From positions 1 through 64,000 of the forward strand of contig NZ_CAMHSK010000013.1 in assembly GCF_946187725.1 (NCBI RefSeq): a stretch of 64,000 nucleotides of DNA, written 5' to 3'. This DNA is from an uncultured Treponema sp. Lineage in GTDB: Bacteria; Spirochaetota; Spirochaetia; Treponematales; Treponemataceae. Below the pieces are notes generated by a model. The model made no database searches and had not been told where the DNA came from. It saw only the letters and a list, made by a program, of their open reading frames with translations. The translations under genes and the position numbers were made by a program. Shown piece by piece: positions 1-64,000 of the stretch (the stretch's first letter is position 1; the number at the start of each line of letters is the position of its first letter).

Positions 1-19
1 CATTCAGCAATGAACACAT

Positions 20-92
20 GGGCTATTAGCTCAGTAGGTAGAGCACCGCCCTTTTAAGGCGGCTGTCGATGGTTCGAATCCATCATAGCTCA
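20..92 (+). tRNA. tRNA-Lys (anticodon UUU)
   Basis: A 73-nt cloverleaf is visible: a 7-bp acceptor stem (20-26 with 85-91, one G-U pair), a D arm GCTC/GAGC, a 5-bp anticodon stem CCGCC/GGCGG closing a CTTTTAA loop (anticodon TTT), and a T arm GATGG/CCATC around TTCGAAT. Discriminator base A; the CCA end is not encoded. An identical copy follows 23 nt downstream. Confidence 0.97.
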
Positions 93-115
93 TTAAAGTT
101 TCATGTGTTGAAGTT

Positions 116-188
116 GGGCTATTAGCTCAGTAGGTAGAGCACCGCCCTTTTAAGGCGGCTGTCGATGGTTCGAATCCATCATAGCTCA
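116..188 (+). tRNA. tRNA-Lys (anticodon UUU), second identical copy
   Basis: Base-for-base identical to the copy at 20-92, with the same stems and TTT anticodon. The pair is probably one transcript ended by the hairpin at 194-225. The spacer of 23 nt shows no promoter of its own. Confidence 0.97.
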
Positions 189-193
189 CATTT

Positions 194-225
194 AAGGAAC
201 ATCAGCTCGATGTTCCTTTTTTTTT
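194..225 (+). terminator. Rho-independent terminator of the tRNA-Lys pair
   Basis: A 10-bp stem, AAGGAACATC (194-203) with GATGTTCCTT (209-218), closes a 5-nt loop and runs into nine T residues. Confidence 0.92.
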
Positions 226-240
226 GACTTTAGAGATTAT

Positions 241-367
241 TTGACGCGGATTTTCGCTGATAAACGCAGATAAAGTTATTATTCTGGGGGCGATTTTCGT
301 TTAATTTGATAGCTTTCAGCTGAGATACTTATAATCTGTGTCCATCTGCGTTCATCTGCGTCTAAAA
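241..367. repeat. Inverted pair of ACGCRGAT-type dispersed repeats upstream of fusA
   Basis: The left arm (242-275) is built of ACGCGGAT, GCTGATAA and ACGCAGATAAA blocks; the right arm (about 332-366) carries the reverse complement, with ATCTGCGT present twice. The arms flank about 57 bp. The same blocks occur inside murB (15113-15145 and 15245-15271). The right arm coincides with the predicted 5' leader of fusA. Confidence 0.75.
306..335 (+). promoter_or_regulatory. Predicted promoter of fusA
   Basis: A TTGATA -35 (306-311), an 18-bp spacer and a perfect TATAAT -10 (330-335). Transcription would begin near 342 and give a leader of about 40 nt made mostly of the right repeat arm. No transcript data. 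Confidence 0.65.
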
Positions 368-382
368 ATTGTGAGGCGAATT

Positions 383-2443
383 ATGGCACTTAACTTACAG
401 AAAATGCGCAATATCGGAATCATGGCGCATATTGATGCTGGAAAAACAACCACAACTGAACGAATTCTTTATTATACTGGTAAAATTCACCGTATCGGCG
501 AAATTGATGACGGTGCGGCTACAATGGACTTCATGAAGCAGGAACAGGAGCGCGGTATTACAATCGCTTCAGCTGCAATCACGACTGACTGGAAAGGCTA
601 TACAATCAACATCATCGACACTCCGGGACATGTTGACTTTACTGCCGAAGTTGAGCGAAGCCTTCGCGTTCTTGACGGTGCCGTTGCCGTAATCTGTGCT
701 GTAGACGGCGTTCAGCCGCAGACCGAAACTGTCTGGAAACAGGCTGATGAATTCTCTGTTCCTCGACTCTGCTTTGTCAACAAAATGGACCGAATCGGTG
801 CGGATTTCTTCTATTCAATTAACGATGTAAAACAGAAATTTGGCGTTAATACACTCGCACTTCAGGTTCCGATGGGGCAGGGCGAAGATTTTGAAGGCGT
901 AATCGACCTTCTCACAATGAAAGAAATTCGCTGGAATCCTGATGATGAAGGTGAAACTTTCACTGAATCAGATATTTCTGATAAATACAAGGATTTAGCT
1001 GAAGAATGGCGGGCAAAGCTCGTTGATGAAGTTGCTTCAAACGATGATGAGCTTGGAATGATTTATCTCGAAGGTGGTGAAATCACCAATGAGCAGCTCA
1101 AGGCTGTAATCCGCCGTGGCACGATTGACCGCACTTTTGTTCCGTGTTTGTGTGGTTCTGCTCGCCGCAACAAGGGGGTTCAGCCTTTGATTGATGCCGT
1201 AATCGATTATCTTCCGTGTCCGACTGATGTTCCGGCCGCAAAAGGCCTTCATGTTAAAAAAGACCGTGAAGAAGAAGTTGAAATCCCATGCGATGAAAAG
1301 AAAATGCCTCTCGGTCTCGTGTTCAAAATTCAGCAGGACCGCGAGATGGGCGCTCTCGCATTCGTTCGTGTTTATTCTGGAAAATTCACAGCCGGAAGTC
1401 AGGCACTCAATGTTGGAAAGAAAAAGCGTGAGCGAATCAACCGAATCTTGCGCGTAAACGCAAATCACATGGAGCAGATGGATTCTGTTTCAGCAGGTGA
1501 CATTGCTGTTTTCGTTGGTCTCAAAATCTCTCAGACAGGCGACACTTTGGGAAGCGAAGGAATGCCGATTCTTCTTGAAAGCCTTAAATTCCCTGAGCCG
1601 GTAATTTCAATCGCAATTGAGCCGGAGACTTTGAGCGACAAAGACAAGCTTGTTGATACACTTGCAATCATGAGCCGCGAGGATCCAACCTTTACGAGCC
1701 ATGAAGATGCCGAAACTGGCCAGCTTATCATCAGTGGTATGGGTGAGCTTCACCTTGATGTTCTCGTTACCCGCATGAAGGACGATTTCGGCGTAAAGGC
1801 AAATGTCGGTGCTCCACAGGTAACTTACCGTGAATCGGTCACAAACGAAGCCGAAGTTTCTTCAACATGGGAAAAGAACCTTGCTGGAAAAGACAATACT
1901 GCCGGTCTTACAATCAAAATTCGTCAGAACGAGCAGGGCGTTGGAAACACTTATTCTTGCGATGTGCATGACGCAAATATTCCTGATGAGATTTACGATG
2001 CAATCAAAAACGGAATCGAAAATTCCTTTGCTTCTGGTATCAAATACGGATATCCTTGTGCTGATGTCGGCGTTACTGTCACAAAAATCGATTACAATGA
2101 GCTTACGGGCACACCATTTGCATTCACGGCCTGTGCAGCACAGGTTTTTGACGAGGCGGCAAACAAGGCTGTTCCGCAGATTCTTGAGCCAGTGATGAAT
2201 GTTGATATTTCTTGTCCGCTTGAGTTCGTTGGTGACGCAATCAGCCAGATTACGCAGCGTGGCGGTATGATTCAGGGGCAGGATTCAAAGGCAAGCGGTG
2301 AAATCGTTCACTGTATCGCACCTATGGCAAAGATGTTCGGCTTCTCAACAAATCTGCGTTCTGTAACACAGGGAAGAGCAAGCTTCTCAATGGAGTTCGC
2401 TCACTTTCAGGTTAAGCAGGGCGGTTTGGATTCCGCATACTAA
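383..2443 (+). CDS. fusA: Elongation factor G
   Basis: 686-aa translational GTPase that moves tRNA and mRNA through the ribosome or, in the second spirochaetal EF-G type, helps recycle ribosomes. The G motifs are present: G1 AHIDAGKTTTT near the N-terminus, G2 RGITI, G3 DTPGH, G4 NKMD. The later EF-G domains follow at normal length and order. The ATG at 383 is chosen because GAGGCG lies just upstream and the protein then opens MALNLQKMRNIGIMAH as the family does; the frame is open up to 338 but that start would lie inside the repeat. Spirochaetes usually carry two EF-G paralogues, and the sequence alone does not tell me which this is. It converges on earP with an 8-bp gap and no visible terminator. 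Confidence 0.96.
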   Translation: MALNLQKMRNIGIMAHIDAGKTTTTERILYYTGKIHRIGEIDDGAATMDFMKQEQERGITIASAAITTDWKGYTINIIDTPGHVDFTAEVERSLRVLDGAVAVICAVDGVQPQTETVWKQADEFSVPRLCFVNKMDRIGADFFYSINDVKQKFGVNTLALQVPMGQGEDFEGVIDLLTMKEIRWNPDDEGETFTESDISDKYKDLAEEWRAKLVDEVASNDDELGMIYLEGGEITNEQLKAVIRRGTIDRTFVPCLCGSARRNKGVQPLIDAVIDYLPCPTDVPAAKGLHVKKDREEEVEIPCDEKKMPLGLVFKIQQDREMGALAFVRVYSGKFTAGSQALNVGKKKRERINRILRVNANHMEQMDSVSAGDIAVFVGLKISQTGDTLGSEGMPILLESLKFPEPVISIAIEPETLSDKDKLVDTLAIMSREDPTFTSHEDAETGQLIISGMGELHLDVLVTRMKDDFGVKANVGAPQVTYRESVTNEAEVSSTWEKNLAGKDNTAGLTIKIRQNEQGVGNTYSCDVHDANIPDEIYDAIKNGIENSFASGIKYGYPCADVGVTVTKIDYNELTGTPFAFTACAAQVFDEAANKAVPQILEPVMNVDISCPLEFVGDAISQITQRGGMIQGQDSKASGEIVHCIAPMAKMFGFSTNLRSVTQGRASFSMEFAHFQVKQGGLDSAY

Positions 2444-2451
2444 GCCTGAGA

Positions 2452-3696
2452 TTATAAACTGTCGATGAAGGCCAGAAGATGTTCTGCTAGATTTCCGTTC
2501 TTGTGGAGTTTTTGGGAAAATCTTCTGAAGCCTTCGGTGTTTTTTTGATTTCTGCTTGAAATCAGCATTTTGGTGAGGGAGTCTGAATCTGTCGGATTTT
2601 CATAGTCGTTATAGCTTTGCCAGAATGATTTGATTTCACGGAAATCATTTTCTGAAAAATAGCTTTCCATCTGGTCAAGAAGTGCATTTACTTTCACCAG
2701 CTGATAATTTTCATCCTGTTTGTAGGCCTGCCATATATAAGGGAGGCCTGAAAGGGCCGCTCTTGCAAGCGAATCTTCTCCACGGACAAAAAGAAAATCC
2801 ATCTGATTTATGAAAAAATCGAATTCTTCTTGCTGTAAAAATGGAATCTTTTCAATTTTGAACGGCGAGTTGATTTTTTTCCATGCGTTTTCGAATGGAA
2901 TTGAAGATTTTCCGTCAGCGACAAATACGGTGACCGAAAAATCTTGTTCTGTTTCGCAAATTGTTTCCTGAAATTGAGAGATGCCTTGTACGACTGCTGT
3001 ACAGTCATCTTCATAGGCAAAGAAGAAAATGTTGAAAGACGACGGGCTAGCGATTGGAGCACCGCCGGAAGGCGTTCCGGAGTGAGCAGCGCGAACGGAG
3101 GAATGGAGCGAAAGCGGAAGTGCGGAAAGCGCGGCGGCTTTAGCCGAAGCCCCCGGATTTTTAGCGTCAAATGAGGGCACTTCATTAATCACAAGGCCGC
3201 CCGTTTTTTCGGTGAATCCAGGCATGAAAAAGCGCTTCTTTATGTTTGCTTTTCGGGTTCCGGATTTGAGAAGATGAAAGTCCTCGGCGTAATCTTCGGC
3301 GGTGAGATAATCAATGTTCAGAATTTGAACCGTTTCGGTAAAATCGTCGGAAAAAAGAAGGTTTTCAAGCCAGTCAGGCCGCCCGCATTGGAAGCATTCA
3401 AGGATAATGGAAAACGGAAAGTTGGAAGGGGTGAGCAGGTCGGCGTTGCGTTTCGTTTTTAAATTCCAGTCGATGATTTTCCAGGTTGAATTTTTGTACT
3501 TGAAATCCTGAATTTGCTTATTTGGGTCAATCGCGCTGGCCATTTTGTGAAAGCTTTCGAGATTGCTCACCACGAGCGTGAGTTCGAGTTCTGGGCGCAA
3601 ATCGCTGAGTGAGCGTGCGAGTCTGTAAACTACTCCGATGTCGCCGAAATTGTCAACGACTTTGCATAGAATCATGATTTTATTGTTGTTTTGCAT
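2452..3696 (-). CDS. earP: EF-P arginine rhamnosyltransferase EarP, with an insertion
   Basis: Predicted to transfer L-rhamnose from dTDP-rhamnose to an arginine of elongation factor P, which relieves ribosome stalling at polyproline. The N-terminal signature VVDNFGDIG places the two conserved acidic residues at D15 and D19; near the C-terminus RGEDSLARAALSGLPYIWQ matches the nucleotide-sugar-binding part, with its Glu. At 414 aa it is longer than usual, because residues about 180-219 are a Gly/Ala/Ser/Pro-rich stretch encoded by a GC-rich palindromic repeat (3040-3160) unlike the surrounding gene. Last gene of the operon from 7810, 4 nt after the lipase gene. efp and the rhamnose-synthesis genes are not in this window. 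Whether the insertion impairs the enzyme is unknown. Confidence 0.9.
   Translation of the reverse strand: MQNNNKIMILCKVVDNFGDIGVVYRLARSLSDLRPELELTLVVSNLESFHKMASAIDPNKQIQDFKYKNSTWKIIDWNLKTKRNADLLTPSNFPFSIILECFQCGRPDWLENLLFSDDFTETVQILNIDYLTAEDYAEDFHLLKSGTRKANIKKRFFMPGFTEKTGGLVINEVPSFDAKNPGASAKAAALSALPLSLHSSVRAAHSGTPSGGAPIASPSSFNIFFFAYEDDCTAVVQGISQFQETICETEQDFSVTVFVADGKSSIPFENAWKKINSPFKIEKIPFLQQEEFDFFINQMDFLFVRGEDSLARAALSGLPYIWQAYKQDENYQLVKVNALLDQMESYFSENDFREIKSFWQSYNDYENPTDSDSLTKMLISSRNQKNTEGFRRFSQKLHKNGNLAEHLLAFIDSL
3040..3160 (+). repeat. GC-rich palindromic repeat inserted in frame in earP
   Basis: On the plus strand the element reads GGAGCACCG (3056-3064), then the perfect palindrome CCGGAAGGCGTTCCGG (3065-3080), TGAGC, AGTGCGGA (3119-3126) and a second hairpin CGGCTTTAGCCG. 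The same order of blocks with a different hairpin is found between map and the second htrA (52477-52525). Base composition is clearly richer in GC than the rest of earP, and the reading frame is kept. Confidence 0.75.
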
Positions 3697-3700
3697 GATT

Positions 3701-5941
3701 TTAGAACCTCGCTCCGATTTGAATTGCCGGCTGCAAAGAGAGCTTTTCGTTCAGCCTGATTTTTGAGAAATACGATTTTCGTGCGGAGGTCGAAAAGGCT
3801 GTGTCGTTGAAACCGTCGATGTTCATGTCAAAAACAACTCCTGCAAAGTAGTGTGCTCGTCTGAGCGGTTTGTAGGCCAATGTGAACCGTGCCTGCGGAA
3901 CTATGTCAAAAACTTTTTTGTCCTCGTCATTTTTTGTCCACAGATAGCGGGCGAAGAGTTCAGAATCGAACAGAACCCGGCCGTAAAGGATGTGCTGGTG
4001 ACCGATTCCGCTTGCCAGTCCGTATGATTTTGTTGAGCGAAGTTCGCCAAGGACTGTGCCGTAGAATACCGGTGCGCCGATTCGTGCTCCCATGGCAAAG
4101 GTGCTTCCGAAAGTCGCTTCGATTTCAGGCTGAATTCGGAATTTGAAATTGTCGTTCAGTTTGTATTTTTTTACGAGTGGTTTTGCTTCTTTACGGGAAA
4201 GTTTTTCGAAAGTGAGCTGATTTTCTTCGAGAGTTGACTTTCCGGCTGAAAATTTGACAGAAAGATTTGTGTGCGGGTAAAAATGCGATTTTTCACTTCG
4301 TTCCAGAAGTGTTCCGGCTGCGTCATAGTGTTCGATTTTATAGCCGACGATTGTTGGAATCAGGCTGTCTTTGTGCACGATGATATTGAGGTTTTTGTTT
4401 CCGGGGAAACCGAGCACATTCTTGTAGGGAAGCGGCATTATTCCGACTGGCGGAGTGATTGTGAAGATTTCCGGCATTCCGTTGACGATTCGTGCAAGCA
4501 TATTGCCGTCATCATCATAAATTGCGCAGTCAAGCGCTCCGTCAATGACAATCTGGGAGCTTCCGAGACTTGCGAAAATCTCGTTTTCTTCGAGTGCGAG
4601 CATCCATGAAAGATATGCTTCACAGGCGTGCATATCAACGGCGGCATTAAGAGCATAGTCAAAGCCGTTGTCGGTGTGGTTGTTCACATAGCTTTGTATC
4701 GGTCTCAAAACGAATGGAAGCTGCATGGCTTCAGCTTTTTCTTCGGATTCGGCAGATTCTGCTGATTGCTGCGAGCTTTCTGATGCGGTGATGCCTTGGG
4801 CTTGGGAATCTTCTTCTGAGATAATATTTTCACTTTTTGGCTCGCTTCTGAAGGCAAGTTTGAGTGCTGTCGCTGAGATAAAATGAAGGCCGAATCTGTA
4901 GTAGGTTTTTACATCCGGGGTGTAGCCCGTGAGAATCCTTGAGGCCTGCGACTGAAAGAAAGGGCCGCTTTTGAACGGTGCATATTCGCGGAGAAGCAAT
5001 TTTTTATAATATTTGTTCATCCTTGGAAGGTAGTCGTTCAGGTAAGTTTCTGGATCGCTGTTCCAATAGTTGGCGATAACCCTTGTATTGCCGAATTTCT
5101 TCCAATTCCATTTGTTCCTGTTTGGCGGCACGGTTGGAACGGCATCTTCTGCATTCACGATGTTCCAGATGAATTTGTACTCGTCGTTTTGGGTTCTGTC
5201 TTCCTGGCTGACATTCGGACTTGCGAAAGTATAGACGAACATTTTGTCGCTCGTGATTACTTTGTCATCATAGAAAATTGAACCGAGCAGGTTTGCGATT
5301 GCGGCTCCACGGGAATGCCCTGAAATCAGGAAATAGGAGTCGCTTTTGGAAATTGCATTGTCTTGAAGGAATTTGTAAAAATCCTGTTTGATTATCTCGC
5401 AGGTGGAAAGGAAACCCTCGTGTACCTTGATGTCCTTTTTGGTTGAATCGCTGATGTTCAGGTTTGAAAGCCATTCGTTTGCGCTGAGCGGAGTGCCCCT
5501 TATGATGAGAAATACGAGCTTTTTTGTGCCTGATGGTGTCTGTATATCCTTGAACGCAAAGCTGTAGGCCGCCTGGTTGTTCTGGTTCATCGGGTGATTG
5601 TAGTCCAGATTGTAGTTCCAGTAGATGTTGCTTTCGTTGAAGCCTAAAAGGCGATAGCTTTTGAGCAGTTCGTTTGTGTTCGGCCGTTCATCTGCGTGGA
5701 CATATGCAATTGTTGAAAATATTGCTGCCAGGCGTGCGATTTTGTGGTTGTAGACTTTTGGATTTGCATTGATAAAGTTGTTGTCATCCCAATCCATTTC
5801 AATTGGAACCGGTTTTTTTGAGGCAACCATAAGTCCATGCATTGGAAAAATTATTGGTTTTGCATGGACTTGAACAGGCATGGCCTGAATTGCCGCAAGC
5901 AGGAAGATAATTCTAGAGAGTTTCGCTTTGGACATTTTCAT
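3701..5941 (-). CDS. Secreted class-3-type lipase with C-terminal beta-barrel-like domain
   Basis: A 746-aa exported protein. Residues 1-27 are a signal peptide ending VHA. Residues about 60-300 form an alpha/beta-hydrolase of the lipase-3 type: the nucleophile elbow GHSRG holds Ser210, and NAEDAVPT supplies the likely catalytic Asp266. A middle region (about 365-590) is unassigned and includes a Ser/Glu-rich linker. Residues about 590-746 alternate short polar and hydrophobic segments rich in aromatic residues and end in ARF, typical of an outer-membrane barrel. A secreted lipase displayed or exported through its own barrel is an inference. It overlaps htrA by 29 nt; a second ATG at 5935 is an equally possible start. 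Confidence 0.75.
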   Translation of the reverse strand: MKMSKAKLSRIIFLLAAIQAMPVQVHAKPIIFPMHGLMVASKKPVPIEMDWDDNNFINANPKVYNHKIARLAAIFSTIAYVHADERPNTNELLKSYRLLGFNESNIYWNYNLDYNHPMNQNNQAAYSFAFKDIQTPSGTKKLVFLIIRGTPLSANEWLSNLNISDSTKKDIKVHEGFLSTCEIIKQDFYKFLQDNAISKSDSYFLISGHSRGAAIANLLGSIFYDDKVITSDKMFVYTFASPNVSQEDRTQNDEYKFIWNIVNAEDAVPTVPPNRNKWNWKKFGNTRVIANYWNSDPETYLNDYLPRMNKYYKKLLLREYAPFKSGPFFQSQASRILTGYTPDVKTYYRFGLHFISATALKLAFRSEPKSENIISEEDSQAQGITASESSQQSAESAESEEKAEAMQLPFVLRPIQSYVNNHTDNGFDYALNAAVDMHACEAYLSWMLALEENEIFASLGSSQIVIDGALDCAIYDDDGNMLARIVNGMPEIFTITPPVGIMPLPYKNVLGFPGNKNLNIIVHKDSLIPTIVGYKIEHYDAAGTLLERSEKSHFYPHTNLSVKFSAGKSTLEENQLTFEKLSRKEAKPLVKKYKLNDNFKFRIQPEIEATFGSTFAMGARIGAPVFYGTVLGELRSTKSYGLASGIGHQHILYGRVLFDSELFARYLWTKNDEDKKVFDIVPQARFTLAYKPLRRAHYFAGVVFDMNIDGFNDTAFSTSARKSYFSKIRLNEKLSLQPAIQIGARF

Positions 5942-7268
5942 GGCTTTGCTGAGAGTCTTTTCCGTCGAGTGTTACTTTAAGCTTTTTGTATTCATTGTTT
6001 CTAAAGACAGTTACTGTAACTGTGTCGCCCGGTCGTTTTGCTTCAAGGGCACTTGTGTAGTCTGCATAAGTGCGTACAGAAATATTGTCGATTCCTGTGA
6101 TGATGTCGCCGCCGAGATAGATTGTTGTGGGATTAAAGCGGCTGCCGTACTGAACCTGCTCTGTGCCGCCCAAAATGCCTGATTTTTCGGTTGAAGAGCC
6201 GCGTTCGACAGAGCTTACGAGAATGCCTGTATTGATTGAAAGACCTGCGTAGCGGGCAATTGATGAAGTCATCTGAACAGGGGTGATTTTGAGAATTCCA
6301 CGGTTGACTTTGCGGTATTTGATTAAATCGTCCACGACCCGGCGGGCTGTGCTGACAGGAACTGCAAATCCGACGCCTGCAGAACTTCCTGAATTTGAGA
6401 TAATCATTGTGTTGATGCCGACCATTTTGCCGTTTGTGTCGAGAAGGGGACCGCCTGAATTTCCTGGGTTGATTGCCGCGTCAGTCTGAATCATGTTTCT
6501 GATTATGACATTCTTGCTTTCCTGAATCGGACGGCCCAATCCGGAAATGATTCCAGTGGTCATCGTTCGCTCTAAGGCAAAAGGGTTTCCGATAGCAATT
6601 ACTTTCTGTCCGACTTTGAGGTTGTTTGAATCCCCGAAATCAATTGTTTTGAGCGTAACATTGTCTGGCGGATTGAATTTGATTACGGCAATATCGCTTT
6701 CTGCGTCTTTGCCGATGACTGTTCCTTCGTATGAAGTGCCGTCATGCAGCGAAATATTGATTTTGCTTGCATTTGAGATTACATGAACATTCGTGACGAC
6801 ATAGCCTCTTTTGTCAATGATTGAGCCTGAACCTGAACCGCCTTCCTGAACGACAGGCTCCAGAAACCAGTTGATTCCCATGACCTGTGTGGTGATGTTC
6901 ACGACCGCTTCATTGCATTTTTCATAGACGAATATGTTTTGCTGTTCATCCTGAGTGTAAGCTGAATCGTATGATTTTGCGACTGTAACAGGCTTTTCTT
7001 CAATAAAACGGCTTGAATTGCCGGAAACAGTGCTTGTTTTTGCCAGAGATGAAACTTCTCCGCTCATAAACATGTTTTTTTCAGAAACTGATAAGGTGTC
7101 TTCGGATTCTGAAACTTCGCTTTTTCCTGATTCTGAAGAGGTCCCGCTATTTTCCTGTGATTTAGTGTTCAAAGAAAAATAGGCGGTTGAAGCCAGTGCG
7201 ATTACGACACCGGCAAGCACTCCCAGAAGGGAAGATTTTACGAGCTGTGAGCGGGAGTAGAGTTTCAT
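5913..7268 (-). CDS. Membrane-anchored HtrA/Deg serine protease with one PDZ domain
   Basis: A 451-aa envelope protease of the HtrA family, acting on misfolded exported proteins. A single N-terminal transmembrane helix (about 12-32) is followed by a Ser/Glu-rich linker to about residue 110. The trypsin-like domain holds the full triad: His162 in TNVHVIS, Asp192 in ESDIAVIK, Ser271 in NPGNSGGPL. One PDZ domain lies at about 330-430. It overlaps the PEGA gene by 4 nt and the lipase gene by 29 nt, so the three are translationally coupled. Its place beside a barrel-bearing lipase suggests a role in envelope quality control there. A second HtrA of different architecture is at 52674-54182. Confidence 0.93.
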   Translation of the reverse strand: MKLYSRSQLVKSSLLGVLAGVVIALASTAYFSLNTKSQENSGTSSESGKSEVSESEDTLSVSEKNMFMSGEVSSLAKTSTVSGNSSRFIEEKPVTVAKSYDSAYTQDEQQNIFVYEKCNEAVVNITTQVMGINWFLEPVVQEGGSGSGSIIDKRGYVVTNVHVISNASKINISLHDGTSYEGTVIGKDAESDIAVIKFNPPDNVTLKTIDFGDSNNLKVGQKVIAIGNPFALERTMTTGIISGLGRPIQESKNVIIRNMIQTDAAINPGNSGGPLLDTNGKMVGINTMIISNSGSSAGVGFAVPVSTARRVVDDLIKYRKVNRGILKITPVQMTSSIARYAGLSINTGILVSSVERGSSTEKSGILGGTEQVQYGSRFNPTTIYLGGDIITGIDNISVRTYADYTSALEAKRPGDTVTVTVFRNNEYKKLKVTLDGKDSQQSHENVQSETL

Positions 7269-7810
7269 TTTGCATCTCCGACTGAAGTATCTTCTGCCGT
7301 AGTTGAAGTGGTTTCTGATGCAGGAGCTGTGCTCTGCTCTGAAGCTTCTGATGCTTCTGATGCTTTATTCTTTCTTTCTGCAGCGGCTTCTTTTTCAGCC
7401 TGCTTTTTCAAGGTTTCTTCTGTTGGTTCGAGTTCAATGTAGAAAGTTCTTGCCTTTCCGCGCTGAATGTAAATGAAATTTTCTTTTGGAAGATAGCCTT
7501 TGCATTCAACATGGAGAAGATAGAATCCCTCTACAAGATTCTGAATGTTGAGCGGTGTTTTTCCCTGCAAGTTTCCGTTGAGATAGATAGTGCTTTTTTT
7601 GACATTTGTTTTGATTGTAGCTTTTGTGCGCGATGAATCAATGTCAGCAATTTCTTCTGGTTCAAGCAGAGGAATATATTCGAATGCTTCCGATGATTCG
7701 CTTCCCGGTGCTTCCTGCTCAAGACCATAGTCTTTAGTATTCTGAGCGAAAGCTGGTGAGAACGAAGCGATTGAAATTAGACCTAAGATAAAAAATTTTG
7801 TATATTTCAT
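7265..7810 (-). CDS. Exported PEGA-domain protein
   Basis: 181 aa with a signal peptide ending AFAQ and then an acidic stretch. Residues about 65-130 form one PEGA domain, recognised by the NLQGKTPLNIQNLVEG pattern; such domains are found on bacterial surfaces and are thought to bind or stack on other envelope components. The C-terminal 45 residues are Ala/Glu/Ser/Thr-rich and low in complexity. First gene of the operon PEGA-htrA-lipase-earP. No ribosome-binding site precedes the ATG; instead a TATCAT hexamer ends 7 nt before it, consistent with a leaderless message. Specific function unknown. Confidence 0.8.
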   Translation of the reverse strand: MKYTKFFILGLISIASFSPAFAQNTKDYGLEQEAPGSESSEAFEYIPLLEPEEIADIDSSRTKATIKTNVKKSTIYLNGNLQGKTPLNIQNLVEGFYLLHVECKGYLPKENFIYIQRGKARTFYIELEPTEETLKKQAEKEAAAERKNKASEASEASEQSTAPASETTSTTAEDTSVGDAK

Positions 7811-7817
7811 ATCTATA

Positions 7818-7846
7818 ATGATAACGCATAAATCATAATCTTACAA
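7818..7846 (-). promoter_or_regulatory. Predicted promoter of the PEGA-htrA operon, leaderless type
   Basis: On the minus strand TTGTAA (7846-7841), 17 bp, then TATCAT (7823-7818). Exactly 7 nt separate the -10 from the ATG, so the start point would fall on or beside the start codon. The -35 overlaps the end of radC. Confidence 0.5.
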
Positions 7847-8551
7847 TAAATCATAGAGCTTCTCTTCTTCTAAAATTCCTTTTTCCAGAAAACTGAAATA
7901 GCCTGTCCTGCAGATTATTATGTGGTCGAGCATGGTGATTCCAAGCAGTTCTGCCGCCTGATAGATTCTTAATGTCGTTTTTATGTCCGCGTCTGATGGG
8001 GTCGGATTCCCGTTCGGATGGTTGTGGCTTATCACGATTGCCGAAGCATGTTCCTTTATCGCTTCGGAAAAGACTTCAATCGGGCGGATTATGGCCATGT
8101 TGTTCGAGCCTGTACAAATCACTCTTATAGAAATGATTTCTCTTGCGCCGTTCAGGGTGACGCAAAGGAAGTGCTCTTGTTTTTGCATTGCGTAGCTCTG
8201 TATGTAGGGAATTATGTCGGCGGGCGAAGACAGGCTTATCTGCGGATTCCTGTTTATCCGTTTTCCGAATTCAAGGGCCGCCGCAATCATGAGCGCCTTG
8301 CTCTTTCCCATCCCGTTGATTTTCATCAGATTGTCCACGAGGTTGTCGCTGTTTGATGACATGACTATGCCCAGCACCTGTCTGGCAAGTTCTTTTATCG
8401 GAGTCTGTTTTGTGCCGCTCCCCAAAATCAGCATTATAAGTTCCTCGTCGCTTGGAAAACTCAGTCCATGCTGTATTGTAAGCTCCCGGATTTCAATTCT
8501 GTTTTCGTCTGAAAGTTTTTCCAAATCAGGAAATTTTACCGTTTTGTTCAT
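7841..8551 (-). CDS. radC: RadC/JAB-domain protein
   Basis: 236 aa. The N-terminal helical part carries a helix-hairpin-helix (MKINGMGKSKALMI) and the C-terminal JAB/MPN metal-binding fold carries SHNHPNGNPTPSDAD, the HxH-x7-D zinc motif. The family was once linked to DNA repair, but its reaction remains unsettled, so no specific activity is claimed. AGGAGA upstream gives a clear start at 8551. It stands between the PEGA operon downstream on its own strand and the divergent glucosaminidase gene. Confidence 0.93.
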   Translation of the reverse strand: MNKTVKFPDLEKLSDENRIEIRELTIQHGLSFPSDEELIMLILGSGTKQTPIKELARQVLGIVMSSNSDNLVDNLMKINGMGKSKALMIAAALEFGKRINRNPQISLSSPADIIPYIQSYAMQKQEHFLCVTLNGAREIISIRVICTGSNNMAIIRPIEVFSEAIKEHASAIVISHNHPNGNPTPSDADIKTTLRIYQAAELLGITMLDHIIICRTGYFSFLEKGILEEEKLYDLL

Positions 8552-8630
8552 TTTTTTTTCTCCTGACTATATATAGCAAAAGAAAAGTAAGTTTCGGCAA
8601 TCTCTGACGAAAAAAGTTCTAAAAAAATCC

Positions 8631-8636
8631 GATAAT
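8631..8636 (+). promoter_or_regulatory. -10-like hexamer 6 nt before the glucosaminidase ATG
   Basis: GATAAT followed by a 6-nt gap and the ATG at 8643. No ribosome-binding site lies in the gap and no clear -35 is seen. It fits the leaderless pattern found at eight other genes here. Confidence 0.4.
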
Positions 8637-8642
8637 TTATGC

Positions 8643-9230
8643 ATGAAACGATTATTGTATAAAATTTCACTGATTTTACTTGCTTTTGCTTTCTTTTCTT
8701 GCATGACTTTGCCAGAAAAAGAAAAATGTTCTGACGAGCTTTTGGGAAAAGGACTAAAGGATTCAAAACAGCTTACCGCGTTTTTTATGAATCACAAGCC
8801 AGGTTTTCCTGACAGGAATAAAGTAGAGCGTCTTGCCCGATTGTATGTGAAAGAAGCTGCTATTGAAGGAATCAATTCGGATGTTGCTTTTGTGCAGATG
8901 TGTCATGAAACGGGCTTTCTTGGATTCGGGAATCTTGTTTTGCCGGAAATGAATAATTTCTGCGGACTTGGCGCAATGGATGCAGAACATCCCGGATTGT
9001 ATTTTGAAAGTGAAGAAATCGGTGTGCGTGCACATATTCAGCATCTTCAGGCATACGCTACCACTGCAGAAGTTGAACTGAAACAGGAATGTGTTGACCC
9101 TCGCTACAGCTGGCCGCATAAGACAAAATTTGCCCGCACAGTACATGACCTTGCTGGACACTGGGCCACCGACCCAGAGTATGGAACAAAACTGGAAAAC
9201 TTGCTAAGAGAATTAGAAATGACTAATTAA
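8643..9230 (+). CDS. Glucosaminidase-domain lipoprotein
   Basis: 195-aa predicted lipoprotein: a hydrophobic N-terminus ends at the lipobox AFFSC, Cys20. Residues about 45-190 match the glucosaminidase fold of peptidoglycan hydrolases, with the probable catalytic Glu89 in CHETGF and the family segment NNFCGLGAMD. It should cleave the glycan backbone of the cell wall at the periplasmic face. The last six codons, including the TAA stop, are made of an AATTAGAAATGA-type dispersed repeat (9211-9292), so the natural C-terminus may have been replaced. No ribosome-binding site is visible. Confidence 0.88.
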   Translation: MKRLLYKISLILLAFAFFSCMTLPEKEKCSDELLGKGLKDSKQLTAFFMNHKPGFPDRNKVERLARLYVKEAAIEGINSDVAFVQMCHETGFLGFGNLVLPEMNNFCGLGAMDAEHPGLYFESEEIGVRAHIQHLQAYATTAEVELKQECVDPRYSWPHKTKFARTVHDLAGHWATDPEYGTKLENLLRELEMTN

Positions 9231-9362
9231 AAATTAGAAATGAGTAATTAGAAATGAGTAATTAGTAATGAGTAATTAGTAATGAGTAATTATGGAAGCG
9301 GGACGAGGAAGCGATAGCGACCAATGTCCCGTTGTAATTTTTAATTGCACATTGCTAATTAT
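9211..9362. repeat. Composite inverted-repeat element between two convergent genes
   Basis: The left arm holds a 14-nt unit AATTAGWAATGAGT repeated four times (about 9233-9290). The core (9293-9333) is GC-rich, with CGGGAC (9299-9304) pairing with GTCCCG (9326-9331). The right arm (9334-9362) is an inverted copy of the left-arm type. The stop codons of the glucosaminidase gene (9228-9230) and of pyrH (9359-9361) lie in the two arms. The layout resembles a miniature inverted-repeat element without coding capacity. Confidence 0.75.
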
Positions 9363-10054
9363 TTTATTGTAGTGCCGACATATTCCTTGTTGTCGAGGAT
9401 GGCACGAATGTTTTCGATATTTTTGCCGCCCGCACAGATTACTTTGAGACCCATGCTTTCGGCCTTTTTGCTTGCAATCGGATCGAAAGGACAGTTTTTG
9501 CCAGGAACCCACTCATCACCGACCATTTTTCTGAAATCAGCCCATGAAATTTCATCAAGTGGTTTTGCGTCAGGATTTTTTCTTGGGTCGTCTGTGTAAA
9601 CCTTTTCGATATTGCTCAAGTTTACTACCGTGTCAGCATTGAATTTTTCAGCAAGAAGAACGGCATCGTTATCTGTTGAGAAACCTGGTTTCCAGCCTGC
9701 TGCCACAAGGATTTTTCCTGTGAATTCCAATGGGGCTGTCGGATCTGTGACAACGGCTTCTTTACACAAGTCTTCGAAGCTTGCCTTTACGAACTGCGCA
9801 TTAAGGCGTGTTGCCATGATTCCAATCCAGTCAGCTGCATCTCCGCCAGCGTTTTCTGGAGTTCCTGTGACTGCACGGAAGGCTTTCTGATAAATGCGAG
9901 CAGGACCGCCGCCACCGACAACAAGAATCAGACGGTCTTCAGGATTTTTTGCTAAAAAATCTTTTACCATGGCAACAAAGCGTGAAACGAATTCAGTGTC
10001 TGGATATTCCGGGGCAACAATTGACCCGCCGACAGATAAAACTTTTGTGTTCAT
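9359..10054 (-). CDS. pyrH: UMP kinase, archaeal/spirochaete type
   Basis: 231-aa amino-acid-kinase-fold enzyme that phosphorylates UMP to UDP in pyrimidine nucleotide synthesis. It opens with KVLSVGGSIVAPEY in place of the bacterial N-terminus; the glycine-rich VVGGGGPARIYQ loop and FSTDNDAVLLAEKF follow, and the overall form fits the archaeal and spirochaetal branch of PyrH. The ATG at 10054 is chosen because GGAGGA sits 5 nt upstream; the alternative ATG at 10066 is itself part of that ribosome-binding site. The stop codon lies in the right arm of the composite repeat at 9211-9362. Confidence 0.92.
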   Translation of the reverse strand: MNTKVLSVGGSIVAPEYPDTEFVSRFVAMVKDFLAKNPEDRLILVVGGGGPARIYQKAFRAVTGTPENAGGDAADWIGIMATRLNAQFVKASFEDLCKEAVVTDPTAPLEFTGKILVAAGWKPGFSTDNDAVLLAEKFNADTVVNLSNIEKVYTDDPRKNPDAKPLDEISWADFRKMVGDEWVPGKNCPFDPIASKKAESMGLKVICAGGKNIENIRAILDNKEYVGTTIK

Positions 10055-10082
10055 AAATTCCTCCATGCAGAAAACAGGGATT

Positions 10083-10190
10083 TTAAGGGGCAGAGCCCCT
10101 TAGGCGAGAGGGTAGGGCGCAACGAAGTGCGACCGTAGGGGGAGACTTCCCCCTTACAATTCCTGACTCCTGATTCCGCGTTTCTAATTA
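10083..10190. repeat. GC-rich palindromic repeat between two minus-strand genes
   Basis: Contains GGGGCAGAGCCCC and GGGGGAGACTTCCCCC hairpins separated by AGGGCGCAACGAAGTGCGACC, the style of the elements at 3040-3160 and 52472-52556, then a short TCTAATTA tail related to the AATTAG repeats at the end of the next gene. Confidence 0.6.
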
Positions 10191-11933
10191 TTAATATAAA
10201 CCCAGTACAACGGGAGCGTTCCAGAGGGAGCTGTAGTTAACTTTTCCTTCACTGGATTCTTCCCAGATTGACTGCAGGGCATACGATTTTGGACGATAGA
10301 CAATTTTACTGTTTTGAGAAATTGTCTGCTTGATTTCATTCCAGCCTTTTGAGAACGCAATATGCTGTGAATCAAGGTTGCCGAAATAAAATTCTGCTGT
10401 ATTTTCTACCGGTCTGAACGATTTGTATTTCATGCCGGCTCCAAGGGCTGTATCAACAGGAATCCAGCCAAATCCTTCTATATAAAACTCTGTCCACCAG
10501 TGATTCTGTGTCTTCATGTCAGAATCAACGAGAATACCGGCCAGTGGTTCAGCGGGAATTGACAGCGAGCGGAGAAGGCTTGTGTAAAAAATCGCGAAAT
10601 CATAGGCGTCACCCTTTTTGCTTTTGATTAAGTCCATTGGAGATGCTTCTGGTTTGCGCGGCGAATCCGTCAATTTGTAGTTTTCAAGAAGATATTTGTA
10701 GATGAGTTTTGCCTGCCGGTAAGGATTCTGCTCCTTTCCGACGATTTCTTTTGCAAATGCGACAAGGTTTTCATCATTGCTTTTAATCAATGAATCCGCC
10801 ATGACCGATTTTTTATACAGAACTCTGGACTTTGTTGCCTGAGAGTAGGGCTTTACGGCTTTTTCGTTGATTTGAGTCTGAACGGAATATGCCGAAACAA
10901 CGAAATTGTGGTTGAAACGAATTTTTTCGCTTTTTGAACTTGCTTTCTGTAGCTCAATCTGATGAATTACAGTGTTTTTATAATCTTGAATAACTGCATC
11001 TGGAGAACATTCCGTAAGTTCGACCATTGGCTGCCATGAAGTAACAATCGGGCGTGGAAATCTGAGCGTAATGTTCGTGCCGTTTTTTGTATCGAGGGAA
11101 TCGATGTCGGCGTTCAGCTGAAGGATATAAGTTTTTCGTGATTTGTAGGATTTCGTTCCTGCCGCGAGTTTTATTTCTTCGCTTACAGAATTGCTTTTGC
11201 CTTTTTCGGTTTCGACAAAAACATTTCCGGTGGCAGCTCCATCCGGGACTCTGACGCGGATTTCTGAATCGCTCCAGAATTCGTAGTCAAAATCACTTTC
11301 GCTCGCCGGAATTACGCTGAAGTCAAAATCAGCCGTCAATTCGCCCTGACCGCTGCCCAAAGAAGAATTTTCGGCATTCGCGGTGAATACAACTTTGCTT
11401 GCGCCTCGTGCCGTTCCAAAATCTGAACCGCTGATTGTAATCAATGTGCCGTAACTTGCAGTTGATGGTGTGATAGAGTTGATTACAGGCTGTGTTGTTT
11501 TTGTGTTCTGCTGAACTGCAACAGGAATGCCTGCTTCGTTTGCAAAAAATCCCGGTTTTGACTTGCCTGACTGAGTGACGACAATGACAAGCCCGTCCTG
11601 AACATTTGCCGGAAGAACCAGTTTTATCAGATTTTCTGTCCAGTTGACATAACCGCTTGCTGTGATTCTGTTTCCGCCGATTTCAACATAATTTGTGCCA
11701 CGGACGGAACCAAAATTGGAGCCTCTGATTACCATTGTGTCGCCTGCGGTTCCTACGACCGGAATCACAGAGTCAATCGTCGGAATTTTTTTTGACTTAA
11801 CCGTTGCTACTGAAATAACTGCGAGTGCAATGGCGACTATAAGAATGTACAAAAGCGTACGAAAAAAAGAATATTTTCTGAAAAGAAGAGAAAATATGTT
11901 TTTGATTTTTGGACTGTCGTTTTTCTGAGACAA
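10191..11933 (-). CDS. IPT/TIG and transglutaminase-like membrane protein, catalytic Cys missing
   Basis: 580 aa with one N-terminal transmembrane helix (about 25-45), two IPT/TIG immunoglobulin-like domains (about 48-140 and 148-245, each with the G...I.GS.FG pattern) and a C-terminal transglutaminase-like domain (about 395-545). In active members a G-x-C-x-D-[YF]-A motif holds the nucleophile; here the matching segment GDAYDFA has Ala443 in its place, while His478 (QNHWW) and Asp494 (WIPVD) of the triad remain. The domain is therefore probably a non-catalytic binding or scaffold fold facing the periplasm. Adjacent, 6 nt downstream, to the putative anti-sigma and ECF sigma genes, so it may belong to that envelope-response operon. 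Confidence 0.82.
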   Translation of the reverse strand: MSQKNDSPKIKNIFSLLFRKYSFFRTLLYILIVAIALAVISVATVKSKKIPTIDSVIPVVGTAGDTMVIRGSNFGSVRGTNYVEIGGNRITASGYVNWTENLIKLVLPANVQDGLVIVVTQSGKSKPGFFANEAGIPVAVQQNTKTTQPVINSITPSTASYGTLITISGSDFGTARGASKVVFTANAENSSLGSGQGELTADFDFSVIPASESDFDYEFWSDSEIRVRVPDGAATGNVFVETEKGKSNSVSEEIKLAAGTKSYKSRKTYILQLNADIDSLDTKNGTNITLRFPRPIVTSWQPMVELTECSPDAVIQDYKNTVIHQIELQKASSKSEKIRFNHNFVVSAYSVQTQINEKAVKPYSQATKSRVLYKKSVMADSLIKSNDENLVAFAKEIVGKEQNPYRQAKLIYKYLLENYKLTDSPRKPEASPMDLIKSKKGDAYDFAIFYTSLLRSLSIPAEPLAGILVDSDMKTQNHWWTEFYIEGFGWIPVDTALGAGMKYKSFRPVENTAEFYFGNLDSQHIAFSKGWNEIKQTISQNSKIVYRPKSYALQSIWEESSEGKVNYSSLWNAPVVLGLY

Positions 11934-11939
11934 TGAAAA

Positions 11940-12746
11940 TTACTCCTGCTGATTATTCATCATCTCAAGATTATTGTCGATTTCGTGGAAATTTGGAATA
12001 GGAATCGTGATGGATGATGAAGAAAAATCAGGAATAAACGGGTCTACGGCAGTAAGTTTTTCCCTGAAACGCTGGCCGATTGCAGAATGAGGCAAGAAGC
12101 CGCGCTTTCCACCGTAATTTGACGCAAGACTTGTTGCGTAAACGGTCTTCTGTTCGACTGTCTGTACAGTTGAAGAAGAAGCTTCGGTTACAGTCTGTTT
12201 TGTGCTGTCAGGAACTTTTGCAGAACCTACTGCGAGCCCTTTTGGATTTATGTTTCCGTCAACTACAACTTCGGTTTTTGCGATTGGCTCAATGCTCTTT
12301 TCTTTCATGATAGAAATTGCCGCAACAGCCGTTTCTTTTGCAGAATTAAGTGAATTGTAGTGAATTGGAACGAATACGACTGCAAATACTGCCGCAGCCG
12401 CCATGAAACTGGCCGCATATTTTGCGAATGGAGTTATAAATGATGAAGACTCTGAATTTGAAGTGCGTGCGAAAGAGATGTTTTTGGCATAACGCATTTT
12501 TGTCTGCAAGCGTTCAAAACTTTCTTCCAAAAAAGTGCCTGCGGAATCAGAGGACGGCTCACGGATTTTTTTTGTAATGGACTCGGAATCTTCCCTGAAA
12601 ATTTCATGCAGCTTTTGCATTTTTTCGAGGTCAGCTTTACCGCTTTCATTCTGAGAAATGAGCTGTTCGTATTGAGAAACAAAATTCTCCGGCATTTCAC
12701 CATCGATGTAAACAGAGTGCAAATCTTTTTCAAGAGATGTAGACAT
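11940..12746 (-). CDS. Putative membrane anti-sigma factor
   Basis: 268 aa, single-pass. A cytoplasmic N-terminal half (about 1-105) opens with a short ASD-like helical segment (LEKDLHSVYIDGEMPE), a hydrophobic helix lies at about 106-128, and the periplasmic part is low in complexity. It directly follows and overlaps the ECF sigma gene, the usual layout for a sigma/anti-sigma pair; the function rests on that position and topology, not on a strong family match. GGAGG precedes tandem ATGs; the second (12746) has the better spacing. No zinc-binding HxxxCxxC motif is seen. Confidence 0.65.
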   Translation of the reverse strand: MSTSLEKDLHSVYIDGEMPENFVSQYEQLISQNESGKADLEKMQKLHEIFREDSESITKKIREPSSDSAGTFLEESFERLQTKMRYAKNISFARTSNSESSSFITPFAKYAASFMAAAAVFAVVFVPIHYNSLNSAKETAVAAISIMKEKSIEPIAKTEVVVDGNINPKGLAVGSAKVPDSTKQTVTEASSSTVQTVEQKTVYATSLASNYGGKRGFLPHSAIGQRFREKLTAVDPFIPDFSSSSITIPIPNFHEIDNNLEMMNNQQE

Positions 12747-13278
12747 CATCAGCCTCCAATATCTTTTCAAGCTGCTCACGCGCACGGAACATGCGGATTT
12801 TTACATTGCCTTCTGTTATGCCGAGCACCTTGCCGATTTCCTTGTAGTTGAGGTCTCCGTATTCGCGAAGAATCAGGACTTCACGCAAGCCCTTGGGGAG
12901 TTTGTTCAAGGCTTCGAGTGCGATTCGCTTAGCGTCTTCTTTGAGCAGGTTTGTGTCTGCGCTTTCGGAAGATTTTTTGCTTTCGTAGAGGACTTTGTGA
13001 TAGGCCTTTGCCTCACGGGTTTTACGCTTTGCATAATTGAGACTCGCGTTCTTTACGACACGGATGAGCCAGAATTTTGCATCGTCAAGGCTTGGAAAGA
13101 CCATTTTCTTTTCGCTCGCCTTGATGTAAGAGTCGTGGACAAGGTCTTCTGCAACTTCCTCATCATTTACAACACGCCACGCTACCCGGTAGAGCAGTGC
13201 GAATGTCTCGTTGTAAATCGCCCTGAAATCAGCCGGATCACTAGCTGCATATGTTCTATGAATCTGTTCAACCGGCAT
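12730..13278 (-). CDS. ECF (sigma-24-like) RNA polymerase sigma factor
   Basis: 182 aa with sigma region 2 (about 18-85, with AEDLVHDSYIKA and FWLIRVVKNASLNY) and region 4 (about 120-175, with LPKGLREVLILREY and the helix-turn-helix YKEIGKVLGITEGNVKIRMFRAR). Regions 1 and 3 are absent, as in extracytoplasmic-function sigma factors. It heads a set with the putative anti-sigma factor and the IPT/transglutaminase-like protein and is followed on the chromosome by cysS and murB, an order I recall from T. pallidum. It probably answers envelope stress, but the sequence does not reveal the signal. Confidence 0.92.
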   Translation of the reverse strand: MPVEQIHRTYAASDPADFRAIYNETFALLYRVAWRVVNDEEVAEDLVHDSYIKASEKKMVFPSLDDAKFWLIRVVKNASLNYAKRKTREAKAYHKVLYESKKSSESADTNLLKEDAKRIALEALNKLPKGLREVLILREYGDLNYKEIGKVLGITEGNVKIRMFRAREQLEKILEADDVYIS

Positions 13279-13344
13279 TTTCCCTTCCTCGCCTTATTAA
13301 CAATGATGATGTCGTTAAGTTACAAAATTCTTATTTTTTTTAGA

Positions 13345-14901
13345 CTATCCGCGTTTCCATGTCGGGCCTTGCGGAGTATCGATAATCGTGATTCCGCGGG
13401 CTGCCAAATCATTTCGGATCTGGTCGGCTTTTGCGAAGTCTTTTGCTTTTTTGGCGGCAGTTCTCTCTGCTACAAGTGCAGTGATTTCTGCTGCTTCCGG
13501 GTCTCCTGCGTGGTCGTCAAGATGAGCGTTTGCTTCTTCAGCCTGTTTTTCTGCGAGTTTTATTGCGTTTTCAATGACTGAAAGCGAAATCACTTTGTCC
13601 ATTTTGAAAATGTCTGCAAGAGCCTCGCTTGCCTTTTGATTTTTGCCGTTAGAGGCCTTCTGCAATGCTGAGAGAGCAACTGGAGTTGCCAGGTCATTTT
13701 CAAGACCTTCGCGGAATCGCTTGAGATTTTCACTTTCTTCTATAGAAGAGGCTATCTTGCTGAGAATTCCTTCATAGTTTTCTTTTGTAAGCTCGATTTT
13801 CTCTTCTTCTTTTGCTTTTTTGACGAGTTTTGCCACTCGTTCGTTCAAAGCCGCACGGCCATTCTTTGCAGATTCAAGTGCGTCCATTGAGAAAATGAGC
13901 GGCTTTCTGTAGTGACCGCCGAGCAGGAAGAAACGGTAGTCGAGAGGTGCATATCCCTTGCTTGTGAGAGAAAAGCCTTTTTCTGCCGGCAAATCTGTTT
14001 GCAGCGTAATGAAGTGACCCGAAGATTTGCTCATTTTGCCGCCTTCGAGAATCAAAAATTCATTATGCATCCAGTATTTTACCCACGGACCTTTTGCGCG
14101 TTCTGCCTCATCAAAACTTCCCTCGCTCTGTGCGATTTCGTTTGTGTGGTGAACCGGAACATGGTCGATTCCACCGGTGTGAATATCAATGTGCTTGCCG
14201 AGATACTTCATGCTCATTGCAGAACACTCGATGTGCCAGCCCGGATAACCGCGACCCCATGGAGAATCCCAGGTCATTGCCTGATTTTCGAACTTAGATT
14301 TTGTGAACCAAAGCACGAAATCGCCTGGGTTTCGTTTGTTTTCATCGATTACGACTTCCTTTCGCTTTCCTTTACCTGCTATGAGTTTTGAAAGGTCGAG
14401 GTTAGCAAGTTTTCCGTAATCAGCATAAGTTGAAATGTCATAGTAGAGGTTGCCGCCAGCCATGTAAGTGTGACCGTTTGCCTCAAGCTGCTTGATGAGC
14501 TCAATCATCTCGCTGATATGCTCGGTGGCCTTACAGATTACATCCGGGTGGCGGATATTGAGGGCATCGATGTCCTTCATGAACGCATCTGTGTAATATT
14601 TTGCGACCTCAAGGACGCTCTGGTGTCGCTCTTCGGCAGTTTTGACCATTTTGTCGTCACCATCGTCTGAATCGCCAGTGAGGTGGCCAACATCGGTGAT
14701 GTTCATTACATGCTTGATGTCGTATCCAAGGTAAGAAAGTGTTTTGTCGAGGATGTCAAGGAATACATACGCACGGAGATTGCCGATATGCGCATAATTG
14801 TAAACAGTCGGACCGCAGCCATAAAAACCGACATGTCCAGCCTGAATCGGCTCAAATTCCTGCATCGTGCGTCCCATTGTATTGAAAAGTCGTAAAGCCA
14901 T
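13345..14901 (-). CDS. cysS: Cysteinyl-tRNA synthetase
   Basis: 518-aa class I aminoacyl-tRNA synthetase charging tRNA-Cys. The zinc-binding GFYGCGPTVY and the HIGH-equivalent HIGN near the N-terminus and KMSKSSG near the middle are all present; the C-terminal helical anticodon-recognition domain follows and contains an Ala/Glu-rich stretch. The start is placed at 14901, where MALRLFNTMGR begins; the frame stays open to 15321 but that extension would run across murB. It is divergent from murB across a 37-bp gap holding both promoters. Confidence 0.96.
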   Translation of the reverse strand: MALRLFNTMGRTMQEFEPIQAGHVGFYGCGPTVYNYAHIGNLRAYVFLDILDKTLSYLGYDIKHVMNITDVGHLTGDSDDGDDKMVKTAEERHQSVLEVAKYYTDAFMKDIDALNIRHPDVICKATEHISEMIELIKQLEANGHTYMAGGNLYYDISTYADYGKLANLDLSKLIAGKGKRKEVVIDENKRNPGDFVLWFTKSKFENQAMTWDSPWGRGYPGWHIECSAMSMKYLGKHIDIHTGGIDHVPVHHTNEIAQSEGSFDEAERAKGPWVKYWMHNEFLILEGGKMSKSSGHFITLQTDLPAEKGFSLTSKGYAPLDYRFFLLGGHYRKPLIFSMDALESAKNGRAALNERVAKLVKKAKEEEKIELTKENYEGILSKIASSIEESENLKRFREGLENDLATPVALSALQKASNGKNQKASEALADIFKMDKVISLSVIENAIKLAEKQAEEANAHLDDHAGDPEAAEITALVAERTAAKKAKDFAKADQIRNDLAARGITIIDTPQGPTWKRG

Positions 14902-14925
14902 ATTTCTAAAATTCCTATTTCTTTC

Positions 14926-14931
14926 TATAAT
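14926..14931 (+). promoter_or_regulatory. -10 hexamer of murB, leaderless type
   Basis: A perfect TATAAT, then a 7-nt gap and the ATG at 14939, with no ribosome-binding site. The -35 is poor (TTTCTA at 17 bp). Confidence 0.55.
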
Positions 14932-14938
14932 ATTCTTA

Positions 14939-15910
14939 ATGAAAACTATAGACCAAATCGCACAATTTTTCAATGAGAGTGAAGATTTTACCGGCAGCGT
15001 AAAGCAGAACGAAAATCTTTCGAAGCATACCACGATGAATGTCGGCGGAACGGCCAGAATTTTCCTTGAGCCGGAGAATGAAGAGAGCCTTATTTTTGCG
15101 ATAAAAGCGTTAGACGCGGATGTACGCGGAGACTCGCAGATAAAGAGTTTTTTTGTTTTGGGTGGCGGCTCGAATGTGATAATCAGCGACAACGGTCTTG
15201 ATGCGGTGATTTCTACCCGCAAGATAAATTCCATAAGTTTTTTTAACGCGGATAAACACGGATGCACGCAGATTTGTGTTTCGGCTGGCTCATCGTGGGG
15301 CAGCGTGCTTTCTTTTTGCAAGAAGAATAATCTTGGCGGATTTGAGGCTTTTACGGGGCTCAGCGGAACTGTTGGTGGCGCGCTTTTTATGAACGCGACC
15401 TGCTTCGGACTCAGTGCGTGCGATAATTTGATTAGCGTGCGATATTTTGATTTGAATGACGGAAAGATTCATGAATACGAGAAAGTTGATTCCGACTGGG
15501 GCTACAAGAAATCCCCGTTCCAATTGCTAACTGCTCATTGCTCATTGCTAATTTCTAAAGTAATCCTTTCCGCAAAATTTTCTGTCAAAAACGGGTTCGA
15601 TTCCGAAAAATCTGAAAAATGTATGAGCGACCGCAGGGAAAAGGGGCATTTTCGCGCACCAAGTTCGGGTTCGGCCTTCAAAAATGACGCGGCTCACGGA
15701 ATCATTGCGGGCAAAGTGATTGACGAATGCGGCTTAAAAGGTTTCGCAGTTGGCGGGGCGCAGATTGCGCCGTGGCACGGGAATTTTATTGTCAATCCTG
15801 AGCGCAAAGCAACTGCTTCTGATATAAAAAAACTTTCCGATGAGGTTAAAAAAATCGTTTTGGAAAAAACAGGAATCGTTCTGGAAAATGAAATTCTGTT
15901 TGTTTCTTAG
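14939..15910 (+). CDS. murB: UDP-N-acetylenolpyruvoylglucosamine reductase with three short insertions
   Basis: 323-aa FAD enzyme of peptidoglycan precursor synthesis, reducing enolpyruvyl-UDP-GlcNAc to UDP-MurNAc. FAD-binding features are clear: HTTMNVGGTA, LGGGSNVIISD and the SGTVGGALFMNA turn; the proton-donor Ser lies in PSSGSAFKN and the C-terminal Glu in VLENEILF. Three peptides encoded by dispersed repeats interrupt it in frame: residues 59-69 (15113-15145), 103-111 (15245-15271) and 196-206 (15524-15556). Each falls between conserved blocks where the family has a loop, so the enzyme is probably functional; murB is normally essential. Confidence 0.94.
   Translation: MKTIDQIAQFFNESEDFTGSVKQNENLSKHTTMNVGGTARIFLEPENEESLIFAIKALDADVRGDSQIKSFFVLGGGSNVIISDNGLDAVISTRKINSISFFNADKHGCTQICVSAGSSWGSVLSFCKKNNLGGFEAFTGLSGTVGGALFMNATCFGLSACDNLISVRYFDLNDGKIHEYEKVDSDWGYKKSPFQLLTAHCSLLISKVILSAKFSVKNGFDSEKSEKCMSDRREKGHFRAPSSGSAFKNDAAHGIIAGKVIDECGLKGFAVGGAQIAPWHGNFIVNPERKATASDIKKLSDEVKKIVLEKTGIVLENEILFVS
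15113..15145 (+). repeat. ACGCGGAT-type repeat inserted in frame in murB (first)
   Basis: 33 nt, 11 codons (D59-K69), composed of GACGCGGAT, TACGCGGA and CGCAGATAAAG blocks, matching the repeat pair upstream of fusA. It sits just before the strand leading to LGGGSN. Confidence 0.7.
15245..15271 (+). repeat. ACGCGGAT-type repeat inserted in frame in murB (second)
   Basis: 27 nt, 9 codons (N103-Q111): AACGCGGATAAAC, ACGGAT and GCACGCAG blocks of the same family, placed between two beta strands of the FAD-binding domain. Confidence 0.65.
15522..15557 (+). repeat. GCTAACT/GCTCATT repeat inserted in frame in murB (third)
   Basis: Short GCTAACT, GCTCATT, GCTCATT, GCTAATT units in tandem; 33 nt, 11 codons (L196-S206) lie between the conserved YKKSPFQ and KVILSAKF. 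The same units make the 8-fold array at 32084-32139 and, in opposite orientation, the insertion in mnmE. Confidence 0.75.
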
Positions 15911-15955
15911 CGAAGATTTGTGAAGCAAGATTTTTGATTTGCCGATATAAAAATA

Positions 15956-15984
15956 GAGACAATTTTTAGTTTTTTCGTTATAAT
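15956..15984 (+). promoter_or_regulatory. Predicted promoter of the double cNMP-domain regulator
   Basis: GAGACA (15956-15961), 17 bp, TATAAT (15979-15984). Initiation would be about 15 nt before the GTG start, with AAGG as a ribosome-binding site in between. Confidence 0.55.
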
Positions 15985-16006
15985 GTTTAGAAGGCGGATA
16001 TAAAAA

Positions 16007-17209
16007 GTGCTTCAATTATCATTTGTTAACTTCAAGAAAGACACTTATGTTTTGGTCGAGGGTAAAGAAAACCCAGACCGCTTTTATATTATTCAGAGTG
16101 GGCATGTAAAACTCAGCCATCAAAACGATGTTCCCGGAACTCAGCCTGTTGTTCTTGGCCCCGGTGACTTTGTTGGTGTCATTTCATGTATGGCTCGCCG
16201 TGCGCAGATTGAAACCTGTGTCGCCATTTCTGATGTCGTCTGCATTGCCGTTCAGCGTGAACAGTATATCGAACTTATCGAAAAAAACACTGCTGTTGCT
16301 CTAAAAATCATCCGAACTTTTGCAAACCGAATGCGTATTGTCAATGAAAAGCTCATGCAGCAGACTCAGAGCGCCACTTCCAGGGATGATTACGAACAGC
16401 TTTATAATGTCGGCTATTATTTTGACACTCAGAATCAGTACGACATTGCATTTTTTGCTTATTATCAATACATCAAAATGAAAAAGACGGGCGAAAATGC
16501 TCAGAAAGCGCTCAAACGAATTGCCGTCCTCAAACCAAAAGTAAATGCGCCCTATATCGAGCCAAGTCAGGACTTAATCCGTAAATATCCGCGCGGTTCA
16601 ATGGTTTTCTCTGAAGCGCAGAACGGACCGGACATGTTCATCATCAAGGCTGGCTCAATAAAAATTTCCAAGGTCGTTGACGGCACTGAAATCACTCTGG
16701 CCATGCTTAAACCGGGTGATATGTTCGGAGAAATGGCTCTTCTTGAGCGAAAACCGCGTTCTGCAAACGCAATTGCCACCGAAGACTGCGTTCTCATGTC
16801 AATTAACATGCAGAACTTCAATCAGATGGTTTCTACTCAGGCTCAAATGGTTGACCGCCTCACGACCACTCTTTCAGAAAGGCTCTGGTCTATGCAGCGT
16901 CAGCTTGCCAATACTCTTCTTCAGGCAAATCCAGTTGCCCAGATGACTGATATGCTTGCACTTCAGCTTGAAAAAATGCGTATCAATGTAGGCAAAGGCT
17001 CTCAGTTTATGAGTAATTTTACTCCGGAAGACATTGCCACTATGTGTGGTCTGCCAAAGAGCACTCAGTCTCTTTATTTGGCTAAATTCATGACGACCCC
17101 GGTTGTAAAAGTCGAAAAAGGCAGAATTCTCATTCCTGATACGATGGAACTCATCAAACAGGCAGAATTCTATCGTAATCAGCTTGCAAGGCAGAGTCAG
17201 AATCAGTAA
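16007..17209 (+). CDS. Regulator with two cyclic-nucleotide-binding domains (Crp-like)
   Basis: 400 aa from a GTG start preceded by AAGGCGG. Two cNMP-binding beta-barrels, residues about 5-105 and 185-290; the second has the better phosphate-binding cassette (GDMFGEMALLERKPRSANAIA), while the first (GDFVGVISCMARRAQIETCVA) lacks the conserved GE, so its ligand binding is doubtful. Between them lies a TPR-like helical pair (YYFDTQNQYDIAFFAYYQYI). The C-terminal part (about 335-390) could be a divergent winged helix, so DNA binding is plausible but not shown. It overlaps the next gene by one base. Lies beside murB and cysS as I recall in T. pallidum. Confidence 0.85.
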   Translation: MLQLSFVNFKKDTYVLVEGKENPDRFYIIQSGHVKLSHQNDVPGTQPVVLGPGDFVGVISCMARRAQIETCVAISDVVCIAVQREQYIELIEKNTAVALKIIRTFANRMRIVNEKLMQQTQSATSRDDYEQLYNVGYYFDTQNQYDIAFFAYYQYIKMKKTGENAQKALKRIAVLKPKVNAPYIEPSQDLIRKYPRGSMVFSEAQNGPDMFIIKAGSIKISKVVDGTEITLAMLKPGDMFGEMALLERKPRSANAIATEDCVLMSINMQNFNQMVSTQAQMVDRLTTTLSERLWSMQRQLANTLLQANPVAQMTDMLALQLEKMRINVGKGSQFMSNFTPEDIATMCGLPKSTQSLYLAKFMTTPVVKVEKGRILIPDTMELIKQAEFYRNQLARQSQNQ

Positions 17210-17736
17210 TGAAAAAGATTTTATTCAGTTTTTTTGCTTTTTTTCTCTGTCTGAATGCTTTTTCCCTTCCAAACGGATATTCTTCTGCAAAACTTGGAAT
17301 GAATATCGATGATTTAAAGAAGGCCCTCAAAAATGACTTTCAGTTTGGCTATCGTGGTGACCGCGATGTTTCGCTCTCTCCTTCAGACGGCCAGTTTTTG
17401 ATTGAAACAGATGGTTCTCAGAGCGGCTATTCGTTTTTGGAGAGATGCTGGTTTCAGTTTGCCGAAGAAAAACTTTACATCATTACGCTTAATCTTGACC
17501 GCACCAAAGTTGACCATTATTCCGTCTTTTCAAAGCTTTGCGAAAAATATGGCAATCCTGATGAACTTTCTCCCAAAAAATCAGTCTGGCGTGACGGAAA
17601 TGTAATCATGTCTCTTGAAAAACCTCTCACCCTCAAATATGTTGACGCAAAGGCTTTTGACAGCAAAAAGAATTCCTCAAATGTTGAAAAAACAACTGTT
17701 GAAAAGGCAAAAGACGACTTTTTGGATTCGCTGTAG
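17209..17736 (+). CDS. Exported protein of unknown function
   Basis: 175 aa with a cleavable signal peptide (about 1-19, ending NAFS) and a compact alpha/beta region containing KLGMNIDDLKKAL and YSVFSKLCEKYGNPDEL, followed by a charged tail. No family recognised with certainty. Its ATG overlaps the stop of the preceding regulator (TAATG), so the two are coupled. Confidence 0.8.
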   Translation: MKKILFSFFAFFLCLNAFSLPNGYSSAKLGMNIDDLKKALKNDFQFGYRGDRDVSLSPSDGQFLIETDGSQSGYSFLERCWFQFAEEKLYIITLNLDRTKVDHYSVFSKLCEKYGNPDELSPKKSVWRDGNVIMSLEKPLTLKYVDAKAFDSKKNSSNVEKTTVEKAKDDFLDSL

Positions 17737-17781
17737 AACGCTTTGCACAGTTAACTTCAAATGAACACAGAGTTGAATTTT

Positions 17782-18228
17782 ATGATTCGAAAATCCTTAA
17801 TTTTATCACTTTTTATTTCATGTATCCTGCTTTTTTCTTGTGCGGCAAAGTCAAAGTTGCCGGTTAAAAAACTCATTCTGATAAATTCTGATGGTCAGGA
17901 AGTCGCTGTCAAAGCTGAAATCGCATCGACTTTTGAAGAAAGGCGTAACGGCTTTATGTTCAGGCAGAAAATCCCTGATGGAACAGGAATGCTTTTTATC
18001 TTTGAGGAAGAGCAGATTCTTGATTTTTGGATGAAAAACACGCCTCATCCGCTTTCAATTGCCTATATCGATAAAAACGGTAAAATTCGTGATATTCTGG
18101 ACATGACACCGTACAGCCTTGCGAATGTCACAAGCAGCACTGAAGTTCTTTATGCACTTGAAGTTCCGCAAGGCTGGTACGAAAAAGTGAATGTCAAAGT
18201 CGGGGACAGATTGCGCTTAGATTTTTAA
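17782..18228 (+). CDS. DUF192-family lipoprotein
   Basis: 148 aa from the ATG at 17782, which gives a proper lipoprotein signal (MIRKSLILSLF... with lipobox LLFSC); an ATG at 17761 in the same frame would add seven residues. Residues about 40-148 are a DUF192 domain: AEIASTFEERRNGFMFR, GTGMLFIFEEE and FWMKNTPHPLSIAYID are its hallmark segments. The family is small, periplasmic and of unknown activity. It follows the preceding exported protein by 45 nt and its stop overlaps the convergent TPR gene by 4 nt. Confidence 0.88.
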   Translation: MIRKSLILSLFISCILLFSCAAKSKLPVKKLILINSDGQEVAVKAEIASTFEERRNGFMFRQKIPDGTGMLFIFEEEQILDFWMKNTPHPLSIAYIDKNGKIRDILDMTPYSLANVTSSTEVLYALEVPQGWYEKVNVKVGDRLRLDF

Positions 18229-19370
18229 ACATCCAGTTTGCTTAGTTCAAGAGCGGCGATTTTGTCATCCGGATCGATTTCAAGCACGGTCTGGAAATAG
18301 CCTGCCGCAAGCGACGGGTTTCCTTCTTTGAGTGCCAGATAGCCCAAATTTGAGATGATTTTTGTGTTTTCGCTGTCTTTGACTAATGCCTTTTCGAGAA
18401 GTTTTTTGGCGCCTTTAAGGTCACCGCTTTCGAGCAGACAGATTGAAAGCTCATTGTAAGTGTCACTTGTGTCACCGCCATCAAGAGTGAGAGCCTTTTC
18501 AAATGCCATCTTTGCTTCTTCGAAACGGCCTAGCTTTCTCATTCCCCAGCCAAGCATGAACCATGCGTTCCAGACATTCGGGTTCTTTTCAATGAATTTT
18601 CGGATTTCTTCAAGACCTTTTTCTTCTTCACCCCTGTTAATCAGGTCGTATGCTGCCTTGAAATGGTCGTCATCCATGTTGCGATTTGCGATATTATCAA
18701 GAATCTCCTGGGCACGGTTCTTTTTGTAGATTCCGTTTTCGCCTAAATCTTCGTCTTTAAGGTCACAAGTGAGTGCAAGATAGGTTTCGAAAATGTCTTT
18801 TGCTTCTTTATAGTTATGCTGCTTTAAATAGAAGAAACCTGCATTGAAAAAAGCATCTGGGAGTGCCGGTTCTGCATCAAGAGCTTCCCTGTAATAATTT
18901 GCAGCATCTTCATCATAGGCATCTGCGTCTTCGTGCAGGCCTGAGCGTCTGTAGGAATCAGCCCGCTGATCAAAGAAAAGCGCCATATTGAGGGTGATTG
19001 TCATGTCCTCTGGGTCAAAACCTCTTAGAGCACGGAAAATTTCTTCAGCAAGTTCAAAATCTTCGTTTTTTGCTTTAAGAATAGCTGCTTCGCCGAGTTC
19101 CTTTTTGAGGTTCGGTCGTGCATGCTTTAAAATCGAGCGGTAATAGAGAATATGCTCATTCCTGCTGTCGTAGGCCATGATTGTGAGTAAGCCTGCAAGA
19201 ATCTGCTCTTCTGTAAGCGAAGCCATGTCAAAAGTTCCCGGCGCATCACTGTCTTTTTTTTGCACCGGAAGCGGAATCGTGGTGTCGAGATGAAAAGCTT
19301 TGTCAGAAAGAGAAAAACCTTCCGGGATGTTGATAAAATAAACTGAGTCCAATGGAGAGATTGGGGTCAT
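18225..19370 (-). CDS. TPR-repeat protein
   Basis: 381 aa, no signal peptide, largely of tetratricopeptide repeats from about residue 95: AFFNAGFFYLKQHNYKEAKDI, AWFMLGWGMRKLGRFEEAKMA, TYNELSICLLESGDLKGAKKL and IISNLGYLALKEGNPSLAAGY are four clear units. It should act as a cytoplasmic protein-binding scaffold; partners unknown. AGGAGA 5 nt before the ATG fixes the start. The order TPR protein / DUF192 / exported protein / regulator / murB is a treponemal neighbourhood. Confidence 0.9.
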   Translation of the reverse strand: MTPISPLDSVYFINIPEGFSLSDKAFHLDTTIPLPVQKKDSDAPGTFDMASLTEEQILAGLLTIMAYDSRNEHILYYRSILKHARPNLKKELGEAAILKAKNEDFELAEEIFRALRGFDPEDMTITLNMALFFDQRADSYRRSGLHEDADAYDEDAANYYREALDAEPALPDAFFNAGFFYLKQHNYKEAKDIFETYLALTCDLKDEDLGENGIYKKNRAQEILDNIANRNMDDDHFKAAYDLINRGEEEKGLEEIRKFIEKNPNVWNAWFMLGWGMRKLGRFEEAKMAFEKALTLDGGDTSDTYNELSICLLESGDLKGAKKLLEKALVKDSENTKIISNLGYLALKEGNPSLAAGYFQTVLEIDPDDKIAALELSKLDV

Positions 19371-19420
19371 AAAGTCTCCTGTAAAAAGTGAGTGTTGAAA
19401 ATAGAATAAAAGCCTGAAAT

Positions 19421-20389
19421 TTATGCCTGTACTTCAGGAGCTTGTGGTTCAGTCGGCTGAGGTGCTGCTGGTTGAGGAGCTTCCTTGCTTTCTGGTTCTG
19501 CTTTTTCCTGCTGATTTGCCTTTGCTGCAATCTGTTCTGCCTGAGCTTCTTTTTGCTGTGCAATTTGCTCTGAAGCTGAAAGCTGAATTTTTCGTACGGA
19601 AGTGAGATAAGTGTTCAGGTGCATTTTGAATGAAAGTGGAAGAGAACTTTCATCAAATTTGAGGCTTGCAATGCAGATGTCCTTTCTGCCCGGAATTAAA
19701 TCAGCGGAAACAACAGTGCCTTTGATTGAAAGAATTTCTGCCGGTTCGTCGAATTCAAGACGAAGGATGGCTTCTTTTCCTGCAAGATATTGTGAAAGAC
19801 CGATAAGGATGATTCTTGCGCCAGAAAAAGAAATATCACGGACAACACAGTGGCGTGGAACGCTCTGAACGATGACATTACATTCTTCTTTGACAAGATT
19901 GAGCTTGCGTTTGCTGTCGTCATTGATTGGAATGCGCTCTTCTCGGCGGCGGATTGCATTTGCATTTGCCTCAAGAAGGCGGCCACAGATTTCGATTAAA
20001 TCATCTGGCGGACGAGCGGTAAACTGAAGCGTAACAATTACGAGGTCTTTGGAATTCATGTACGGACGGATTTCACCGACTCGTGAAGATACCAGAAAAG
20101 TGATGATACCGTCACCTTCCTGTTCGTTGAAGCAAAAACGAAGGTTTGCTGTGGGCCCCCCCTTTGATGCGAGTGCCTGAAAAGCTCCGCCTTTTGTTCC
20201 GACGATAATTTTGGCGTGCTGAAATGATGTTGAATTTATGATGCATGGCCACTGACCGCCGTTACATTTAACATAGACTTGACGAGGGTCGAGTCCGAGG
20301 GCACGGATAATGTCTTTTGTGAAAGTGATTTCTGTGTCCCGGTATTGGTCATAATATTTTGTAAGTTGTTGGCTAGTCGCAATTCCCAT
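19421..20389 (-). CDS. PilZ-domain c-di-GMP receptor protein
   Basis: 322 aa. A treponemal N-terminal domain (about 1-130) precedes a PilZ domain (about 140-255) with the c-di-GMP motifs RREERIPI (RxxxR) and DISFSGARI (DxSxxG). The last 50 residues are Ala/Pro/Glu/Gln-rich and probably disordered. In Treponema such proteins link c-di-GMP to motility and surface behaviour. The gene holds a run of seven G (plus-strand C at 20157-20163) in the codons for GGP, a possible slippage site; the frame is intact here. A TTGACG-17-TATTAT promoter ends 7 nt from the ATG. Confidence 0.9.
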   Translation of the reverse strand: MGIATSQQLTKYYDQYRDTEITFTKDIIRALGLDPRQVYVKCNGGQWPCIINSTSFQHAKIIVGTKGGAFQALASKGGPTANLRFCFNEQEGDGIITFLVSSRVGEIRPYMNSKDLVIVTLQFTARPPDDLIEICGRLLEANANAIRRREERIPINDDSKRKLNLVKEECNVIVQSVPRHCVVRDISFSGARIILIGLSQYLAGKEAILRLEFDEPAEILSIKGTVVSADLIPGRKDICIASLKFDESSLPLSFKMHLNTYLTSVRKIQLSASEQIAQQKEAQAEQIAAKANQQEKAEPESKEAPQPAAPQPTEPQAPEVQA

Positions 20390-20396
20390 AACCTTA

Positions 20397-20425
20397 ATAA
20401 TAGCTTATAAAAGGCTTGTCGTCAA
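20397..20425 (-). promoter_or_regulatory. Predicted promoter of the PilZ gene, leaderless or very short leader
   Basis: Minus strand: TTGACG (20425-20420), 17-bp spacer, TATTAT (20402-20397), then 7 nt (TAAGGTT) to the ATG at 20389. The gap includes AAGG, which could be a ribosome-binding site only if transcription began further upstream. Confidence 0.65.
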
Positions 20426-21369
20426 TAAAATCCTATAAAGACTGCATTTTTTCTGAGCGCTGGATAAGAAAGGGCATTTTTTTGATTTATGAAAAGAGAG
20501 GATGAGCCGCCTCCGTCCATCTGCATTGCAGTTTCTGCGCCAAGAGCGTGCATTATGTCTGCGCATTCCTGATATGAAAGACCATGACTTTTTGACCAGC
20601 GTTCACCCTCAACGACGAGCAGGAAAAGTGTTTTGCCGTCAGAAGTGATGCCAGCTGCAGTGCGGGAATCGTTGCTTTTCCATGAGAATTCTTCTTTTTG
20701 ATCTGAACTGAGAATCGTGAAAAATCCGCCGAAAGCGAAGTCAAATTCTGTAAAATCCGTATCTTTCTGATTTTTGATTATTTTTGCAGTCCAGCCATTT
20801 TCATCTTTGGAAAAGCATAGCGCACTGTACCGGTCGATTGGGGGCGCAAGTTCTTCTTTATTGACCACATGAATGCCGCATATTCTTCTTGGTGAAGTGA
20901 TTTTTGCAATGGAATCCCATTTTCCGTTTTTTCCGCCGAAAGGTGCCGCATTTATGGTAATTTTTGATTTGAATTTCTTTGAAAATTTGGCCGCTCTCAG
21001 CCCGGTAAAGTAATTCAAATTTTTACCGTTTTTGTGTACGAAATCTTTTTCTGACTGAGGAAAAGTTGTTATTGAAACTTCTTTGTTTAAATCGATTTTG
21101 ACACAATGGTAGCGGACCGGATAACTTTTGTTTTCATAGAAAAAATATTCTGCAAAGTCGCAGTTTTCGATTTTTTGCCAGCTAAGTTCGTTTTCGGCTG
21201 GAATGTAAAGATTTTCGGCTCTATCTGCATATTCACTTGACGGAACGATTGCGTGGTTTGTTCCGCAGGACGCGAGAATAAAAATCTGTAATACCGAAAT
21301 TGCAATGAAAAAATTAAGAAATGCTTTTGTTGAGTCGTTTTTGGGAAATTTAAGTCTTTTTGAAATCAT
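20422..21369 (-). CDS. Phosphodiester glycosidase (NAGPA)-family lipoprotein
   Basis: 315 aa; a hydrophobic N-terminus ends at lipobox ILASC. Residues about 85-315 match the phosphodiester glycosidase domain first defined in the lysosomal uncovering enzyme NAGPA: INAAPFGGKNG, SRTAAGITSDGKTLFLLVVEG and QMDGGGSSSLFI are its characteristic segments. Bacterial members are thought to act on exopolysaccharide or cell-wall sugar-phosphates outside the membrane; the substrate here is unknown. It lies 38 nt downstream of rpsU but a terminator separates them. Confidence 0.87.
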   Translation of the reverse strand: MISKRLKFPKNDSTKAFLNFFIAISVLQIFILASCGTNHAIVPSSEYADRAENLYIPAENELSWQKIENCDFAEYFFYENKSYPVRYHCVKIDLNKEVSITTFPQSEKDFVHKNGKNLNYFTGLRAAKFSKKFKSKITINAAPFGGKNGKWDSIAKITSPRRICGIHVVNKEELAPPIDRYSALCFSKDENGWTAKIIKNQKDTDFTEFDFAFGGFFTILSSDQKEEFSWKSNDSRTAAGITSDGKTLFLLVVEGERWSKSHGLSYQECADIMHALGAETAMQMDGGGSSSLFINQKNALSYPALRKNAVFIGFY

Positions 21370-21371
21370 AA

Positions 21372-21398
21372 ATAAAAAAGCCCCTGCAAAGCAGAGGC
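21372..21398 (-). terminator. Rho-independent terminator after rpsU
   Basis: Read on the minus strand: GCCTCTGC, a TTT loop, GCAGGGGC and a run of six T. It ends just before the NAGPA-family gene, so that gene needs readthrough or its own promoter. Confidence 0.85.
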
Positions 21399-21407
21399 CG
21401 AAAATCC

Positions 21408-21620
21408 TTAGTAAGATGCTCGTGAATCGTGAGATTTGCGAGTTTTCTTCATCATTTTGCGCTGAAGAGTTTTGTTCTTGCGGTTAAGGATAGTAGATGG
21501 TTTTTCGTAGTATTCACGCTTTTTGTATTCGCGGATGATACCTTCTTTTTCAACCATTCTCTTGAAGCGTTTGATTGCTTTTTCAAGGTTCTCTGTTTCT
21601 TCAACCAAGATTGTTGCCAT
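21408..21620 (-). CDS. rpsU: 30S ribosomal protein S21
   Basis: 70 aa, full length for bS21: [20 protein letters not shown], then a strongly basic C-terminus ([18 protein letters not shown]). It binds the 30S platform near the anti-Shine-Dalgarno region and aids initiation. A very strong ribosome-binding site, GAGGAGGTGA, precedes the ATG. Confidence 0.96.
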
Positions 21621-21688
21621 TCGTTTTCACCTCCTCACCACCGAAGAATCCGTAAGTTCCGTGAATTTATCAGATTTTATAAAAAGAA

Positions 21689-22804
21689 TCAAGCGATAAC
21701 GGCCTTGTTTTCTGAAAAATTCTCGTGTTTATGGAGATCTTTTTCTTGTTTTTCGCGGTTCATTTCCATTACGAAACTGATGAAGTAGTCTTCGAGCGTT
21801 TTATGAGGTCCTGGTAAATCAAGTCGCTTTCTGGCTCGTGCATTGTCGCGGCGGAGAGAGTATTGCTGGAAGAAATCACGGTAATCTTCACTTACATTTG
21901 TTTTGATGTCTGTTCCGAGGAAGGTTGAAACTTCATCGCGGCCGATTGCGGCAATCCCTCGTTCACGGAGCATGAGCTTTAGTTTGGTGATTTGCTCGTA
22001 TGAGATTCCGAAAAGGAATTCTTCCATTGCCTGATTTACGCCCTGTTCCCCGAGTTTTGTCTTGATGAACTGCGACCATTGCTCGTCAAGCTGGAATGAA
22101 ATCATAATCAGTTCGCTCGTACCCATCATTGTTCCGAATGCGGGAGCAAGCCTTCTGCGGGCGTTCCAGACTGACTGGAGAACCGGAGAAATATCATAAA
22201 TGTTCTGGTCAGCACGATGCTCCCACAAAAGGAGAAGGGCCAGTGCAAGCTGACGGCGGTTTTCGATTGTAAGACTTGTGTCACGGATAAGATTGAGATA
22301 GACATCCTCTGCAAGAAGGAGGAACATCATTGAAATTGTCTCATCGTGAATTTTTTGCGTGAAGCTCGGCTCAAGATTTGCTTTCCGTGCGATTTTTTCG
22401 AGAGAAGAGAAAGTATGCAGTTTTGCAACAAGAAAGCCTTTGCCCAGAGTTGCCTTTGAAGGAAGCTGAAGTGTTGTATCGCCCTCTCGGTTTGAATTGA
22501 TTAGTGAATCAATGAGTGAGTCTGGAGTGCGTGTGCCGCCTGTTAAATCTGCCCGTTCCAAAAGTGAAGGGAAGGTCGCGATTGCGATGGCGAGTTTTTT
22601 TAAATCATCAATACGCTTGTTTAAAGGTTCAAGCTGACTTGCGTTTTCACCTGCGAGCATATCACGCATTGTGTGTACAAGCTGCCTTTGATGCTCGGTG
22701 AAGACAACGATACCAGTGTCTATTTCAGCGCTGGGAGGCTGCTCATTTGAGTCGAAAAAATCATTTATATCCACAGCTGTGAATTCCGTTTTCTGCTCGT
22801 TCAT
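21689..22804 (-). CDS. Conserved helical protein of unknown function
   Basis: 371 aa from the ATG at 22804, no signal peptide or transmembrane helix, predicted almost wholly alpha-helical, with EDVYLNLIRDTSLTIENRRQ and a basic RRDNARARKRLDLPGPHK segment near the C-terminus. I do not recognise a family. An ATG at 22813 is in frame but overlaps the TATAAT of the promoter, so the ATG at 22804, exactly 7 nt after that hexamer, is preferred. It is divergent from the vWA gene. Confidence 0.75.
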   Translation of the reverse strand: MNEQKTEFTAVDINDFFDSNEQPPSAEIDTGIVVFTEHQRQLVHTMRDMLAGENASQLEPLNKRIDDLKKLAIAIATFPSLLERADLTGGTRTPDSLIDSLINSNREGDTTLQLPSKATLGKGFLVAKLHTFSSLEKIARKANLEPSFTQKIHDETISMMFLLLAEDVYLNLIRDTSLTIENRRQLALALLLLWEHRADQNIYDISPVLQSVWNARRRLAPAFGTMMGTSELIMISFQLDEQWSQFIKTKLGEQGVNQAMEEFLFGISYEQITKLKLMLRERGIAAIGRDEVSTFLGTDIKTNVSEDYRDFFQQYSLRRDNARARKRLDLPGPHKTLEDYFISFVMEMNREKQEKDLHKHENFSENKAVIA

Positions 22805-22811
22805 TCTTCTC

Positions 22812-22838
22812 ATTATATCATACTTTTGTCTAATTTCA
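22812..22838 (-). promoter_or_regulatory. Extended -10 promoter, leaderless type
   Basis: Minus strand: TTGAAA, 16 bp, then TGATATAAT (extended -10; the hexamer is 22817-22812). Seven nt (GAGAAGA) separate it from the ATG at 22804, so the start point should coincide with the start codon. Confidence 0.65.
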
Positions 22839-22865
22839 ATATTCTTTTATGCCGATTGTTTGAAT

Positions 22866-24134
22866 ATGAAGAAATGTGTCCTTTTTATTTTTTTGGCAGT
22901 TTTCTCTTTCGCATCAATTTTCGCTGCAGAAGACATTTTGATTCATCCTGAAGACCTTAGACTTGTCTATGATTCAGGAAGTGATTTCTCGACCGTTGGT
23001 GGATATCACCTATATATAAGAAAGAAAAGTGGCGTCGAGTCGGTGATGCTTGTCGAAACGACAAAAGATCCGGAGGGCAAAGAAGATAATTATGCTTACC
23101 GGGCGATTGAATACAACACGATAAACGGTGATGAAATCCGCTATCTCAACGGAAAAATCCTTGATTCAAAATATGCAAAATATTCATTGATTGATTCGAC
23201 CGCTGAAAAAGATGAGGAGTTCGGACTCGCATTCCATATTTACATTCCAGGAGAAATCGCTTACGGCTATCCATGGACAAGAAATGGTTCTGTAAAAATC
23301 GGAAGGGGAACTTTCATCAACATCCGTACATTTGAAAAGAAATATGGTGATTATTCTGGAAGTTATGCTGACAATGCGTATATGTTTGATTTGGGAAAAA
23401 TTCCTGTAAAAGAGGTCGTTGAGGTAAAGGAAGAAGTGATTCCTGAACCGGCGAAAATGGAATTGCCTGAACCAGAGCCTTTGCCGGAGCCTGTTATAAT
23501 CCTTACCGATGATTACAATCCGGTCGCTGTTGAGAGCTTTAAGAATATTGCGGCTTTTGGCGGCGGTGAAATGGTTTATTCGAAGGGACCTGCAAGTTTG
23601 CCTGATGACATAATGGCATCTCTTGATAGAATCAAAAACAAGGACAAGGCAGATGTCGTTTTTGCAATCGATTCTACCGGCAGTATGAAAGATGATATTC
23701 AGACTTTGAGGACTGTATGGGTTCCAATGCTTATTGAAAAACTCAAGGAATTTAAGGATTTACGGCTTGGTCTTCTTTTATACAGGGATTACGGCGACAC
23801 TTACAAATGGATGAATCTTCCGGTCAAAAAATTTGAATTTACCGAAGATGTTGAAGTCTTTAAGAAAAATCTGAACGGATTCTATATTTATGGCACTGAG
23901 GGTGGTGATATTCCTGAAGCTGTCTACGAGGCTTTGTTCGCATCTGTTGAATACTACAAGTGGCGTGATGATGCCGAGAGAAAAATCATTTTGATTGGAG
24001 ACGCTGAGCCTCATCCACGCCCCAGAGGAAGCGGAAAATTCACGAAAGAGCTTGTCGCAAAGCAGGCCGAACAAAAAGGCATAATGATAGACGCAATAAT
24101 CGTTCCGGACAATAAGAGCGACCGCGGAAGATAG
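22866..24134 (+). CDS. Exported von Willebrand factor A domain protein
   Basis: 422 aa with a signal peptide ending SIFAAED. Residues about 25-185 are a beta-rich unassigned part, a Glu/Pro-rich linker (about 180-215) follows, and a vWA domain occupies about 255-422: ADVVFAIDSTGSMKDD carries the metal-ion adhesion site and GTEGGDIPEAVYEAL the second binding loop. It probably mediates metal-dependent contacts in the periplasm. The frame stays open upstream to 22698, but the signal peptide marks 22866 as the start. No good ribosome-binding site; a weak GATTGT lies 6 nt upstream. Confidence 0.86.
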   Translation: MKKCVLFIFLAVFSFASIFAAEDILIHPEDLRLVYDSGSDFSTVGGYHLYIRKKSGVESVMLVETTKDPEGKEDNYAYRAIEYNTINGDEIRYLNGKILDSKYAKYSLIDSTAEKDEEFGLAFHIYIPGEIAYGYPWTRNGSVKIGRGTFINIRTFEKKYGDYSGSYADNAYMFDLGKIPVKEVVEVKEEVIPEPAKMELPEPEPLPEPVIILTDDYNPVAVESFKNIAAFGGGEMVYSKGPASLPDDIMASLDRIKNKDKADVVFAIDSTGSMKDDIQTLRTVWVPMLIEKLKEFKDLRLGLLLYRDYGDTYKWMNLPVKKFEFTEDVEVFKKNLNGFYIYGTEGGDIPEAVYEALFASVEYYKWRDDAERKIILIGDAEPHPRPRGSGKFTKELVAKQAEQKGIMIDAIIVPDNKSDRGR

Positions 24135-24266
24135 AAAAAGCGTTGTTATCAGGGTGAATGTCGGTGTCACAAAACTCGACATTAAAGCTGATTATTTTTT
24201 TTCTTGCTGATTGAAAAAAGTGACTGTATAATGATGTTAAATTTTATTAATATCGGAGCGTCACTA

Positions 24267-26345
24267 ATGCTTAGTATCAAACATAAAATAATTTTTTCAA
24301 ATCTTGCCGTGGTCATTCTTGCGAGCGCGCTGATTTCAGTTCCGCTTGTTACCATGCAAATGTCTTCAATCGAAGAGAATGTTTCCGGGAGCGCCGAAGC
24401 TCAGGTTTCTCAGGCCACTTCAAAAATCCGCTCATTTTTGCAAAAACCTGCCACAATCGTAAATGATATGGCGGTTTTTGTAACATCGCATGAAATTGAG
24501 GAAAGGGAGACCATTGAGTCTTTTGCACAGGTAATTAAAGATGACGAGGCGTTGTACTGTCTCTATTATACAGATACACTTCCAATGGGTGAGGGCGGAA
24601 TTTTCTATTCGAGCGATGAATGGATTCCTGATGCTGATTATGACAAGCCTTCCCGCGAATGGTACTCAAAGGGTATCAAGGCTGCTCAGCCAGTTGTTAC
24701 TGATCCTTATGTTGATGCGACGACAAACGAACCTTGTACCACGGTTGCTCGTTCAGTTTCTGTAGACGGTTCTGTATGCGGGGTTGTTGCAGTCGATATT
24801 CTTCTTGGTGATTTGACGCATTTGATTTCGGGAACGCAGCTTTCAAAATCAGGTGAATCTTTTATTCTTGATTCAAACGGAAATTATCTTACAAATCCTG
24901 ATGCCAAAAAGCTTCTTGCGTCAAATTTTTACTCTGAATATCCATCTGCCTCTTCATTCAGAAATTCAATCACTTCAGGAAGTGTTTTCTTTAATCTTGA
25001 TTCGAAAAACGGCATCTATTTTATGGCACAGAAGATTTCTGATGAAACTGGCTGGACTTTTGTTTCAATCGGGCCGCTTAAAGAGCTTACCGCACCGATT
25101 TACAAGAGTATCACGCTTGTTGTCATTATCCTGCTTGTGGTTCTTGCCGCAGCGATTCTGGTCGCTTTCGTCATGACTCTTCCAATTATCAGACCAATCC
25201 ATACGGTTGACACTGCCGTTAACGAAATTGCTTCTGGAAATGCTGATTTGACCAAACGCATAAAAGTTACGACAAAAGATGAAATCGGAAGCATGGTCGG
25301 TGGTTTCAATAAATTCGTTGAAAAATTGCAGAATATTGTTTCTCAAATCAAAACTTCCCGCGATGAGTTAGGATATGCTGAAAATGATTTGCAGGACAGC
25401 GTACAGGAAGTTTCTTCTTCTATTCAGGAAATCATTACGAATATCGATGGCGTCGGTGAGCAGATGAATTCTCAGGCGAATGCCGTTTCTCAGACTTCAG
25501 CGGCCGTTGCGGAAATCGCAGAAAATATCAACTCTCTTGAACGGATGATTGAAAATCAGTCTAAAGGGGTTTCACAGGCTTCAAGTGCTGTTGAGCAGAT
25601 GATTGGAAACATTTCTTCGGTTAATTCTTCGGTAACGCGAATGGCGAATACTTTTGAACAGCTTGCTCATAATGCCGAAACTGGGGTTGAGCAGCAGAAA
25701 AAGGTCGAAGAGCAGATTCGCTTTGTTTCAGAGCAGTCTCGCACATTGCAGGATGCAAACAAAGCAATTGAGGATGTCGCAAGTCAGACCAATCTTCTTG
25801 CAATGAATGCGGCAATTGAGGCGGCTCATGCTGGCGAAGCGGGAAAGGGCTTTGCTGTTGTTGCAGATGAAATCCGTAAGCTCTCAGAGACATCATCAGT
25901 TCAGTCAAAGAAAATTACCGGTGAGCTTAATAAAATTCAGTCAACTATTGCAGCTGTGGTCGAGTCTTCAAAAGTAAGCAGCCAGAGTTTCAAGGAAGTG
26001 AACGATCAGATTATTAACACAGACCAGCTTGTCCGTCAGATAAGGGCCGCAATGGAAGAACAGCAGGTCGGAAGTCAGCAGATTGTAGATTCACTCAAAG
26101 TCATGAACGACGGAACCAGCGAAGTTCGAACAGCAAGCCACGAAATGGCAGAAGGAAACCGTCTTATTCTTGATGAAATTCACAATCTTCAGGAATCTAC
26201 TGGCGTAATCAAAGAAAGTATGAGCGAAATGTCTAATGGCGCTCAGGAAATCAGCAAAACTGGTTCCCGCCTTGCTGGCCTTTCAGATCTCATGCGAAAG
26301 TCAGTGCTTGCAATCGGAAATGAAATTGATTTGTTTAAATCATAA
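24267..26345 (+). CDS. Methyl-accepting chemotaxis protein with dCache sensor
   Basis: 692 aa. A transmembrane helix (about 5-30), a periplasmic dCache-type sensor (about 35-280, with [16 protein letters not shown] and [11 protein letters not shown]), a second helix (about 285-310), a HAMP linker ([11 protein letters not shown]) and a long cytoplasmic coiled coil with the chemoreceptor hairpin tip, [26 protein letters not shown]. It should sense an extracellular small molecule and control CheA for periplasmic-flagella motility. GGAG 9 nt before the ATG at 24267 favours this start over the in-frame ATG at 24204. The ligand cannot be inferred. Confidence 0.95.
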
Positions 26346-26360
26346 GGCTTTCGTGCGTGC

Positions 26361-26390
26361 GTGACATTTATTTTGAATCAATGATATAAT
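26361..26390 (+). promoter_or_regulatory. Predicted promoter of galE
   Basis: GTGACA (26361-26366), 18 bp, extended -10 TGATATAAT (hexamer 26385-26390). The leader is about 14 nt and holds AGGAG. Confidence 0.6.
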
Positions 26391-26410
26391 AAAACCTGAT
26401 AGGAGTTAAT

Positions 26411-27373
26411 ATGAAGGTATTGGTAATTGGTGGTGCTGGCTACATTGGAAGCCATGTCGTAAAGGAACTGATGGCAAAAGGTCATACTGTCACGGTTTTT
26501 GATAATCTTTCAAGCGGATTGCGTGAAAATCTTTTTAAAGAAAACGAATTCATCTATGGAAACATTTTGCTTGAGCGTGATTTGGATTTGGCTTTTGCAC
26601 GCGGTTTTGACGCTTTTGTACATCTTGCGGCATTCAAGGCTGCCGGTGAAAGCATGGTCGAACCAGAAAAATATTCAATCAACAATATCACTGGTACTCT
26701 CAACATCATGAATGCCGCTGTAAAACACAACTGTAAAATTATGATTTTCTCGTCAAGTGCGGCAACTTTTGGCGAGCCTCAGTATCTGCCTATGGATGAA
26801 AAGCATCCTCAGAATCCGATTAATTACTATGGTTTCACAAAACTTGAAATCGAACGCTTCATGGAATGGTATGATAAGCTTCGCGGCCTCAAATTCGCAG
26901 CTCTCCGCTATTTCAATGCGGCTGGTTACGATCCTGAAGGTGTTATCACTGGTCTTGAGCAGAAGCCTGAAAATCTTCTTCCTAGAGTTATGGAAGCAGC
27001 TCTCGGTCAGCGTGAACTTAAAATCTTCGGTACAGATTACGATACCCGCGACGGTACTTGTATCCGTGATTACATCCATGTAACAGACCTTGCACGCGCT
27101 CATGTAATGGCATTGGATTACATCACAAAGAACGGCAAATCATTGAAATTGAACCTCGGAACCGAAAAAGGCACAACTGTCAAAGAGATTATCGAGGCAG
27201 CCCGCAAAATCACAGGAAAACCAATTCCTGCCGCTGAAGCTCCACGCAGACCAGGTGATCCTGCAAGTCTTTATGCAAAATACGATCTTGCAAAAGAACT
27301 TTTGGGCTGGGAACCAAAATATTCTGATGTCGATACATTGGTTGAGACAACATGGAAGGCATACACAAAATAG
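26411..27373 (+). CDS. galE: UDP-glucose 4-epimerase
   Basis: 320-aa NAD-dependent short-chain dehydrogenase-fold enzyme converting UDP-glucose and UDP-galactose, feeding galactose use and surface glycans. It shows the Rossmann motif GGAGYIGSH, the catalytic Ser in SSSAATFG and the Tyr-x3-Lys pair in NYYGFTKLE, and FNAAGYDPEG further on. Normal family length. AGGAG lies 7 nt before the ATG; monocistronic between its own promoter and a strong terminator. Confidence 0.96.
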   Translation: MKVLVIGGAGYIGSHVVKELMAKGHTVTVFDNLSSGLRENLFKENEFIYGNILLERDLDLAFARGFDAFVHLAAFKAAGESMVEPEKYSINNITGTLNIMNAAVKHNCKIMIFSSSAATFGEPQYLPMDEKHPQNPINYYGFTKLEIERFMEWYDKLRGLKFAALRYFNAAGYDPEGVITGLEQKPENLLPRVMEAALGQRELKIFGTDYDTRDGTCIRDYIHVTDLARAHVMALDYITKNGKSLKLNLGTEKGTTVKEIIEAARKITGKPIPAAEAPRRPGDPASLYAKYDLAKELLGWEPKYSDVDTLVETTWKAYTK

Positions 27374-27425
27374 TGCATTGCTGAAAGTCTAAGTCTTTTT
27401 AGGCGGTTCTATAGTTATAGAATGA

Positions 27426-27461
27426 AAAAGCCGGGTTTTGCATTTGCAGAACTCGGCTTTT
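27426..27461. terminator. Bidirectional terminator between galE and sufD
   Basis: A 12-bp stem, AAAAGCCGGGTT (27426-27437) with AACTCGGCTTTT (27450-27461), flanked by A and T runs; it serves galE on the plus strand and sufB-sufD on the minus strand. Confidence 0.9.
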
Positions 27462-27464
27462 CTT

Positions 27465-28397
27465 TTAGTTCAAGAAAGCTTCTATCTTTGAGCGGACATC
27501 CTCGTTTGGAATAAGGCTTGCGACGCTTAAAATTTTGGCTTTCATCATCATCTTTTTGGCTTCTTCTTCGCTTATTCCTCGTGACTGCATGTAGAAAAGC
27601 TCATCTGAACCGAGACGGCCTAAGGTGGCTCCGTGGGTTCCGCTTACATTTTCTTCGTCGCACAAAATCATTGGAATTGACTTGTTTACGGCATTTTTGC
27701 TCATCAGAAGGGTTTCTTCCTGCTCATCGCCTGTGGCATCAGTACAGCCATTTTTGAAATCGATTGTGCCTCTGTAAACTTTGAGCGCATTGTCGTCAAC
27801 AACGCCTTTTACGAGCATTTTTGTATCGGTTTTGGGGCCGTAGTGATTTACAAGATAGTTCATGTCCAGAAGCTGCGTGCTTTTACAGATGTAGGCTGTA
27901 TCGGACTTGAATTTGGAAGAATATCCGTTCAGTTCATTTTTTACCTGAGCGTAGACTTTTGAGGCGCCAAGCTCAATCTGCGTGACTTCGATTTTTGCAC
28001 TTTCGTCACATACTCCGGTTGTGTCGTCAATCTGGATGAAATTTTCACCCAGAAGCTGGACTTTCACAAGATGAATCTTTGAGTACGGTTTTGCGATGAG
28101 CTGTGTTTTTATTGAAGAAAATCCTGCTGCCTTTGGAAGGGAAGTGTAGTCCAAAATTACGGTGACTTCGGCCCCTTCTTCTGCGGTGATGATGTGCTCA
28201 TGTTCGTAGCGTTTGCCGTCTTCAAAGGTTAACGGAATATGGATTATCTCGCCTTTTTTGACCGCATTTATTTCTTTTTTTTCAGAAATGATTTGTGAAT
28301 CGGCGTCAAGCTCAAGAGACGCATGATTCATTTTGAGCCAGTTCCAGGTGAGACAAGGGATTTTATTTATTTCAGTAAATTTCAGTGTTTCTGTCAT
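27465..28397 (-). CDS. sufD: Fe-S cluster assembly scaffold protein SufD
   Basis: 310 aa, short for SufD (about 400-430 in enterobacteria), missing part of the N-terminal region; the right-handed beta-helix core and the C-terminal helix with SRGISEEEAKKMMM are intact. SufD pairs with SufB in the SufBC2D scaffold that builds Fe-S clusters. AGGAAT precedes the ATG. It follows sufB by 15 nt. The two share the C-terminal signature DELFYMQSRGISEEEA / DAVFYLMSRGISEEEA. Confidence 0.92.
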   Translation of the reverse strand: MTETLKFTEINKIPCLTWNWLKMNHASLELDADSQIISEKKEINAVKKGEIIHIPLTFEDGKRYEHEHIITAEEGAEVTVILDYTSLPKAAGFSSIKTQLIAKPYSKIHLVKVQLLGENFIQIDDTTGVCDESAKIEVTQIELGASKVYAQVKNELNGYSSKFKSDTAYICKSTQLLDMNYLVNHYGPKTDTKMLVKGVVDDNALKVYRGTIDFKNGCTDATGDEQEETLLMSKNAVNKSIPMILCDEENVSGTHGATLGRLGSDELFYMQSRGISEEEAKKMMMKAKILSVASLIPNEDVRSKIEAFLN

Positions 28398-28412
28398 ATG
28401 TTTAATTCCTAA

Positions 28413-29813
28413 TTACAAAGAACCTTTCATTTCCAAACGGATAAGATTGTTCATCTCAACGGCATATTCAAGCGGAAGCTCTTTTGATACCGGGTTCGCG
28501 AAGCCTGAGACTATCATTGTTCTTGCTTCTTCTTCGCTGATTCCGCGGCTCATGAGATAGAATACCGCATCGTTTGAAATACGCCCGATTTTTGCTTCAT
28601 GGCCAACATCGCAGTCATCGGTGTGAATGTCCATGGCAGGAACGGTATCGCTCCGGGATTTGTTGTCAAGCATGAGGCTTTCACAAGAGACGCTTGCCTT
28701 GCTCCCTTTTGCTTCTTTTCCGATGTAAATTGCGCTTCTGTATGTGGAAATTCCGCCGCTTTTTGAGAGGGATTTCGTTGTGATTACGCTTGTTGTGTCC
28801 GGGGCCAGATGAACCATTTTTGCGCCGGTGTCAAGATTTTGCCCAGCTCCTGCAAAAGTGACTCCAGTGAATTCTGCACGGGCCGCTCTGCCAATCAAAT
28901 CGCTCTGCGGGTATAGATATGAAATATGAGAGCCAAAAGAGCCTGAAACCCACTCGATTGAGCCGCCTTCTTCAACCCTTGCACGCTTAGTGTTGAGGTT
29001 GTACATGTTTTTTGACCAGTTTTCAACCGTTGAATAGCGGAGATGTGCGCCTTTTTTTACATAAAGTTCTACACATCCGGCATGAAGATTGGCAACATTG
29101 TATTTTGGTGCGGAACAGCCTTCGATGAAGTGGAGGTCGGCACCTTCATCAACGATAATGAGCGTATGCTCAAACTGACCTGCGCCTTTTGCATTGAGAC
29201 GGAAATATGACTGCAATGGAATTTCGACCTTTACGCCCTTTGGTACATATACAAATGAACCGCCGGACCAGACTGCACCGTGAAGGGCAGCAAATTTATG
29301 GTCGTTTGGCTTTACGAGCTGCATGAAATGCTCTTTTACCATGTCGGCATACGGACCGCGCAAAGAACTTTCAAAATCAGTGTAGATAACGCCCTGTTTT
29401 GCTACTTCATCCTGCAAGTTGTGATAGACAAGTTCTGAATCGTATTGAGCACCAACCCCTGCAAGGCTTGTGCGTTCTGCTTCAGGAATGCCGAGTTTTT
29501 CGAATGTGTCTTTGATGTCTTCTGGAACATCTTCCCATTTGCCCTGCATTTTTGTGTTCGGGCGGACATATGTTGCAATTTCTTCTATATTAAGGCCACT
29601 GATATCGGGGCCCCATTCAGGAACGCGAAGTTCATTGTAGATTTTGAGGGCATTCTGGCGGAATTCACGCATCCACTCGGGATCGTTTTTGTCGTCAGAA
29701 AGTTTTGCAACTATTTCTGGGGTGAGGCCTGTTTTGTTTCGGTAAAAGCCTTTTTCTTCATAACGAAAATCGTAAGGCGAAGAATCTATGTCAGCGATGT
29801 TCGTGTCAGTCAT
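28413..29813 (-). CDS. sufB: Fe-S cluster assembly scaffold protein SufB
   Basis: 466 aa, normal length, with the family segments GVIYTDFESSLRGPYADMV, LHFIEGCSAPKYNVANLHAG and CVELYVKKGAHLRYSTVENWSKN; the Cys of EGCSAP lies in the core on which clusters form. GGAGAT gives the start. The usual partners sufC, sufS and sufU are not next to it: upstream lies a TPR lipoprotein, downstream only sufD. The ATPase SufC must be encoded elsewhere or be lacking. Confidence 0.96.
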   Translation of the reverse strand: MTDTNIADIDSSPYDFRYEEKGFYRNKTGLTPEIVAKLSDDKNDPEWMREFRQNALKIYNELRVPEWGPDISGLNIEEIATYVRPNTKMQGKWEDVPEDIKDTFEKLGIPEAERTSLAGVGAQYDSELVYHNLQDEVAKQGVIYTDFESSLRGPYADMVKEHFMQLVKPNDHKFAALHGAVWSGGSFVYVPKGVKVEIPLQSYFRLNAKGAGQFEHTLIIVDEGADLHFIEGCSAPKYNVANLHAGCVELYVKKGAHLRYSTVENWSKNMYNLNTKRARVEEGGSIEWVSGSFGSHISYLYPQSDLIGRAARAEFTGVTFAGAGQNLDTGAKMVHLAPDTTSVITTKSLSKSGGISTYRSAIYIGKEAKGSKASVSCESLMLDNKSRSDTVPAMDIHTDDCDVGHEAKIGRISNDAVFYLMSRGISEEEARTMIVSGFANPVSKELPLEYAVEMNNLIRLEMKGSL

Positions 29814-29950
29814 TTTTAATCTCCAAAATTGGTAGGTTATTCTATCAAAAAGAAGAGATTTTTACCATACCGACACTTTTTTTATCAGGGATTAGAAGGA
29901 GGAGCGGAAACCGTTAGTCGCAAGATGACCACAGTTTCCGAGCAGACCTG

Positions 29951-30343
29951 TTATTTTTTTTCTTTGATTTTGTCCATTTCAAGCTGTGCGAGCTTTTGAT
30001 ATGAACCAGGCAAGGTTCCAGGCTGAGAATTTGCGTACAAATCGAGGATATCCTGAAAAATCGGTTCTGCCTTGCTGTATTTCTTCTGGCGCATGTAAAG
30101 ATGCCCGATTTCATAATATGCTTCGAGGTAAAGCGGTGGAGAATCTGCGTAGCGCTCAGTGACTGCATTGTAATAACAAATTGCGGCCTGATAATGTCCG
30201 TTTTCAAATTCAGTCTGGCCTTTTTGAATGAGTTCCTGTGCTGTGAGTTCCTCTGGAATTTCTTTTGGAATAGTGGTGCAGGCTGCCAAAAAGGCTGAAC
30301 AAGCTGTAATGATAAAGAGTGATTTGAATCTTGTGAGTTTCAT
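29951..30343 (-). CDS. Small TPR lipoprotein
   Basis: 130-aa lipoprotein: MKLTRFKSLFIITACSAFLAAC gives a clean lipobox LAAC. Residues about 45-115 hold two TPR units (GQTEFENGHYQAAICYYNA and AYYEIGHLYMRQKKYSKAEP). A periplasmic protein-interaction role is likely; partners unknown. The start at 30343 is chosen for the signal peptide; a TATTAT hexamer lies 6 nt upstream and no ribosome-binding site is visible. Confidence 0.85.
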   Translation of the reverse strand: MKLTRFKSLFIITACSAFLAACTTIPKEIPEELTAQELIQKGQTEFENGHYQAAICYYNAVTERYADSPPLYLEAYYEIGHLYMRQKKYSKAEPIFQDILDLYANSQPGTLPGSYQKLAQLEMDKIKEKK

Positions 30344-30349
30344 ATGACT

Positions 30350-30355
30350 ATAATA
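30350..30355 (-). promoter_or_regulatory. -10-like hexamer 6 nt before the TPR lipoprotein ATG
   Basis: TATTAT (30355-30350 on the minus strand), a 6-nt gap, then ATG. No convincing -35. Confidence 0.4.
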
Positions 30356-30411
30356 ACAGTTTTGTCCATGAAAAGCTACAGAGATGTCCATATCTTTACC
30401 GGCATTGATAA

Positions 30412-30440
30412 TTGAAATAATCTGTTCTTTTCGATAAAAT
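30412..30440 (+). promoter_or_regulatory. Predicted promoter of glyA
   Basis: TTGAAA (30412-30417), a 17-bp spacer and TAAAAT (30435-30440); leader of about 28 nt with GGGAG before the ATG. Confidence 0.65.
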
Positions 30441-30474
30441 TGTTTCTATTAAAAATAACACTTGGGAGAAAATT

Positions 30475-31974
30475 ATGTCTACGCCATTGGAAAATTACCT
30501 TTCTTCTTGCGGCAACAAGCCGACTGCCGCAATGTGCGCTTATGTTTCTAATTTACAGCAGGTTGCTTCCGTAAATCCTAAGATTGCAGCCAGTGTCGTA
30601 AATGAGATTCAGAATCAGCGAAGTCACCTCAAACTGATTGCTTCTGAGAACTATTGTTCGCTTGCTGTTCAGTCTGCTATGGGCAACCTTCTTACTGACA
30701 AATATGCAGAAGGATATCCGGAGCATCGTTATTACGGTGGCTGTGTGAATGTTGATGCTGTTGAAATGGAAGCTGCAAGAGAAGCAGAAGACCTTTTCGG
30801 GGCTGATTATGCTTATGTTCAGCCGCATTCTGGTGCAGACACAAATCTCGTGGCTTATTGGGCAATTCTTTCTGCAAAGGTTGAAACACCGACTCTTGAG
30901 GAACTTGGCGTAAAATCTTTGAACGACCTGACTGCAGAGCAGTTTGCCGAACTCCGAAAGCGTTTTGGAAATCAGAAACTCATGGGATTGGATTATTCTT
31001 GCGGTGGTCATCTTACTCATGGTTATAAAATGAATGTTTCTGCCCGCATGTTTGAAAGTCATCCTTATGGTGTAGATAAAGATACAGGCCTTTTGGATTA
31101 CGATGCAATCGAAAAGCAGGCAATGGAAGTTAAGCCTCTCATTCTTCTTACAGGATATTCTGCATATCCGCGAAAAATCAATTTCAAACGATTCCGTGAG
31201 ATTGCGGACAAATGCGGAGCTGTTCTTATGGTAGATATGGCTCACTTCGCAGGTTTGGTAGCCGGTAAAGTCTTCACTGGCGATTACGATCCTGTAAAAT
31301 GGGCTGACATCGTAACCACAACAACCCACAAGACTCTTCGTGGTCCGCGTGGTGCTATGATTCTCTGCAAAAAAGAATTCGTTGACTATGTAAACAAGGG
31401 ATGCCCTATGGTTTTGGGTGGTCCTCTTCCTCATGTCATGGCTGCAAAAGCAATCGCTTTTAAAGAAGCAAATACTCCTGCTTATCAGGAATATGCTCAG
31501 AAAGTCGTCAAAAATGCACAGGCACTTGCTAAAGCCTTGCAGGATTTGGGCGTTCGCTTGCAAACAGACGGCACTGACAATCACCTCATGCTCGCCGATG
31601 TCACTTCTTACGGATTGACTGGAAAACAGGCTGAAGCTGCAATGTTCGAGTGCGGCGTTACTGTAAACGCAAATGCTCTTCCTTATGATAAAAATGGTGC
31701 ATGGTGGACATCTGGATTGCGCTTGGGAACTCCCGCCCTTACAACTCTGGGAATGGGTGAGAATGAAATGAAGGAAGTTGCTTCAATCATCGATCAGGTT
31801 CTCAAAGGAACAAAACCAGGCCTCACAAAAGAAGGAAAACCTGCAAAAGGCAAGATTGAACTTGATCCGGCCGTAAAAGAAGCCGCATCAAAGCGAGTTC
31901 AGACCCTTTTGAGCAAGTTCGTTCTTTATCCAGAACTCGACCTTGATTTCTTGAAAAAAGAGTTTGTGAAATAA
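30475..31974 (+). CDS. glyA: Serine hydroxymethyltransferase, long form
   Basis: 499-aa PLP enzyme interconverting serine and glycine with transfer of a one-carbon unit to tetrahydrofolate. The PLP lysine lies in VTTTTHKTLRGPRG and the substrate loop in LIASENYCS. It is about 80 residues longer than the E. coli enzyme: an N-terminal extension (about 1-40) and an insertion at about 130-170 (TPTLEELGVKSLNDLTAEQF) mark a long form I associate with spirochaetes and chlamydiae. GGGAG and its own promoter precede it; a strong terminator follows. Confidence 0.95.
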   Translation: MSTPLENYLSSCGNKPTAAMCAYVSNLQQVASVNPKIAASVVNEIQNQRSHLKLIASENYCSLAVQSAMGNLLTDKYAEGYPEHRYYGGCVNVDAVEMEAAREAEDLFGADYAYVQPHSGADTNLVAYWAILSAKVETPTLEELGVKSLNDLTAEQFAELRKRFGNQKLMGLDYSCGGHLTHGYKMNVSARMFESHPYGVDKDTGLLDYDAIEKQAMEVKPLILLTGYSAYPRKINFKRFREIADKCGAVLMVDMAHFAGLVAGKVFTGDYDPVKWADIVTTTTHKTLRGPRGAMILCKKEFVDYVNKGCPMVLGGPLPHVMAAKAIAFKEANTPAYQEYAQKVVKNAQALAKALQDLGVRLQTDGTDNHLMLADVTSYGLTGKQAEAAMFECGVTVNANALPYDKNGAWWTSGLRLGTPALTTLGMGENEMKEVASIIDQVLKGTKPGLTKEGKPAKGKIELDPAVKEAASKRVQTLLSKFVLYPELDLDFLKKEFVK

Positions 31975-31990
31975 AAATTCGACACTTCAA

Positions 31991-32012
31991 AGGGCACGGA
32001 GTTCACAGAGAG
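31991..32012 (+). repeat. Possible dispersed-repeat copy after glyA
   Basis: GGGCACGGAGTTCACAGAG, a block of a kind I have seen scattered in unrelated genomes. Single copy in this window, so repeat status rests on memory only. Confidence 0.3.
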
Positions 32013-32033
32013 AATTTCGTGGTTTATAAAATT

Positions 32034-32080
32034 TCACCTCAGTCACGCGTTTGTAATGGCATGACTGAGGTGATTTTTTT
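32034..32080 (+). terminator. Rho-independent terminator of glyA
   Basis: A 12-bp perfect stem, TCACCTCAGTCA (32034-32045) with TGACTGAGGTGA (32062-32073), then seven T. Confidence 0.92.
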
Positions 32081-32083
32081 ATT

Positions 32084-32139
32084 GCTAACTGCTAACTGCT
32101 AACTGCTAACTGCTAACTGCTAACTGCTAACTGCTAACT
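32084..32139. repeat. Tandem heptamer array (GCTAACT) x 8
   Basis: Eight perfect consecutive copies of GCTAACT. The last copy overlaps the stop codon of hslO (TAG, plus-strand CTA at 32138-32140). The same unit, less regular, is inserted in murB (15522-15557) and mnmE (44193-44226). Confidence 0.95.
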
Positions 32140-33097
32140 ATTTAAGCTGTTCTTTTTTGATTTTATATCGGCTTCCGCAGCAGTGGCATACTACTTCAAT
32201 GGGAGCCGGATCGTTTTTGATGATGTCGTTGAGTTCCTGGGCCGGCAAGTGCTTTATGTGTGCGATGAAATTTTCCTCGCTGCATGGGCAGTCAAAAATC
32301 ACATCGCGGTTAAGAACTGCCTTTGGTTCGAATTCCCTGAAAAGACCGTAAATTACATCTTCCATGTCGCCGCCATCGCTGAACCATTTTCCGATTGAGG
32401 GCATTGCCTTGAACGCGTTCTCGACTTTCTGAGTCAGTTCATCTTCGCTCAGCTGAGAAAGTTCATTCTGATTGCTTTTTACGCGTTTTCCGCCTTCAGA
32501 CGGCATTTTCTGCAAAAACATTCCGCCCGCACCGATTACACGGCCTTTTTCGTCAAACTGAATGCTCGTGTTGAAAGCTGTGTGAATCTGTTCACTCTGT
32601 AAAAAGTACCATGCAAGGTCTTTTGCGATGTTCTTGTGCATGATTTCGACCGTGCCAATCTGAGGCTCTTTCATTCCTTCTCCAAGCCGTGAGATTGTTA
32701 GCGTGCCGTCACCAAAAAATGGAGCTAAATCCCAGTTTTCAAGAGGTTTTTCGACCGGAATCTGATTCTGGAACAAAAATCCCCGGACATAGCCTGTGGA
32801 ATCTGCCTCAACGGAAAATCCTGCTGCCGGTCCGTTTGTGTCATAGCGGAAGGTGATGTGTTCCCGTCCTTTCATCATTGGAATCAGAAGGGCCGCACAG
32901 AGCATTGCCTGACCAAGCACCATTGTTTCTAAAATTCCGAGGTTATGCTGAGCCCTCATCTGGTTTACAAGTTTCGTTCCGTTGAAGAAAGCGCCGCGAA
33001 ATTCTCCGTCTGCCATAACGAAAATCGTCATTTCGTCTTTATGAATACTGTCCATGTGAGCGAGTAATTCTGAATCTGTAATTTCTGCTTTAATCAT
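32138..33097 (-). CDS. hslO: Redox-regulated chaperone Hsp33
   Basis: 319 aa. Under oxidative stress its four zinc-binding cysteines form disulfides and the protein becomes a holdase. The C-terminal zinc motif is present: CPC in DCPCSEE and CxxC in CHCCGS. N-terminal domain of normal form. Its stop codon touches the heptamer array. The ATG follows a perfect TATAAT by 7 nt with no ribosome-binding site, so the mRNA is probably leaderless. Divergent from the RRM gene. Confidence 0.94.
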   Translation of the reverse strand: MIKAEITDSELLAHMDSIHKDEMTIFVMADGEFRGAFFNGTKLVNQMRAQHNLGILETMVLGQAMLCAALLIPMMKGREHITFRYDTNGPAAGFSVEADSTGYVRGFLFQNQIPVEKPLENWDLAPFFGDGTLTISRLGEGMKEPQIGTVEIMHKNIAKDLAWYFLQSEQIHTAFNTSIQFDEKGRVIGAGGMFLQKMPSEGGKRVKSNQNELSQLSEDELTQKVENAFKAMPSIGKWFSDGGDMEDVIYGLFREFEPKAVLNRDVIFDCPCSEENFIAHIKHLPAQELNDIIKNDPAPIEVVCHCCGSRYKIKKEQLK

Positions 33098-33104
33098 AGA
33101 AAAT

Positions 33105-33110
33105 ATTATA
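33105..33110 (-). promoter_or_regulatory. -10 hexamer of hslO, leaderless type
   Basis: TATAAT on the minus strand, a 7-nt gap (ATTTTCT), then the ATG at 33097. The -35 region is poor and overlaps the promoter of the divergent RRM gene. Confidence 0.5.
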
Positions 33111-33128
33111 CCAAAAAATTTATATTCG

Positions 33129-33137
33129 TGATATAAT
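33129..33137 (+). promoter_or_regulatory. Extended -10 of the RRM protein gene
   Basis: TGATATAAT, with the hexamer at 33132-33137. The transcript would start near 33144 and carry AGAGGA before the ATG at 33166. Confidence 0.55.
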
Positions 33138-33165
33138 AGTGGGACTTTATTTTTTAGAGGATTAT

Positions 33166-33771
33166 ATGAAACTTTATGTTGGCAACTTGAGCTACAACAC
33201 TACTGAAGACACTTTGCGAGAGTGTTTTTCAAATTATGGTGATGTCGTTTCTGTTCAGATTATGAAAGACCGCTTTACGCAGCAGTCAAAAGGTTTTGCT
33301 TTTGTTGAAATGGCAACTGAAATCATGGGAGAGCGTGGAATTGGCGGCATGAACGGCAAGGAAGTAGACGGACGAAGAATCCGCGTAACTGTAGCTGTTG
33401 AAAAAGGATTCAGACCAGCTGGTGAACGAAAATTTTCTGATAAAGATGGATTCCGTCCAAGAAGAGGGCGTTTTAATCATGATGAGCGTGATGATTCTAA
33501 TCGTGATGAATACAGAAAGTCTTCTTTCCACCGCGATGACACTTTCCGTCCAAGACATGGGGATTCAGAAAATCAGGATGATGAATACAGACCTGATCAT
33601 TCTTACCGCGAAAGAGGGGAGAGAAGCGGTGAGGGCCGTGGAAGGTCAAATTTCCGAAGAAATGATTTCAGACGAGGCTCTTTTTCAAAAAGGGAGCGTG
33701 ATTCTTCTTCTCGCCGTGATTTTGGCGGGGATTCTCGTTCTGAACAGAACATTCCAAGCAACGAATATTAG
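33166..33771 (+). CDS. RRM-domain RNA-binding protein with Arg/Asp-rich tail
   Basis: 201 aa. One RNA-recognition motif (1-82) with RNP2 LYVGNL and RNP1 KGFAFVEM, then a tail of about 120 residues built of Arg, Asp, Ser, Phe and Gly, likely disordered. It resembles the small cold- or stress-induced RNA-binding proteins of cyanobacteria and some spirochaetes, which act as RNA chaperones. AGAGGA before the ATG at 33166 settles the start; the GTG at 33139 lies within the leader. Confidence 0.92.
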   Translation: MKLYVGNLSYNTTEDTLRECFSNYGDVVSVQIMKDRFTQQSKGFAFVEMATEIMGERGIGGMNGKEVDGRRIRVTVAVEKGFRPAGERKFSDKDGFRPRRGRFNHDERDDSNRDEYRKSSFHRDDTFRPRHGDSENQDDEYRPDHSYRERGERSGEGRGRSNFRRNDFRRGSFSKRERDSSSRRDFGGDSRSEQNIPSNEY

Positions 33772-33835
33772 TCTTTTACCATTTAAATAGAGAAATCCGG
33801 TTTTTCTGCCGATAATATAGAGATAAGGGGGCTTT

Positions 33836-35248
33836 ATGTACAAGACTCAAAGGCGCATTGCTTTGATTACAATAAACTTTATTGCTGCACTTGCGTTCAT
33901 TTTTATTGCGATTAACCTTGCTCCGCAGACAAAATTGACGGACTACAAGACATATTCCAATCTTTTCCCAATTATTGTAACTTCCATTCTTTTTGCTATT
34001 CTGCTTTTTACGAGTGTTACGATTTTTGATCACGCACGCGGTAAAATTGAAAAAAAATCAATGAATTCTGGTGCGACTTTCTTCCTTACGAAATTCATCG
34101 ACAGACTTCGTTTCTGCTATTCTCTTGAAGATTTTACGAACGCTGTTTCTGAAGTTCTAGAACTTGATGCGGATTGTTCTGTTCTTTATGTGGACCGAAA
34201 TGCAAACTATATTCTATATAATAGTCCAAATAGATTCACAAATGATCCGAAAATCCTCACCAAACTGGATCTGAACTACGATGTTGCATGGCATGATCCG
34301 ATTAACTTCATCGGTGACAATCTCGGTCTCGTAGAAAATCGAAATAAAGCCCGTGGATTTTTCTTTGCCAGTGACGGTGAGCATTTCTATGTTTTCAACC
34401 GCTACACTTATCTTTTCGATACAGAAATTTATGAAAAACTGTACGAGGAATTTGTTCGTTTCCAAAGCCGTTCACGAATCATTTCAAGCCTTTCTGAAAT
34501 TTCTGAACTTTCAACAGAATGGCAGCAGCTTGCTGATGCTCAGCGCTCATTCATTCCTAAAAAACTCCCGGAAATCAAGAACATGAAGCTTGGTGCATAT
34601 TTCCGCCCGCTCATCAATGTTTCTGGTGACTATTACACTGTTCTTCCGATTGATGAAAATAAAACCCTTCTTATGTTAGGCGATGTTTCTGGTAAAGGTC
34701 TTGCTGCGGCTCTCGTCATGGGCTTGGTTATCAATACCGTAAAAATCAAGGAAAATAAAGAAGATCTGGTCGGTATGATTATCGCGGTCGATGCGGCTAT
34801 CAAAGGTATGCATCTTCAGGATAAATACACCGTTCTTTTCATTGGAATCGTTGACACTGAAAAAATGAAAATTACTTATGTAAACGCTTCAATGTCTGAC
34901 CCGATTGTTGTTACCCGTTCTCCTGATGGATATCGAATCAAATCTCTTTCTTCAAACTGTTCCGTTGTTGGAATTATTCCTATTGAGCCGGGGGATGTTC
35001 AGGTTTCTGAGCAGCGTCTTTTCTCTGGCGATTTGATTATGATGGCTTCGGACGGTGTTTCTGAGGTAATGAACGCTGATAAAGTGGAGCTTGGTGATAC
35101 AGAGCTGTTCACTGACACAATTAAGGCGAGTGCTTCAAAAGACCCTCAGGATTTCGTCAATGATATTGTCAATCTTGTTCTGAGTTACAATGCAGATACA
35201 AGGCTTCATGATGACTTGACTATGCTCGTCGCAAAAGTTCAAAGGTAG
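33836..35248 (+). CDS. Membrane SpoIIE/RsbU-type serine phosphatase
   Basis: 470 aa. Two N-terminal transmembrane helices (about 8-30 and 42-65), a sensory-like region (about 80-225), and a SpoIIE-type PP2C domain (about 245-470) with the metal-binding segments NVSGDYYTV, GDVSGKGLAAALVMG, MMASDGVSEV and HDDLTMLV. It should dephosphorylate a STAS-domain antagonist, most likely the one at 37433, and so release a downstream target. AAGGGGG precedes the ATG. First of three genes in a row (phosphatase, phosphatase, STAS), an order I recall from T. pallidum. No serine kinase lies beside them. Confidence 0.92.
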   Translation: MYKTQRRIALITINFIAALAFIFIAINLAPQTKLTDYKTYSNLFPIIVTSILFAILLFTSVTIFDHARGKIEKKSMNSGATFFLTKFIDRLRFCYSLEDFTNAVSEVLELDADCSVLYVDRNANYILYNSPNRFTNDPKILTKLDLNYDVAWHDPINFIGDNLGLVENRNKARGFFFASDGEHFYVFNRYTYLFDTEIYEKLYEEFVRFQSRSRIISSLSEISELSTEWQQLADAQRSFIPKKLPEIKNMKLGAYFRPLINVSGDYYTVLPIDENKTLLMLGDVSGKGLAAALVMGLVINTVKIKENKEDLVGMIIAVDAAIKGMHLQDKYTVLFIGIVDTEKMKITYVNASMSDPIVVTRSPDGYRIKSLSSNCSVVGIIPIEPGDVQVSEQRLFSGDLIMMASDGVSEVMNADKVELGDTELFTDTIKASASKDPQDFVNDIVNLVLSYNADTRLHDDLTMLVAKVQR

Positions 35249-35257
35249 GTAGAATAG

Positions 35258-37420
35258 ATGATTTACGCGTTAATTAATATTGCTTTTGCTCTATTTTTGA
35301 CATGGCTCGCAATCTTTGTTGATGCAAAAACAGGCAATGAAGGAAAGAATCCGGCTATTTCGCTGAATGTTTATCTTGCGCTTGCCTGTGGTTCAATGGG
35401 CCTCACTCTTATTGCTGCTGTTGGTGCTCCAGAAAGGCTTGCAACATTTTTCGTAGATCTTACCTATATTCTTTTCGGAGTTTATTCAGTTAACTTATCT
35501 GCTTATTACATTTTCTATCCTGCTTTGGAAAAGAAATTCATCGCACAGGTACTTTCTCTTGCTGGTTCAATATGGTGTATTTGGGCGGTTTTCTTCCATT
35601 TTACAGGTGTTGTAATTACAAATTTCGTCGGAATCCGAATCGAGTCACGGTCTCTTTTCATGGATGATCTTGCCGTCATGTTCCCATACAACTGGCTGCA
35701 GTTATATAATGCTGTTGTTTTTGTATTCCTTCCGTTCTTTTCTGTCCTTTTTATGCTTCTTCGTGCAGAGAACCGTATCGGAAGGCTTGACCATCAGAAA
35801 TCAATTCTTAATGCCCTTGCTCTTGTAGCGGCATGGTTTGCATTGGCATTTATCCATATCGCATACAGACGAGTTGCAATGTTCTCCGCACTTGTTCTTG
35901 TGCCTTTTGTTCTTGCGCAGTGGATTATCGCCCGGGCTACAATCGTTGACTTCCTTTATGACTTCTATTCAATACTTGGTTTCTTCCTTAAAGGTATCAT
36001 CTGTTTTATCTTGCCGTCGAGCATAATCGGTTTCGGATTCGCGTTTTTGTGGTCACGAAGTTCTCATCACGGATTCTCGTTCTTCTTCTTCATGGCTCTC
36101 CTCATAACTGCCGTGGTTGCTGTTTCATACCAGATTTTGAAAGTCTTTAACAGGCGGTCAGGTTTCCGCTCATTGCGATATGCTGCCTTGTTCGAGGAAG
36201 ACCTTTCAAAATTCGACTTTTCTGACGACCCAGAAAAAATTGTCCGAAACATGCAGTCAATTTTTACAAAAAACATTGGTATGTCTTTCATGCGTATCCT
36301 TGTTGATAATGGTAGTGAAGAAATTGAGTCTGTTTATGATTTGCCAGAAGAAAAGAAACTGACTTTCCCTACCAAAACTAAGTTTTTTGATACGCTCTTA
36401 AACCAGAATAAACGAATCCTCTTCCGAAGTGACCTTTCGACAAGTTATTATGCTCCGGAAATCCGTCAGGAAATATTCAAATTCTTCCATGACAGCGGTT
36501 CTGAAGCATTCATCATTTTGAACGAAGGCCGTCACATTCTTGGTGTCATTATTCTTGGTGTAAAAGCGGGTGATAACGTTTACACAAGTTATGACCGTGA
36601 GGTATTTACAAAGCTTTACTCATACTTCTTCGTATTCGGTTATTACATGAAGAACATCGGTAACGAATCTATTGTCGGTGTCGTAAACCGAGAAATTAAA
36701 ATGTCTGCTCAGATTATCGAATCTATTCAGGGCAACATGGATCCAATCCGCAATAAGAGATATGATTCAGGCACAATGATGGTTCACGCGCATAACATCG
36801 GTGGTGAATTCATTGACTTAATTAAACTTTCTGAAGACCGTCATATTTTTGTAATGGGTGACCTTTCGGGTAAGGGTATTGCTGCTTCAATGAGCATGGT
36901 AATCGTTAAGTCCGTTATCCGAACATACCTTCAGGAAACAAAGGATTTTAAACTCCTTGTTGAAAAGGTAAATCAGTTCATCCGCTTCAATCTTCCGCGT
37001 GGTACATTCTTTGAGGGTGTTTTTGCCCTTATCGATTTCACAGAAAATACTGTCTACTATATTAACTGTGCTGTCCCAGCTTTGTTCCTCTACAACAGGG
37101 CTTACAATAACGTCATGGAAATTCAGGGTGAAGGTCATGTTTTGGGCTTCGTAAAAGATATTTCTCCGTACATTAAGGTCAAAAAAGTAAAACTTAATCC
37201 TGGCGATATTCTTTTTGCATGTACTGACGGTATGCTTGACTCAAAATCACTTCGTGGTGAACCATTCGGTAAAGACCGTTTGCAGAAATCAATCATTGAA
37301 AATACAACTCTTTCAGCACAGAGCATGATTGGTTCTTCTTACAATATGTTGCTCGACTTCCTTTCAAAGGAACTTGATGACGATGTAAGTATCTTTACTT
37401 TGAAAATGCTTAAAGCTTAA
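35258..37420 (+). CDS. Multi-pass membrane SpoIIE-type phosphatase
   Basis: 720 aa. Residues 1-290 hold about eight hydrophobic helices (7TM-like sensor), residues about 315-450 a GAF-like domain, and about 475-720 a PP2C/SpoIIE phosphatase: HNIGGEFIDLIKLS, GDLSGKGIAASMSMV, FACTDGMLDSKS and DDDVSIFTLK. Nine bases after the first phosphatase and 12 before the STAS gene. With two different input domains, the pair may let two signals converge on one antagonist. The signal is unknown. Confidence 0.9.
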   Translation: MIYALINIAFALFLTWLAIFVDAKTGNEGKNPAISLNVYLALACGSMGLTLIAAVGAPERLATFFVDLTYILFGVYSVNLSAYYIFYPALEKKFIAQVLSLAGSIWCIWAVFFHFTGVVITNFVGIRIESRSLFMDDLAVMFPYNWLQLYNAVVFVFLPFFSVLFMLLRAENRIGRLDHQKSILNALALVAAWFALAFIHIAYRRVAMFSALVLVPFVLAQWIIARATIVDFLYDFYSILGFFLKGIICFILPSSIIGFGFAFLWSRSSHHGFSFFFFMALLITAVVAVSYQILKVFNRRSGFRSLRYAALFEEDLSKFDFSDDPEKIVRNMQSIFTKNIGMSFMRILVDNGSEEIESVYDLPEEKKLTFPTKTKFFDTLLNQNKRILFRSDLSTSYYAPEIRQEIFKFFHDSGSEAFIILNEGRHILGVIILGVKAGDNVYTSYDREVFTKLYSYFFVFGYYMKNIGNESIVGVVNREIKMSAQIIESIQGNMDPIRNKRYDSGTMMVHAHNIGGEFIDLIKLSEDRHIFVMGDLSGKGIAASMSMVIVKSVIRTYLQETKDFKLLVEKVNQFIRFNLPRGTFFEGVFALIDFTENTVYYINCAVPALFLYNRAYNNVMEIQGEGHVLGFVKDISPYIKVKKVKLNPGDILFACTDGMLDSKSLRGEPFGKDRLQKSIIENTTLSAQSMIGSSYNMLLDFLSKELDDDVSIFTLKMLKA

Positions 37421-37432
37421 CAGGAGATTTTT

Positions 37433-37759
37433 ATGGAACAGCTTTCAATTGTTGAAAAAGAAGGTTCAAACTATATCATTTATGAAGTTTCAGGCGTAAT
37501 GAACACTTATACGATTACTGAACTTGCAGAAAAACTTGATGAAAACATCAAAAAGTCAAATATCGTGGTTGACTTGGAGCGCGTTGAAGCAATTGATTCC
37601 GTTGGTGTCGGTCTTATGATGGCTACATTCAATGACGGCGAAGATTGCGGGCATCGTTTTTACATGATGAATCCGTCGGCCCCGGCCAGAATTGCGCTTG
37701 AAGAAACCGGTTTTTACGATGTTTTTGATATTATTCACGCAGTAACGGAAGTTCAGTAA
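37433..37759 (+). CDS. STAS-domain anti-sigma-factor antagonist
   Basis: 108 aa, one STAS domain. The phosphoacceptor serine is Ser56 in EAIDSVGVGLM, at the expected turn. AGGAG precedes the ATG. Together with the two upstream phosphatases it forms the output of a partner-switching module; the matching anti-sigma kinase and target are not in the window. Confidence 0.94.
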   Translation: MEQLSIVEKEGSNYIIYEVSGVMNTYTITELAEKLDENIKKSNIVVDLERVEAIDSVGVGLMMATFNDGEDCGHRFYMMNPSAPARIALEETGFYDVFDIIHAVTEVQ

Positions 37760-37792
37760 ACGAAAACTTGAAAATTGAAAGATTTTCTGGGG

Positions 37793-37816
37793 AAGCCTCC
37801 GTCTGCAGAGGCTTTT
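37793..37816 (+). terminator. Probable terminator after the STAS gene
   Basis: AAGCCTC (37793-37799) pairs with GAGGCTT (37808-37814); only four T follow, so it may be weak. Confidence 0.5.
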
Positions 37817-37852
37817 CCTCGTAATGCCCCAAGTTTGATTTACGAAAATATT

Positions 37853-38689
37853 ATGAAAAAAGTTTTATTTGTCTTATTGTCTTCTGTTTTGTTTTTTTCC
37901 TGCAAAGAAAAAATTGCACTAGCTCAGACCAACAAGGCTCCGCAAAAATCGGTTGAGCCTGTTCAGCCTGCAAATCCTGAAATCGAAAAACTTAGAACTG
38001 TCCTTTCTTCGATGAGTGAGCGTTGTAAAAATGCCATTCCAAATGGAAATCCAGAAGAATTTCTTTCTGATTTGCATAAAGTTTTAGCAGCTGAAGAAAA
38101 ACTTCACCGCAATGATGAACTTGATTTGCTTTATCTCATTGACAAAAAGCATAATGTCGGTTCTGATTATGTTCCAAAAGATTTAAAATCCGTAAAAAAT
38201 AACGATTTGTGGAATGTAAGCCGGAATGACCTTTCACTTCGACCTGAAGGTTATGCTGCCTTGGAAAATCTTTCCCGTGCTGCCCTTGCTGACGGAATTA
38301 AATTGATGGTTTCTTCTACTTACCGCTCATATTCCTATCAGGACAGGCTTTTTAAGCGATATGTTTCCCAGGATGGCCTTGAGCTTGCTGAACGATATTC
38401 TGCACGCCCAGGAACCAGTCAGCATCAGCTTGGAACTGCCGTAGATTTCGGCTCAATCACTGATGACTGGGGCGATACTGAAATGGGGAAGTGGGTTTAT
38501 AATCATGCCGCAGATTATGGCTGGAGTCTTTCTTTTCCCAAAGGCTATGAGGATGTAACCGGCTACATGTGGGAATGCTGGCATTTCCGCTACATTGGTG
38601 TGGAAGCCTGTGCTTTCCAGAAAAAGTGGTTCAGCAATGTTCAGCAGTTCATGCTTGAATTTATTGATAAATGGAAGCAAATTGAATAG
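37853..38689 (+). CDS. D-alanyl-D-alanine carboxypeptidase, VanY-type lipoprotein
   Basis: 278 aa from the ATG at 37853. Lipobox LFFSC follows a hydrophobic stretch. The M15B peptidase domain (about 125-278) holds SSTYRSYSYQ, GTSQHQLGTAVDFG with the zinc His and Asp, and WECWHFRY with the third ligand. It trims terminal D-Ala from peptidoglycan stem peptides in the periplasm. In-frame sequence upstream to 37775 would include the terminator of the preceding gene, so the shorter start is used. No clear ribosome-binding site. Confidence 0.9.
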   Translation: MKKVLFVLLSSVLFFSCKEKIALAQTNKAPQKSVEPVQPANPEIEKLRTVLSSMSERCKNAIPNGNPEEFLSDLHKVLAAEEKLHRNDELDLLYLIDKKHNVGSDYVPKDLKSVKNNDLWNVSRNDLSLRPEGYAALENLSRAALADGIKLMVSSTYRSYSYQDRLFKRYVSQDGLELAERYSARPGTSQHQLGTAVDFGSITDDWGDTEMGKWVYNHAADYGWSLSFPKGYEDVTGYMWECWHFRYIGVEACAFQKKWFSNVQQFMLEFIDKWKQIE

Positions 38690-38718
38690 GCTTCTTTACT
38701 GATTAAAATAAAAGAATT

Positions 38719-39756
38719 ATGGAAGACGGACGATTTTTTATTGACAACCTGCTTTTCACAATGAACGCTGTCATGCCGATTGTGGCGGTGATTTCTGTCG
38801 GGTATTTTCTGAAACAAATACATCTTTTTGATGAAAAGTTTTTTCCGCTTTTGAATAAGCTTTGTTTCCGTTGTTGTCTTCCATGTCTGCTTTTTTTCAA
38901 TGTTTATAATGTTGAGCAGATTTCGGATATTGCCGCTTATGGAAAGCTTTGTCTGTATGCCGTCGTCTCGATTTTGATTTTTTTTCTTCTGGCACTTGTT
39001 TTTGTTCATTTTTTTGTGAAAGATGCCTTGCAGAAAGGCGTTATGCTTCAATGTGCTTACCGCTCGAATTTTGCGATTATCGGGATTTCGCTTGCCATGT
39101 CGATTTCTTCGGGAGATCCACAGCCTGTCGTCGCCGCATCAATTCTTTCTTCCGTATCGATTCCGTTTTTTAATGTTCTTGCAATAATTGCACTTTCGAT
39201 TTTTGTTGATGATGAAAATGGGAATCCTGCAAAAAAAATAAGCGTTTTTTCAATATTAAAGAAAATTGCGACGAATCCTCTTATTATTGGCGTTGCGACC
39301 GGCCTTTTCTGTCTTTTAATCAGACTTTTGATTCCGTATGGAAGTGACGGCGAAAAACTCTTTACAGTTAAAAAATCCCTGCCATTCGTTTACAAAGCGG
39401 TTTCAATGCTTGCTCAGTGCGCAAGTCCTGTTGCACTTATTGCTTTGGGCGGAAATTTTACTTTCAGCGCGGTTTCAAGGCTTAAACATAAGATTATTGT
39501 GGGGGTGCTTGCAAGAACCGTCATTTGTCCGGTTGTCTGCCTTTATTTTGCAGTAAAACTCGGTTTTTCTTCGATTGAATTTCCTGCCCTCATTGCTTTA
39601 TATGGCACGCCGCTTGCAGTTTCTACCGTGCCAATGTCTGCTGAAATGGGAAGTGATGCGGAACTTGCAGGTCAGCTTGTCGTGTGGACAACTCTTGCCA
39701 GTGCATTCACCCTTTTTATCATAATTTTTATTTCGGCACAGCTTTCTTTAATTTGA
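38719..39756 (+). CDS. AEC-family transporter
   Basis: 345-aa integral membrane protein of the auxin efflux carrier family with about 8-10 hydrophobic helices in two halves; the N-terminal half includes PIVAVISVGYFLKQ and CAYRSNFAIIGISLA, the C-terminal half CASPVALIALGGNF. Bacterial members export or import small organic acids; substrate not predictable here. Ends in a 9-bp overlap with the convergent gene. Confidence 0.9.
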   Translation: MEDGRFFIDNLLFTMNAVMPIVAVISVGYFLKQIHLFDEKFFPLLNKLCFRCCLPCLLFFNVYNVEQISDIAAYGKLCLYAVVSILIFFLLALVFVHFFVKDALQKGVMLQCAYRSNFAIIGISLAMSISSGDPQPVVAASILSSVSIPFFNVLAIIALSIFVDDENGNPAKKISVFSILKKIATNPLIIGVATGLFCLLIRLLIPYGSDGEKLFTVKKSLPFVYKAVSMLAQCASPVALIALGGNFTFSAVSRLKHKIIVGVLARTVICPVVCLYFAVKLGFSSIEFPALIALYGTPLAVSTVPMSAEMGSDAELAGQLVVWTTLASAFTLFIIIFISAQLSLI

Positions 39757-40116
39757 AAAACCTAGCGGGTAGTCAAGCATTGCTCCTACGCCCCAAAGAT
39801 AGCCGTTTTTGTTCTCAAAAAGCCAGAATTCATAGCCGTAACAGAAAATCGCATAGGTGTAGTAGCCGACATTTGTTCCGATTGGAACCGGCATCATCTT
39901 TTTTCGTTTGCTCGCTGCCAGGTTGTCATAGTGCTTGAAGTTAAAAAGTTCTTCAGCCGCTTTTTTCCCATCGGAATGTTCGTTGAAACAATAAAAAAAA
40001 GTGTAGAGTTCTCCGCCGCCCTTGAAGTTTATCGTAACAGGCACTTTTTCATACGCAAAGGCGAAAAGCGGAAAAATGAGAAAAATCAGCGAAAGAACAA
40101 ATTTCCGGCATATCAT
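39748..40116 (-). CDS. Small exported protein of unknown function
   Basis: 122 aa with a signal peptide (MICRKFVLSLIFLIFPLFAFA) and a short Tyr/Phe/Gly-rich mature part (GTNVGYYTYAIFCYGYEFW). No family recognised. The ATG at 40116 lies one base after the stop of the upstream solute-binding-like gene, which supports coupling and this start, although the frame is open to 40287. Confidence 0.7.
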   Translation of the reverse strand: MICRKFVLSLIFLIFPLFAFAYEKVPVTINFKGGGELYTFFYCFNEHSDGKKAAEELFNFKHYDNLAASKRKKMMPVPIGTNVGYYTYAIFCYGYEFWLFENKNGYLWGVGAMLDYPLGFSN

Positions 40117-40117
40117 G

Positions 40118-41365
40118 CTAATTTTTAATTCTGCTTGCAATTTCTGCTGCGAGTGCGATTTTCTGCTGTTTTGTAAGGTAAACTTCGTTTGAAAGACCTG
40201 CGAGCGGGGCAGTTGTGGCAGCAATCCAATAACGAGCATCATCGGCCTGCTTGTCCGGGATTCTGCTCTGTGCAAGAACTGGTGCAACTTGTGTTGAGCG
40301 GCTCAGTGCTTCCTGATTACTTGTGCTCAAAAGCTCCGGAAGAAGAATTCTTGTTTTTTCTGAAGAAGTGAGCGGAACTGCGAAATAGCTTTTTCCTGTA
40401 AAAACACGGGTGTTTGCCGGGTTTTCTGACGGAAAATAAATTGATGTATAGCGGGAAATTGTTTTCTGTGCAACCTGGCGGTGATTTTCAAATGACATGA
40501 AAAGAACGCTCGACAGGCGGCTTGAAGCGAATGCCTCAACATCATTGGTCTGGAAAGAGAAAACGCCTGGATGAATGAAGCCCGACTTGTACCATGATTT
40601 GAGCTGTTTTACTGTAGTTGCAAGCGGTGAATCAGGCTCGTCACAAAGCTGAATTGCTGTTCTCACAGGATTGAAATTCTTTTTATTATTTTTGAGGATT
40701 TGAACTGCATCGCCGTATGATGGTGCACCGTCAAGTGATTCTGCAAAAGCTCCGGCAAAATCAAGGAAATCATCGGGATTGCCGCCAGCGAAAACCATCG
40801 GTGCGTCCTGCTTGCGTTTTTGTTCCCTCATGAATTTTTCAACATCTTTCCATGTGTTGATTTGTTTTGTATTTGAATTTCGGAATTCTGCAAGATCAAT
40901 GTCAACTTCATAATGGCTTGAAAGGAAAGGAAGAGCCTGAATTTTGCCGTCTTCCTGTTTGATAGCCGAACGCATTGATGAAGTCATGCCCTGAATAAAA
41001 TCTGCCGGAACAGCCGACCTGAACGAAGCTTTGTCGATTGCTTCATCGACTGCAAAACCTGAAGTGGTGATTACAAGCGCCGGTTTTTTAGCAATCGGAA
41101 CCTGTTCTTCGAGAGATTTGTCTGAGTTGTACTGAATGAATTCGACAGCAAATTTCTTTTCTTCTGCGATTTTCTTTATGGTCGCGGTGATTCCATGTCT
41201 CTGCACATCCTCAACTTTATAGAAGGCTACGGTGTATGTTCTTGATGGTGAAAAAATAATGAATAAAAGAACAGAAGCGATTATTAAAAAGGATGCCAGG
41301 GCAATTAAAAGCACTTTTTTGTTGATTTTAGTGTTTTTCTGATTTTTGCTGGATTTTTTTGACAT
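40118..41365 (-). CDS. Membrane-anchored extracellular solute-binding-like protein
   Basis: 415 aa. An N-terminal transmembrane anchor (about 17-40) after a Lys-rich start, then a periplasmic-binding-protein-like fold with AFYKVEDVQRHGITATIKKI, WKDVEKFMREQKRKQDAPMVFAGG and WYKSGFIHPGVFSFQT, the pattern of family-1 sugar-binding proteins. No ABC permease or ATPase is adjacent. It might bind a ligand for signalling or serve a distant transporter. AGGAG 8 nt before the ATG. Divergent from the DUF4015 gene. Confidence 0.78.
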   Translation of the reverse strand: MSKKSSKNQKNTKINKKVLLIALASFLIIASVLLFIIFSPSRTYTVAFYKVEDVQRHGITATIKKIAEEKKFAVEFIQYNSDKSLEEQVPIAKKPALVITTSGFAVDEAIDKASFRSAVPADFIQGMTSSMRSAIKQEDGKIQALPFLSSHYEVDIDLAEFRNSNTKQINTWKDVEKFMREQKRKQDAPMVFAGGNPDDFLDFAGAFAESLDGAPSYGDAVQILKNNKKNFNPVRTAIQLCDEPDSPLATTVKQLKSWYKSGFIHPGVFSFQTNDVEAFASSRLSSVLFMSFENHRQVAQKTISRYTSIYFPSENPANTRVFTGKSYFAVPLTSSEKTRILLPELLSTSNQEALSRSTQVAPVLAQSRIPDKQADDARYWIAATTAPLAGLSNEVYLTKQQKIALAAEIASRIKN

Positions 41366-41526
41366 GAATGACTCCTGAAATTAAAAGGCATGAAATCTTT
41401 TTTATTACGGCTGCTCGGAAAGCACATTCCTTCTTTGACAAGTGATTTTCGAACATATCTCTATTATCCACCAAAAAAAGTCTGAATTCAAGTGATGATT
41501 TTGTGAATTCGCGTCAAAAAAAATCC

Positions 41527-41532
41527 GATAAC
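41527..41532 (+). promoter_or_regulatory. -10-like hexamer 6 nt before the DUF4015 gene ATG
   Basis: GATAAC, a 6-nt gap (ATAGAT) and the ATG at 41539. The context CCGATAA-n-ATG resembles that of the glucosaminidase gene. Confidence 0.4.
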
Positions 41533-41538
41533 ATAGAT

Positions 41539-44004
41539 ATGCGCATATTATTTTCGATTTTTTTGATTTTTTCTTTAAGCTCATGTATAGCTACGGCTCA
41601 AACCGAGGACACTTCAATCTACAGGCTGCCCGAAAACGGCCCGGAAAAGGCAGGGGAAGTATCTTCTGGCTTTATTCTTGCAGGAAGCGAGACTGGCCTT
41701 TATAAAATCAATGCGAGCAAAACGGCAATTCCTCTCTGGCAGGGTGGCAAGGTTTCAAAAATCGTGCGCGCGGAGGATCGGACAAATTCTAAAGTTCGAT
41801 GGTATTTCCTTACATCAGAAGGAATTATCTCATCAGCTGATTTGAATGTATTTGATTTCAGGAATGAAGGGCTTCCATTTCTTACTATTAAACAGTGGGA
41901 TGGCACGAAGACATTCTTCCTAAAGCAGCCGGCACAACTCAAAGATCTTGCCGTTCATCCGACAAATCCTGATATTCTCGTAACTGCAACAAAAGATGAT
42001 GTCTACATTACTTATGACGGCGGAATGAACTGGAAATCAATAGGTTCAACTTCTGCAACAACCTCAGGAATCAAGGCAGTTGCCGTCTGTGACATGAGAC
42101 GAATCGGAACGGAAAAACCGGCGGTCACAAACGCAGACGGAACTGTCACCCCGGCTGTTCCTCCTCAGACAGACCTTGTTGTTTTCATGGCACATACAAT
42201 TTTCGGATTCTCATACTGCATGCCACTTGCAAAAAAAATCGCATGGAAAGACTGTAACGGCGGCTTTGAGAACATGAAGACTCAGACTTATCCTGATGAA
42301 ATTTCTGACATCCTTCCTGTTGTTTTTTCTGATGCGAACGGCTTCCCTGTGACAGAAGTTTTCGTTTCGCAGAGCTACCTTCCTAGAATCTATCGATTTG
42401 ACTGGTCAAAGGAAAGAGGAGAGCTTCTGTATGCAGGAAAAGAGCCTGTTGAAACGATTGACGCTCTTTTCTGGGATGGAACAAAACTTCTGTATACAAA
42501 GACTGGTGAAGTCGCAGCTTATAATCCGGCAACAAAAACTACTGATTCCCTTCCTGCCGAGTATGACCGATGGAAATCAGGCTTTAACTGTCTCGGAAAC
42601 GACGACACTCTTTACAGTGCATGGATTCCAAATTCTGATGAGAAAAAAAGCGGCCTGACACTGGGGGAACTCTGGCTTTTGTATCCTGATGATGTGAACA
42701 ACAAGTACGCTTCAAAGGCACTTGATAAGAAGGCAGTTTATGTTCAGGCTCACAAAGTCATGACGAAATCAGGAATCGAGCAGTATAAGAAAATCATTAA
42801 GGATAACAAACTCAATGCAATGGTCATCGACATGAAAGATGATTACGGCGGAATTCGCTTTGAAGCAAATGATCCGCTTATCCGCGAAAAAGGCTATATT
42901 TCAAAATACAGAATAGACATTGATACCTTTGTTCCAATGATGAAAGAGCAGGGAATTTATCTCATTGCGCGAATCGTCACTTTTAAGGACAAAAATCTTG
43001 CGAACTACGGAAAAAAACAGTACGCGGTCTGGGATAGAAGTCTTTCAAAACCGTGGATTGGAATTTCCGGCTACGAAAAAGTGAAGGATGAAGAAGGAAA
43101 TGAAACCGGCGAGACAAAAACTCTCTATTATGATGAAAACTGGGTCGATCCTTATTCACCGGAAGTCTGGGAATATAATGTGCACATCGCTCAGGAATTG
43201 ATTGCACGCGGATTTGATGAGATTCAGTTTGACTATATTCGTTTTCCGACAGACGGAAAGAACATGGCAAACGCCCAGTTCAGATGGAAAAGCGACGGAA
43301 TGGACAAGGAAAGCGCTCTTGTTTCATTCCTCCGATATGCACGGGCAAATATTGATGCACCGATTGGAATCGACATCTACGGTGCAAACGGCTGGTACCG
43401 TTCAGGCACGCGAACCGGTCAGGATGTAGAGCTTCTTGCAGAATATGTTGATGTCGTCTGCCCGATGTTCTATCCGAGCCATTTTGAGCAGACCTTTTTG
43501 AGTTATGCGCCTGTGAGCGAACGGCCGTATCGTGTGTACTACTATGGAACATACCGAAACACCGTGATTGGCCGTAATAAGTTGATTATCAGACCGTGGG
43601 TTCAGGCCTTTTATCTGAATGTAAGCTATGACCGCGCATGGTATAATAAAAACTATGTAACGCAGCAGGTTTACGGCGTTCGTGACAGCGTGAACCGAGG
43701 CTATATGTATTGGAACGGAATGTGCCGTTACGATGACATTTCCCCTGATGTTGGCGATGAAAAGTATCCTGGACCGTCTTATGAGGCAGATTCAAGATAC
43801 AGAAAACCTGCTCTTTCCGGCCCTTCAAAAAAGGACAGCATTCTTATGAATGATGACCAGACAAGAACCACACAGACTGTTGATGATACTGCGGCTTGGG
43901 ATTCAATCCGTGAACAGGAAGTCCGTGACCGAAGTAAAGAAAAAAACAGTTTCCCTAAGTTGAGTGATATTACAAAACTTTGGGAAGCGTACTCGGAAAG
44001 TTAA
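41539..44004 (+). CDS. DUF4015-family putative glycoside hydrolase lipoprotein
   Basis: 821 aa from the ATG at 41539, which gives the lipoprotein signal MRILFSIFLIFSLSSC; an upstream in-frame start at 41503 would add a charged, non-signal extension. Residues about 30-400 form a beta-propeller-like, Trp/Thr-rich part (LAVHPTNPDILVTATKDDVY). Residues about 420-760 match the DUF4015 TIM-barrel: AMVIDMKDDYGGIRFEAND, RIVTFKDKNLA, FDEIQFDYIRFPTDG (acidic pair on a strand end), GIDIYGANGW and VDVVCPMFYPSHF. A surface glycosidase is likely, substrate unknown. Its TAA is directly followed by the ATG of mnmE. Confidence 0.85.
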   Translation: MRILFSIFLIFSLSSCIATAQTEDTSIYRLPENGPEKAGEVSSGFILAGSETGLYKINASKTAIPLWQGGKVSKIVRAEDRTNSKVRWYFLTSEGIISSADLNVFDFRNEGLPFLTIKQWDGTKTFFLKQPAQLKDLAVHPTNPDILVTATKDDVYITYDGGMNWKSIGSTSATTSGIKAVAVCDMRRIGTEKPAVTNADGTVTPAVPPQTDLVVFMAHTIFGFSYCMPLAKKIAWKDCNGGFENMKTQTYPDEISDILPVVFSDANGFPVTEVFVSQSYLPRIYRFDWSKERGELLYAGKEPVETIDALFWDGTKLLYTKTGEVAAYNPATKTTDSLPAEYDRWKSGFNCLGNDDTLYSAWIPNSDEKKSGLTLGELWLLYPDDVNNKYASKALDKKAVYVQAHKVMTKSGIEQYKKIIKDNKLNAMVIDMKDDYGGIRFEANDPLIREKGYISKYRIDIDTFVPMMKEQGIYLIARIVTFKDKNLANYGKKQYAVWDRSLSKPWIGISGYEKVKDEEGNETGETKTLYYDENWVDPYSPEVWEYNVHIAQELIARGFDEIQFDYIRFPTDGKNMANAQFRWKSDGMDKESALVSFLRYARANIDAPIGIDIYGANGWYRSGTRTGQDVELLAEYVDVVCPMFYPSHFEQTFLSYAPVSERPYRVYYYGTYRNTVIGRNKLIIRPWVQAFYLNVSYDRAWYNKNYVTQQVYGVRDSVNRGYMYWNGMCRYDDISPDVGDEKYPGPSYEADSRYRKPALSGPSKKDSILMNDDQTRTTQTVDDTAAWDSIREQEVRDRSKEKNSFPKLSDITKLWEAYSES

Positions 44005-45426
44005 ATGACGAACTTAAAATATACGCCTGAAGAACCGATTGCAGCGATTGCAACTGCTTTAGCGCCTGGTGCGCTTGGAATCGTGCGTTGTTCAGGTAAA
44101 AACTGCATTGAACTATTCTCAAAAATCTTCTCAAGGCCAAAAGCCCTGCTTGAAGCAAACGGAAACACAATCGTTTACGGATGGGTTCAGAAAGTTAGCA
44201 GTGAGCAATTAGCAATTAGCAGTTGTGAAAGAATTGATGAGGTTCTTGTTTCTGTTTTCCGCGCTCCGAAGTCTTTTACTGGCGAAGATATGATTGAGAT
44301 TTCATGTCACGGCGGGGTTCATGTCGTTCAGTCTGTCTATAATCTTCTATTAAATAGTGGATTCCGTGCGGCTGAAAGGGGAGAATTCACTTTCAGGGCT
44401 TACATCAATGGCAAAACTGATTTGACAAAAGCTGAGGCTGTTCGCGAGATAATCGATTCAAAAACGGATGCGGGGCAGAGCAGGGCTGCAGGAAGACTTG
44501 CCGGAAATCTTTACGCAACGATTGATGAAGTAAAAAAACATATCATTGATACTCTGGCGGCTATTGAGGTTGAAATTGAGTATCCTGAAGATGAGGAAAC
44601 AATTGCGGATTCCTTTGATTCTTCTGAACTTAAAAAGGCCGAAAAAGTGCTTGAAGAACTTGCTGCTTCATGGAAGAGCGAGAAAATCTATCAGGACGGT
44701 GCGAGGGTTGTTCTTTGTGGCCGGACAAATGCCGGAAAATCATCACTTTTTAACGCCCTTCTCAAAGAAGACCGTGCGATTGTAAGCGATATTGAAGGCA
44801 CGACCAGAGATTTTATCGAAAGCTGGATTGATTTTTCAGGAATTCCGGCAAGGCTTTTTGATACGGCAGGTTTACGGCAGACAGATGATGTTATTGAGGC
44901 TGTCGGAGTTGAGCGGACTCATGATTTAAGTGAGGAAGCTGACCTGATTCTTTACCTTGTCGATTCAAATGCCGGGCTGACAGAAGATGACAAGGCTTTC
45001 ATAACTGAGCATGTAAGATTCGGTATGGATGAATCAAAAAAATCCATTCCGCTGATTCTTGTATGGAATAAATGCGATTTGAAGGGAGAGTCGGATTTGC
45101 CGTCGCTTTCTATCCCCCAGGTTCATATTGCCGCAAAAAAAGGAATAGGACTTGGAGAACTTAGTGAGGCTGTCCGCAAGGCTCTTTCAGCTGGTGAAAG
45201 CAGTGAGCGAAACATTACGGGGCTTGGCTCACAGCGTCAGAAAGACAGCGTTGAGCGGGCACTTGAAAGCGTGCGTCATGCACTGTTCTTAAGTGAAGAT
45301 TACGCTCTTGATGCTGTTGTCCAGGATTTGGAAGATTCCCTTGATGCACTTGGTGAAGTTACCGGTGATGTAACGCCAGACGATGTGCTTGGATCAATTT
45401 TCGAGCATTTCTGTGTTGGAAAGTAG
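44005..45426 (+). CDS. mnmE: tRNA modification GTPase MnmE with a repeat-derived insertion
   Basis: 473 aa. With MnmG it modifies U34 of several tRNAs. N-terminal tetrahydrofolate-binding domain (ALAPGALGIVRCSG), G domain with P-loop GRTNAGKSS, DIEGTTRD, DTAGLR and NKCD, and the C-terminal FCVGK in place of the usual FCIGK, keeping the Cys. Residues 64-74 (VSSEQLAISSC) are encoded by a TTAGCAGT/GAGCAATTAGC dispersed repeat and lie between the strand ending GWVQ and the conserved DEVLVSVFRAP, a variable loop. The ATG abuts the stop of the upstream gene. Confidence 0.96.
   Translation: MTNLKYTPEEPIAAIATALAPGALGIVRCSGKNCIELFSKIFSRPKALLEANGNTIVYGWVQKVSSEQLAISSCERIDEVLVSVFRAPKSFTGEDMIEISCHGGVHVVQSVYNLLLNSGFRAAERGEFTFRAYINGKTDLTKAEAVREIIDSKTDAGQSRAAGRLAGNLYATIDEVKKHIIDTLAAIEVEIEYPEDEETIADSFDSSELKKAEKVLEELAASWKSEKIYQDGARVVLCGRTNAGKSSLFNALLKEDRAIVSDIEGTTRDFIESWIDFSGIPARLFDTAGLRQTDDVIEAVGVERTHDLSEEADLILYLVDSNAGLTEDDKAFITEHVRFGMDESKKSIPLILVWNKCDLKGESDLPSLSIPQVHIAAKKGIGLGELSEAVRKALSAGESSERNITGLGSQRQKDSVERALESVRHALFLSEDYALDAVVQDLEDSLDALGEVTGDVTPDDVLGSIFEHFCVGK
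44193..44226 (-). repeat. GCTAACT/GCTAATT repeat inserted in frame in mnmE
   Basis: Read on the minus strand it is AACTGCTAATTGCTAATTGC and so on, the same units as at 15522-15557 and 32084-32139, in opposite orientation to the murB copy. It adds 33 nt, 11 codons. Confidence 0.75.
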
Positions 45427-45446
45427 CTGAAAAATACAAATCTTGA

Positions 45447-45475
45447 TTGCGAAATCATTTTTTGTCTGCTACAAT
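45447..45475 (+). promoter_or_regulatory. Predicted promoter of the two-gene unit 45505-48112
   Basis: TTGCGA (45447-45452), 17 bp, TACAAT (45470-45475); leader of about 25 nt with GAGAGG. Confidence 0.55.
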
Positions 45476-45504
45476 AGAATTCACTTCAAAGAGAGGAACT
45501 TATT

Positions 45505-46689
45505 GTGAACCGAACTAAAAAAATCCGTACGGTCATGGCTGCTGTTTTAGCTGTTTCCTGTACTTTTTCTGTTTTCGGACAGTCTTCTGAGGATGTAGGT
45601 GAAGCATTCAAACGAATAGACATGGCGATTGCCGGCAGGTCTATTGATGCAATCTCAAAAGTTCTCTCCGATAACAAGTCTTCTCCAAATTATCAATTGA
45701 TTGAGAATTATACGCTCAAAAAAACGCGTCAGCTCATCATCACTGATAATCTGGAATTCGCTCGTCAGACTTCTCTTGCCGTCATCGATAACAATATCGA
45801 AAATTTTGATGCCGTTGAATTGTATTCTTACATTGATAAAGCTATCCTAAATCAGCAGGCTGCCCAGCAGGCAGCTGAAAACCGCAAAAGACTTGAAGAG
45901 GAACGCATTGCGGCCCGAAATGCCAAATCAAAGGCTCAGCTCGAAAGCCGTGGAAACTATCATGTTGTCAGTACAGCTTCTGGCCAGGAAGTTTATGTCA
46001 ACGAACAGAAGGCTTCTTTTTCTTCATGGATTTGGACTGTCAAACTTGGACTTGCAGATTTTGTCTATCAGAAAGTCTCAGAGCCTGACTATTCCAGCCT
46101 TAAATACGGTCTTGCTTTAGGAGCAAATGTTTTCCGGCCGTCAGAACGATTCATTATCGGTGCTGACCTCTTTGCTGATGCTCATATCGTGACCTTCTCT
46201 ACTTCGGGCGGGCTTGAAGGCGAGGCAAAGCTCAATTCAAGCGGCCTACCGGAAGCTCAGGCTGCACCTCAGGAATTCTTCATGTCAGGTCGTTTTGTTC
46301 CAGAATTCGCCTTTGCTGATTTAAGCAAATACCTGTTTGTTCGTGCTGGTCTTGCAGCTCACATCCTTGCTTCAAATGACCGCGACAGAACAGGTTCTAC
46401 AGATACTTTCATATCACCAGTAATTGGTGCTGCTTTTGAAAATGTTCCTGTGGGAGAGGCTGTAATCCGGGCTTTCTATGACTACGACTTAGGTCATCTG
46501 GCATACGAAGACATAAATTCTGCAATGGAATTCGGCGGTTCCATTCTTTTGCCAATGGCTGTCAATGATAAAACAAAAGTCGGTGTCGAATTTGGCTTCC
46601 AGGATTTGCTCGTAATGAGGAATGTTGGCGGCATGGAAAATAGAACAAAAATCACATTTGCAATTGGAGTTGGAAATGTTACAAAGTAA
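45505..46689 (+). CDS. Exported protein, probable outer-membrane beta-barrel
   Basis: 394 aa from a GTG start with GAGAGG upstream. A signal peptide ends SVFGQS; residues about 30-150 are helical with an Ala/Gln/Arg/Glu coiled-coil-like end (QQAAQQAAENRKRLEEERIA); residues about 160-394 alternate amphipathic strands (LKYGLALGANVF, SGRFVPEFAFADL, TKVGVEFGFQDL) that suggest a small barrel. I do not recognise a named family. It overlaps the HD-GYP-like gene by 14 nt. Confidence 0.75.
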   Translation: MNRTKKIRTVMAAVLAVSCTFSVFGQSSEDVGEAFKRIDMAIAGRSIDAISKVLSDNKSSPNYQLIENYTLKKTRQLIITDNLEFARQTSLAVIDNNIENFDAVELYSYIDKAILNQQAAQQAAENRKRLEEERIAARNAKSKAQLESRGNYHVVSTASGQEVYVNEQKASFSSWIWTVKLGLADFVYQKVSEPDYSSLKYGLALGANVFRPSERFIIGADLFADAHIVTFSTSGGLEGEAKLNSSGLPEAQAAPQEFFMSGRFVPEFAFADLSKYLFVRAGLAAHILASNDRDRTGSTDTFISPVIGAAFENVPVGEAVIRAFYDYDLGHLAYEDINSAMEFGGSILLPMAVNDKTKVGVEFGFQDLLVMRNVGGMENRTKITFAIGVGNVTK

Positions 46690-48112
46690 AATGATTCAAA
46701 ACCAAATTAAAAAAAATCTTCTGCAAGTCTTGCTCTGTGTATTTTCTGTTGGAATCGTTTTTGCTCAGTCTTCAACATCTGATCTTACAAAGCGTTTCTT
46801 GCAGCGGGCTGACGATCAGTATTCTGCAATGCAGTACGAGGAAGCGTTCAAAACAATCAATGCTACCCTTAAATTGTCTGAGCGTGATGAAGTTCCTGGA
46901 AATGTCTATCTTCTCGCAACTCAAATTTACACAAAGTTGCTTGATAAAATGACAAAAACAAAAGATTTCACTCTTTTTAATGATGTCATAATGAATCTTC
47001 AGACTTATCCAAAACTTTCTGATGATCCGCAGATTCAAAAATATGTCCGTATGATTCAGCAGATGCAGGCAGATATAAAAGAGGCTGCCCGTGATGCAAA
47101 GCAGCAGGCACAAACTAAAGAAATGATGGAAAGTTTTGCGGCTACTCAGCAGGCTGGCAACGAGGAAATGAAAGAGGCTATCAGACAGGGCCTTGAATCT
47201 GCTGGCGAAAAAACAGCCGAAGCTGTCCGCGAAGTTTCTGAAACAACTAACAATACAATGAAGGAAATCAGCAGAACCAGCAATAAAACAATCTGGATTC
47301 TTGTCATGCTCGGTGCGCTTATTTTTGTCATCGTATTCATTCTTGTTGTTGTTGGAATCCGTGTTTCTGCCCGTGCTTCTGCAATGCAGACGGCTCAGCT
47401 TGATTCAACTCTTAAACTGATTGCCGGAATGCAGCAGACCAATAATCAGCTTCTCCTTGGAGGCATTACCGATTTTGGAGGCATGGGCTTGAAGTCAGCC
47501 GGAAGTTCTCGCTGGGGAGTTGATGCTCTTCCTGCTCCAGAAATGACTGACGATGAAAAGGCAGAATTGAAGCAGCTTGTAATTGATTGTGAAAAGCTTG
47601 GAAGCGAAATTGATGCCGTCACAAAGCGAAAGAACAATTCAAAGAATGTCAGTGAGCTTGTTTATAAGCTTGCAATGCAGCTTGGCTTAAATCAGAATTC
47701 ATCAATGATTTATTTTGCGGCTTCAATGGTTTACGATGCAGGCTTCCTTGCAGTTCCAGAAGAGATTCTTGAGGCAGAAAACTTGACTGACGAGCAGAGA
47801 GAAATTCTTCGTGAGCATGTAAATCAGTATGAACAGTATCTTGGTTTTGTTCCGAGAAAATACTGGGATATTTTTGAAGATGCTGCAAAGTATCATCATG
47901 AGAATATGGACGGTTCCGGTTACAAAGGTCTTGCCGGGGATGCCATTCCTCAGATTGCACGGCTTATCCATGTTGCAGAAAGCTACAACTCGCTTATCAG
48001 CCGCCGCAATTACAAACAGATTCAAGACAAAGAATCCGCTATTCAGGAACTTGAATCTAAACCGAATCTTTATGACAATGATGTAGTCAAAGTTCTTGAT
48101 TCGATTGTTTAA
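46676..48112 (+). CDS. Membrane protein with degenerate HD-GYP domain
   Basis: 478 aa from the ATG at 46676, which has GGAG at 6 nt; a signal-like segment ends FAQSS, a TPR-like periplasmic region with a coiled coil (about 125-200) follows, then a transmembrane helix (about 206-228) and a cytoplasmic HD-GYP-like domain (about 320-478). The c-di-GMP phosphodiesterase signature is altered: the HD pair is Tyr353-Asp354 (VYDAGFL), HHENMDGSGYK keeps the His pair but has Lys for the Pro of GYP, and the late VADxYD segment is VAESYN. Catalysis is therefore doubtful; binding or sensing is more likely. Confidence 0.82.
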   Translation: MLQSKMIQNQIKKNLLQVLLCVFSVGIVFAQSSTSDLTKRFLQRADDQYSAMQYEEAFKTINATLKLSERDEVPGNVYLLATQIYTKLLDKMTKTKDFTLFNDVIMNLQTYPKLSDDPQIQKYVRMIQQMQADIKEAARDAKQQAQTKEMMESFAATQQAGNEEMKEAIRQGLESAGEKTAEAVREVSETTNNTMKEISRTSNKTIWILVMLGALIFVIVFILVVVGIRVSARASAMQTAQLDSTLKLIAGMQQTNNQLLLGGITDFGGMGLKSAGSSRWGVDALPAPEMTDDEKAELKQLVIDCEKLGSEIDAVTKRKNNSKNVSELVYKLAMQLGLNQNSSMIYFAASMVYDAGFLAVPEEILEAENLTDEQREILREHVNQYEQYLGFVPRKYWDIFEDAAKYHHENMDGSGYKGLAGDAIPQIARLIHVAESYNSLISRRNYKQIQDKESAIQELESKPNLYDNDVVKVLDSIV

Positions 48113-48135
48113 TATTTGATTTTTTAGTATTATTT

Positions 48136-48162
48136 AGCCATCGTATTTCGATGGCTTTTTTT
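48136..48162 (+). terminator. Rho-independent terminator before glmS
   Basis: AGCCATCG (48136-48143), TATTT loop, CGATGGCT (48149-48156) and a run of seven T. Confidence 0.92.
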
Positions 48163-48205
48163 ATTGCCATAAACTGACTTGTTCCCAAAAATCGAGGTAA
48201 AATGT

Positions 48206-50053
48206 ATGTGTGGAATCGTTGGGTATGTAGGTTCTAGACAGGCGACCCCTGTTTTGATTAACGGACTCAAAAAACTTGAATATCGTGGTTACGATTCGGC
48301 CGGAATTGCCGTTCTTTCAGAAGATTCTAATGAAATTCTTGTGCGCAAATCTAAAGGTGCATTGAAATTTCTCGAAGAAAAAATTGCTGATGAAGTAATC
48401 AAAGGCTCTGTCGGAATCGGTCACACCAGATGGGCAACTCACGGTGAACCAAGTGATATCAATTCTCATCCGCATACAAATGTTTCTGGCACAATTGCTG
48501 TCGTCCACAACGGCATCATCGAAAATTACGCAAAACTCAAGGCCTGGCTTCAGGATCAGGGAATTGTTTTCAAAAGTCAGACTGACACCGAAGTTATCGC
48601 TCATTTAATCAATTATTTCTACGAAAAGACAGGCGAGTTGTTTAAGGCCGTTTTGGAGACTTTGCATCGACTTGAAGGCAGTTATGCTCTTGGCGTCGTC
48701 TGTACAAAATATCCTGACCGCCTGATTGCTGCCCGCAAAGAAAGCCCTCTCATCGTCGGCCTGGGCAAAAATGAAAATTTCATTGCTTCGGATGTTCCGG
48801 CAGTTCTTGAATATACTCGCGATGTCTATTACCTCAATCAGAATGAGCTTGCAGTTCTTTACGATGACCATGTTGATTTGTTCGACGCAACTGGCAATAA
48901 AGTTGTTCGCGAGCCTTCACATGTTGAGTGGGATATGGCAAGTGCAGAAAAGGGCGGATACGCACACTTTATGCTCAAAGAAATCCATGAGCAGCCAAAA
49001 GCCCTCACTGACACTCTTCGTCCACGAATCGTTTTTGATGGCGAAAAACCTGTAGACATTCAGTTCGATGAAATTGATTTTGGTGAAGACTGGAAGCAGG
49101 CCGGAAGAATCGTTATTACAGCCTGTGGTACCGCATATCATGCCGGCGTTGTCGGAAAATACGCATTCGAAAAATTTGCAAGAATTCCTGTTGCCGTTGA
49201 TGTTGCCTCTGAATTCCGCTATCGAAATCCAATTCTCAACAAAAACGACATTTTCATCGTCATCTCTCAGTCTGGTGAAACAGCTGACACTTTGGCAGCC
49301 CTTCGCCTTGCAAAACAGGCTGGCGCAAAGGTCATCGCAATCACAAACTGTGTCGGTTCAACTGTAAGCCGCGAAGCTGATGAGGTAATCTACACTTGGG
49401 CAGGGCCTGAAATCGCCGTTGCTTCAACAAAAGCTTACACTACACAGCTCATGTGCATTTATCTTCTTGCACTCAAACTTGGCAAGGAACGCGGCAATCT
49501 TTCATCTTCTGAATATGAAAAATTGCTTTCTGGTATAGTCGAAATTCCCTCAAAAGCACAGGAAATCGTTGATAATCAGACTGAAATCCAGAAATTCGCT
49601 TCACGCCAGTTTAATAAATCAAAAATCTTCTATATTGGTCGTCTTTTTGATTCGGCTTCTTCTTTGGAAAGTGCACTCAAACTCAAGGAAGTCAGCTACA
49701 TGCACTGTGAGGCTTTTGCCGCCGGTGAGCTTAAACACGGACCAATCGCACTCGTTGATTCTGATACTCTCGTCGTTGCAATTGCGACTGAACCGTCACT
49801 TTATGAAAAACTTGCTTCAAACATCGTTGAAGTAAAAAGCCGTGGTGCTGTCACAATGGCAATTACACTCGACAAAACAGGTGCATTCAATAATTGCTGT
49901 GATTCTGTAATCACAATTCCTGATTCTGAGCCAGAACTTGCTTCTATGCTTTCAATCATTCCTGCACAGCTTTTCGCATATTATTGTTCAATTCTGCGTG
50001 GAAATGATCCTGACAAGCCGCGAAATCTCGCAAAATCAGTAACAGTAGAGTAA
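48206..50053 (+). CDS. glmS: Glutamine-fructose-6-phosphate aminotransferase
   Basis: 615 aa. It makes glucosamine-6-phosphate from fructose-6-phosphate and glutamine, the first step to UDP-GlcNAc for peptidoglycan. The ATG at 48206 exposes the nucleophile Cys in MCGIVGYVG; GAGGTAAA upstream supports it. N-terminal glutaminase domain (HTRWATHGEP, HNGIIENY), then two SIS domains (SQSGETADTLAALR, STKAYTTQL) and the C-terminal end NLAKSVTVE. The leader before it shows no ribozyme-like structure that I can recognise. Confidence 0.97.
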   Translation: MCGIVGYVGSRQATPVLINGLKKLEYRGYDSAGIAVLSEDSNEILVRKSKGALKFLEEKIADEVIKGSVGIGHTRWATHGEPSDINSHPHTNVSGTIAVVHNGIIENYAKLKAWLQDQGIVFKSQTDTEVIAHLINYFYEKTGELFKAVLETLHRLEGSYALGVVCTKYPDRLIAARKESPLIVGLGKNENFIASDVPAVLEYTRDVYYLNQNELAVLYDDHVDLFDATGNKVVREPSHVEWDMASAEKGGYAHFMLKEIHEQPKALTDTLRPRIVFDGEKPVDIQFDEIDFGEDWKQAGRIVITACGTAYHAGVVGKYAFEKFARIPVAVDVASEFRYRNPILNKNDIFIVISQSGETADTLAALRLAKQAGAKVIAITNCVGSTVSREADEVIYTWAGPEIAVASTKAYTTQLMCIYLLALKLGKERGNLSSSEYEKLLSGIVEIPSKAQEIVDNQTEIQKFASRQFNKSKIFYIGRLFDSASSLESALKLKEVSYMHCEAFAAGELKHGPIALVDSDTLVVAIATEPSLYEKLASNIVEVKSRGAVTMAITLDKTGAFNNCCDSVITIPDSEPELASMLSIIPAQLFAYYCSILRGNDPDKPRNLAKSVTVE

Positions 50054-50054
50054 T

Positions 50055-50843
50055 ATGCGCGTTTTATGTCTCGGCGACAGTATAATGCAGTATAATGACT
50101 TCTCAACTTTTCCGCAGACAGGCTGGGTACAGGAACTGGCACGGTTTTTCCCGGCGGATACTGTCTGGCTGAATTTTGCCCGTAACGGCAGAAGCACAAA
50201 GTCATTCATTGATGAAGGGCGTTTTATGTCTGCCATGGCTTGGGCTGAATCTGGTGATTTTGCCATGATTCAATTCGGTCATAATGACGAAAAAGATGAT
50301 CCTGCAAGGCATACTGACCCCGGAAAAGACGGAGCTTTTAGAAAGAATCTTTCGTATTTTGTGCGTGAACTTCGCTCAAAAGGCGTTAAGCCGATTCTTC
50401 TTACACCAATGGCCCGTCGCATGTTTGAGGATGATAAACCCAAAAATTCTCATGGCGAATATGCTGCTGCTATAATCGAAACGGCCGTTGCCGAAAGTGT
50501 TCCTTGCATCGACATGAATGCCCTTACGCTTGATTTTCTTGCTCAAAAAGGATTTGAGGGAAGTCGCAGATTCTATATGAATTTTGATTCAAACGAATAC
50601 GAAAATTTTCCTCAGGGGCGAGGGGATAACAGTCATTTGAGGCCAGAAGGAGCAAACGCTTTCTCTAAAATTGCCGCCTGCGAAATCAAAAAGATTGCTG
50701 AAAAATTTCCTGAATATAAAGAATTTTCGGATTCCTGCATGGAAAACACCGGCGGAAGATTCCTTGAAGTTGACGAGGCTTTCATGAAGGAAGCGAACGC
50801 CGAAATTGACGACGAGTACACTGTATATGGAAGATTGTTATAA
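50055..50843 (+). CDS. SGNH/GDSL hydrolase, rhamnogalacturonan acetylesterase-like
   Basis: 262 aa, no signal peptide. The SGNH blocks are seen: GDSIMQ (Ser nucleophile) near the N-terminus, FARNGRSTKSF, MIQFGHNDEKD, and DNSHLRPEGA holding the catalytic Asp and His. The closest known type removes acetyl groups from pectin side chains; since no export signal is visible, it may act on imported oligosaccharides. It starts 1 nt after glmS and overlaps the J-domain gene by 17 nt. Confidence 0.88.
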   Translation: MRVLCLGDSIMQYNDFSTFPQTGWVQELARFFPADTVWLNFARNGRSTKSFIDEGRFMSAMAWAESGDFAMIQFGHNDEKDDPARHTDPGKDGAFRKNLSYFVRELRSKGVKPILLTPMARRMFEDDKPKNSHGEYAAAIIETAVAESVPCIDMNALTLDFLAQKGFEGSRRFYMNFDSNEYENFPQGRGDNSHLRPEGANAFSKIAACEIKKIAEKFPEYKEFSDSCMENTGGRFLEVDEAFMKEANAEIDDEYTVYGRLL

Positions 50844-51588
50844 GATTCTCGGTGTACGCCATGATGCCACAGCGGCAGAAATCAAGCGTGCTTACCGTCA
50901 AAAAGCGAAACTTTTACATCCAGATGCGTCTCAAGATTCTGCAACGACAGAGGAATTTCGGGAGCTTGTTAAGGCTTATGAGATTTTGTCTGATGTCAAG
51001 CAGCGCTCTTTGTTCGATGAGTCTTACTTCATGCACCGTGCCCAGAGCCGGTACAATCGTTCTGTAAATTCTTTTGATTATAGAAAGTGGCTTTCGGCTC
51101 GCACTGACGAAGAAAGCCGCTCAAAGCTGATTTTTTTTGACCTCATGCACAATCGTGAGGACGATGCTGTGGCAGAATTCAAAAGGATGAGTATGAATCA
51201 TGCAGGTTTCAGGCTTGCAAAGTGGTTCACCCGTGAAGATTTTATGGACTATGGATTCATTCTTTGCGAGGAGCTTGTTTTGCGTCAGGAATATTATGAT
51301 GCCTTCATTCTTTTGGAGCAGATAATTAGAATGGAGTACAGCTATGCTTATTTTAGGCTTTTCTTCCCTGAGGTGATGGAACTGGCCGCAAGCGTACTCA
51401 AAAATCATCTCGAAGGAAAAATCCCGGATGAGCTTGCTCTTGATTGCTGGGAGCGGGCACTGGAGCTTGGCTTCGGAAAGAGCGCGGATGCAATTTTTTT
51501 GCGGAAAATGGCCGCTGCCTACAGAAGAATGGGCGATGATAGCACAGCCCGAATCTGTGAAGAAGAAGCACTTAGACTTGTGAGGTAA
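50827..51588 (+). CDS. J-domain protein
   Basis: 253 aa. An N-terminal J domain (1-68) with HPD in LLHPDASQ would stimulate an Hsp70 ATPase. The rest is helical (about 85-253), with TPR-like character at the end (ADAIFLRKMAAAYRRMGDDSTA); it lacks the Gly/Phe and zinc regions of DnaJ, so it is a type III co-chaperone. It starts inside the end of the SGNH gene. The partner is not in the window. Confidence 0.9.
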   Translation: MEDCYKILGVRHDATAAEIKRAYRQKAKLLHPDASQDSATTEEFRELVKAYEILSDVKQRSLFDESYFMHRAQSRYNRSVNSFDYRKWLSARTDEESRSKLIFFDLMHNREDDAVAEFKRMSMNHAGFRLAKWFTREDFMDYGFILCEELVLRQEYYDAFILLEQIIRMEYSYAYFRLFFPEVMELAASVLKNHLEGKIPDELALDCWERALELGFGKSADAIFLRKMAAAYRRMGDDSTARICEEEALRLVR

Positions 51589-51660
51589 TGCGCCGCACGG
51601 ATGCGGCGAAAGAGACAGGACAGAATTTTCTGAAAGAAAATTCTGTCGGAGTGAACAAAA
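51589..51660. repeat. Hairpin-rich intergenic element before map
   Basis: GCCGC/GCGGC hairpin near 51592-51607, then a 13-bp perfect stem GACAGAATTTTCT (51619-51631) with AGAAAATTCTGTC (51635-51647) around a 3-nt loop. No T run follows, so it is not a standard terminator; it may be an RNA-processing site or another palindromic repeat. Confidence 0.6.
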
Positions 51661-51706
51661 CAGGATGTTTTGTGAACGGAGAAACAGTCAAGGAGATATA
51701 GATTTT

Positions 51707-52471
51707 ATGATTCGTTTGAAGAATGAAAAGGAAATCGAGGGTATCAGGCGGTCTTGCCATGCCCTTGCAGATTTGTTCAGGGAAGTCGTGCCGCAGGTTC
51801 ATGCCGGCATGAGTACAAAGGAAGTTGATGATTTGTGCGTAAAATTCATCAAAAGCATTGGCGGAACCCCAGCCTGGTATCATGAAGATTTCCCTGGGGC
51901 TGCATGTATCAGCATCAACAACGAGGTAATTCACGGAATCCCTTCACGAAAGAGGATTATTCATGACGGCGATATTGTTTCGCTTGATATTGGAATTGAC
52001 CTTGACGGTTATATTTCGGATTCTACTCACACTGTCATGGTCGGAAATGTAAAACCTGAAATCCGTCGTCTTGTACAGGCAACTCGTGAAAGTCTTACAG
52101 CAGGAATTGCGGCTTGCGTGGCTGGAAACAGAATCCGCGACATCTCAAACGCTGTATATGATGTTGCTCACGGGCGATACGGCTATGGTGTTGTCTATGA
52201 TTACTGTGGTCATGGTGTCGGTCTTGATGTTCATGAGGATCCGAGCATTCCTAATCTTCCGGAAGGCGGTCCTAATCCAAGAATTCAGGCTGGAATGGTT
52301 CTTGCAATTGAACCGATGATTAACCTTGGAACTGGTGATGTCGATTTGGCAAGCGACGGCTGGACTGTTCTCACTGCAGACCACAAATGGAGCTGCCATG
52401 AGGAGCATACGGTAGCTGTCTTCCACGACCACACCGAAGTCCTCACTGCCTGTGATGATTTAGTGTGTTAG
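51707..52471 (+). CDS. map: Methionine aminopeptidase, type I
   Basis: 254-aa metalloprotease removing the initiator Met from nascent proteins. The five metal ligands are seen in order: Asp in SLDIGIDLDG, Asp in YISDSTHTVM, His in CGHGVGLDVHE, Glu in LAIEPMI and Glu in CHEEHTVAV. AAGGAG lies 13 nt before the ATG at 51707; sequence upstream in frame is part of the hairpin-rich intergenic element. Confidence 0.95.
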   Translation: MIRLKNEKEIEGIRRSCHALADLFREVVPQVHAGMSTKEVDDLCVKFIKSIGGTPAWYHEDFPGAACISINNEVIHGIPSRKRIIHDGDIVSLDIGIDLDGYISDSTHTVMVGNVKPEIRRLVQATRESLTAGIAACVAGNRIRDISNAVYDVAHGRYGYGVVYDYCGHGVGLDVHEDPSIPNLPEGGPNPRIQAGMVLAIEPMINLGTGDVDLASDGWTVLTADHKWSCHEEHTVAVFHDHTEVLTACDDLVC

Positions 52472-52556
52472 CGCTGGGAGCACCGAAGTTGCCGCTTGCG
52501 GCAATGAGCGGTAGCGAAGTGCGGACATAGCGACCCATGCGGAGCATGGGGAACAC
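52472..52556. repeat. GC-rich palindromic repeat after map
   Basis: GGAGCACCG (52477-52485), hairpin TTGCCGC-TT-GCGGCAA (52489-52504), TGAGC, AGTGCGGA (52518-52525) and a second hairpin CCCATGC-GGA-GCATGGG. Same order of blocks as in the element inside earP (3056-3126), with different hairpin sequences. Confidence 0.75.
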
Positions 52557-52584
52557 CAATTTATAAAAACAAATTTCTGTAACT

Positions 52585-52612
52585 TTTAAATAGCCTCCGT
52601 CATTTATATAAT
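52585..52612 (+). promoter_or_regulatory. Predicted promoter of the second htrA
   Basis: TTTAAA (52585-52590), 16 bp, TATAAT (52607-52612); leader of about 55 nt. Confidence 0.5.
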
Positions 52613-52629
52613 AGAAAATGCAAATGATT

Positions 52630-52666
52630 AAACCGTGGATTTCCTGGTGAAATTACGGTTTGGAGG
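52630..52666 (+). promoter_or_regulatory. Hairpin abutting the htrA ribosome-binding site
   Basis: AAACCGT (52630-52636) pairs with ACGGTTT (52655-52661); inside, ATTTC (52639-52643) pairs with GAAAT (52649-52653) around CTGGT. The ribosome-binding site GGAGG (52662-52666) starts directly at the foot of the stem, 7 nt before the ATG. Such a structure could modulate initiation, for example with temperature; this is an inference. Confidence 0.5.
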
Positions 52667-52673
52667 CTTAAAT

Positions 52674-54182
52674 ATGAAAAAAATCACAAAAAGATTCCTT
52701 GCAGGAGGTGCGGCTTGTGCTTTTGCGTTTGCCGCAGTTTCTCTTTCCTGCACTCGCGTTCAGGTTGAAGGAAGTGCCGCAACTGCATTCGCCGACACTT
52801 CAAAGCCTGCTGTTACAATCTCTTCTGATTCACTCAAAGTAATCGAAGCATTGCAGAATTCATTCCGCTCAATCTCATCTGGCGTTCTTCCTTCTGTTGT
52901 TGAAATCGATGTTACAGAGAAAAAAGAAGTTCAGGCGATGAATCCTTTTGAAGACTGGCCTTTTGACTTTTTCTTCGGAAATCCGAATGCTGAACGAGAT
53001 TCTGAATCAAGAAACAAAAAGCGGGAATATGAGCAGAAAGGTCTTGGTTCCGGCGTAATCGTAAAGCGCAACGGCGATACTGTTTATGTTCTCACGAACA
53101 ATCATGTGGCCGGTAAAGCAACAAACATCACTGTAAAACTCAATGACGGCCAGGAATTTGAAGGAAAACTGGTTGGCGCAGACGAAAGACAGGACATCGC
53201 GCTTGTTTCATTTGATGCGAAAAACGCAGAGAATGTCATCGTTGCAACACTGGGCGATTCTGACAAAGTTCAGACTGGCGACATCTGTCTTGCAATGGGT
53301 GCCCCTCTCGGTTACAGACAGTCAGTTACCCAGGGCATAGTAAGTGCTACAGGCCGAAGCGGTGATCAGATTGGCAACATGAACGATTTCATTCAGACTG
53401 ATGCGGCAATCAATCAGGGAAATTCCGGCGGTCCGCTTGTAAATATTTACGGTGAAGTTATCGGAATCAATACATGGATTGCATCTGGTTCTGGTGGAAG
53501 CGTTGGACTTGGCTTTGCCCTTCCAATCAACTCTGTCAAAAAGGCAATCGATGACTTCATTTCTAATGGAAAAATCACTTACGGTTGGCTTGGAATCTCG
53601 CTTGTCGATGTTACAGATGATTATAAAAAGGAACTTGGTGTAAAAGGTCAGAAAGGTGCCTTTGCTTCTCAGGTATTCTTGAATTCTCCTGCTGCCAAAG
53701 GCGGAATGCAGGCAGGTGACTTTATTGTTGCAATCAACGGCAAGGATGTAAACTCTCAGAGTGAGCTTGTCCGTGAAGTTGCATATCTTCCTGCCGGTAA
53801 AAATGCTGATTTTGTCGTAATTCGTGGTGGCAGTAAAATTACGCTTACCGTAAAGATTGAAGAGAGAACTGAAGCTGTTTCAAGTGACAATGCAAAACTT
53901 TGGCCAGGTTTCATTGCTTCTCCGCTCAATAAGAAACTCCGTGAAAGCCTTAAACTTGAGGACAAGATTCAGGGTGTTGCCGTTTCGAATGTGCTTGAAA
54001 AATCTCCAGCTGCTGCACTCAGAATCCAGAATGGTGATGTAATCACTGCTGTAAACGATAAAAAGATTTCAAACCTCAAGGAATTCTATGAGGCACTTGA
54101 CTTAAACCGAAACAAGGAAATCTGGTTCGATGTTTACAATGACGGTCACACAATTTCTACTGGCCGATATAAATTGAACTAA
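52674..54182 (+). CDS. htrA: Periplasmic HtrA/DegP-type protease with two PDZ domains
   Basis: 502 aa. The N-terminal hydrophobic signal ends at LSC, so it may be a lipoprotein (Cys26). The trypsin-like domain has His144 in LTNNHVAG, Asp174 in RQDIALVSF and Ser251 in NQGNSGGPL (Gln where most have Pro). PDZ1 is about 315-405 and PDZ2 about 415-500. It degrades or refolds damaged envelope proteins. GGAGG at 7 nt fixes the start at 52674. Own promoter and terminator: a single-gene unit. Confidence 0.95.
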   Translation: MKKITKRFLAGGAACAFAFAAVSLSCTRVQVEGSAATAFADTSKPAVTISSDSLKVIEALQNSFRSISSGVLPSVVEIDVTEKKEVQAMNPFEDWPFDFFFGNPNAERDSESRNKKREYEQKGLGSGVIVKRNGDTVYVLTNNHVAGKATNITVKLNDGQEFEGKLVGADERQDIALVSFDAKNAENVIVATLGDSDKVQTGDICLAMGAPLGYRQSVTQGIVSATGRSGDQIGNMNDFIQTDAAINQGNSGGPLVNIYGEVIGINTWIASGSGGSVGLGFALPINSVKKAIDDFISNGKITYGWLGISLVDVTDDYKKELGVKGQKGAFASQVFLNSPAAKGGMQAGDFIVAINGKDVNSQSELVREVAYLPAGKNADFVVIRGGSKITLTVKIEERTEAVSSDNAKLWPGFIASPLNKKLRESLKLEDKIQGVAVSNVLEKSPAAALRIQNGDVITAVNDKKISNLKEFYEALDLNRNKEIWFDVYNDGHTISTGRYKLN

Positions 54183-54231
54183 TGTGATGCGGATTTTTCT
54201 CCTCTTTTTCTCCGTATTGCACTAAAATAAG

Positions 54232-54267
54232 TTTACCGGATGGCACTTGCTGTCCGGTTTTTTTTTA
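54232..54267 (+). terminator. Rho-independent terminator of htrA
   Basis: ACCGGA (54235-54240) with TCCGGT (54253-54258), a 12-nt loop, then nine or more T. Confidence 0.88.
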
Positions 54268-54349
54268 TGTTCTTGATTCCTTTGTGATGTCTGAATTTCA
54301 CATTTTTTAGTAAAATTTTCACATAATTGACTTTTTAAATAATTTTTTT

Positions 54350-54379
54350 TTGCGAAATGATAAATCTTCCTCATAGAAT
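54350..54379 (+). promoter_or_regulatory. Predicted promoter of the amylase operon, leaderless type
   Basis: TTGCGA (54350-54355), 18 bp, TAGAAT (54374-54379), a 6-nt gap (TGAAAT) and the ATG at 54386. No ribosome-binding site. Confidence 0.45.
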
Positions 54380-54385
54380 TGAAAT

Positions 54386-57300
54386 ATGAAAAAAGTTCTT
54401 AAATTGCGTGGAAAGTCGCTCATTGCGATTCTTTCGTCTTTCTTCTTTTTGTCATGTTCTGTCGGCATTTCTGAAAAATCTTCTGAAAATTATGATGGAT
54501 TCGGTTCATTGACCATTGCTTCTTCTGCACGCTCTGTTAATGTTTCTTCAATAAAATTTGCAAAAGCCTTTGTTTCTGGCACGGGAATTGAAAAGGGGAG
54601 CGAACCTGCCTCTTCATTCCAGTCTGTTGCAGACGGAAAAGCATCTTCTCTTACGATTAACGGAATTCCTGCCGGTAAAAATCGTGTTGTTACGGTTTAT
54701 GCATACACTTCTGAATCCGACTCCAGCATTTTGGATGAGAATGCAATCGTTATTCGCAAGGTGCTTGATATTACATCGGGTGCAAATTCTGTCGAAGTGA
54801 GCAAAGCAACAACTCCACTGGCAAATGTTTTCTTCTATCTTCAGGAGCTCGCTTACCCGATTTCACAAATTTCTTCTTCGGATAAAAATGGAATCGTTTC
54901 CAAAATTGATGAAACCGTAAGTCCTGACCGGATTAATTCAGCACAGATTGCATACGATTATAAGGCCGGAGGAATTGAAGGTCTTAAAGATAAAAGTGAT
55001 TATGTAATCGGCTTAAATGGCAGTGAGGCAACTCAGATTGTACTTCATGTAAAAAATTACAAGTATGTCTGGTACTGGGAAGACGGCGAGGGCGGAAAAC
55101 TTTATGAGCTTTCGGCTGATTCTGAAAGGGGAGAAGGCTGGTATACGGGCACATTGAATTACACTTCAATAAATCTTCTTTTTAAGACAAAAGCTGACTG
55201 GAGTGGAAGCCAGACTGCTGACATGAAGCGCACGGCCGGAACATGGACTTATGAAAACGGAAAATGGTCTGGTTCTGCAGTGAATGATGCTGTGTCACCA
55301 TTCGTAAGCTGGGTAAGTCCTTTGGGCGGAGAGGAAGTTTCTGGAAGCGTTTATCTTTTTGTTAATGCGGAAGATGAGAGCGGAATCACTAAAATTGAGT
55401 ATTATGCTGACGGAGTTCTTTTGGGCGAAACGGCGGGGCTTTCTGTTTACAAAGCTGATACAAGTCTTCTTTCAAATGGAACTCATGTTCTTACCGCAAA
55501 AGTTTATGATGGCGCGGATAATGTTTCTTCAACCTCTGAAATCACAATTTCAACAAGCAATAAGAATATTCCTCCTGTGGCGGTCATTTCTACAGGGGAT
55601 GAGGGCACTGCAGAAATTGCAAAATCCTTCTCTGCGGCTTCTTCTTATGACAAAAACGGCACGATTGAATCATATGAATGGAATTTTGGTGACGGTTCAA
55701 CAGAAAGCGGCAAAAATTTGAGCCACACTTACACCGCAAGCGGAAAATATACGGTTACACTCACAGTTACTGACAACGAGGGCGACACTGATGTTGCAGT
55801 TAAGACAATTACAATCAATCCGAAAGGAAGTTTTACTCACCGCGATTTCCGAGAAGAGACGGTTTACTTTATGATGACTGACCGCTTTGCAGACGGTGAC
55901 AAGACAAACAACAATATCTGGGGTGACGAATATCTTCCTAAGGGTGAAAGTCAGCTGTACGATTATAGCGAAGATAAAACAGGCGTTCTAAGCTACTACC
56001 ACGGTGGAGATTTTAAGGGAATCATTGATAATCTTGATTACATTGCCGACATGGGATTCACTGCAATCTGGATTACACCGAGCGTCAAACAGCCGGAAGG
56101 CCGCTATTTCTATGACGGAAGTAGCGGTGGCGATCCTTATCAGGCAAGTGCTTTCCATGGTTACTGGGGATATGATTTTGACAAGATTGACCCGCATCTT
56201 CATTCAAGCGGAAAAGACAGTGACGGCTGGGCTGACTACAAGGCATTTATCGATGCCTGCCATGCAAAAGGAATCCGCGTAATGCAGGATATCGTTATCA
56301 ATCACGGAAATCATGGTGCTGGTTCTGCTCCAACTTTGTGGGCTTCTAATCCTGTTCAGACAATCATGGATGGAAAAGAATGGGCATGGAAGATTCTTGA
56401 CCCTTATTATGAAGAGGTCCCGGAAGGTTCAACTCCTTCTAAAAATGGATTCTATTCATATTATGGATTTGGTCAGTGTGCTGATTTGATTGACTTCGGT
56501 CATTTGGGCGAAGATGGCAAGGATAGTCGCCATCATCTCATTAATGTTTACAAGAAATTCATCGATGCCGGAGTTGACGCATTCCGAATCGATACAATGG
56601 CATATATTCCGAACGAGTTTGCCGGTGAATTTGCTGATGCGATGTACAATTACGCAAAAGAAAAAGGAAATGATTACTTCTATATGATTGGTGAAGCGTG
56701 GTGCGGTCGCTATGATGCCGTTGCCCGCCATTCAGAAGATAAAACTGACTCACTTCATATGCTTGATATGCATTTGAGCTGCCTTGATTATCCTGGAAAC
56801 ATGCAGAAGGTCTTTAATGGAGCAGATTCTATCGGGGCTGTTTACAATAATGTTCTTTCTCAGGGGGATGTTCAGTTTGACTGCATGACAGAAGACGAAT
56901 ATACAAAGACGGCAATGTTTGTAGATAACCATGACTGCTACAGATGTGAAGGTCTTTTCTCTGAAGAAAAATACAAAAACGCGCTCAATTACATCTATCT
57001 TTTCCGTGGCGTACCAATCGTATATTACGGAACTGAGGCAATGTATTCATGGAGCGGAACTCATCCTTCAACAAACAAGGATGATGTTGTTTCTCGCTGG
57101 ATGCTTGGTGATGTCGGAATCAATTATGTTAAGCAGAATAAACCTTCAATGTACAAGCATCTTAAAGTCTTAAACAAAGTTTATCATGCAAGTGAGTGTA
57201 TACAGAAAGGTGCTCAGAATAATGTCAGCATTGATACAATTCCTGCGGCATTTACCCGCACTTGGAACGGAAAAACTGCCGCAGTTATTTTGAATCATAA

Positions 57301-57463
57301 AGGTAGTGCCGGAAGCTATTCATTCAGTGGACTTCCAGCAGGCACTTATACACTTTACACAAGCGATGGTAGCGGCACATTGAATACTTCGACAGTAAGT
57401 GTGAGCGGCTCATATAAGCTTGAGGCTCCGGCAAACGGATTTGCAGTTCTTGACCCTCAGTAA
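54386..57463 (+). CDS. Secreted GH13 alpha-amylase lipoprotein with PKD domain
   Basis: 1025 aa. Lipobox FFLSC (Cys24). Residues about 35-190 are an N-terminal module shared with the next two proteins; about 205-305 a starch-binding-like module (YKYVWYWEDGEGGKLYEL); about 310-395 an Ig-like domain; about 398-480 a PKD domain (SYEWNFGDGSTESGKNLSHTY); about 490-930 the GH13 barrel with nucleophile Asp736 (DAFRIDTM), acid/base Glu770 (MIGEAWC) and Asp850 (VDNHD). It should cut alpha-1,4-glucan at the cell surface. First gene of a three-gene starch operon; 30 nt to the next gene. Confidence 0.94.
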   Translation: MKKVLKLRGKSLIAILSSFFFLSCSVGISEKSSENYDGFGSLTIASSARSVNVSSIKFAKAFVSGTGIEKGSEPASSFQSVADGKASSLTINGIPAGKNRVVTVYAYTSESDSSILDENAIVIRKVLDITSGANSVEVSKATTPLANVFFYLQELAYPISQISSSDKNGIVSKIDETVSPDRINSAQIAYDYKAGGIEGLKDKSDYVIGLNGSEATQIVLHVKNYKYVWYWEDGEGGKLYELSADSERGEGWYTGTLNYTSINLLFKTKADWSGSQTADMKRTAGTWTYENGKWSGSAVNDAVSPFVSWVSPLGGEEVSGSVYLFVNAEDESGITKIEYYADGVLLGETAGLSVYKADTSLLSNGTHVLTAKVYDGADNVSSTSEITISTSNKNIPPVAVISTGDEGTAEIAKSFSAASSYDKNGTIESYEWNFGDGSTESGKNLSHTYTASGKYTVTLTVTDNEGDTDVAVKTITINPKGSFTHRDFREETVYFMMTDRFADGDKTNNNIWGDEYLPKGESQLYDYSEDKTGVLSYYHGGDFKGIIDNLDYIADMGFTAIWITPSVKQPEGRYFYDGSSGGDPYQASAFHGYWGYDFDKIDPHLHSSGKDSDGWADYKAFIDACHAKGIRVMQDIVINHGNHGAGSAPTLWASNPVQTIMDGKEWAWKILDPYYEEVPEGSTPSKNGFYSYYGFGQCADLIDFGHLGEDGKDSRHHLINVYKKFIDAGVDAFRIDTMAYIPNEFAGEFADAMYNYAKEKGNDYFYMIGEAWCGRYDAVARHSEDKTDSLHMLDMHLSCLDYPGNMQKVFNGADSIGAVYNNVLSQGDVQFDCMTEDEYTKTAMFVDNHDCYRCEGLFSEEKYKNALNYIYLFRGVPIVYYGTEAMYSWSGTHPSTNKDDVVSRWMLGDVGINYVKQNKPSMYKHLKVLNKVYHASECIQKGAQNNVSIDTIPAAFTRTWNGKTAAVILNHKGSAGSYSFSGLPAGTYTLYTSDGSGTLNTSTVSVSGSYKLEAPANGFAVLDPQ

Positions 57464-57493
57464 AAGTAATTTGTTTTGGAGTAATAATAAAAA

Positions 57494-60478
57494 ATGAAAT
57501 CGTTAAATCTTAAAAAAGTTTTTTTCCTGCCTTTTGCTTCTCTTCTTGTATTTGCGGGGGCAGTTTTTACTTCCTGTGACAGTGGTGTTGATTCTGAAAG
57601 CAGAAATTCCGCTTACTATGGTGAACTAGGCTCTATATCAGTGACATTTTCTTCTGATTCTGGTCGGGCTATTTATGCAGGCGGAATAAAAAGTGCTGTC
57701 GTTACGGTAAAAGGTTTCGATTCCAAAGGAAACGCTTTTGAAAAATCCAGTGCAAAGGTGAGTGTTTCTGGTGGAAAAGCCGGTGCTTCTGAAAATTCTG
57801 ACAGAATTACTGTTTCAGAAATCCCTGTCTGCAAAAATGCTGTTGTTTTGGCACAGGCCTTTGGAGATGATGGGGCGGCTTCTAAAATTGATGGAATCCT
57901 GATTTCTGCCCGCACGGATGTAAAAAGTGGCGAAAATGAAACTGTTTATGTGAACTGGGAATCAAGCAGAGAAGGTTCGGTTTTTGCGGCTTTGCTTGCT
58001 GCTGGAGTCAACACAAACACCCTCACAGATGAACAAGTTTCTTCTATTGATAACGCGATTCCGACTGAAACACATGCTTCTTTGATAAACGCGAGTGCGA
58101 TTGCCAAGGATTTTGATTCTTCTAAAACAAGCGAAAATTACGGTTTGAAATCTGCTGATTCATACAAACTGACAGCGGGAAGCGTTAATGTCACTTGCAA
58201 TGAATACGATGGCTGCACGCTCCAAATTTCTGATCCGCTTTCAGAGACGAAGACCGCCTCAACTTCTGAAGTCGTTTCGATTGCGAATGTGGCTCCGGGA
58301 ACATGGACGCTTTATGTTTTGGATGCAGACGGTGCCGTAAAGACGACGAAAAGCGTGACTGTGACTAGCGGTGGAACGGCTAGTGTTACGGTAGGGCAGG
58401 CGCTTGTTACTGATAAGATTATTGTACATGTGGCTGAAACATCTAATTCAACCTATAATCCTAATCAATTTAGTCATATTTGGGTTTGGGCAACAACAAG
58501 TTCGACAAATTACTGTAAAAACTCAACTTGGCCTGGAGATGCACTTTCTGACTCTGATAGCGACGGTTGGTATGATTATACAATTAAGAATGGAGAGTCA
58601 TATGTTACATCTTCTATGGTTATCCTTAGTAAGGCAGGCACCCCTCAGACAAGTAATCTTCAGATTTCGAATGCCGGAGAATATTGGTGGAATGGTTCAG
58701 CTTTTGTGACCTCAAACCCAGACATCCCCCCGGAACCAGTCACCCCGACCGTGACAATTTCTCCAGCTCACGGAAGCAAGATTGCTTTGAACGGTTCGAT
58801 TTCAGTCACATTTACCGACGGAAACGATACGATTACTTCTGCAAAAGTTACCGTAAACGGAACCGAATACAACATGGGAACGACCGCCGGCACTTGGTCA
58901 AAATCGCTTTCTGAACTGGGATTTACAAGTGAGGGAGCGAATATCACAGTAAGTGCGAGCGTCACAAACGGTGTTGGAAGTGAAACTGCGAGTGCAACGC
59001 TTACGACAAAAGAACCGAGTGGTTTAATCACTGATTTCAATCAACTTAGAATTTACCAGATTATGGTAAGTCATTTTCAAGATGGAGATTCTAGTATCGG
59101 ATTTACAAGTGCGTATGGTCCGAGCGGTCAGAATGTCGGTGGTGACTTGCAGGGGGTAATCAATGCTTTGGATTACATCAAGTCTCTTGGTGTGAACGCT
59201 ATTTGGATGACTCCGATTTTTAATTCAAATACAGGTTCAGGGGATTCCTTGGGGTCTACAGGTTATTATGCCCACGATTATTTCAATGTAGACCCTCATT
59301 TTGGAACGAATGAGAAATTTGCCGAACTTGTAGAAAAATACCATGAGGCTGGAATTGCCGTTATTTTGGACGGCGTTTTTGGTCATACAAGTTCTTGCGG
59401 AACTGCGGCTTCTCCGAATGGTAAATATGCTTCTACAGGAAATGGCGGCAATTATAATCCTGTAGGATATCCAGAAAGTTATGATTATTTTGCAGAAGTT
59501 GCAGAATATTGGATTAAAAATTACAAAATTGATGGCTGGCGACTTGACCAATGCTATCAGGTTGGAAATGGTTCTTATGGTTCAGCTAGTACAGGCGGGC
59601 ATAATTATTGGATTGAATTGCGTAATGTTGTTGAATCTGCAGCGTCAGCAAATGGTACAAAAGGTTCTGATTGGGGAACTCTCGGTTACATGGTAGGAGA
59701 GGCTTGGTTAGATAATGCAAATCAGATTCAGTCTAGTGTAGTAGCTGGTGATGGTCTTCGTTCTTGTTTTGATTTCTCAGGTCGCTACTCTTTGGTTGAG
59801 TCAATTACTGGTGGTTCAGAATGGCAGAGCAGTGGAAAATATCCGTCATTTGCTCCTAAAGCGGCTGATACATTCAAATCTGCAACTCAAAAAGGATATA
59901 GTCATTCTTCTGGATACTATCCGAACTTGTTCCTTACAAACCATGATATGACACGATTTGGAGACAACATCAAGATTTGGCGAAATGTAAGCACGAACAG
60001 TTCTGAATATTGGAACAGACATAAGGTTGCACTGGCTTCATTGGCAGCTTATACAGGGCCGATAACGGTTTATTATGGCGATGAATGGGGAGCTTTGGAA
60101 GGAAACCTTACTTATGTTACTTCGACAAATACTTCTATTGGTGATGGTGCATATTGGGATAATGGCTCGCGCACAAATGGAAAGATTTCTGGATTTGATA
60201 CGAATCAGTCAGATTTGATTTCTTATTTCCAGCAGCTTATGGCAATGCGTTCTGAACACGAAGCATTGTGGAACGGAACTAACACGGATATTAATGCAAC
60301 TGGCGACTGCTATGTCGGAAAGAAAATTGGTGGTGGTGAAACAATCATTTATGCAATTAATAACGGTTCTTCATCATCGACTTTCTCTGCAACGGGAACA
60401 GATTTGATTACAGGTGAAAGTGTTAGTGGAACTGTAACCGTTGATGCTTTGAGTGCTCGATTTATTCTTTCTAACTAA
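57494..60478 (+). CDS. Secreted GH13 alpha-amylase lipoprotein with starch-binding module
   Basis: 994 aa. Lipobox FTSC near residue 27. The shared N-terminal module runs to about 275, an amylase-associated CBM (CBM25/26-like, FSHIWVWATTSSTNYCKNSTWPGD) lies at about 310-410, an Ig-like domain at about 420-505, and the GH13 barrel at about 515-900, with Asp685 (GWRLDQC), Glu736 (VGEAWLD) and Asp818 (TNHDMTRFG). The C-terminal beta domain follows. It differs from the first amylase in its barrel subtype (RIYQIMVSHFQDGD opening). GGAG 13 nt before the ATG; an operon with its neighbours. Confidence 0.94.
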   Translation: MKSLNLKKVFFLPFASLLVFAGAVFTSCDSGVDSESRNSAYYGELGSISVTFSSDSGRAIYAGGIKSAVVTVKGFDSKGNAFEKSSAKVSVSGGKAGASENSDRITVSEIPVCKNAVVLAQAFGDDGAASKIDGILISARTDVKSGENETVYVNWESSREGSVFAALLAAGVNTNTLTDEQVSSIDNAIPTETHASLINASAIAKDFDSSKTSENYGLKSADSYKLTAGSVNVTCNEYDGCTLQISDPLSETKTASTSEVVSIANVAPGTWTLYVLDADGAVKTTKSVTVTSGGTASVTVGQALVTDKIIVHVAETSNSTYNPNQFSHIWVWATTSSTNYCKNSTWPGDALSDSDSDGWYDYTIKNGESYVTSSMVILSKAGTPQTSNLQISNAGEYWWNGSAFVTSNPDIPPEPVTPTVTISPAHGSKIALNGSISVTFTDGNDTITSAKVTVNGTEYNMGTTAGTWSKSLSELGFTSEGANITVSASVTNGVGSETASATLTTKEPSGLITDFNQLRIYQIMVSHFQDGDSSIGFTSAYGPSGQNVGGDLQGVINALDYIKSLGVNAIWMTPIFNSNTGSGDSLGSTGYYAHDYFNVDPHFGTNEKFAELVEKYHEAGIAVILDGVFGHTSSCGTAASPNGKYASTGNGGNYNPVGYPESYDYFAEVAEYWIKNYKIDGWRLDQCYQVGNGSYGSASTGGHNYWIELRNVVESAASANGTKGSDWGTLGYMVGEAWLDNANQIQSSVVAGDGLRSCFDFSGRYSLVESITGGSEWQSSGKYPSFAPKAADTFKSATQKGYSHSSGYYPNLFLTNHDMTRFGDNIKIWRNVSTNSSEYWNRHKVALASLAAYTGPITVYYGDEWGALEGNLTYVTSTNTSIGDGAYWDNGSRTNGKISGFDTNQSDLISYFQQLMAMRSEHEALWNGTNTDINATGDCYVGKKIGGGETIIYAINNGSSSSTFSATGTDLITGESVSGTVTVDALSARFILSN

Positions 60479-60492
60479 AAAAAGGTTGAACA

Positions 60493-62928
60493 ATGAAAAT
60501 AAAAATGTTGAAAATAAAGTTGTTGAAATCGAAGCGAATCTTCTTCACAACCTTTGCTTCGCTTGCGTTGATTTTTTCTTCATGCTCGGATTTTGGCGAG
60601 TCTGGGGCTGAGCGTGAAAAATCAGAATCTTATGTTCAGTACGGAAGCCTTGTAATCAAAGGTGCTGAATGTGCGGGGCGGGCGATTGATGTTTCTGAGA
60701 TTTCGAGTGTGACGGTATCTGTTTCGGGCAGCGGAATGACTGCGACTACTCCAAAAACTTTTGAAAGCATTTCCAGCGGAGCGGGAGTCGTTTCAATCGA
60801 AAACATTCCTGTTGGTGATAACCGTGTTGTGACTGTAGAAAGCAATGTTGACGGGGCTGTTATCCGTGCTTTGGTCGATATCAAGGCCGGGATTGCGAAT
60901 GAGTGCAGCGTTACATGGGGAACAACTGCCGTCGCGAACATTTTTTACAATCTTATCAATGCAAATGTCGATGTTTCTTCTATTAATAAGGGCGTTTTTG
61001 AAAGCGTGATTCCGAGTGACTGCCATGCGAGCCTCGTTGATGTGGCAAAAATCGCTGGCGACTATCAGAAAGTGCTTTCTGAGACAGGAACTTTTGATTT
61101 AGCTTCTTCCTACAAACTTTCGACTGGAACTGTGAACGCGACAGTTTACGGCTACAGTGGAAAATCCGTTCAGATTGCAGACCCGTCTTCTGTGGCAAGA
61201 ACTGCTGGTGCAGACGGTTCAACTTTGATTTTTGACGATGTTCTTCTAGGAAAATGGAATGTTTATGCCGACGGAGAAAAGGTAAAAACAATCACTGTTG
61301 TTAGTGGGGAGAATGATTTAACTATAGGAAGTTCGATTTCTGGAAAAGTCATTGTATTTGCAAATGATTCTGTCAAAAAGACTTTCTATATCTGGAAAAA
61401 TGGAACTCAATCTGCTTATTCTGCAGGATGGCCGGGAACTTCAGCAACGGCTGCTACAGACGATATGATGAATAATCCTGACGGCTGGTATTATGTTGAT
61501 ATTACCGATAAATATGATGGCGGTTCTATTAATTTGATTTTGAATAATAATGGTTCAAATCAGACTGATGATATCAAAACTGGTAAAACTGCAACTTTCT
61601 GGTACGATGCTGCCGGAACTTGTGGAACAGCAGGGGCGTTCTATGATTCAGATCCTACAGAAAATCAGCTTTCAAACGACACAACCTTGACTTCAATTGC
61701 AGTAAACGGGAAATCAGCATCGATTTCTGGAACAACAGCTTCTATTAGCATGACAGGAACTGACGACAGCCTTTCAATTACAAACATTGTTGCAAGCGCG
61801 GCTGATTCTTCTGCAACTGTTACATACAGCGCAACAACCGGAACCGTCGCTGATGGCGAAAGTGCGGAGTTTACAATCACGGTAACAAACGGAAGCAAAA
61901 CCGCAATCTATACATTGACGGTTAGTTATACGAAGCGTGCGCCAAATCAGGGGCAGTACGGTACAAATGATAAAGGTTACGGTGTAAATAAAACAATTGC
62001 CAGCTGGAGCGACTGGTCTGAAGACATGCAGATTGCACGCGGTGCGGCTTACGATGACCCTCGCACATGGATGGGAATTCAGGAATCTCCTTATGATGCA
62101 TATGCTTTGTATGCGGCTTACGATGATACAAATCTTTATTTAATGGTAGAACTTACAAATCTTCCTGATGGGAGGGCAACTTTCATGAATCACAACTATG
62201 CCGGAAGCGATAATGCATGGTGGGATAACCGTGACTGTCCACTTGGATTTATAATCAATACTGGAAAGGGTGCGACTGCTAATGCTCCTTTAGTTGGTTC
62301 TGCAAGCGGAAAACCTATTTGGGACGCAATCAACTTTACTGACAGTGAAGGATTTGACTTCCTGTTCTACGGTTCTTCAAAATACGGTTATGCAGAGCAT
62401 AAGGCAGCCTTTGTTGGAGTTGGTACTCCAGGTCTTTTCAAATTGAATCCGTCAACTGGTTACTTTAGTTATGATAAAGATTACTGCTTGAGTGCTAATT
62501 CCGGGGCACCTGGAGCAGAAACAGCTGGTACTTCTGGAATTTCTGTGCGCTATAACCGCAAGTGCCAGGTTTCAAGTAAAGTAAAATTTGAATCAACACC
62601 AACAGGAAACAGAGCAGAAAGCAATCAGACTGGTGAAGATTTGCTGGAAAGTGAAAATTACACAGAAGTAGATACAAACGACCTTGATATGAGCTACTGG
62701 TACACGATTCCGCTTGCAACATTGGGAATCGATAAGGCTTATATTTTGTCTAATGGAATCGGCGTTCGGCAGCTCACTCCAAACGGAGGTTCGTTGATGG
62801 ATTGTCTTCCATGGGATGTAAGCATGGTTGATAATGCGACAGAGCCTTGCTCGGATGATGAATCTACATCTCACGAAAAAGAGGATGTTGATCAAATCAC
62901 GAGTGCCCAAGCTCGCATCGGAAAATAA
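60493..62928 (+). CDS. Starch-binding lipoprotein without visible catalytic barrel
   Basis: 811 aa. Lipobox FSSC near residue 34. The same N-terminal module as the two amylases (YGSLVIKGAECAGRAIDV) runs to about 285, then a CBM25/26-like module (FYIWKNGTQSAYSAGWPG) at about 290-390, a cadherin-like beta-sandwich at about 398-480, and a C-terminal domain (about 485-811) rich in aromatic residues, reminiscent of CBM9/DOMON folds (DAYALYAAYDDTNLYLMVEL). No GH13 motifs are present. It could capture starch or a breakdown product next to the amylases. Last gene of the operon. Confidence 0.82.
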   Translation: MKIKMLKIKLLKSKRIFFTTFASLALIFSSCSDFGESGAEREKSESYVQYGSLVIKGAECAGRAIDVSEISSVTVSVSGSGMTATTPKTFESISSGAGVVSIENIPVGDNRVVTVESNVDGAVIRALVDIKAGIANECSVTWGTTAVANIFYNLINANVDVSSINKGVFESVIPSDCHASLVDVAKIAGDYQKVLSETGTFDLASSYKLSTGTVNATVYGYSGKSVQIADPSSVARTAGADGSTLIFDDVLLGKWNVYADGEKVKTITVVSGENDLTIGSSISGKVIVFANDSVKKTFYIWKNGTQSAYSAGWPGTSATAATDDMMNNPDGWYYVDITDKYDGGSINLILNNNGSNQTDDIKTGKTATFWYDAAGTCGTAGAFYDSDPTENQLSNDTTLTSIAVNGKSASISGTTASISMTGTDDSLSITNIVASAADSSATVTYSATTGTVADGESAEFTITVTNGSKTAIYTLTVSYTKRAPNQGQYGTNDKGYGVNKTIASWSDWSEDMQIARGAAYDDPRTWMGIQESPYDAYALYAAYDDTNLYLMVELTNLPDGRATFMNHNYAGSDNAWWDNRDCPLGFIINTGKGATANAPLVGSASGKPIWDAINFTDSEGFDFLFYGSSKYGYAEHKAAFVGVGTPGLFKLNPSTGYFSYDKDYCLSANSGAPGAETAGTSGISVRYNRKCQVSSKVKFESTPTGNRAESNQTGEDLLESENYTEVDTNDLDMSYWYTIPLATLGIDKAYILSNGIGVRQLTPNGGSLMDCLPWDVSMVDNATEPCSDDESTSHEKEDVDQITSAQARIGK

Positions 62929-62940
62929 CCAACCTTACGG

Positions 62941-62982
62941 AAAGTGCTGATTAATCGGATAGGTGTTAATCAGCACTTTTTT
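62941..62982 (+). terminator. Rho-independent terminator of the starch operon
   Basis: A 14-bp perfect stem AAAGTGCTGATTAA (62941-62954) with TTAATCAGCACTTT (62966-62979) and six T. Confidence 0.95.
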
Positions 62983-64000
62983 ATGAGTCAGAAAATCACA
63001 ATTCTCAGGGGGAAAATGAAGGTTCAGAAAAGACCTTAAAAGTCATCGGCAATATTAACGGAACTGATGTCAAAAATATCCGTAGCAGGATTGATTCTGG
63101 CGAGATTGAAACGCTTGATTTATCGGAAGCGGTTTTTGTGACTGGCGGAGAAGCGTATTATACAGACGAAAACCAAAAATCATACGAGACTGCGGATGGT
63201 GTAATCACTGACTTCATGTTTTACAATTGCAGTACACTAAAAAATGTTATTCTGCCTTCATCAATCACTTCAATCGGAAAGAGGGCGTTTTGCCGTACCG
63301 GGCTTTCTAAAATCGATATTCCAAACAACATAATCTCTTTGGGGTACGATTCATTCGGCTATTGCTCATCTTTGGAAACGGTCATAATCGGCAACAAAGT
63401 TTCACAAATCTCACAGGGCGCATTCTATAGTTCACGAGTCAAAAATGCCTATGTAAAAGTGAGTGCCCCTCCAACAATCAATGCCTATCTTTTTTCTTCG
63501 AAGCCGGAAATCTTTCAAAAACCTTGCCTTGTGATACGATTCGTGCAAAAATAAATGGCCCTCTGAACGGAACTGATGTCAAATATCTTCGTGAACTTAT
63601 TATTGAAAGAAATTTGGCATCGATTGACCTTTCGAATTCCCAGATTGTCAGCGGCGGGGATGTTTATTATCAGAATGATGAGGGGGAGTTTGCCACTAAA
63701 GATAATGAAATCGGTTTTTATATGTTCGCCGAATGTCGTAATCTCAAAGAAATAAAACTGCCGCTTTCAATAGCAAAAATTGAAAAAAGAGCGTTTCAGC
63801 GCACGGGAATCACAAATCTTGAAATCCCGGAAAACATAACGCTTCTTTGTTACGGTGCATTCAGTAATTGTGATTCACTTGAGACCGTAATAATCGGAAA
63901 AAATGTCGAAAAAATGAACCAGGGCGTATTTTATAGTTCAAAAGTCAAAAATGTTTATGTTTACGCAAAAACACCGCCAACTCTTGCCGCATATATGTTT
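62983..64000 (+). pseudogene. BspA-type leucine-rich-repeat gene, broken and incomplete
   Basis: Two consecutive BspA/LRR_5 units are encoded: one ends at 63554 and contains LPSSITSIGKRAF and VIIGNKVSQISQGAFYSS; the other continues to the window end with LPLSIAKIEKRAF and VIIGKNVEKMNQGVFYSS. They are in different frames. Adding one A to the run at 63517-63521 would join them (FQKTLPCDTIRAK). At the 5' end the LRR frame has no ATG and no signal peptide; only a GTG at 63138 is available, and the ATG at 62983 is in another frame that closes at once. It is either a remnant or a slippage-controlled gene; it continues beyond 64000. Confidence 0.7.

Follow-up and report, generated by a model that had tools for sequence, protein, structure and literature searches.

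The murB gene of this treponeme (14939–15910, + strand; 323 amino acids), which encodes UDP-N-acetylenolpyruvoylglucosamine reductase and is present as a single copy in the genome, contains three repeat segments, two decad arms and one heptad array, all in frame and all flanked by conserved blocks. The gene lies in the 64,000-nucleotide stretch of DNA analyzed here (hereafter the window), which comes from a genome assembly of 3.27 Mb in 80 contigs. The repeats are present as dispersed copies, occupy in-frame positions in genes, are absent from or replaced in the orthologous loops, are restricted to a clade and are depleted in coding DNA. We consider it very probable that several small non-autonomous repeat families spread, that within coding sequence they persist only at permissive loops, and that the MurB peptides are passengers. 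Rickettsia is the best-known case of selfish repeats residing in frame within conserved genes; the present case is from a distant phylum and involves several families at once, and close relatives provide the empty, filled and refilled states of a single loop. The origin of protein insertions from selfish DNA, the loops that tolerate them and the rate of their turnover can thus be tested directly, and caution is required, because loop differences in such enzymes need not be adaptive.

Site 1 is a 28-nt decad arm (ACGCGGATGTACGCGGAGACTCGCAGAT; 15114–15141, + strand) encoding the peptide LDADVRGDSQIK, with a helix-type segment on one side and FFVLGGGSN on the other. Site 2 is a second 28-nt decad arm (ACGCGGATAAACACGGATGCACGCAGAT; 15246–15273, + strand) encoding NADKHGCTQI in a length-variable loop. 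Each of these two arms consists of exactly three ACGCRGAT octamers with 2-nt linkers. Site 3, directly after KKSPFQ, is composed of four GCTMAYT heptads (GCTAACT, GCTCATT, GCTCATT and GCTAATT, in that order; 15526–15553, + strand) and encodes LLTAHCSLLIS. Translation of these peptides is inferred from the open frames. The blocks characteristic of MurB (GGGSN, YKxSPF, SSGSAFKN, AGKVIDECGLKG and GGAQIAPWHGNFIVN) are all intact. An earlier reading of the sequence alone (hereafter the sequence-only reading) had placed in murB three in-frame segments from two dispersed repeat families, flanked by conserved blocks and leaving the active-site motifs unaffected, and both statements held at the places indicated. 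The three-unit decad pattern matched the window once, versus no match in any of 100 shuffled sequences; 14 matches were obtained for the two-heptad pattern, versus 0.4 expected, so chance can be excluded for the murB repeats. The lengths of 33, 27 and 33 nt initially attributed to the insertions are those of the peptide spans; the repeats themselves are 28 nt each, and the net gains differ again. The placement of residues 59–69, 103–111 and 196–206 in surface loops remains a prediction, based, like the loop placement in RimO and MnmE, on alignment with solved sequences and on tolerated length variation. A single-sequence AlphaFold2 model of MurB (mean pLDDT of 35) was uninformative and was not used as evidence. 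A near-perfect 19-bp tandem direct repeat elsewhere in murB (15416–15452) did not qualify as a fourth insert: it encodes SACDNLISVRYFD, which is conserved in relatives without extra length, and it is apparently a codon coincidence.

Comparison with orthologs provided different levels of support for the three sites. Site 1 is six residues longer here than in all 49 of the other family members in an alignment of 50 MurB sequences, a net gain of 18 nt. When closer relatives were added, the sister genome G152 was found to have a longer form (LDADERRCTQIK, encoded by TTAGACGCTGATGAACGCAGATGCACGCAGATTAAA; net gain of 27 nt), and the remaining MurB sequences had a 12-residue baseline, the repeat being present otherwise only in this sister. 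A single gain in the common ancestor of the two genomes explains site 1 (minimum number of changes, 1). At site 3, the more distant treponemes have just a few residues after KKSPFQ, and every genome of the close clade has an insert, but from differing families: heptads in this genome, a CACAGAG hairpin in G113, and a GC-rich element beginning with GGGGGCGTTGCGGGG in G152, G096, G143, G144, G132, G146, G052 and, in part, G133. Decad units precede the GC-rich element in several of these genomes. The net gain at site 3 is about 24–27 nt; as the gains at sites 1 and 3 both fall short of the 28 nt of the repeats, some sequence must also have been lost. The loop at site 2 is variable in length in all treponemes. 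It contains a different decad arm and a degenerate CACAGAG-like stretch in G152 and CACAGAG hairpins in G096, G143 and G114; the net insertion here is small and, in a naturally variable loop, less certain. Thus, of the three insertions proposed, those at sites 1 and 3 are supported, whereas site 2 alone provides no proof. Repeat-free MurB sequences from relatives carrying the same peptides would have refuted the proposal, and none was found in the ortholog comparison.

Host-gene orthologs were compared for MurB, RimO and MnmE only, and the last two also displayed different elements in the same loop. The mnmE array of heptads (44193–44220, − strand) lies in frame within an ORF on the + strand (44005–45426), encoding VSSEQLAISSC in the YGW..IDEVL loop. 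This loop contains the same heptads in G133, GGAAAAC/CTTTCCA heptads in G152 and G113 (in which the GGAAAAC heptads are also dispersed), a GC-rich element in G104 and G154, and no element in G143, in which it is short. The RimO loop, of about 54 residues here versus about 6 in T. maritima, contains a decad hairpin in this genome and G133, a different element (the T-element) in G152 and G132, a GC-rich element in G144, and none in G113 and G143. On a core-protein tree, the minimum number of state changes was five for MurB site 3, five for RimO and four for MnmE. The deep nodes of this tree are weak (51–82%), and the order of replacement, like that of gains and losses, is inferred, by parsimony. 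The distribution of shared elements does not fit the tree, implying either repeat entry of one family into the same loop or an exchange of loop alleles. The second of these possibilities, in which gene-segment recombination swaps loop alleles between species and the patchwork reflects exchange more than repeated insertion, is considered unlikely. In its favor, this genome and G133, which are not sisters, have nearly identical decad hairpins in RimO, as do G152 and G132 for the RimO T-element. It nevertheless leaves the origin of the elements unexplained, together with states found in a single genome (the heptads of MurB site 3 and the nonad hairpin of G113), and the T-element, heptads and decads are all present elsewhere in this genome.

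Residence in coding sequence is not limited to these three genes. In a 702-kb sample of this genome, partly picked around repeats, 16 of the 86 repeat clusters were intragenic, flanked on either side by coding signal, and two more were borderline. A few of the short matches among the 16 may be due to chance, and the number of in-frame intragenic clusters is about 15–18 of the 86 sampled. Ten host genes were named, and confirmed as genuine genes, with Pfam and NCBIfam: those for MnmE, FolE2, UvrC, a methyltransferase, RsuA-like and RluA-like pseudouridine synthases, an MsbA-like exporter, an ABC-F protein (heptads plus a second repeat), TrhP and RimO, the last of which holds an entire in-frame decad hairpin of 76 nt. 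The suggestion that elements resembling the Rickettsia palindromic elements (RPEs) can insert into genes, with toleration of the additional peptides, was supported by the absence or replacement of the repeats in ortholog loops and by their in-frame presence in about 10 other housekeeping genes. The unbiased part of the sample (451 kb) is about 92% coding, yet only eight of its 24 clusters were intragenic (nine with murB site 1, which is missed by the automatic intragenic rule and is intragenic by homology); so small a share fits the purging of most coding insertions. None of 22 decad clusters lay between divergent genes, versus 53 divergent pairs among 336 gene pairs. Two host genes have several arrays: the RluA-like pseudouridine synthase ORF (L269:2116–3561) has three separate in-frame heptad arrays in its N-terminal half, and the methyltransferase ORF (L101:9129–10421) has an 80-nt heptad array and a single decad arm near its 3′ end, so that, like murB, it combines two families. 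An intragenic nonad match in G113 (L415:3045) was discarded as probably due to chance, with no inserted segment evident.

Under the explanation favored here, the repeats belong to unrelated families of very small elements. These are the 28-nt decad arm, which is usually paired in a hairpin, arrays of the GCTMAYT heptad, hairpins built from the CACAGAG nonad, and GC-rich elements about 75–100 nt long. Copies would land, or be copied, at many sites through an unidentified activity. Intragenic copies would be kept if the net change were frame-neutral and stop-free and fell in a loop tolerating extra residues, selection would purge most coding insertions, and the few tolerant loops would be repeatedly hit, trimmed and refilled, with elements exchanged, across species. 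Protein loops would then seem to be reusable landing sites for dispersed repeat DNA. The neutrality of the MurB peptides is an inference, as is the attribution of the effect mostly to selection rather than to targeting. We regard as improbable the further view in which the loops are hot-swap sites and a dedicated, unidentified activity, in addition to selection against other positions, directs several unrelated families into the same codons of the same essential genes; if it were true, loop peptides would be exchangeable cassettes across a bacterial clade. No mobilizing enzyme was identified in the analysis. The RAYT (Y1 transposase, PF01797) was ruled out as a general driver, with no match to this family in this genome or in the high-copy genomes G113, G109 and G104. 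No target-site duplication was demonstrated: in a test on 16 hairpins, the mean longest direct repeat was 5.1, versus 4.6 in shuffled sequences (P 0.05), in flanks that are AT-rich.

The genome-wide search confirmed that both families are dispersed. The heptad pattern (21 nt, with at most two mismatches) gave 169 matches versus 0 for a reversed-pattern control, and the decad pattern (18 nt, with at most one mismatch) gave 79 versus 4. Forty-five decad arms from the 702 kb were aligned (unit ACGCRGATNN; full arm consensus ACGCRGAT-NN-ACRCRGAT-NN-ACRCRGAT). All had exactly three units and none had a fourth on either side, so the decad arm is a discrete element; its 5′ flank is mostly TTAG or TTTG. 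Sixteen pairs formed arm-loop-arm hairpins with 28 nt per arm, most with loops of 0–20 nt and a total size of 56–76 nt. The repeats upstream of fusA, to which the blocks of sites 1 and 2 had been likened, belong to the same family as these blocks and are the two arms of one intergenic decad hairpin (244–271, + strand, and 334–361, − strand); unlike them, the decad copies in murB are single arms. The heptads of site 3 likewise recur in an intergenic array of eight GCTAACT units (32084–32139, + strand). A rival account, in which each loop held a short seed that replication slippage expanded locally, without the arrival of copies, is poorly compatible with these features and very doubtful. Short tandem units can expand in this way, and heptad arrays do vary from three to about 12 units, but the same heptad and decad consensus sequences occur at tens of unrelated sites, inverted-arm hairpins are beyond simple slippage, and the constancy of three units refutes it for the decads.

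We likewise give little credence to selection for the peptides themselves, with loop length or charge adapting the enzymes and the repeats serving as raw material. The insert at MurB site 3 is indeed kept, in changing form, by all members of the close clade, as well as by G146, G114 and G052, but the peptides found at this position are unrelated and range from 11 to about 45 residues, and in G109, G150 and other treponemes no more than a few residues are present. Finally, the view that these are ordinary variable loops with a repeat likeness due to chance or to assembly artefact has almost nothing left to it and is refuted for sites 1 and 3, since despite the variability of site 2 in all treponemes there were no matches in shuffles, the site 1 repeat recurs in the independent assembly of G152, and the intragenic copies are open and in frame.

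The passenger repeats were compared with known systems of short repeats. RPEs (Ogata et al. 2000 Science; Ogata et al. 2002 Genome Res.; summarized in PMC10969869) are short dispersed repeats that fall into several families. Many lie in frame within housekeeping genes, where they are predicted to fit the protein fold, and they are interpreted as selfish DNA. The Treponema repeats share with them the multiplicity of dispersed families and in-frame residence in conserved protein-coding genes. Unlike RPEs, they occur in a gut-type spirochaete rather than in an obligate intracellular bacterium, consist of units of 28–100 nt and tandem heptads or decads rather than palindromes of about 150 bp, and include different families filling the same loop in sibling species. 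The murB repeats, which are half-elements or tandem heptads without palindromic folding (fold z of −1.0 to −1.5), fail the palindrome or hairpin criterion for RPEs, which is met by the RimO decad hairpin (z of −6.5). By analogy, the Treponema repeats may work like RPEs without being members of an RPE family, although no comparison with RPE sequences underlies this assignment. Elhai and colleagues are said to have associated the small dispersed repeats (SDRs) of cyanobacteria with tandem heptamers. SDRs (Elhai et al. 2008, cited in PMC4390886) are elements of 21–28 nt that look mobile and have no known transposase. They are the nearest known system in size, although sequence identity to SDR families was not compared: in both cases, mobile-looking repeats of 21–28 nt, or tandem heptamers, are dispersed in many copies without a known transposase, and recurrent in-frame residence in protein loops is the distinguishing feature here. 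REP/REPIN sequences, associated with RAYTs, are also short, inverted-arm elements with many copies, mostly intergenic (PMC3116915, PMC3733652); the Treponema repeats have the same general form, but many of their copies are intragenic, no GTAG/CGTC tag has been defined for them and no Y1/RAYT domain was found in the genome. Bacterial MITEs are non-autonomous and are sometimes fused in frame to host genes (PMC10969869), as are some of the Treponema repeats, for which, however, no terminal-inverted-repeat and target-site-duplication structure or parent insertion sequence has been shown. No published account of these repeat sequences was found in the open-licence literature searched.

The families have restricted distributions among the treponemes. 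Heptads are abundant only in this genome, G143, G113, G152 and G133 (169, 195, 78, 68 and 28 matches, respectively), with at most three matches in any of the 54 other genomes of the genus searched. Decads reach high numbers (35–241 matches) in seven of 118 genomes of the family, four of which (this genome, G096, G113 and G114) also have dispersed-repeat inserts in MurB, and nonads are abundant mainly in G096 and G113. Beyond the family, the three-unit, 28-nt decad pattern was found, among the matches listed, in cyanobacteria, Chloroflexi, Acidobacteria, Verrucomicrobia, Geobacter, a Bacteroides and an archaeal bin; because it matches many bacterial phyla among those listed, the process may be common across bacteria. 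The listed matches (L139–L255) include heterocystous cyanobacteria and a Methanosarcinales bin.

Several minor features were also observed. An array of AATTAGAAATGAGT units in the window (9211–9292; 14-nt period, 4.4 copies) shows, on the opposite strand, a relationship to the heptad family, and two tandem 96-bp copies (23–214) resemble a duplicated tRNA gene. In decad hairpins (for example, L104:16266–16331, L125:1501–1576 and L257:3130–3198), one side tends to have the TTAG flank and the other the TTTG flank. The two-base linkers of the two arms avoid complementarity in the 16 hairpins of this genome: 4 of 64 positions matched, versus 32% in shuffled arm pairs, and none of 4000 shuffles was as low. 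The four hairpins of G113 gave the same direction (P 0.08), and decad-pattern hairpins from other phyla gave the opposite trend. The pattern, which is unexplained, gives the impression of internal loops being enforced at 10-nt intervals.
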